Positions 1 to 27,093 of a stretch of 27,093 bases of DNA are shown one piece after another; positions within the stretch are counted from its first letter, which is position 1; each line of letters begins with the position of its first letter. A program made the position numbers and the translations under genes. The stretch lies in IMG/VR virus record IMGVR_UViG_3300035698_007521, positions 1-27,093 of that record. The stretch is one strand, 5' to 3'. The notes below the pieces were generated by a model. It ran no database searches. It was not told where the DNA came from and worked only from the letters and a program-made list of their open reading frames with translations. Source of the stretch: a virus.

Positions 1-2
1 CT

Positions 3-104
3 GTATTACTGGGAGGTTGTAGAATCGTATCAGATAAAGAGTTAGATTGTTTACCTATAATAGACCCTATAGTGAGGTGTAGATGCTTAGAGGGGCTTAA
101 TTAA
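3..104 (+). CDS. Putative small lipoprotein, C-terminal part (gene cut by window edge)
   Basis: An open frame enters from the left edge and stops at TAA 102-104, directly abutting the ATG of the lipase-like gene at 105. The visible 33 residues begin VLLGGCRIVSDKELD. LLGGC looks like a lipobox with Cys at visible residue 6, preceded by hydrophobic residues as in a signal peptide. After the lipid-accepting Cys only about 27 residues would remain. A very small lipoprotein at the head of a lysis-type cluster fits an outer-membrane spanin subunit (Rz1-like), but the proline-rich composition of Rz1 is absent and the N-terminus is not visible. Reading frame is likely real; the lipoprotein call is tentative. 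Confidence 0.5.
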   Translation, partial: VLLGGCRIVSDKELDCLPIIDPIVRCRCLEGLN

Positions 105-734
105 ATGACAGTTGCAAGACGTGCCTACAACGCAATAATGCATCCAACAAATATACTACAGCATTTATATGACTACAAAGAAGAAACAAAACGAGTTATA
201 GATGGCACACTACAGATTCATGGCGACACAGCTATAATTGCTTTTACCGCGAGTAACAGTACGCAGGATTGGCTAACAGATGCTATGATATTCCCACGTA
301 GAATTAGTTTTGCATATGAAACTGTGTTTGCTCATGGTGGATACCTAAAACACTATATGATAATGCGTCAACAATTATTAGATGCTGTCAGACCCTATAA
401 GAAGGTGGTTATTACAGGGTATAGTCTAGGTGCTTCAATAGCTTTGTTAGCGAGTTTAGATATTCAAAGTTTGTACACCAAAGACGTTAAAACAGTAGTG
501 TTTGACCCCCTTCGTACTTTTTGGCTACGGCGTTCACAAACTTATTTCAATGATAACACACGTATGATACAAACAGTGAGCTACTCAAACAGCACTGTGT
601 ACAAACTTTGTAGAATGTTGGGGTTTAAACACGGAGGCAAACTCATTCATGTAGGCACACCATACAAGTGGTACAAGTACTGTAACACCGATCATAAAAT
701 AAAGTGGATTGAGCCCTACCTTGATAAATTTTAG
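105..734 (+). CDS. Class 3 lipase-like alpha/beta hydrolase
   Basis: A 209-residue protein that resembles the lipase class 3 (PF01764) family. Seen: AFTASNSTQDWLTDA at residues 46-60 matches the family's FRGT-s-DWltD segment (with FTAS in place of FRGT), HGGYLKHY at 77-84 corresponds to the vHxGF segment, and the nucleophile elbow GYSLGAS lies at 105-111 with Ser107 as predicted nucleophile. Candidates for the rest of the triad are Asp134 in VVFDP and His197 in TDHKI. No signal peptide is visible, so export would need another route. An AGAGGGG box lies upstream of the ATG. It sits between a possible lipoprotein gene and membrane/holin-like genes, which suggests a membrane-lipid-attacking role during lysis or entry; that role is inference. 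A (phospho)lipase or esterase is the likely chemistry. Confidence 0.7.
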   Translation: MTVARRAYNAIMHPTNILQHLYDYKEETKRVIDGTLQIHGDTAIIAFTASNSTQDWLTDAMIFPRRISFAYETVFAHGGYLKHYMIMRQQLLDAVRPYKKVVITGYSLGASIALLASLDIQSLYTKDVKTVVFDPLRTFWLRRSQTYFNDNTRMIQTVSYSNSTVYKLCRMLGFKHGGKLIHVGTPYKWYKYCNTDHKIKWIEPYLDKF

Positions 735-787
735 TAAATGGTATAGAATAAATCGTATAAAGTAAAGTAAAGTTATAGGAGCCACTA

Positions 788-1237
788 GTGACAACAGAAT
801 TAATTAGAATAGCCGAAGACACTAAATCAAATGAGAGTCGAAGTCGAAGCAACACGAAAAGAGTAGATGAATTAACATTTGGACTAAAGAAAGTCGAAAA
901 CATCGCTAACGATTTAGACCATACTATAAACAAGAATGGGCTAAAGAAGGCTATTAATGATATGAGAGATGAGTTTCAGTTGCTTCGTGAATCCGTGGAA
1001 AAGAAATTTGAATCCGTGGAAACCAAGATAGATGAAATAAAACAAGGGTTCCAAGACTTTTATTTACACAGGTCAGACACATGCCCTGTGGCTAGGCAAC
1101 AAAAAGAACTTGGTGGTTTAAACAAAGAACAGCAGGATGTACTTGACAAGAAACGAGAGAAGAAAATAAGGTTGATTGAAATAATTGTTATTATATTAGC
1201 ACTTATACCCGTTTACGTAGGACTATGGTTAATATAA
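788..1237 (+). CDS. Coiled-coil protein with C-terminal membrane anchor
   Basis: 149 residues, GTG start at 788 with an AGGAG box about 7 nt upstream. Residues about 1-95 are charged and heptad-like (likely coiled coil). The last about 22 residues, LIEIIVIILALIPVYVGLWLI, form one transmembrane segment preceded by a Lys/Arg-rich stretch, so most of the protein should be cytoplasmic with a C-tail anchor, or the reverse. The architecture resembles XhlA-type hemolysin/holin-associated phage proteins, but I see no diagnostic motif. It is followed with a one-base TAATG overlap by a holin-like gene, which supports a lysis role. Function otherwise unknown. Confidence 0.65.
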   Translation: MTTELIRIAEDTKSNESRSRSNTKRVDELTFGLKKVENIANDLDHTINKNGLKKAINDMRDEFQLLRESVEKKFESVETKIDEIKQGFQDFYLHRSDTCPVARQQKELGGLNKEQQDVLDKKREKKIRLIEIIVIILALIPVYVGLWLI

Positions 1238-1473
1238 TGTCATTTAAATTTAAAATAAACTGGAAAAACGTAGATTACATATGGAATAAAGTAGCTCCTA
1301 AGAAATTCATAGCATTTATTATAGCATCTGTTATGGCATTTACTGGAATTATAGACGGGCAACAGTGGTTAACAATTACCATGATATACATGGGTGCAAA
1401 CGCTGTGGGTAAACTAGCAAGTGGTTTTGGTAAGAAAGAACCTGAGGTGCCCACAAACACAAAAAAAGAGTAG
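1237..1473 (+). CDS. Holin-like small membrane protein
   Basis: 78 residues from the ATG at 1237, which overlaps the previous stop as TAATG. An in-frame ATG at 1225 would add four residues but has its AGGA box only 2 nt away, so 1237 is preferred through translational coupling; a dual start, as known for some holins, cannot be excluded. Two hydrophobic segments are visible (about residues 24-40 and 45-62), with a basic N-terminal region and a charged, Lys/Glu-rich C-terminal tail. Size, topology and position at the end of the plus-strand cluster fit a holin; there is no family-specific motif. Its stop codon lies inside the terminator stem. Confidence 0.5.
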   Translation: MSFKFKINWKNVDYIWNKVAPKKFIAFIIASVMAFTGIIDGQQWLTITMIYMGANAVGKLASGFGKKEPEVPTNTKKE

Positions 1474-1496
1474 AAATTAATCTACTCCTTTTTTTT
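1461..1496. terminator. Bidirectional intrinsic terminator between convergent genes
   Basis: Perfect 6-bp stem GAGTAG (1468-1473) / CTACTC (1482-1487), 8-nt AT loop, flanked by A7 on the left and a T8 run on the right, so each strand reads hairpin plus U-tract. It lies exactly where the plus-strand lysis-type genes (stop at 1473) meet the end of the minus-strand operon (stop at 1495). Confidence 0.8.
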
Positions 1497-1902
1497 AGCC
1501 CAAGTGATAACGGCTTTGTTTATACCATCCATCCCTTGTACTATGATGTGCAACCCCTATTAATTGTTGATAAATTTCATCCTCATCACTATCCAGAAAT
1601 TGTCCTATGTTTGATTGCACCCATTCTAAATTTATGGGCTTCAACGTGGACTGCAAACAGTCGGCGTCATCATACATGTCTTCAAAAAACAAGCTATCTG
1701 GTATGTCCTTATCTTCGGCAAGCATAAACATTTTCGTGTATTTAAGCAAATTGGCATCAAATCCTGCTGTGGTGAGTCTATCATAACGTCCATCGGGATA
1801 CGCCCTTTTTATTTCACTTAGTATTGTGCTCCTACTTTTCTCTTCAGGAAACAGCGGTATACGTTTTAGTATTTCATAATCTAGTTGAGTAATTCGTTTC
1901 AC
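1495..1902 (-). CDS. Hypothetical protein, last gene of the minus-strand operon
   Basis: 135 residues, GTG start at 1902 with an AGGTGG box, overlapping the upstream gene by 4 nt (GTGA). The N-terminus TQLDYEILKRIP followed by a Lys/Arg-rich helix could be a small helix-turn-helix, but this is weak. The middle is acidic (SDEDEIYQQL region). No catalytic motif seen. I do not recognise the family. Confidence 0.6.
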   Translation of the reverse strand: MKRITQLDYEILKRIPLFPEEKSRSTILSEIKRAYPDGRYDRLTTAGFDANLLKYTKMFMLAEDKDIPDSLFFEDMYDDADCLQSTLKPINLEWVQSNIGQFLDSDEDEIYQQLIGVAHHSTRDGWYKQSRYHLG

Positions 1903-2129
1903 ACCAATCCACCTAAATGTTGCACTATGTGATCAATACTGAGATAAAGTACAAACACTACTGTAAATGTAGTTTTTAATTTTAACTCCATGGGATTAAC
2001 CTCCATCTCCATCTCCATGCAGTCTTCTTCAATGTAGGGTATACTACAAGCTGTTACATATGCTACGTACATGCCATAACATCCTATGATTACATGTATA
2101 AGCATGTAAAGTGTGTTGTCTATAATCAT
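1899..2129 (-). CDS. Small two-span membrane protein
   Basis: 76 residues with an AAAGGAG box before the ATG. Two hydrophobic segments (about residues 6-29 and 54-72) flank an acidic loop containing the repeat MEMEMEV. Overlaps the Rad50-like C-terminal gene by 4 nt. Function unknown. Confidence 0.55.
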   Translation of the reverse strand: MIIDNTLYMLIHVIIGCYGMYVAYVTACSIPYIEEDCMEMEMEVNPMELKLKTTFTVVFVLYLSIDHIVQHLGGLV

Positions 2130-2746
2130 TTAGTCTCCTTTTGTATACACGATGTGTCCTCGTCTTTATTCTTTGCCACTGTTATAACAGTATCACTGCT
2201 TTCAACTAGTGATGGATTATGTGTTACTTGAATTATCTGCAAGCTTAATTGCGCACTTAATTTACTGAGTAATTCACCTAGTAGTGGTTGATAATTTCGT
2301 GAAGCAAATTTAAATGGTTCATCAAATACCAACACGTTATCAGTAGTCCCCAAACTCCAAAGCGCTATTCTACAAGCAAAACTAGCTATATCCACGGCTC
2401 CACCACCACTTGCGTCTATAGGAGCAACTCGATTACCATTTCGTGCAAACCATAAATCACACTCTACTCGGTTGTTACGAGGTACAAAATCAAGTTCAAA
2501 TGTATAGGGGTTATCTAGTATAGTTGCCATAGCCATGGACACAATATCCTCTATATGTACTTTTAACTGTCCCTGTGTGTCCTCGGCTATACGTGTAATA
2601 AACGCTTGTGCTTCTTCGGCGTCAATAACAGACTGGAGGATAGTAGTGTGAATACTATGCTTTGCATCTAACTTGCTCTGCCTTTCTTCTATACGTCCAC
2701 GCAGTTTATCAAACCGTGTTCTATAGGGTTTATACGTCCCAATCAT
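2126..2746 (-). CDS. SbcC/Rad50-like ATPase, C-terminal half
   Basis: 206 residues carrying the C-terminal half of an SMC/Rad50-type ABC ATPase head. Residues about 10-70 are a returning coiled coil. The ABC signature-like DASGGGAVD lies at 111-119, Walker B NVLVFDEP at 137-144 (Asp142, Glu143) and the H-loop QVTHN at 173-177 (His176). There is no Walker A; that motif is in the gene at 5196-6401. The two products must associate to form a working ATP site, as Rad50/SbcC/gp46 heads do, and would act with the SbcD-like nuclease at 3556-4452 to process DNA ends. The start overlaps the upstream coiled-coil gene by 17 nt in another frame; an AGAGGA box lies 12-13 nt upstream. Confidence 0.8.
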   Translation of the reverse strand: MIGTYKPYRTRFDKLRGRIEERQSKLDAKHSIHTTILQSVIDAEEAQAFITRIAEDTQGQLKVHIEDIVSMAMATILDNPYTFELDFVPRNNRVECDLWFARNGNRVAPIDASGGGAVDIASFACRIALWSLGTTDNVLVFDEPFKFASRNYQPLLGELLSKLSAQLSLQIIQVTHNPSLVESSDTVITVAKNKDEDTSCIQKETK

Positions 2747-2966
2747 ATGCTTCTAGTTCCTCTGACAACAATTCGATTTGTTCATCGGTCTTAACCAACT
2801 TAGCCTTTTTTGTAGCCAATAATTTCTTTGCCTCTTCTAAATCACTACAGCTAAAAGTCTTTTCCAAATTATCCATGATGTTCTCTAATTTACCTTTGTC
2901 ACGGCTTACCTGATCTTTGTCAGCCTGTATTTGGCGTTTACGTGCTTCCCATGTCCTACTGTCCAT
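2730..2966 (-). CDS. Short coiled-coil protein, possibly a piece of the split Rad50-like ATPase
   Basis: 78 residues, almost entirely charged heptad-type sequence (KRQIQADKDQVSRDKGKLEN at 10-29 and a later KKLLATKKAKLVKTDEQIEL segment). ATG is preceded by AGGGAGAAACAA. It overlaps the start of the C-terminal Rad50 half by 17 nt. Position and composition suggest it supplies part of the descending coiled coil of the split ATPase or an accessory strap; this is inference. No zinc-hook CxxC is present here. Confidence 0.6.
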   Translation of the reverse strand: MDSRTWEARKRQIQADKDQVSRDKGKLENIMDNLEKTFSCSDLEEAKKLLATKKAKLVKTDEQIELLSEELEAYDWDV

Positions 2967-2977
2967 TTGTTTCTCCC

Positions 2978-3154
2978 TTATTTATTGCTTGTTTTTATCT
3001 CATTAAGTCTTTTTTCAAGAATTGCACACTGTTTCCATAATTCAGATACCACTGTTTCATGTCTTAAATTATCCATACTCTTTTTATGTTCTTCAGCTAG
3101 TCTTTGTTGTTTGTTCTCATATAACTGATCTTTTAAATACTGTTCTTCAATCAT
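2978..3154 (-). CDS. Small charged helical protein
   Basis: 58 residues beginning MIEEQYLKDQLYENKQQR and ending in NEIKTSNK, followed by TAA. ATG at 3154 has a GGAGAAAT box and overlaps the preceding gene's stop by 8 nt. High Glu/Lys/Gln content with heptad spacing suggests a coiled coil. Lies between two other small genes inside the SbcCD-like module. Function unknown. Confidence 0.55.
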   Translation of the reverse strand: MIEEQYLKDQLYENKQQRLAEEHKKSMDNLRHETVVSELWKQCAILEKRLNEIKTSNK

Positions 3155-3371
3155 CTATTTCTCCTATTGTGTTGTCTATAATCTTGATTATCTTGTTTGC
3201 TACGAAATCTCCTAAATGGTGTTGTTTCCATCCCATACCCGTCAATGTACGATGTCGGTGAATCAAACACTTTATATCATTTAAAGCTGTTGTCATTTCT
3301 GCTATAGCATCAACATTTGTCGAAGCACCCAATTCATAATCCATGGAATCCGAGTATTGTGTGGTTCTCAT
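3147..3371 (-). CDS. Hypothetical protein
   Basis: 74 residues, ATGA overlap of 4 nt with the previous gene and only a weak ribosome site, so expression is probably by translational coupling. Soluble and mostly helical (ending KIIKIIDNTIGEIDD), with a His-rich patch CLIHRHRTLTG near residues 35-45. Family not recognised. Confidence 0.5.
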   Translation of the reverse strand: MRTTQYSDSMDYELGASTNVDAIAEMTTALNDIKCLIHRHRTLTGMGWKQHHLGDFVANKIIKIIDNTIGEIDD

Positions 3372-3571
3372 AATTCAAACTCACTTACAACTTCATCTGT
3401 CATTTCTGCTTCCACAAATCGTTTAATAACTGAGGCATCTTCTTCTGCTTCTGTCAAAGAATTAAATGGTGTTTCATACCTAGTCCAATTATTCATTTCT
3501 TCGTCAAACCAATAAACATCGTATAACCACCCATCACCTTGATAATAGTGTTGCTTTATTCTAAATCGCAT
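3368..3571 (-). CDS. Hypothetical small acidic protein
   Basis: 67 residues, good GGAGGACAG ribosome site. The N-terminal half is aromatic-rich (HYYQGDGWLYDVYWFDEE), likely beta-sheet, and the C-terminal half is an acidic helix. Overlaps the end of the SbcD-like gene by 16 nt. Function unknown. Confidence 0.5.
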   Translation of the reverse strand: MRFRIKQHYYQGDGWLYDVYWFDEEMNNWTRYETPFNSLTEAEEDASVIKRFVEAEMTDEVVSEFEL

Positions 3572-4452
3572 AAACTGTCCTCCATTGCTCTTAGCACCAA
3601 TTCCTTTACCACTGGTCTTACTTTATTTGTTTTAAACCCTAATTCTACATTGTCTTTAAAGCTTAATCCTATTTCAGCACTAGTACTCAATTTCTCTACA
3701 AATGCTGAGATTCGGGTATCACGTGCTTTTTCCTCTATTAAATATTCTTGCACTACGTTATCAATAACAATAGGGGCTGGGAAAGGTGTTACTACTCCGT
3801 CTTCATAAAGGTAAACTGTAGGCACTGTGTACTTTTTATCAGCTTTTTGCCTAAACAACCCACCGGGATTTATCAGGGTTTTCCCATCACGTTGTAAATA
3901 GAACCCCTGATGTACGTCACCACTTACAATGAGCTCATAATCAAATTGATCTAGTAATTCATCAGCCCCTATAGTGTCTGTATGTTCTCCCATAAAGAAT
4001 GGTATTTGTGCTGTAGTCGGATATACCGAACGATGACACATTGCTATACCTGTTCCGTTTGTCATTTCCTCATTGAACTGAAAACCAGTGATGGTTGATT
4101 CCCCCATCTTTGTAGTGCCTGTCGTATGGAGGATGACACCCGATTGTACCAATACCCAATAACTTGATTTACGAAGCCATTTTTGTGAATGGTAATTTGC
4201 ATCGTGATTGCCCGAGATTGTAAGTATAGGATACTCAGCTTTTTTTAACTCTTCCAACAATAAATTCTCTAGCAACTGTGTATTGCTCCCTGAGTCAAAT
4301 AAATCGCCTGCAATTAGTAACGGGCATTTATTTTCATTCATTAAATTAATTAACCACTGAAGCCGTGAACGCATTGTGGAGTACCATTCATCCACCCTAC
4401 ATCTGGGACGAGTATCTCTAAAATGGGTGTCTGATACGCAAATGATTTTCAT
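3556..4452 (-). CDS. SbcD/Mre11-like (gp47-type) nuclease subunit
   Basis: 298-residue calcineurin-type metallophosphoesterase of the Mre11/SbcD/T4 gp47 kind. Metal-binding motifs are in canonical order: SDTHF (Asp8, His10), AGDLFDSG (Asp50), SGNHDAN (Asn82, His83), MCHRS (His140) and GDVHQG (His181). The C-terminal about 100 residues form the capping/ATPase-binding region. It would be the dimanganese nuclease that, with the split Rad50-like ATPase, resects or opens DNA ends for recombination-dependent replication. ATG has an AGGGGG box and overlaps the homing endonuclease gene by 4 nt. Assignment rests on motifs and neighbours; high confidence. Confidence 0.85.
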   Translation of the reverse strand: MKIICVSDTHFRDTRPRCRVDEWYSTMRSRLQWLINLMNENKCPLLIAGDLFDSGSNTQLLENLLLEELKKAEYPILTISGNHDANYHSQKWLRKSSYWVLVQSGVILHTTGTTKMGESTITGFQFNEEMTNGTGIAMCHRSVYPTTAQIPFFMGEHTDTIGADELLDQFDYELIVSGDVHQGFYLQRDGKTLINPGGLFRQKADKKYTVPTVYLYEDGVVTPFPAPIVIDNVVQEYLIEEKARDTRISAFVEKLSTSAEIGLSFKDNVELGFKTNKVRPVVKELVLRAMEDSLCDLE

Positions 4453-5192
4453 TGTAACCCCCTACATAATGATGGAGCAAACTCTCCGAAGTATTTTATT
4501 TCAGCTTTTAATCTAGCATCTATAGCATCTTGTTTGTTTTTGAATTGACCTATATGTATTAATTTCCAATTCACACGTATGGATGCTACCCAAACTTTTC
4601 CTATTTTATGAAAATGAACCCCAGCATGTCCAGATGTATTTCTTTTTGATAAGCCTTTATTTCTTGCATTTTCATATGTGTCACACACCCTTAAATTGGA
4701 TTTTCCATTATCAAGCTTATTTCCATTTATATGATCAGTTACTTTGTTTTCTGGGGTATTTGCTATTATTTTATGTAAGAATACGTTATTTGTATCTAAA
4801 CATATACGTGCATACCCTTCTGGGCATTCATGCCAGCAATGTTGCTTTACCTTATCGTAATCTTCTGTATCTATAGTAGTATAATTATCTGTGTTGAAGA
4901 AATATATTTTAGTTATACTCCCATCAATCTCAGTCCGATTATATTTTTTATTTCTTGCACGAAGTTGTTCTTTATTTATGCAACCACAACTTTGAGAGTT
5001 GCCATTGCAAAGATTATATTTCATAACATAGGCGGTATTACCACATTCGCATACGCATTTGTATTTCCAGTTCTTTGGAGATACTTTCTTCCCATCTCTA
5101 ACCTTAGATTTCTCATCTACTTCGATAACAGTTAGTCTGCCATACACATCCCCTCTTTCTAAATACTTCGGATACTTTGTACATAATGCCAT
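4449..5192 (-). CDS. Free-standing HNH homing endonuclease with AP2 DNA-binding domain
   Basis: 247 residues. An N-terminal zinc-binding region has KCVCECG (Cys46, 48, 50) and SCGC (Cys69, 71). The HNH core reads LHKIIAN (His140), TDHINGNKLDN (Asp153, His154) and NLRVC (Asn166). An AP2-type DNA-binding domain follows at about 187-237 (SGHAGVHF ... WVASIRV ... IGQFKNKQDAIDAR). This is the usual domain order of phage HNH-AP2 homing endonucleases. It sits between the N-terminal Rad50-like gene (3-nt gap) and SbcD (4-nt overlap) with its own GAGGAGGAA ribosome site, so it looks like an intergenic homing insertion that has been fitted into the operon. Confidence 0.85.
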   Translation of the reverse strand: MALCTKYPKYLERGDVYGRLTVIEVDEKSKVRDGKKVSPKNWKYKCVCECGNTAYVMKYNLCNGNSQSCGCINKEQLRARNKKYNRTEIDGSITKIYFFNTDNYTTIDTEDYDKVKQHCWHECPEGYARICLDTNNVFLHKIIANTPENKVTDHINGNKLDNGKSNLRVCDTYENARNKGLSKRNTSGHAGVHFHKIGKVWVASIRVNWKLIHIGQFKNKQDAIDARLKAEIKYFGEFAPSLCRGLQ

Positions 5193-5195
5193 GCT

Positions 5196-6401
5196 CTATT
5201 CCTCCTCAATCCTCTGTCCACAGGTTGGACACGTGTCCCCCAAACTTGCTATCAAATCAACTATCTCCAACTCTTTCGTTTTTATACACTTAGTTGATGA
5301 TACCACACTTTGTATGATCTTGTCAAGTACTGAAATCTCGGATTCCACATGTTTCCTTTTAGTAAACAAAGTGTCGATAACACTTTCATCTATGTCATAC
5401 ACTGGTTTTAGTTGTAACGCGTTGGCATTAGCTAGCCAATTAATTAACGCAGTTAAATCTGTATTGATTTCTTTACGAGTCTTAAATACCTTATCTATTT
5501 TATCTATTTCTATATCATAAATCCAACCGCTTTCACGTATAGCTGTTTCGTAATCACCCACATCTTCTATTTTATTTGCTATAGCAGTTATTTCTTTACT
5601 GACTTCATTTCTGCTGTCAAACATGCTATCCAGTGATTTTAGTTTTTGCTCCATGAGTAAAATCAAGGCTTCTTTCTCCAACCGGGATTCAATAAAATGT
5701 ACGTTGTTTACATTATCGTCTAGTACCTCAATTTCCTTTGTTATAGTAACACACTTCTCGTTAATCAATTCATATAGTTCTAAAGTGGTTTCTATACCAC
5801 TTATGTCTGTGTCATTAAGTTCCTTTTCAAGTATGTTTATTTCATACACAAGACTCTTTTCACTGCTCTCTAATTTTCGTTTATAAGAAATTATTGCACG
5901 TGTAGTAGAATCTATGTCATCAAGCTTCACTATTTTGTTTAGCATACGAGCTACTTCACCACTTGTTTCCGTAAGCAAAAATGGTGCATCTAGTTGATAC
6001 TGTATGTTTATGTTATCGAAATTGAGGGCATCCACAACTTCTTGCGGTACACTTGTGCCCACTGCTTCTAGTTCTACGCCGTCAACTGTATAAGTGTTTT
6101 TAAGCCCCATTTTATAGCGTTCCACCAAATGGTTAGTAGTTGTTATAGTTACTATACAAGGCAGAATTTGTTTAGCCTTCTTGTCGTCAACAACTCCATT
6201 TTTGTCTGGTTTTGACTCTTTAGCCCAATTACTTACAAAAGCATTACCAAGTGGACGATTAGTGGTTATCCATTTCAATGCTCGTATACAAGCTGTTTTT
6301 CCCGCATCAGAAATACCTATAACGCTATTTACACCTGTAGTGAAATCAAACACATTGTCTCTATGGCTTTGAAAGTTTCGTAGTCGTATGCTTTTAATCA
6401 T
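5196..6401 (-). CDS. SbcC/Rad50-like ATPase, N-terminal half ending at the zinc hook
   Basis: 401 residues. The N-terminal segment IKSIRLRNFQSH is typical of SMC/Rad50 heads; Walker A GISDAGKT lies at 29-36 (Lys35). A long coiled coil runs from about 150 to 385 and the protein ends in GDTCPTCGQRIEEE, a Rad50-type CPxC zinc hook (Cys391, Cys394) only seven residues before the stop. Signature, Walker B and H-loop are missing and are encoded separately at 2126-2746. SbcC, Rad50 and T4 gp46 are normally one chain. The start overlaps the upstream small gene (ATG inside its last codons) and lacks a clear ribosome site, so translation is probably coupled. Confidence 0.85.
   Translation of the reverse strand: MIKSIRLRNFQSHRDNVFDFTTGVNSVIGISDAGKTACIRALKWITTNRPLGNAFVSNWAKESKPDKNGVVDDKKAKQILPCIVTITTTNHLVERYKMGLKNTYTVDGVELEAVGTSVPQEVVDALNFDNINIQYQLDAPFLLTETSGEVARMLNKIVKLDDIDSTTRAIISYKRKLESSEKSLVYEINILEKELNDTDISGIETTLELYELINEKCVTITKEIEVLDDNVNNVHFIESRLEKEALILLMEQKLKSLDSMFDSRNEVSKEITAIANKIEDVGDYETAIRESGWIYDIEIDKIDKVFKTRKEINTDLTALINWLANANALQLKPVYDIDESVIDTLFTKRKHVESEISVLDKIIQSVVSSTKCIKTKELEIVDLIASLGDTCPTCGQRIEEE
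5297..5326 (-). promoter_or_regulatory. Candidate sigma-70 promoter inside the Rad50 N-terminal gene
   Basis: Minus strand reads TTGACA (5326-5321), 18-nt spacer, TATCAT (5302-5297). It would start transcription about 100 nt before the homing endonuclease and SbcD genes. Spacer is one longer than the other members of the set. Confidence 0.35.
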
Positions 6402-6564
6402 TAGATACCACTGTTATAGGATTAGCAGTATACTCTTGGGCTTTAACAACCCATTCTTCCATATATGTTACCCCTTCCCTTTTATCTGGATTACCCCTAT
6501 TTTCTTTTAGCCATTTCAATGATTCTTCAATTCCCTTTCCACTATATTTTATAATTGTTTTCAT
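6394..6564 (-). CDS. Small hypothetical protein
   Basis: 56 residues beginning MKTIIKYSGKGIEESLKWLK. ATG at 6564 follows an AGGGGGA box and overlaps the preceding stop by 4 nt (ATGA); its own end overlaps the start of the Rad50-like gene, so it probably couples translation into that gene. Soluble and basic in the first half; family not recognised. Confidence 0.6.
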   Translation of the reverse strand: MKTIIKYSGKGIEESLKWLKENRGNPDKREGVTYMEEWVVKAQEYTANPITVVSND

Positions 6565-6968
6565 AAAAGTCCCCCTATTAATACACCAAGCCCTGTACCT
6601 AGCACAAATGAAATCACTGGTATGAACACACTTGGCTTTGCTGGTTCTATAAAATTATACACGATCTGATCGGGAATGTCAATCACATAACTAAATTTGC
6701 TGTGATTAATACGTAATCCCGTGGCATAGTTTACTGTTAAATCTGTCTCATATAACACATAATCTGTACGCGGTAATATAACCTGTGGTACAGTGTGCTC
6801 CAAATAATCGTAGTCTATAACAATATCTAGTAAATCATCATAGGCAATAGATGCTACATAGTTGTCTGCTTGCTCTTGGGTAAGCGGTGTGTATGCATGT
6901 GCTACGTTCCCAACACAGAGGAAAATAATTACTAGTATGATTATTAATCCTATTTTCTTATATTTCAT
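6561..6968 (-). CDS. Exported protein with signal peptide and C-terminal membrane anchor
   Basis: 135 residues from the ATG at 6968, chosen because a GAAAGGAG box precedes it; an upstream in-frame extension to 7055 lacks one and overlaps another gene. Residues 1-25 look like a signal peptide (KYKK, hydrophobic core, AHA cleavage site before YTPLT). A mostly polar extracytoplasmic domain of about 85 residues follows, then a C-terminal hydrophobic segment with Gly spacing (VFIPVISFVLGTGLGVLIGG). This is a type I membrane topology. A surface or superinfection-exclusion role is possible but not shown. Confidence 0.6.
   Translation of the reverse strand: MKYKKIGLIIILVIIFLCVGNVAHAYTPLTQEQADNYVASIAYDDLLDIVIDYDYLEHTVPQVILPRTDYVLYETDLTVNYATGLRINHSKFSYVIDIPDQIVYNFIEPAKPSVFIPVISFVLGTGLGVLIGGLL
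6654..6682 (-). promoter_or_regulatory. Perfect consensus sigma-70 promoter with palindromic spacer
   Basis: Minus strand reads TTGACA (6682-6677), exactly 17 nt, TATAAT (6659-6654): both hexamers match the consensus. The spacer holds an inverted repeat CGATC-A-GATCG, a possible operator. It lies in the 3' part of the membrane-protein gene at 6561-6968 and would drive 6394-6564, the Rad50-like gene and the SbcCD module. Confidence 0.7.
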
Positions 6969-6981
6969 TTCATTCTCCTTT

Positions 6982-7197
6982 CTATGAATACTGTGTGAGT
7001 AAAGCCCATAGTGGAACAAGCACAAGTATGAGAGACAAACACAGGACAAGTACAAGCATTACCAAGTCATCTATAAATCTATATCCTCTTGTTGTCTTCA
7101 CCCATTCTCTTATTGCACACACACTGTAGGCAACCATACACACCCCTGTACCCATACCTATTAGCATATAAATTATAAAACCTATATCTTCTTTCAT
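6982..7197 (-). CDS. Small two-span membrane protein
   Basis: 71 residues, ATG after GAGGAGGGTGAAGAC. Two hydrophobic segments (about 6-27 and 45-67) flank a basic loop (REWVKTTRGYR). Belongs to a run of small membrane proteins between 6.5 and 8.5 kb. Function unknown. Confidence 0.55.
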   Translation of the reverse strand: MKEDIGFIIYMLIGMGTGVCMVAYSVCAIREWVKTTRGYRFIDDLVMLVLVLCLSLILVLVPLWALLTQYS

Positions 7198-7214
7198 GTC
7201 TTCACCCTCCTCTT

Positions 7215-7445
7215 CTATGAATACAACGCGTCAAGCACTAACCCGTTTTCAAACAACATGTCTGAAAACACAGTTCTCATTGCACTGATGTCATCTCTGT
7301 TTTCAGGCTCTACGTACTTGTACTGTGTTCTCAAATATTGCTGGTACTCATGTATAAATGCAAACGCATCATCTACATGTGCTATTCGTTGAATCCGTTC
7401 CAAATTGTCATCATCACCTATTTCCACACTTATTACCGTTTTCAT
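7215..7445 (-). CDS. Hypothetical acidic protein
   Basis: 76 residues, ATG after AGAAAGGAGAAGAC. Starts with a beta-strand-like TVISVEIGDDDN and continues as helical, acidic sequence. No known motif. Confidence 0.5.
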   Translation of the reverse strand: MKTVISVEIGDDDNLERIQRIAHVDDAFAFIHEYQQYLRTQYKYVEPENRDDISAMRTVFSDMLFENGLVLDALYS

Positions 7446-7457
7446 GTCTTCTCCTTT

Positions 7458-7574
7458 CTACCACTCTGTATTATTTGCTTTGTACTTTCCTCTTAGCCAA
7501 CCCAAGAAGAATCCATAGCCCATGCATATCATTACTATGCTTAGTACCTGCCATATTGTTAATAAAACTGTCAT
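7458..7574 (-). CDS. Tiny single-span membrane protein
   Basis: 38 residues: MTVLLTIWQVLSIVMICMGY, then GFFLGWLRGKYK and a short polar tail. ATG at 7574 follows AGGGGGAACAATT and overlaps the previous stop by 4 nt. One hydrophobic helix with a basic C-terminal flank. Its ribosome site and first seven codons are duplicated at 8258-8290. Confidence 0.55.
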   Translation of the reverse strand: MTVLLTIWQVLSIVMICMGYGFFLGWLRGKYKANNTEW

Positions 7575-7586
7575 AATTGTTCCCCC
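7554..7586. repeat. 33-bp direct repeat, copy 1
   Basis: Identical over 33 bp to 8258-8290 in the same orientation, 704 bp away. On the minus strand it covers the last codons of one gene (ending GEQL), the ribosome site and the first seven codons (MTVLLTI) of the 38-residue gene. Confidence 0.85.
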
Positions 7587-7756
7587 TCGTTTCCCATAAT
7601 AGTACTCATTGCATTACCTATAGCACGTGTCATCACATCATGAAGGTAATCTAACACATCAAGAGGACTTTCTCCATTCGTTTGTCTTCTTACTGCCATA
7701 TCCTCTACTATCCCAACTATATCAACTGCAAGCCAATCACGATCAATTCCACTCAT
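7571..7756 (-). CDS. Hypothetical protein
   Basis: 61 residues from ATG 7756 (MSGIDRDWLAVDIVG), which follows AGAGGAGAAAGTA and overlaps the upstream stop by one base (TAATG); an upstream in-frame ATG at 7789 lies inside the preceding gene and lacks a comparable site. Soluble helical protein ending in GEQL. Function unknown. Confidence 0.55.
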   Translation of the reverse strand: MSGIDRDWLAVDIVGIVEDMAVRRQTNGESPLDVLDYLHDVMTRAIGNAMSTIMGNEGEQL

Positions 7757-8238
7757 TACTTTCTCCTCTTTCTTTTTATATACAAACACTTATTAGCAGG
7801 AGGAGTTTGCCTAAAACTCATGATTTTATGTACACCTGCTACTTTATGTAATTGTCGTCCTTTATAAAGAAAATGTCTATCATCCCAATCACGAGTATCT
7901 ATAAACTCTTCTTCATAGTGTTTAAAAGCATCAATATCAAATACATCTATAGAAGTTACATTTATAAGCTCAGATAGGTTATTGATATAGTAGTCTGCTT
8001 CTGGGTTGTCTGTGAAACCATAAATGTCACCCCTAACTGCTTGCTGCCCATACGTATTACTTATTGGTGCGGGCGGTTCAACTATGAACCATTCACCAAA
8101 CTCTGAATCATAGTTATAATATGCCATATCTGTACTCATGTTATCAGACACAGATGGTACAGAATTTAGTTCATGTGTGCCCATTGTTACTGTAATCACG
8201 CTTGCAGTATGTTGGATATTTGTACTAACTACACTCAT
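7756..8238 (-). CDS. Hypothetical protein with basic C-terminus
   Basis: 160 residues, ATG after AAGGAAGAAT. The first about 40 residues are Ser/Thr-rich and low in charge. The middle is acidic and Tyr-rich, and the tail is strongly basic (KCLYIKRKRRK). No recognised domain. The start region overlaps the 17-codon remnant frame at 8225-8278. Confidence 0.5.
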   Translation of the reverse strand: MSVVSTNIQHTASVITVTMGTHELNSVPSVSDNMSTDMAYYNYDSEFGEWFIVEPPAPISNTYGQQAVRGDIYGFTDNPEADYYINNLSELINVTSIDVFDIDAFKHYEEEFIDTRDWDDRHFLYKGRQLHKVAGVHKIMSFRQTPPANKCLYIKRKRRK

Positions 8239-8278
8239 ATTCTTCCTTATTATACTCTATTGTTAATAAAACTGTCAT
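8225..8278 (-). pseudogene. Duplicated 5' fragment of the 38-residue membrane-protein gene
   Basis: A 17-residue frame MTVLLTIEYNKEEYECS whose ribosome site and first seven codons are identical to the gene at 7458-7574, after which the sequence switches to the leader of the gene at 7756-8238. Its stop lies inside that gene's start region. Best read as the scar of a recombination or duplication event; it might serve as a short leader that couples translation. Confidence 0.5.
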
Positions 8279-8290
8279 AATTGTTCCCCC
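8258..8290. repeat. 33-bp direct repeat, copy 2
   Basis: Second copy of the repeat at 7554-7586. It covers the last codons of the 56-residue gene at 8275-8445 (ending GEQL), the ribosome site and seven codons of the remnant frame. Confidence 0.85.
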
Positions 8291-8445
8291 ATATTTATTT
8301 GTTTACTTAATTTAATCAATCCAATCACCCAATCAATTACTAAATAAGGTATTAAAATAGGAGATAAAATAACTATCGTTACACCCATTATTATTAAACA
8401 TAGTATTGACAACCATATTTTGATAACAAACACTAACGCGTTCAT
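8275..8445 (-). CDS. Small hydrophobic membrane protein
   Basis: 56 residues beginning MNALVFVIKIWLSILCLIIM, continuing through another hydrophobic stretch (VTIVILSPILIPYLVIDWVI) to a short basic tail. One long or two short membrane helices. ATG at 8445 overlaps the previous stop by 4 nt; a GGGGT stretch lies just upstream. Another member of the small membrane-protein run. Confidence 0.55.
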   Translation of the reverse strand: MNALVFVIKIWLSILCLIIMGVTIVILSPILIPYLVIDWVIGLIKLSKQINMGEQL

Positions 8446-8714
8446 ACCCCACCCTTCGTATCTACTTTACTTCTGTTCATGAAATCATTTATCATGTCCA
8501 TAAATTCTTGAATACCTTCTGGACTAGCATCAATTGCCCACCTGTCGGTTTGCATTACAATGTATCCCATGTCATAGCAAATACTGGACATAGAAAAAGT
8601 GATGTCATTATTAGTTGAGTTTGTGTCCCCTTCTTCTGTATACTTTATAACAGTACTGTACAATTTGCTTTCTTTTTCTTTTTCTTTTTCTTTTTCTTTT
8701 TCTTTATTGTCCAT
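8442..8714 (-). CDS. Hypothetical protein with N-terminal Lys-Glu repeat
   Basis: 90 residues from ATG 8714, which follows GAGGAAGAAT; an in-frame ATG at 8738 lacks a site. Residues 4-16 are an almost pure KE repeat made from a tandem GAAAAA hexamer. The rest is a compact domain with strands (DITFSMSSICYDMGYIVMQ) and a helix (EGIQEFMDMINDFMNR). Not recognised. Confidence 0.55.
   Translation of the reverse strand: MDNKEKEKEKEKEKESKLYSTVIKYTEEGDTNSTNNDITFSMSSICYDMGYIVMQTDRWAIDASPEGIQEFMDMINDFMNRSKVDTKGGV
8668..8705. repeat. Tandem 6-bp repeat (CTTTTT)n inside a gene
   Basis: Cytosines fall every six bases at 8672, 8678, 8684, 8690, 8696 and 8702, giving about six units. Because the unit is 6 bp, copy-number change would lengthen or shorten the KE tract without shifting frame. 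Confidence 0.85.
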
Positions 8715-8850
8715 ATTCTTCCTCTCTATTGTACTCAATACTTAGATTAAATTCCAGTTCTGCGTATTCCCATCGTTCTTGATCTGATAAATTGTCGTAA
8801 TGTGACTCATAATAGTCAATTGCATCTAACATTTGGTCTAAACTTGTCAT
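8704..8850 (-). CDS. Small acidic protein
   Basis: 48 residues beginning MTSLDQMLDAIDYYESHYDN and ending in REEEYGQ. ATG at 8850 follows GAGGTAGTAAA and overlaps the Lar-like gene's stop by 4 nt; the end overlaps the next gene by 11 nt. Helical and acidic. Function unknown. Confidence 0.55.
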   Translation of the reverse strand: MTSLDQMLDAIDYYESHYDNLSDQERWEYAELEFNLSIEYNREEEYGQ

Positions 8851-9038
8851 TTTACTACCTCACTTCTTCTGTTCCATGCGTTAGTTGCTGATTCTGCATT
8901 TTCGTAGTGTGCAAAACTAACCGTAAATAAAATGCAGTCAGAACCAATATGTCTTATACTCTTCTCTTCTTCATTACAAAACCAAGGCGTGTATAACTCC
9001 ATTTGACACCCACAAAACGGGCAATTTTTTAAACTCAT
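8847..9038 (-). CDS. Lar-like (restriction alleviation family) zinc protein
   Basis: 63 residues with CPFCG at 6-10, further Cys at 11, 21 and 35, and the C-terminal AWNRR at 54-58. An N-terminal CPFCGG-type knuckle followed by a terminal WNxR is the hallmark of the Lar family (PF14354). The Rac-prophage Lar protein modulates type I restriction-modification, so this is a candidate anti-restriction factor, although many phage members have no tested function. ATG follows GAGGTAGTAAA and overlaps the upstream stop by 4 nt. Confidence 0.55.
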   Translation of the reverse strand: MSLKNCPFCGCQMELYTPWFCNEEEKSIRHIGSDCILFTVSFAHYENAESATNAWNRRSEVVK

Positions 9039-9349
9039 TTTACTACCTCACAACTCTGTGCCCCGTGTTTATTAGCCCAGTCTTCGTCTTCAATACTATC
9101 AATTCCATCTTCTACAATATCACCAACATCCCAACTACCATATATTTTATAGTTTGGCATAGATGAGTAAGTAACATCTATTTGCTTGTTTACATAAAAC
9201 TCTCGGCCACAACTCCCACAACTAACATCATTATCATCTTCGTCAGGTGCATCTTCCCATGAATCTGTAAATATTTGCCCACAAAACGGACATATGATCG
9301 CGGAGTTATAAGCACATTGATTATCACTTGTATTCATTTTTACTTTCAT
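9035..9349 (-). CDS. Zinc-ribbon protein
   Basis: 104 residues with two Cys pairs, CPFCG at about 20-24 and CGSCG at about 44-48, separated by an acidic insert: a zinc ribbon. The C-terminal half is acidic without motifs. ATG follows CAGGAGAACGATT. First gene after the promoter-like element at 9379-9407. The ending SCEVVK carries the GTGAGGTAGTA ribosome site of the next gene. Confidence 0.6.
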   Translation of the reverse strand: MKVKMNTSDNQCAYNSAIICPFCGQIFTDSWEDAPDEDDNDVSCGSCGREFYVNKQIDVTYSSMPNYKIYGSWDVGDIVEDGIDSIEDEDWANKHGAQSCEVVK

Positions 9350-9378
9350 AATCGTTCTCCTGTTATTAACTTAAATAC

Positions 9379-9407
9379 AGTCTATACTATTTACGCTTAT
9401 TTGTCAA
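9379..9407 (-). promoter_or_regulatory. Candidate sigma-70 promoter in one of the operon's few short intergenic gaps
   Basis: Minus strand reads TTGACA (9407-9402), 17 nt, TAGACT (9384-9379); an alternative -10, TATAGA, lies two bases closer. The element spans the stop codon of the gene at 9387-9932 and the 37-nt gap before the zinc-ribbon gene, so it would drive the small genes from 9.3 kb downward. Confidence 0.5.
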
Positions 9408-9932
9408 TACGTCTTTAGCACTGTTTTCAATTGGTTCCACGTTTTTTCTATCAACAACTTTATGCTGTATCTCCACAGGGGGATTATCTACGGTATCCGC
9501 TGTGGACACACTATCGTTTAGAGAAGGCTGAACAGCCCTTGTAGCGTCTTTGTCACCCAAAGTGGTACTTGGACACGTCTTTTCGTTTTCGGACTCGTCA
9601 ACAGCCTCCTCATGCGTTGCAACATCACCTATTGTTACTTCAGATGTGTGCCCAATACCTGTTACTGTTTCATCTTGGTAAGGTTCAGGTATATCAATAA
9701 CAGTACCTGTTTCTTTGTCTACAATGGCATCACCCTTCTTTTTATACCCACGGTCTTTTAAAAAAGCCCATTCTTTTATTGTAGTAAATAGTTTTATTGA
9801 ACCAAACTTATTAAGAGTTGTTACCGTGATAATTCCTATGATAACTACCGCAAGTATACCTATAACGTACTTACCATAGCGTATAAACCAATTAACTATT
9901 TTTGTCCATACTGCTTTCCACTTTATTGTCAT
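9387..9932 (-). CDS. Membrane protein with long acidic tail
   Basis: 181 residues from ATG 9932, chosen for its 4-nt ATGA overlap with the upstream transglutaminase-like gene; a start at 9974 lies deep in that gene. A short Lys/Trp-rich N-terminus precedes one transmembrane helix (about 18-40, IGILAVVIIGIITV core), then a basic juxtamembrane part and about 110 residues of disordered, Thr/Glu/Asp-rich tail ending in KRK. Expected single-span topology. Its coupling to a cysteine-protease-like gene suggests the two work together; function unknown. Confidence 0.6.
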   Translation of the reverse strand: MTIKWKAVWTKIVNWFIRYGKYVIGILAVVIIGIITVTTLNKFGSIKLFTTIKEWAFLKDRGYKKKGDAIVDKETGTVIDIPEPYQDETVTGIGHTSEVTIGDVATHEEAVDESENEKTCPSTTLGDKDATRAVQPSLNDSVSTADTVDNPPVEIQHKVVDRKNVEPIENSAKDVLTNKRK

Positions 9933-10471
9933 GTTTTTAACCCCGCTTTTTGTATTCCCGTAAATCTTGTCCACATTAGATTTTCTTTAGTATATTTAGT
10001 CCAGTGACGTGTTACCGCCTGTACTGCTTCATCAAAATTAGGAAAACGTCCATATGGTTTGTAATCCAGTAGCCAAAACTTGCCTCTGTACTTGGCAACA
10101 CATATTACATGTGAATCGCCTATCATATGCTCTTTAGTAGTAACCACCACTTCTTGAGGCAGGTGTCCATTGCACCTACACCATAGATACCATATCCGGG
10201 CCCAATTATCGCAATCAACATTATATGTTATATTACTAAAAAATTGATTGGGGTTGTCATAACTGAAACTATGATCAACAATCCCACCTAGCAAATCAGG
10301 TTTGTATTCATATTTATTTATAAAAGCACTAAACTCTTTTAAAGGCAAGTGCTTAACTGTATCCCATATAGTAGATTTAGTAGGGTTTATACGCTCAAAG
10401 ATTTTATTCAATTTGTGTTCAGTATGTGGTCTAATCAGTTTTACGTATAATAGAAACAGTAACTTTTTCAT
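9929..10471 (-). CDS. Transglutaminase-like cysteine protease family protein
   Basis: 180 residues. DCDNWARIW (Cys87), DSHVICV (His121) and WLLDYKP (Asp136) occur in the order and spacing of the Cys-His-Asp triad of transglutaminase/papain-like folds, and the strands around His and Asp look right. The N-terminal KKLLFLLYVKLI is hydrophobic and could be a weak signal or a membrane-surface helix. It might cleave or cross-link proteins or peptidoglycan peptides; the substrate cannot be told. It overlaps by 4 nt both the upstream coiled-coil gene and the downstream membrane protein gene. Confidence 0.55.
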   Translation of the reverse strand: MKKLLFLLYVKLIRPHTEHKLNKIFERINPTKSTIWDTVKHLPLKEFSAFINKYEYKPDLLGGIVDHSFSYDNPNQFFSNITYNVDCDNWARIWYLWCRCNGHLPQEVVVTTKEHMIGDSHVICVAKYRGKFWLLDYKPYGRFPNFDEAVQAVTRHWTKYTKENLMWTRFTGIQKAGLKT

Positions 10472-10743
10472 GACTCTAATCCCTTTGACTCTTCTAACGC
10501 CTCTTTCTCTGCTCTCAACACCTTTATTTCAGCTTTAAGCTTTACACGCCTTTCCTCATTACGTTTAATATTGTCCACATCTTCTACAGCACTTTCCATT
10601 CGACTCGCTCTATACTGTAGTTCTTCAATTAGTCCTTCCATGTAACTATAGTTATGGGTTTTGTGCATGGCTCTCATGTCTTCTAGTATACTACATAGAT
10701 ACCTTGTGGAATACCTACTATTTATTACATCATGTTCTGTCAT
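10468..10743 (-). CDS. Coiled-coil protein
   Basis: 91 residues, ATG after AAAAGGAGAACAAA. The C-terminal half (NIKRNEERRVKLKAEIKVLR and on) is a clear charged coiled coil, and the N-terminal half is helical with aromatic residues. Function unknown. Confidence 0.55.
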   Translation of the reverse strand: MTEHDVINSRYSTRYLCSILEDMRAMHKTHNYSYMEGLIEELQYRASRMESAVEDVDNIKRNEERRVKLKAEIKVLRAEKEALEESKGLES

Positions 10744-10755
10744 TTTGTTCTCCTT

Positions 10756-10944
10756 TTATATTCTAGTAATCGTTCTAACTTTTTCAACAAAAAGGTAATC
10801 ACCGTCTTCTGCTTCAATAAAGTTTTTGAAATTATCTTCATAAAGGAATCCACAGTTAGGGATGTACCCACATATATCCAAACAGTCGTTGAGAACACAT
10901 TGTCTACAATTATCCCTTGGTTTACTAATTTGTTTTACCCTCAT
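10756..10944 (-). CDS. Small Cys-rich protein
   Basis: 62 residues with five clustered Cys at 13, 16, 21, 25 and 31 (CRQCVLNDCLDICGYIPNCG), then an acidic segment. Suggests a zinc or Fe-S site. A GGAGAAC box lies a rather long 13 nt or so upstream of the ATG. Comparable Cys clusters start the genes at 10946-11398 and 26303-26512. Confidence 0.5.
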   Translation of the reverse strand: MRVKQISKPRDNCRQCVLNDCLDICGYIPNCGFLYEDNFKNFIEAEDGDYLFVEKVRTITRI

Positions 10945-10945
10945 C

Positions 10946-11398
10946 TCACTTTAGTTCTCCTTTTATATGTACAAAATTTCCATTACTATTCATCTGTGTA
11001 ATAGTATATAGGCTATCGCTTAAATAGTCAAGTAGTAAAAGCTCTAAATACATGGCATAAATTGACTTATCTATGAAACCCAAATATATATTCATGTCGA
11101 AAGAACTTGGCTGGTAATAACTCTTCTTTTTCATTTTAACACTGGATGCGTACACACTCATATTAGGCTCTGTGTAGTGACTAGCTAGTACATCTAGTAA
11201 ATGTCCTCTGGCAACGGTGTAGCACTGTGTACGGGCACTAAACAATTCCCATGTGTTAACAACAGGAAATGGGAACGCGTCTGCTACAAGGAGTTCGCCT
11301 TGACGATACCACGGACAACCCCCTGCTATTATTTCCACGTCTTTCTTAATACATTCATTGAACAACCAGAAATGGCATTCATCGCTTTTACAAATCAT
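10946..11398 (-). CDS. Hypothetical protein with N-terminal Cys cluster
   Basis: 150 residues, ATG after ATAGGAGTTTAAT. Cys3, 8, 16 and 28 (MICKSDECHFWLFNEC and GGCPWYRQG) look like a metal site. The remainder is a mixed domain rich in Tyr and Leu (YLELLLLDYLSDSLYTI). No family recognised. Confidence 0.5.
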   Translation of the reverse strand: MICKSDECHFWLFNECIKKDVEIIAGGCPWYRQGELLVADAFPFPVVNTWELFSARTQCYTVARGHLLDVLASHYTEPNMSVYASSVKMKKKSYYQPSSFDMNIYLGFIDKSIYAMYLELLLLDYLSDSLYTITQMNSNGNFVHIKGELK

Positions 11399-11399
11399 A

Positions 11400-12047
11400 T
11401 TAAACTCCTATTTTATTGATTACACAATGCTTTGTCTCGTCTCCAAAATCTAGGGCAAAATGAATTACTATATAGTTATTAAGAACTATAGACATAGGAG
11501 CCATATAATCATTGTTTATTACATCACCAACCATTTGTACTTCAAACATAGGGTGTACTTCACTCATATCTATAAATAGTAGTTGATCCTCCTTTAAATA
11601 GGGAGTAAACACTACCGTGATTTTCTTACCCACTGTCACCACGGGTTCCATCATTAAGAGTGTACGTAGTCCGTAGTCCATCCCCAATACCCCTAGTACA
11701 TTGTGCATCATTTTGTTATTACAGAAAATAGTTACAGGAGCTTTGCTGTTTCTGTCTATTATAGCATTATCAATTAAGCACCTACTTAACTCTACTCCAC
11801 CTGCACAAATACTGTTTGTGGTTATACTCGCTGTTGCTCCTTTTGCATCTACAGTAGTACCACAGATACCTGTAAGAGTACGCCCAATACCGTGAAGGCT
11901 AACGTATTCCATATCTTTTATAATCTTTTGTAGCACAGGTTTAAAATAAAGTGCATCAAATATAGGTAAGTGGTTTACATAGTGTTGCATTCCTTCCTGT
12001 GTTGTGGTTAGCAACGTATTACTCGTCTCCCAATTTACTTGGCTCAT
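11400..12047 (-). CDS. Protein resembling the C-terminal part of SU10-type (DUF5309) major capsid proteins
   Basis: 215 residues from the ATG at 12047. Residues about 38-65 (IIKDMEYVSLHGIGRTLTGI) resemble the KRDIEyaLLxG-xRxxxGI helix-and-turn of DUF5309 capsid proteins. Then come an Asn/Thr-rich strand, a helix plus APVTIFCNNKMM (a 'p-x-i-v-v-sp-k' strand-helix) and a strand pair ending TVGKKITVVFTPYLKEDQLL like the late beta-sheet of that HK97-type fold. The usual N-terminal arm and about 100 residues are missing. No ribosome site precedes ATG 12047; an upstream ATT at 12110 is discussed separately. It lies right after the reductase, far from any structural gene seen here. The alternative is an unrelated fold; similarity is judged by eye. 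Confidence 0.4.
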   Translation of the reverse strand: MSQVNWETSNTLLTTTQEGMQHYVNHLPIFDALYFKPVLQKIIKDMEYVSLHGIGRTLTGICGTTVDAKGATASITTNSICAGGVELSRCLIDNAIIDRNSKAPVTIFCNNKMMHNVLGVLGMDYGLRTLLMMEPVVTVGKKITVVFTPYLKEDQLLFIDMSEVHPMFEVQMVGDVINNDYMAPMSIVLNNYIVIHFALDFGDETKHCVINKIGV

Positions 12048-12111
12048 TACACCGTTTGTACAAGTTTTAATCTCTGCTATCAGTTCTTTGTAAATATTTG
12101 TTATTTTAATT

Positions 12112-14979
12112 TTATACTACCTCACACGAGGCTCCACCGCCACACGCTAGTTCACCTTTTAAATCGGTGTTGTCTTGATCTTCCACTACATGTTTTAAAT
12201 CTACTTGTGTTAGATGCTTCATAGCTTCCTCATACTCTAGTTTTGTACAAGTTTCAAAAGGGGCTTGCTTATATGTGCCACTATCATAGGGTAAAACTGC
12301 TATCCCATTATAATGCTCACGGTTTTCCCACATCCAATCCCCTACAAGCGACCACTCGTTTGGTTTTACTTGAATAGTGCATGAAACATTGTTTTTGTTA
12401 ATTCCTTTCTTATGTGCAGGTGCTATCCAATTAGTATGTAAATAACGTACACGCTCTAGCGTATCTATAGGAGATTCACTTCTTAATATAGAGCCCTCAG
12501 GTGCTTTCTGTGGTACTTTTATAATGGCAGTTGTTTCTGGTTTAAAGAAATCGTCCTCAATTAATTCGGGATGAATAATAGATAAATAATTATAGATGGC
12601 TTCATTTTTGTTTACACGTATACGTCTCCAATAGTATTCATCATACCACGCATGAACTCCACTACTTGTGCCCAATACTATGCTTGCTGTTCCACTTGGT
12701 TTAACCACGCAACTACGTGATCTTGGGTTGATGCCAATCAGTTTTGCCACACGTGCATTTTCTTTCTTCACTATTTTAGATGCTTGTTTTAAATCGTATT
12801 CATAAAGTTTTTCTGTAGCTACTCCTGTTAATGAAACGCCAATGAGTGCTTCTTTTTCAGTGGTATCACGCCATATATCTCGTAGGTAATGAAAATCTGT
12901 ATAGCTTGCTTGTAATGTTGCTATAAAACTTGCGTGTCGTGATCGCGTGTTTAAATCTTCCTGAGATTCTATGTTTGAGAAGTTGATTTCAGCTAAATTG
13001 CACATTTGGCAAGATCGGAGACTTACTTCCCCACAGTTATGTACCTGTACACCATTCACCCATCCGGCATTTGTTGACGGTTCACTGAAATCGTACACTT
13101 TTTGCATACCATTATCCTGTATACTTCTAACCATAACAGCTTTTTCAAGCACAAGTGATTTTAAATCAGTGTTCTTATATACTTGCAAGAATCCAATGTA
13201 TTTATGAAACAACCGTACAGACAGAGCCCTAGTTATATTTATATCGTAACTCTCTCTGCATTGATACTCTCCGTTTGCAAACATTACCTTTTTAGTTTTA
13301 TTAGTAGTAACGTATGAATCAATATCAAAATCAGCTTTTAGTGCTTCTACAAGTGAGTCAGCTAAAGAACGGCATGTCGTTTTGTACGCTACTCTATGGT
13401 GTTTTATTACACAGCCGTTAGCTGAATACATTCCTCGTAAGAAAGACGCTTTCTCCCCTGTGAACACAAGTGAATCATAAAAAGATGATGGAAACACTCT
13501 ATCAGGTAATGACTCTGATGAAAAACCGTGTTTGTTTAAATCACCATTAAACCCATTGATGTAGTACGCCCGTTTATTCTCCACTTTTTCCACGTTAAAC
13601 AACTTAAATATTTCTAAATCCTTCTTCCCTAAATTTACTTCTAGTCCTTGGTGATCTTTTGATTTCAGTCTACCCAAACAACCATCCCCTTGTAAAAACC
13701 CATACTGTTCATAGGGGTAAATATGCGGTCTGAATTCTGTTGTATCTTCTGTTAACCGTTTTCCTTTTAAATTCTCTGCTTTTACCCATTCATCATTTAC
13801 TAAAAATGGGTGATCGGGGGTACAGGTTATTATTTCCTTATTTGATAATTTTAGCTTTATGGTATTTTTGTAACCACTCAACCACACCTTTCCCAACGAA
13901 ATGGTTTTGTTACCCTTACCCACAAGATAAGCTTGTTTACCGTCCAACTCTTCAAAGGTTTTATACCCTGTAGATGTTAATAGTTCCATATCACCTGTAA
14001 AACACGGGTTTACAATCCACTCCTCTGAATTACTGAGGAAAATACCGGGTTCACCACTACCACTTGCTTCTATCTTCTCCCACAACGAATTAAAGGTAGG
14101 GCGATCAAGCTGACTACGTAACAACATCACACTATTATTAGCTAATGCACGTTGTGGATTTGATTCGTACCAGTTACCAAACTTACACTCTAACATCTCT
14201 GTATCTTCTAATGAGAACAAGCAAATCATAGCGGAACGCCTTATACCTCCGCTTAACACTGCATCAGCAATAAAGCATTGTATATCATGGGCTTCAATAG
14301 GCTTCAACTGAGTAGCGTGTCCTCGTGTTGCAATAGCGTTTTCAAAAATAGAAGTGATTTGCGTTAAACAATTACGTAGTGGTTCGGGGCCGGGAGCCTT
14401 ACCCCCGCTTGTGAGTAATAAAGCACCCTTTTGTCTAATATCCCTAAAGTCAAAATCTATTTCGCGCTTGTTATAAAAATATGATTCCACAAGTACTTTA
14501 ATAGCATCAGACCATCCTTCGATACTATCACCTATTAAATACCGTTTCTTTCTTTGTCTGCCTTCAGGACGCTGTACACCAAGCACAGGAGGTAACTTTC
14601 GTATATGATGACGTTGCACACTATACCCTACTCCTGCACCACTTAATAGCAAAAACATGGTTTCACTAAATGCATCGGGGTGGTCAATATGGAGACCACT
14701 GCAATTGTATAATCTACTTGGATTTAATTCTATAGGTGTGCCCGTAAATTGGAGGGCGCGCATGCTTGGTAAAAGCTTCTTGTTGTACACGTACTCATAA
14801 GCATTATCTATTTGAGTTTTTAACTCAGGAAACTTTTTTATGTGCATCATTTTATTTCTTGACACAGTTTCGTCCCATGTTTCCCTACGTTGCTCACTGG
14901 GTAAATACCGTGCGTACTTCATATACGCTGTTATGTCTGATAGTATTTGAGAAGCAATGGGTTTATTAGTATGATTCAT
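12112..14979 (-). CDS. nrdJ: Class II (adenosylcobalamin-dependent) ribonucleoside-triphosphate reductase with intein
   Basis: 955-residue precursor from ATG 14979, chosen for AGAAGG six bases upstream; longer in-frame starts lack this. Sequence such as LPSMRALQF, SGAGVGYSVQRHH and the C-terminal CGGGASCEVV fits the monomeric RTPR-type class II reductases. Predicted residues: redox Cys93 (YNCSG) paired with Cys660 (MCNLAEIN), the active-site segment NP-CGE with thiyl Cys649 and Glu651, and a C-terminal reducing pair Cys946/Cys952. No ATP cone is visible. An intein (residues 326-648) interrupts the NP/CGE motif, leaving a mature enzyme of about 632 residues. It reduces NTPs to dNTPs without oxygen, supplying phage DNA synthesis, and needs cobalamin from the host. 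Confidence 0.85.
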   Translation of the reverse strand: MNHTNKPIASQILSDITAYMKYARYLPSEQRRETWDETVSRNKMMHIKKFPELKTQIDNAYEYVYNKKLLPSMRALQFTGTPIELNPSRLYNCSGLHIDHPDAFSETMFLLLSGAGVGYSVQRHHIRKLPPVLGVQRPEGRQRKKRYLIGDSIEGWSDAIKVLVESYFYNKREIDFDFRDIRQKGALLLTSGGKAPGPEPLRNCLTQITSIFENAIATRGHATQLKPIEAHDIQCFIADAVLSGGIRRSAMICLFSLEDTEMLECKFGNWYESNPQRALANNSVMLLRSQLDRPTFNSLWEKIEASGSGEPGIFLSNSEEWIVNPCFTGDMELLTSTGYKTFEELDGKQAYLVGKGNKTISLGKVWLSGYKNTIKLKLSNKEIITCTPDHPFLVNDEWVKAENLKGKRLTEDTTEFRPHIYPYEQYGFLQGDGCLGRLKSKDHQGLEVNLGKKDLEIFKLFNVEKVENKRAYYINGFNGDLNKHGFSSESLPDRVFPSSFYDSLVFTGEKASFLRGMYSANGCVIKHHRVAYKTTCRSLADSLVEALKADFDIDSYVTTNKTKKVMFANGEYQCRESYDINITRALSVRLFHKYIGFLQVYKNTDLKSLVLEKAVMVRSIQDNGMQKVYDFSEPSTNAGWVNGVQVHNCGEVSLRSCQMCNLAEINFSNIESQEDLNTRSRHASFIATLQASYTDFHYLRDIWRDTTEKEALIGVSLTGVATEKLYEYDLKQASKIVKKENARVAKLIGINPRSRSCVVKPSGTASIVLGTSSGVHAWYDEYYWRRIRVNKNEAIYNYLSIIHPELIEDDFFKPETTAIIKVPQKAPEGSILRSESPIDTLERVRYLHTNWIAPAHKKGINKNNVSCTIQVKPNEWSLVGDWMWENREHYNGIAVLPYDSGTYKQAPFETCTKLEYEEAMKHLTQVDLKHVVEDQDNTDLKGELACGGGASCEVV
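12115..12125 (-). promoter_or_regulatory. Ribosome-binding cassette overlapping the reductase stop codon
   Basis: Minus strand GTGAGGTAGTA. The same 11-mer occurs at 9041-9051 and 8853-8863, where it overlaps a gene's last codons and sits just before the next ATG (GAGGTAGTAAAATG). Here it is followed by TAAA-ATT, not an ATG, suggesting initiation of the capsid-like gene at or near 12110. Confidence 0.5.
13036..14004 (-). mobile_element. LAGLIDADG intein in the reductase active site
   Basis: 323 residues between NP and CGEVSL. Splicing blocks are present: Cys1 (CFTGDMELLTSTGYKTFEEL), block B TCTPDHPFL with His, block F KVYDFSEPS, and a terminal HN followed by Cys. A DOD-type endonuclease lies in the middle: first motif YGFLQGDGCLG, second FLRGMYSANGCV, in which Asn replaces the usual catalytic Asp. 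Splicing residues are intact, so splicing is expected, while endonuclease activity is uncertain. Confidence 0.85.
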
Positions 14980-15013
14980 AGACATCCTTCTTTGTACCCA
15001 AAAAATGATACAC

Positions 15014-15042
15014 ACTGTACTTACTTTTCCATATCATTGCAA
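15014..15042 (-). promoter_or_regulatory. Weak promoter-like element upstream of the reductase
   Basis: Minus strand reads TTGCAA (15042-15037), 17 nt, TACAGT (15019-15014): four of six matches in each hexamer. It occupies the roughly 77-nt stretch between the stop at 15056 and the reductase start, one of the larger gaps in the operon. Confidence 0.3.
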
Positions 15043-15055
15043 TTATTCTTTTCAC

Positions 15056-15439
15056 TTAGTATCCTCTTTGATTAATTAGTTCAGGCACTTCATAAGGTTG
15101 TTTTATAAAATGATTTTCTGCTAGTTCTCCGGTTAAAATTATTTCACCGCTATCTCTACCCATAGTAACTCTTGGTACACATTCCCCCCTTGCTAATAGT
15201 CTAAAGATAGCTCTTGCATCATCAATAAAAATAGGTTTATGTACACCATCTAAACAATTCCCATGTATAAGTTGTTTGTGTGTAATCATCTTAGGGGGAT
15301 TAAACCCCATATTTTGTGCAGTTTGTTTTATTACATCCATTGTGGTTCTGTAACACACAATTACACCATCATTAGCCACTGCATCCATTAACAAATCATA
15401 TGTTTTACCTGTAGCAATGCCCCTTACATCAACTATCAT
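15056..15439 (-). CDS. Small P-loop NTPase-like protein
   Basis: 127 residues. DVRGIATGKTYDLL at 4-17 is a Walker A-like loop one residue shorter than usual between the glycines (GxxxGKT), and PIFIDDARAIF at 69-79 fits Walker B with Asp73-Asp74. Between them VIVCYRTTMDVIK resembles a helicase motif Ia strand. It is too short for a full helicase; it may be a minimal ATPase domain or a helicase remnant. TAATG overlap with the upstream gene; GAGGTAGAATA ribosome site. Confidence 0.5.
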   Translation of the reverse strand: MIVDVRGIATGKTYDLLMDAVANDGVIVCYRTTMDVIKQTAQNMGFNPPKMITHKQLIHGNCLDGVHKPIFIDDARAIFRLLARGECVPRVTMGRDSGEIILTGELAENHFIKQPYEVPELINQRGY

Positions 15440-15612
15440 TATTCTACCTCTTCTTTTTTAACCACTTTTTTACAGTCTGACTTATTAAATTTATAAAATT
15501 CATTATCTTTTAAAGCCCATAACGTTTTACTAAATGGTGTGACTTCAAAAATCTCACCTATTTTATCACCGTACCACAGTTTTGCTTTTGCACGTTTTAC
15601 TTGTATTTTCAT
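15439..15612 (-). CDS. Small SH3-like basic protein
   Basis: 57 residues: MKIQVKRAKAKLWYGDKIGE, then IFEVTPFSKTLWALKDNEFY and a basic end. The pattern of short strands with WYGDKIGEIFEV suggests a small beta-barrel (SH3/KOW-like). ATG follows AAAGGAGAACAAA. It overlaps the end of the nuclease gene by 47 nt in another frame, and its stop overlaps the next ATG (TAATG). Function unknown. Confidence 0.6.
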   Translation of the reverse strand: MKIQVKRAKAKLWYGDKIGEIFEVTPFSKTLWALKDNEFYKFNKSDCKKVVKKEEVE

Positions 15613-15982
15613 TTTGTTCTCCTTTGTTTACATTCACTATATCAAAAAAATGTTCTGCATCCATAATAACAATGGGTTTGCTCTGGTTTTTCTTATGTAC
15701 TACCAACCATTGTCTACCTTCTTTAGTGTTAGCTTTTGCTTGCTCAATATAGGCGTATGAACTCACTGTCTCAGTGTTTTTACATTCTATATCGTAGGGA
15801 AACAAATCATATAGCGTTTTATCTCTTATGTACACATCACATCCTGCCTGTCCCATCTCTCTTGAGTGAATTTCACATAAATCATCTTGTTGATCAAACA
15901 CTATACCAAACAATTTGGCTACTTTTTTAGCAACCCAATATTGTAGGTTACGCCCCTTTGCTTTTCTACTCGCTGTTGTCAC
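15566..15982 (-). CDS. PD-(D/E)XK nuclease, possibly a Holliday-junction-resolvase-like enzyme
   Basis: 138 residues. RKAKGRNLQYWVAKKVAKLF at 6-25 is the N-terminal helix. Then SREMGQAGCDVYI (Asp49) and FPYDIECKNTE (Glu66, Lys68) form the D-x(n)-ExK active site of the PD-(D/E)XK superfamily, followed by YIEQAKAN with a supporting Gln. The S-x-x-MG-x-x-G-x-D and FPxxIECKN patterns match a small phage endonuclease group often annotated as resolvase-like. A role in resolving branched recombination intermediates fits the neighbouring recombinase; it could also degrade host DNA. Start overlaps the upstream stop by 4 nt. Confidence 0.65.
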   Translation of the reverse strand: MTTASRKAKGRNLQYWVAKKVAKLFGIVFDQQDDLCEIHSREMGQAGCDVYIRDKTLYDLFPYDIECKNTETVSSYAYIEQAKANTKEGRQWLVVHKKNQSKPIVIMDAEHFFDIVNVNKGEQNENTSKTCKSKTVVR

Positions 15983-16320
15983 CTAGTCTCCCCACCATTA
16001 GCAACAGTAAACTCATTGGCTTCCACCATTGTATCAATCATTTCTTTTAAGTTCAACAAATCCTCACGCCTTAAAGCAAATATCATAGACGCCCCTATTA
16101 CATCTCCTTTGGGTGTTAACGTGTACATACTTGATTCTTGTGCATATGGTAAATCAACTTCTAACCCTTGTAGATACTCTGACCGTCTTTTTGTTTTATC
16201 GCTTTTACCACCGGTTAGTATCATGTGTCCATCACCTTCTTGTTGCACCGCCACTAACCAATAAAATGGCGTATTATCTTTTCCCATTTCTTTTTGTATA
16301 ATCGCATTACTTGCTTTCAT
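15979..16320 (-). CDS. Hypothetical protein
   Basis: 113 residues, ATG after AAGGAGAATTT. Mixed alpha/beta (FYWLVAVQQEGDGHMILTGG strands, LLNLKEMIDTMVEANE helix). Lies between the recombinase and the nuclease, so a recombination accessory is possible but nothing in the sequence shows it. Confidence 0.5.
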   Translation of the reverse strand: MKASNAIIQKEMGKDNTPFYWLVAVQQEGDGHMILTGGKSDKTKRRSEYLQGLEVDLPYAQESSMYTLTPKGDVIGASMIFALRREDLLNLKEMIDTMVEANEFTVANGGETR

Positions 16321-16333
16321 AAATTCTCCTTAA

Positions 16334-17440
16334 TTAAAACCTTGCCTTTCTTGTATTATTTAATCGATCTTCCTGTTCTTCCCACTTGGCTACAACCCTA
16401 GTTTTTAATTCAGCTTCTAGTTCGTTGTCATATATGTGTTGACATAAATCATCTCTCTGCAACAGCATTTCATCCCAATCCAATTTGTGTTGTTTTGTGG
16501 GGCGTAATTTACGGCTTTTATCTGTGCGCAAGTCATACAGAAAATCTATATTAGATGCTATGTCGTCAACACCAATAGAGAAGTCAAGTATTTGCACACA
16601 TTTTCTATAGGGACGTGGTGCTTTGAGTTTATCATTATCAATTAGCACAGGCATACCCGAACGCAGTCCACTTGCCTCATCTTCCATTTCTCGTTTCTGT
16701 ATAGTGGCAATCCACTCCACGCCACGGCAATAGAATTGTAGGGCTCGTCCACCACTACGCACTTGTTTTTTCTCAAACATAGAAGCATTTATTTTATCCC
16801 TGACCTGACTTATTATAACCAGTACTACATTTGTGCCTTCAATTCTACTAGCTATATCGGGAAAGAATTCTTGACTCAGAAACTTTTGTTTATCCATTGC
16901 GTATGTGCCATCGGTAAATTCTTTTCCATCTAATGATTTTTTGTATCGTTCATTCCCTCTATCAACTGTTGCTTTTGAAGTTAGCCCATCTAACGAGTCT
17001 ATGACATAAAATCCAATTTCTTTTGATTTCAATGAATCCGTGAATTTACGTACATTGGAGTAAAGCTCTTCAACCGTAGAAGAGTGGGGCATGTCATCAC
17101 TAATAATAGGTTTATCCATGCCATACATATGCTGTACATCGAATGAAAACCCATTTTCGGCATCATCATATACCCATTTAAAACTGTCTCCATATTTGAA
17201 ATAGTTTGCTACTATGGACTGTACTGCAAAAAATGTTTTGCCGCTACTACTGTCGCCTACTATATTATATATACTTCCTACTCGGTATCCCATAGCACCT
17301 TTCATCCCACCTAATTCCAAATCACGTAGTGTGCTTCCCGTAGTAATATATTTTGCTACTTTCTTCGTTTTACCTTTTTCCAATTCTGCTACAACTGCTT
17401 GTGCCACAGGTTTTTTCTTTGTCGTTACTTTCGTTGCCAT
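16334..17440 (-). CDS. uvsX: RecA/UvsX-like strand-exchange recombinase
   Basis: 368 residues. RecA core: Walker A GDSSSGKT at 62-69, the acidic YDDAENG segment (Glu95) in the place of RecA's catalytic Glu, Walker B FYVIDSLDG at 144-152, and VLVIISQVRDKINASM at 206-221 followed by a basic loop corresponding to the DNA-binding L2. The Lys-rich N-terminus replaces RecA's oligomerisation helix region, and the C-terminus is helical and charged. It would form filaments on ssDNA and drive strand invasion for recombination-dependent replication and repair together with the adjacent ssDNA-binding protein. ATG follows AAGGAGAAAGT; a hairpin lies just upstream. Symbol by T4 analogy. Confidence 0.75.
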   Translation of the reverse strand: MATKVTTKKKPVAQAVVAELEKGKTKKVAKYITTGSTLRDLELGGMKGAMGYRVGSIYNIVGDSSSGKTFFAVQSIVANYFKYGDSFKWVYDDAENGFSFDVQHMYGMDKPIISDDMPHSSTVEELYSNVRKFTDSLKSKEIGFYVIDSLDGLTSKATVDRGNERYKKSLDGKEFTDGTYAMDKQKFLSQEFFPDIASRIEGTNVVLVIISQVRDKINASMFEKKQVRSGGRALQFYCRGVEWIATIQKREMEDEASGLRSGMPVLIDNDKLKAPRPYRKCVQILDFSIGVDDIASNIDFLYDLRTDKSRKLRPTKQHKLDWDEMLLQRDDLCQHIYDNELEAELKTRVVAKWEEQEDRLNNTRKARF

Positions 17441-17454
17441 ACTTTCTCCTTATA

Positions 17455-17478
17455 GGCAACAGCCACATGACTGTTGCC
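17455..17478 (-). other. Perfect hairpin between the SSB and recombinase genes
   Basis: 8-bp perfect stem GGCAACAG/CTGTTGCC with an 8-nt loop, ending 14 nt before the recombinase ATG and directly abutting its AAGGAG region. No U-tract follows in either direction, so it is not a standard terminator. It could tune recombinase translation, mark an RNA-processing site or stabilise the SSB message. Confidence 0.65.
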
Positions 17479-17492
17479 AATTATCCAATTAT

Positions 17493-18563
17493 CTAGTTAG
17501 CCATGATACATGATTTGAAATTTTCTCTGTGTTTCTTCTGACAAACTGTGCACTCATCGGTTTCCATGTTGTCTGTTCCAAACTCGTGGTCATAAGGACA
17601 GGTATTTGTATTAATTTCTACTTCTATTTCAACAGCTTCTTCAACCTCTTCCTCTTCTTCCTCTTCTACTTCTACTTTTGGTTTTGGTTTCCTCGTAGTT
17701 CTTTTCTTAACCTCTTTAACAACAACAACTTCTTCGTCTTCGTCATCGTCGTCTGGTTCTTCCACAGGGGCTTCACGTAACATTGCCTCAATCTCTTCAT
17801 CACTGTGAATATTTAACAACCCATCTAAACTGAATGCACCGTGGTCAAGCATTTCGTCTTTGAACTCAAAATTTACTATGTCTTCATTATAAGACTCTTC
17901 CCTGTCTTCAAAGTCAAAGTCTTTGTAGTTAAAGAACTTTCCACCCTTAAATGCTTTTGCTTTTGCACGAAATAATACTGACTGCCCGTCTTCAGGGTCT
18001 ACGTAATCAACAGGGTCTCCTGTTTCAGCTTTAGCACTTGCCTTTTCCAACAACTCAGCCATGAAAAAGTAATGTACTTCATCAAGAATTTGAATCTGTC
18101 CACCATTCTCATCTTCTTCATCTGGTTTTAAATTGATGCCATTCATAATAGCACGTCTTTTTGGTTTGTAACTGTCTAGTAAATCATCATACTGATCTTG
18201 CTTTAGATTCAAGTCATCTGCATCTAGTTCCTGTAGTCGTGCACGCTCTGCACAGATTACACAAGGTTTGCCAAATGAACGTTTCTTACAAATTACTTTG
18301 TCAAAACTTTGATTGAAATTCTTGTGTACATACAAATCCAACATGTACCCGTGTTTACCTGCTTTCTTCCCCGGCATTAAACCAGTGGTGTATGTGAAAG
18401 GAATGATGTCAACCGCATTATTTCCTGCACGTGCTTTGAAATATGAACGATTTTCCCCATCCATATTCAAATAGTTCTGTGCTTTTACCCCACCACTCTT
18501 TATATTGTTGGTGTTAGTAACAGCTTCCTGTTGTAATTCTTCTTTTAAATTAAATTTACCCAT
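17493..18563 (-). CDS. gp32-like single-stranded DNA-binding protein with extra C-terminal zinc finger
   Basis: 356 residues. The N-terminal region and OB-fold core (RSYFKARAGNNAVDIIPF) contain a gp32-like zinc site, His80 ... Cys92, Cys101, Cys104 (VICKKRSFGKPCVIC). An acidic, low-complexity region runs from about 265 to 315, as in gp32-type proteins whose acidic tail binds replication partners. Unusually a further Cys/His cluster follows it (Cys322, His326, Cys338, Cys341, His345, Cys352). It should coat ssDNA and cooperate with the recombinase and helicase. ATG after AGAGGTAAAAACA. Confidence 0.7.
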   Translation of the reverse strand: MGKFNLKEELQQEAVTNTNNIKSGGVKAQNYLNMDGENRSYFKARAGNNAVDIIPFTYTTGLMPGKKAGKHGYMLDLYVHKNFNQSFDKVICKKRSFGKPCVICAERARLQELDADDLNLKQDQYDDLLDSYKPKRRAIMNGINLKPDEEDENGGQIQILDEVHYFFMAELLEKASAKAETGDPVDYVDPEDGQSVLFRAKAKAFKGGKFFNYKDFDFEDREESYNEDIVNFEFKDEMLDHGAFSLDGLLNIHSDEEIEAMLREAPVEEPDDDDEDEEVVVVKEVKKRTTRKPKPKVEVEEEEEEEVEEAVEIEVEINTNTCPYDHEFGTDNMETDECTVCQKKHRENFKSCIMAN

Positions 18564-18568
18564 TGTTT

Positions 18569-19093
18569 TTACCTCTTTACTTGTTTAGTTTTGTTTAACT
18601 TTGCTTCTATAGCGTCATTAGTTTTTTGTTGTCTAGATTCTTTGCTGTCTTTAATTCCGTCTGTTCTATCCCGTGGCGTAGCATATTGCTCACGTCCGGT
18701 TAATACCACTGCGTTTTCCAATCCTTTCTTTCGTTGATCAAAAGCTATCTCTACTTTCTTCATGAGTGTAGCGTCTTTCTTTGCGTGATTATACCTTTTC
18801 TTCATTGCTATCACCTGTGGGTCTGTTACTACATAGGCTACAACAGATTTCTCTGTTATTTTAGCTCCTTCTGGTAACAGTTTGTAGCTACCATTTCTGA
18901 TTTCCAACTCAGTACTTGCTAGTAACACATCCAATCTGTCTTTTAAGTTATCTACCTCCTCTTGCACCTCTGTGCTTGTTTCCGCATATGACAAATACAA
19001 ACCCGGTTGTGCCTGCCATTCCTCTAATAGATTATATGAATCTACCTCTAAATCCTCGTAATAACTTCCTGAATTTACTTCTTTGGTTCTCAT
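18569..19093 (-). CDS. Possible recombination mediator (UvsY-like role)
   Basis: 174 residues, mostly helical and charged. LEEWQAQPGLYLSYAETSTE near 23-42, a central DNLKDRLDVLLASTELEIR helix and a terminal RKKGLENAVVLTGREQYATPR segment recall small phage proteins encoded next to ssDNA-binding proteins and recombinases. Position directly upstream of SSB and RecA-like genes fits a mediator that loads recombinase on SSB-coated DNA, as T4 UvsY does. There is no diagnostic motif, so the role is inferred mainly from context. ATG after AAAGGAGTAGT. Confidence 0.35.
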   Translation of the reverse strand: MRTKEVNSGSYYEDLEVDSYNLLEEWQAQPGLYLSYAETSTEVQEEVDNLKDRLDVLLASTELEIRNGSYKLLPEGAKITEKSVVAYVVTDPQVIAMKKRYNHAKKDATLMKKVEIAFDQRKKGLENAVVLTGREQYATPRDRTDGIKDSKESRQQKTNDAIEAKLNKTKQVKR

Positions 19094-19102
19094 ACTACTC
19101 CT

Positions 19103-19498
19103 TTATTTAAAACAGTTATTTAAAACTCTTGCTGTTCTATATATGTCTTCATCCATATAAGCTGTACCACCCCTACTATTGACTAGATTAACAACAGCCT
19201 GTAAACTTTTCAATTGCCCTTTATCAAAGCCATCTGGTATTACATGTAAGATAGTTCTCTTACTGTTGTTGTGCACACTATCAACTACCTCTGCAATAGA
19301 GAATACACCAACCATTTGACTTGTAATTACATATAAGTGAATATTACACTTGTTTTCTTTCTCATTAATTTCAGCTTCCTGACATTCAGGTGTCCAGTCT
19401 TCAACTACAGGATTAAACATAGGTATTTGTACCAACGGCATTAACTCTTTTCTCCATGTACTATTATTGCAAGTACCACCTAGAAATATTTTATTCAT
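19103..19498 (-). CDS. Nucleoside 2-deoxyribosyltransferase-like protein
   Basis: 131 residues. IFLGGTCNNSTWRKELMP at 4-21, FNPVVEDWTPECQ at 28-40 and LYVITSQMVGVFSIAEVVD at 55-73 match the Nuc_deoxyri_tr2 family (PF15891), with Glu70 as the probable catalytic nucleophile position. Such enzymes transfer or hydrolyse the deoxyribose-base bond of nucleosides or nucleotides, so it may remodel the nucleotide pool or support base modification. ATG has GAAGGAGGCAC upstream and overlaps the preceding gene by 8 nt. Confidence 0.7.
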   Translation of the reverse strand: MNKIFLGGTCNNSTWRKELMPLVQIPMFNPVVEDWTPECQEAEINEKENKCNIHLYVITSQMVGVFSIAEVVDSVHNNSKRTILHVIPDGFDKGQLKSLQAVVNLVNSRGGTAYMDEDIYRTARVLNNCFK

Positions 19499-19748
19499 CT
19501 AGTGCCTCCTTCAAAACCAAAATAGCCATTGATGCATAATTAGCAACATTAGCAAATCTGCGTATTGACTCTATAATCCTTTCTTCTGTATCAGCTATAA
19601 TAGGAATCTTTTCAAGATTATGGCAGATACCCGTTTCTACTTCCTCTAAATCTATATTATTCCACCCCCATTTAGACTCCTCATTAGCTCTCATTTGTCT
19701 TAATTGTTCAGTCTGTGCTGTTTCAAATAATATTTCATAATTTTCCAT
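19491..19748 (-). CDS. Hypothetical helical protein
   Basis: 85 residues from ATG 19748, chosen because TGAGGAGTACGAA precedes it; an in-frame ATG at 19772 lies in the previous gene with a poor site. WGWNNIDLEEVE and RRFANVANYASMAILVLKE loosely recall MazG/dNTP-pyrophosphatase helices, but the acidic metal-binding residues of that family are not in place. Function unknown. Confidence 0.5.
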   Translation of the reverse strand: MENYEILFETAQTEQLRQMRANEESKWGWNNIDLEEVETGICHNLEKIPIIADTEERIIESIRRFANVANYASMAILVLKEALDE

Positions 19749-19758
19749 TTCGTACTCC

Positions 19759-19941
19759 TCAGTTCTTCCCATGTTTCAACCTCTTTACGCCTGTCTTTGC
19801 CCACATACGTCTTATTTCACCGTTTTCCATAACAACATATGCTGGTTTTGATTTCCCTTTATCTGCTACAATTTTAGTTTGTTCTATCATAGTGTGTGTT
19901 AGTCCAAAATGTATTCCTTTCTTGTTTACGTGCTTATTCAC
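19759..19941 (-). CDS. Small basic protein
   Basis: 60 residues, GTG start at 19941 after GGAGGGGGACA, overlapping the upstream gene by 8 nt. Lys/Arg-rich throughout (ending GVKRLKHGKN) with a hairpin-like PAYVVMENGEIRRMW segment. Could bind nucleic acid; not recognised. Confidence 0.5.
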   Translation of the reverse strand: MNKHVNKKGIHFGLTHTMIEQTKIVADKGKSKPAYVVMENGEIRRMWAKTGVKRLKHGKN

Positions 19942-27079: not shown

Positions 27080-27093
27080 CTACTTCGTATTGC

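Follow-up and report, generated by a model that had tools for sequence, protein, structure and literature searches.

The replication block and its capsid-like gene

The window, the whole stretch of DNA analyzed here, is a 27,093-base record of a virus of bacteria, with genes mostly on the minus strand. Read in the direction of transcription, one block of the window runs from a gp32-like gene through a UvsX/RecA-like recombinase gene and a nuclease/resolvase-like gene to a class II ribonucleotide reductase (RNR), followed by a capsid-like gene and a gene for a 150-aa protein of unknown family (Table 1). The initial annotation had described the capsid-like gene as encoded directly behind RNR and away from any structural gene. 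The position behind RNR is right, and the distance from structural genes fits the 27 kb record as seen, which is itself a fragment. A head neighborhood of the kind that surrounds SU10_MCP-type genes (portal, scaffold, and other head genes) was not found around it: the gene lies between RNR and the 150-aa gene, the product of which had no Pfam, NCBIfam, or PADLOC match and one chance-level PHROG match (E 0.77). RNR carries an intein at about 13036-14004 (ends placed by eye), before a CGEVSL stretch, with a score of 34.2 bits to an intein N-terminal model.

Table 1. Positions of the capsid-like gene, its putative expression signals, and the surrounding genes in the window.
Feature	Position	Strand	Remarks
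gp32-like protein	17493-18563		Pfam gp32, E 2.3e-7
UvsX/RecA-like recombinase	16334-17440		PHROG, E 2.7e-29
Nuclease/resolvase-like gene	15566-15982
Class II ribonucleotide reductase (RNR)	12112-15015	minus	Immediately upstream of the capsid-like gene; intein-bearing
GAGGT, ribosome-site-like motif	12119-12123	minus	Within the RNR gene end, 8 nt before the in-frame ATT
In-frame open 5' extension	12048-12110	minus	21 codons, no ATG/GTG/TTG; first codon ATT (12108-12110)
Capsid-like gene	11400-12047	minus	ATG at 12047, stop 11400-11402; 215 aa from its only ATG
AGGAG	11405-11409	minus	In the last codons of the capsid-like gene; placed for the next gene's ATG (11396-11398)
150-aa gene, unknown family	10946-11398	minus	Next gene after the capsid-like gene

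The gene had been annotated as spanning 11400-12110. Its only ATG lies at 12047, but the frame is open upstream from this codon to the RNR stop, which may explain the longer coordinate, and would encode 236 aa if read from 12110. In simulations of 100 windows, stop-free frames did not exceed 201 codons, short of these 236. Codon scores, based on a table trained on the neighboring genes with which the frame is compared, were 0.193 for the main frame, better than the five other frames of the stretch, and a similarly coding-like 0.199 for the 5' extension (neighbors 0.10-0.32).

The start of translation is less clear-cut. Motifs of the AGGA/GGAG/GAGG type are located 4-18 bases upstream in 26 of 30 other genes (hand-picked from 51 gene pieces of the window), and none precedes the ATG at 12047, so expression of the gene is not certain. 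The in-frame ATT at 12110, a rare start codon, is preceded at 8 bases by GAGGT inside the end of RNR. Judged from these motifs, the ATT behind RNR appears to be a likelier start than the ATG, a lost start codon being the alternative. Promoter-like sites numbered 11 in the region 10500-15600, compared with a shuffle mean of 18.7, and none was located at the junction of RNR and the capsid-like gene; it is the gene order that suggests their co-transcription.

Homology to SU10-type capsid proteins and the parts retained

Sequence comparisons identify the product of the capsid-like gene (hereafter the window protein) as a true, diverged, and shortened homologue of SU10-type major capsid proteins (MCPs), the family that it had been noted to resemble. 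Residues 39-212 matched positions 113-290 of 292 in the Pfam profile SU10_MCP (PF17236) at 16.4 bits (E 0.0069; 15.3 bits in a six-frame search), below the curated cut-off of 24.1 bits. Pfam alone left doubt, and relatives of the phage were therefore sought through RNR. This search matched 590 stretches, and within the best 80 of them the closest phage found was an 85,009-base contig (L007/G001, IMGVR_UViG_3300001335_000085) that is collinear with the window: of the 51 window gene pieces (RNR counted as two), 19 have homologues that follow the window order and 31 lack a homologue at E 1e-3, so that the capsid-like gene is the sole piece to match out of order.

Significant homology to members of the SU10_MCP family emerged from every one of five approaches. 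A protein search of the G001 record with the window protein recovered the MCP of the collinear phage at E 2.7e-7, and pairwise BLASTP aligned the two with 23% identity over MCP residues 121-332 (E 2e-9 for one comparison). A profile of nine MCPs matched in hhalign with E 2.2e-7 and probability 93.6 (one comparison). We also built a hidden Markov model (HMM), without the window protein, from SU10-type MCP hits (78 distinct frames with lengths of 280-520 aa, out of 90 hits in total) and searched 22,738 open frames of at least 40 codons from the window and the loci (ten loci overlapping others left out). The capsid-like frame was recovered at E 9.7e-6 over profile positions 119-317 of 321, and only one other short frame was returned (E 0.82). 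Single-sequence phmmer matched the window protein to several MCPs at E 1e-6 to 1e-5, those of L139 and L124 scoring above the L007/G001 MCP. Finally, the window protein reached a PSSM score of 46.5, whereas 100 shuffled sequences had a mean of 18.9 and a maximum of 29.1.

That the resemblance is due to chance, an option the initial annotation had raised, is extremely improbable: the Pfam score under the curated cut-off, the lack of a PHROG match at E 10, and a single-sequence PDB search that returned no capsid and only two dUTPases (E 0.27-0.28) would favor it, but independent tests at E 1e-5 to 1e-7 and a PSSM score far above shuffles oppose it, and the record search, hhalign, HMM, PSSM shuffles, and simulated frame lengths led us to reject it. 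Searches of the window protein against other collections gave one chance-level match in NCBIfam (ArsD, E 0.14) and no defence family in PADLOC at E 10 or less.

The window protein was correctly described as lacking the N-terminal arm (N-arm), and it lacks the E-loop as well. The portion of the SU10_MCP profile that comprises both (positions 1 to about 112) is absent, with the match beginning at profile position 113 (Pfam) or 119 of 321 (HMM), and the spine helix, the A domain, and the C-terminal P-domain strands are kept. MCP parts cut near the matching point measured 207-234 residues in 78 of 79 cases and 312 in one. The window protein has 215 residues; therefore the whole C-terminal two thirds are present, with no detectable N-arm or E-loop. 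One MAFFT alignment put an N-arm in the 5' extension; this candidate was rejected, as 69 of 200 shuffled sequences scored as high as the 48 residues before the match.

Within the retained part, sequence conservation is low and the core pattern persists. The structure and tree alignment comprised 54 MCPs, drawn from sets of 79 and 55 references. At the 44 columns conserved in at least 80% of MCPs, the window protein keeps 13 residues, replaces 28, and has gaps at three (31/44 lost), whereas each of the 54 MCPs keeps at least 68% (lowest in the L007/G001 MCP, 68%). Mostly hydrophobic columns remain hydrophobic in the window protein at 34 of 44 positions, compared with 31 of 106 polar columns. 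Both the GKG..EPLAKTG loop and the GG..TDFG motif are largely replaced. In MCPs, the EPLAKTG loop is situated between the last long strands, and its place in the HK97 alignment suggests that it is the P-domain loop. With the E-loop absent and the EPLAKTG loop replaced, the window protein would thus be a capsid protein without E-loop and with a remade P-loop. E- and P-loops clasp neighboring subunits and hold capsid hexamers together, according to the Sau-Thoeris report (PMC11312562). The loss of intersubunit elements from a protein that has kept the core speaks against an ordinary capsid subunit. Compared with the SU10_MCP family and its solved relatives by sequence (SU10 7z45, Pa223 9ny2, VP1 9in6), the window protein has the same core and the same element order, but it falls below the family cut-off and lacks the first approximately 110 profile positions and the EPLAKTG loop.

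Structure prediction against the HK97 fold, which had been proposed as a check on the annotation, yielded a capsid fold when the MCPs were included. The model made with 54 aligned MCP parts (mean pLDDT 76, pTM 0.71; residues 1-26 and 178-180 below pLDDT 50) displayed the P-domain spine helix (residues 32-52), the A domain, and the expected strands in the HK97 element order. All 50 PDB matches listed by Foldseek were phage, satellite, or other virus-like capsids and encapsulins; the VP1, Pa223, and SU10 capsids came first (best E 2.2e-8, VP1), followed by encapsulins and satellite capsids. VIA-align gave Z 11.3 at best and Z 9.3 to HK97 (2ft1_F, model residues 23-214 on chain residues 192-383). 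TM-scores in the PDB list were modest (query-normalized 0.34-0.50), so the match is a core match. The model from the sequence without alignment reached a mean pLDDT of 31 and carries no information on the fold; the predicted HK97 fold is based on homology together with the MCP-aligned model. Encapsulins share the core fold (VIA Z about 9-11 among the matches listed); these HK97-fold compartments keep the E-loop and assemble, whereas the window protein has no E-loop.

Origin of the gene and its possible function

The initial annotation suggested looking for the main capsid gene elsewhere in the genome, and the collinear phage provides one. The G001 record contains a single SU10_MCP match (134.4 bits), an ordinary MCP of 342 aa (L093:9502-10527) encoded behind terminase-, portal-, and scaffold-like genes (judged by eye). 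Although homologous to the window protein and its best neighbor in the tree, this MCP is full length, with N-arm and E-loop, and is encoded behind the genes just named. In L007, just 9 bases separate the end of RNR from the ATG with which the homologue of the 150-aa gene begins; no capsid-like gene lies between them, and the MCP gene is about 32 kb away. The capsid-like gene thus fills a gap that measures 9 bases in L007, so it was either inserted in the window lineage or lost in L007. The window protein was placed beside the L007 MCP with support of 98/89 in a tree of 55 rows and 94/85 in a smaller one of 24 rows chosen by hand. Its branch is long (3.0-3.5 amino-acid changes per column), and the AU test kept three alternative placements (p 0.12, 0.20, and 0.26). 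These trees tentatively favor descent from the MCP of the phage itself.

At E 1, neither phages nor plasmids yielded an orthologue of the window protein, and none came from viral contigs searched with its own peptides, a search that reaches close relatives only. The two-row profile A5 retrieved only a true MCP from viral contigs, on two contigs with identical MCPs, and nothing from genome contigs; the 14 virus records reached through loci gave no match other than this MCP, again on those two contigs. Likewise, the 78-MCP HMM revealed no second short capsid copy in the examined loci, many of which are short contigs. A candidate orthologue, suggested by its near-equal length (216 aa), follows RNR in Microcystis phage Mel-JY01 and proved unrelated. 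Relatives of this hypothetical gene (L002 9946-10596) occur in phages of Vibrio, Alishewanella, and Salicola, and in others.

Of the explanations offered in the initial annotation, a duplicated capsid domain with a new job fits best, intersubunit elements having been lost and the core retained; a role as a scaffold found no support. We hypothesize that the gene encodes a capsid core unable to assemble, expressed with the replication genes, and repurposed as a decoy or interference protein, a reading that its sequence and position make plausible if still short of probable. Translation would start at the ATT behind RNR, at a modest level and at the time of the replication genes, before capsids are made; the gene location is what suggests this early synthesis with replication proteins. 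The product would fold as a capsid core that cannot join a lattice, given the absent E-loop and the remade P-domain loop, and it may still carry surfaces that others recognize. It could then occupy partners that recognize capsid proteins, most likely capsid-sensing host defences or, alternatively, the capsid or scaffold of competing phages.

Within this reading, a self-derived immune decoy is the tentative first choice, although on its own somewhat unlikely. Such an early non-structural protein, made unable to assemble by deletion of the N-arm and E-loop and remodeling of the P-domain loop, would block CapRel- or Thoeris-like sensors before true capsids appear, the sensor being occupied by the early core without being triggered. 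CapRel-SJ46 and Sau-Thoeris are considered here as proposed targets and not as relatives; both are reported to recognize HK97-fold capsid proteins (PMC9712102, PMC11312562). CapRel-SJ46 is described there as switched on by newly made MCP (PMC9712102), and Sau-Thoeris as sensing assembled MCP, with the hexamer needed (PMC11312562). A decoy unable to assemble would not mimic the trigger of Sau-Thoeris, for which assembly is required. A further point against a decoy is that a core without surface loops might escape a capsid sensor.

Interference with other phages accounts for a smaller share of the same reading and is doubtful by itself. Here, the window protein would be a capsid fragment with a dominant-negative effect, and phages that compete or superinfect would have their capsid or scaffold poisoned by it. 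Lacking intersubunit elements, such a core could attach to a capsomer under assembly and halt its growth, and blocking the virion assembly of an invader is a known strategy, shown for tails (PMC10884400); however, the phage's own related capsid would need to be spared.

A minor structural or assembly role in the phage's own head is unlikely, though less so than interference taken singly. The window protein could be a paralogue at special positions, or it could nucleate or cap capsomers. Its homology to MCPs and the known virion roles of capsid paralogues are consistent with this. In T4, the vertex protein gp24 is a paralogue of gp23, near full length, encoded in the head gene cluster, and part of the virion. 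The two are alike in that a capsid paralogue is retained alongside the main capsid gene, whereas the window protein is short, and its gene lies in the replication block and outside any head module. Against a role in the head also stand the missing N-arm, E-loop, and conserved loop, and the closest phage found, in which the MCP gene lies in a head module (by-eye reading of its neighbors) and a second gene of this kind is absent.

It is about as doubtful as interference that the gene is a non-functional remnant, a capsid fragment inserted by recombination that has no proper start codon and is drifting to loss. The only ATG without a ribosome site, the lack of a standard start behind RNR, the loss of family-conserved residues, and the absence of the gene from the closest phage found would be expected of such a fragment. 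However, a neutral frame should hold stops after about three changes per column, and none of the 100 simulated windows had a stop-free frame so long. Codon usage resembles that of the neighbors, the hydrophobic core is retained, and the gene end carries the next gene's ribosome site. A frame that remains intact and coding-like despite 3.0-3.5 amino-acid changes per column suggests that it was kept as a protein, and we infer selection for a protein product after so much change. The remaining share of probability falls to some other non-structural role.

Capsid proteins are known to trigger bacterial immunity, and capsid paralogues are known within virions. In the part of the literature covered (titles and abstract openings), no truncated capsid paralogue in a replication operon was found; judging from this partial coverage and the loci examined, the stripped core in a replication block is the new aspect. 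If the core lacks the parts that join subunits and is made with the replication genes, the virus itself would be using a capsid fold for a non-structural purpose. Capsid-derived restriction occurs in other virus groups, and interference, if true, would be its phage counterpart. The decoy, if true, would offer phages a simple way around defences that sense capsids.

Further genes of the window and the collinear phage

An HNH endonuclease-like gene (4449-5192, minus strand; HNH_3, E 2.1e-5, just under the cut-off) is situated in the window between SbcC-like and SbcD-like genes. In L007 the counterparts of these two genes are direct neighbors (open frames 13997-15175 and 15194-16114) with no HNH gene in the gap. 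Besides the capsid-like gene, this is a second one that the window has and L007 lacks at the matching place; it is probably a free-standing homing endonuclease. Inteins also appear to be present in the collinear phage, where RNR, the homologue of the window gene at 9929-10471, and a terminase-like gene look intein-bearing, and RNR is split by an endonuclease-like frame (both judged by eye; L007 8283-9053, 9122-10921, and 11550-13073, and L091 8190-10694). Among the few plus-strand genes of the window is a class 3 lipase-like gene (105-734; Lipase_3, E 2.7e-11), which has a homologue at 50421-51038 in G001.
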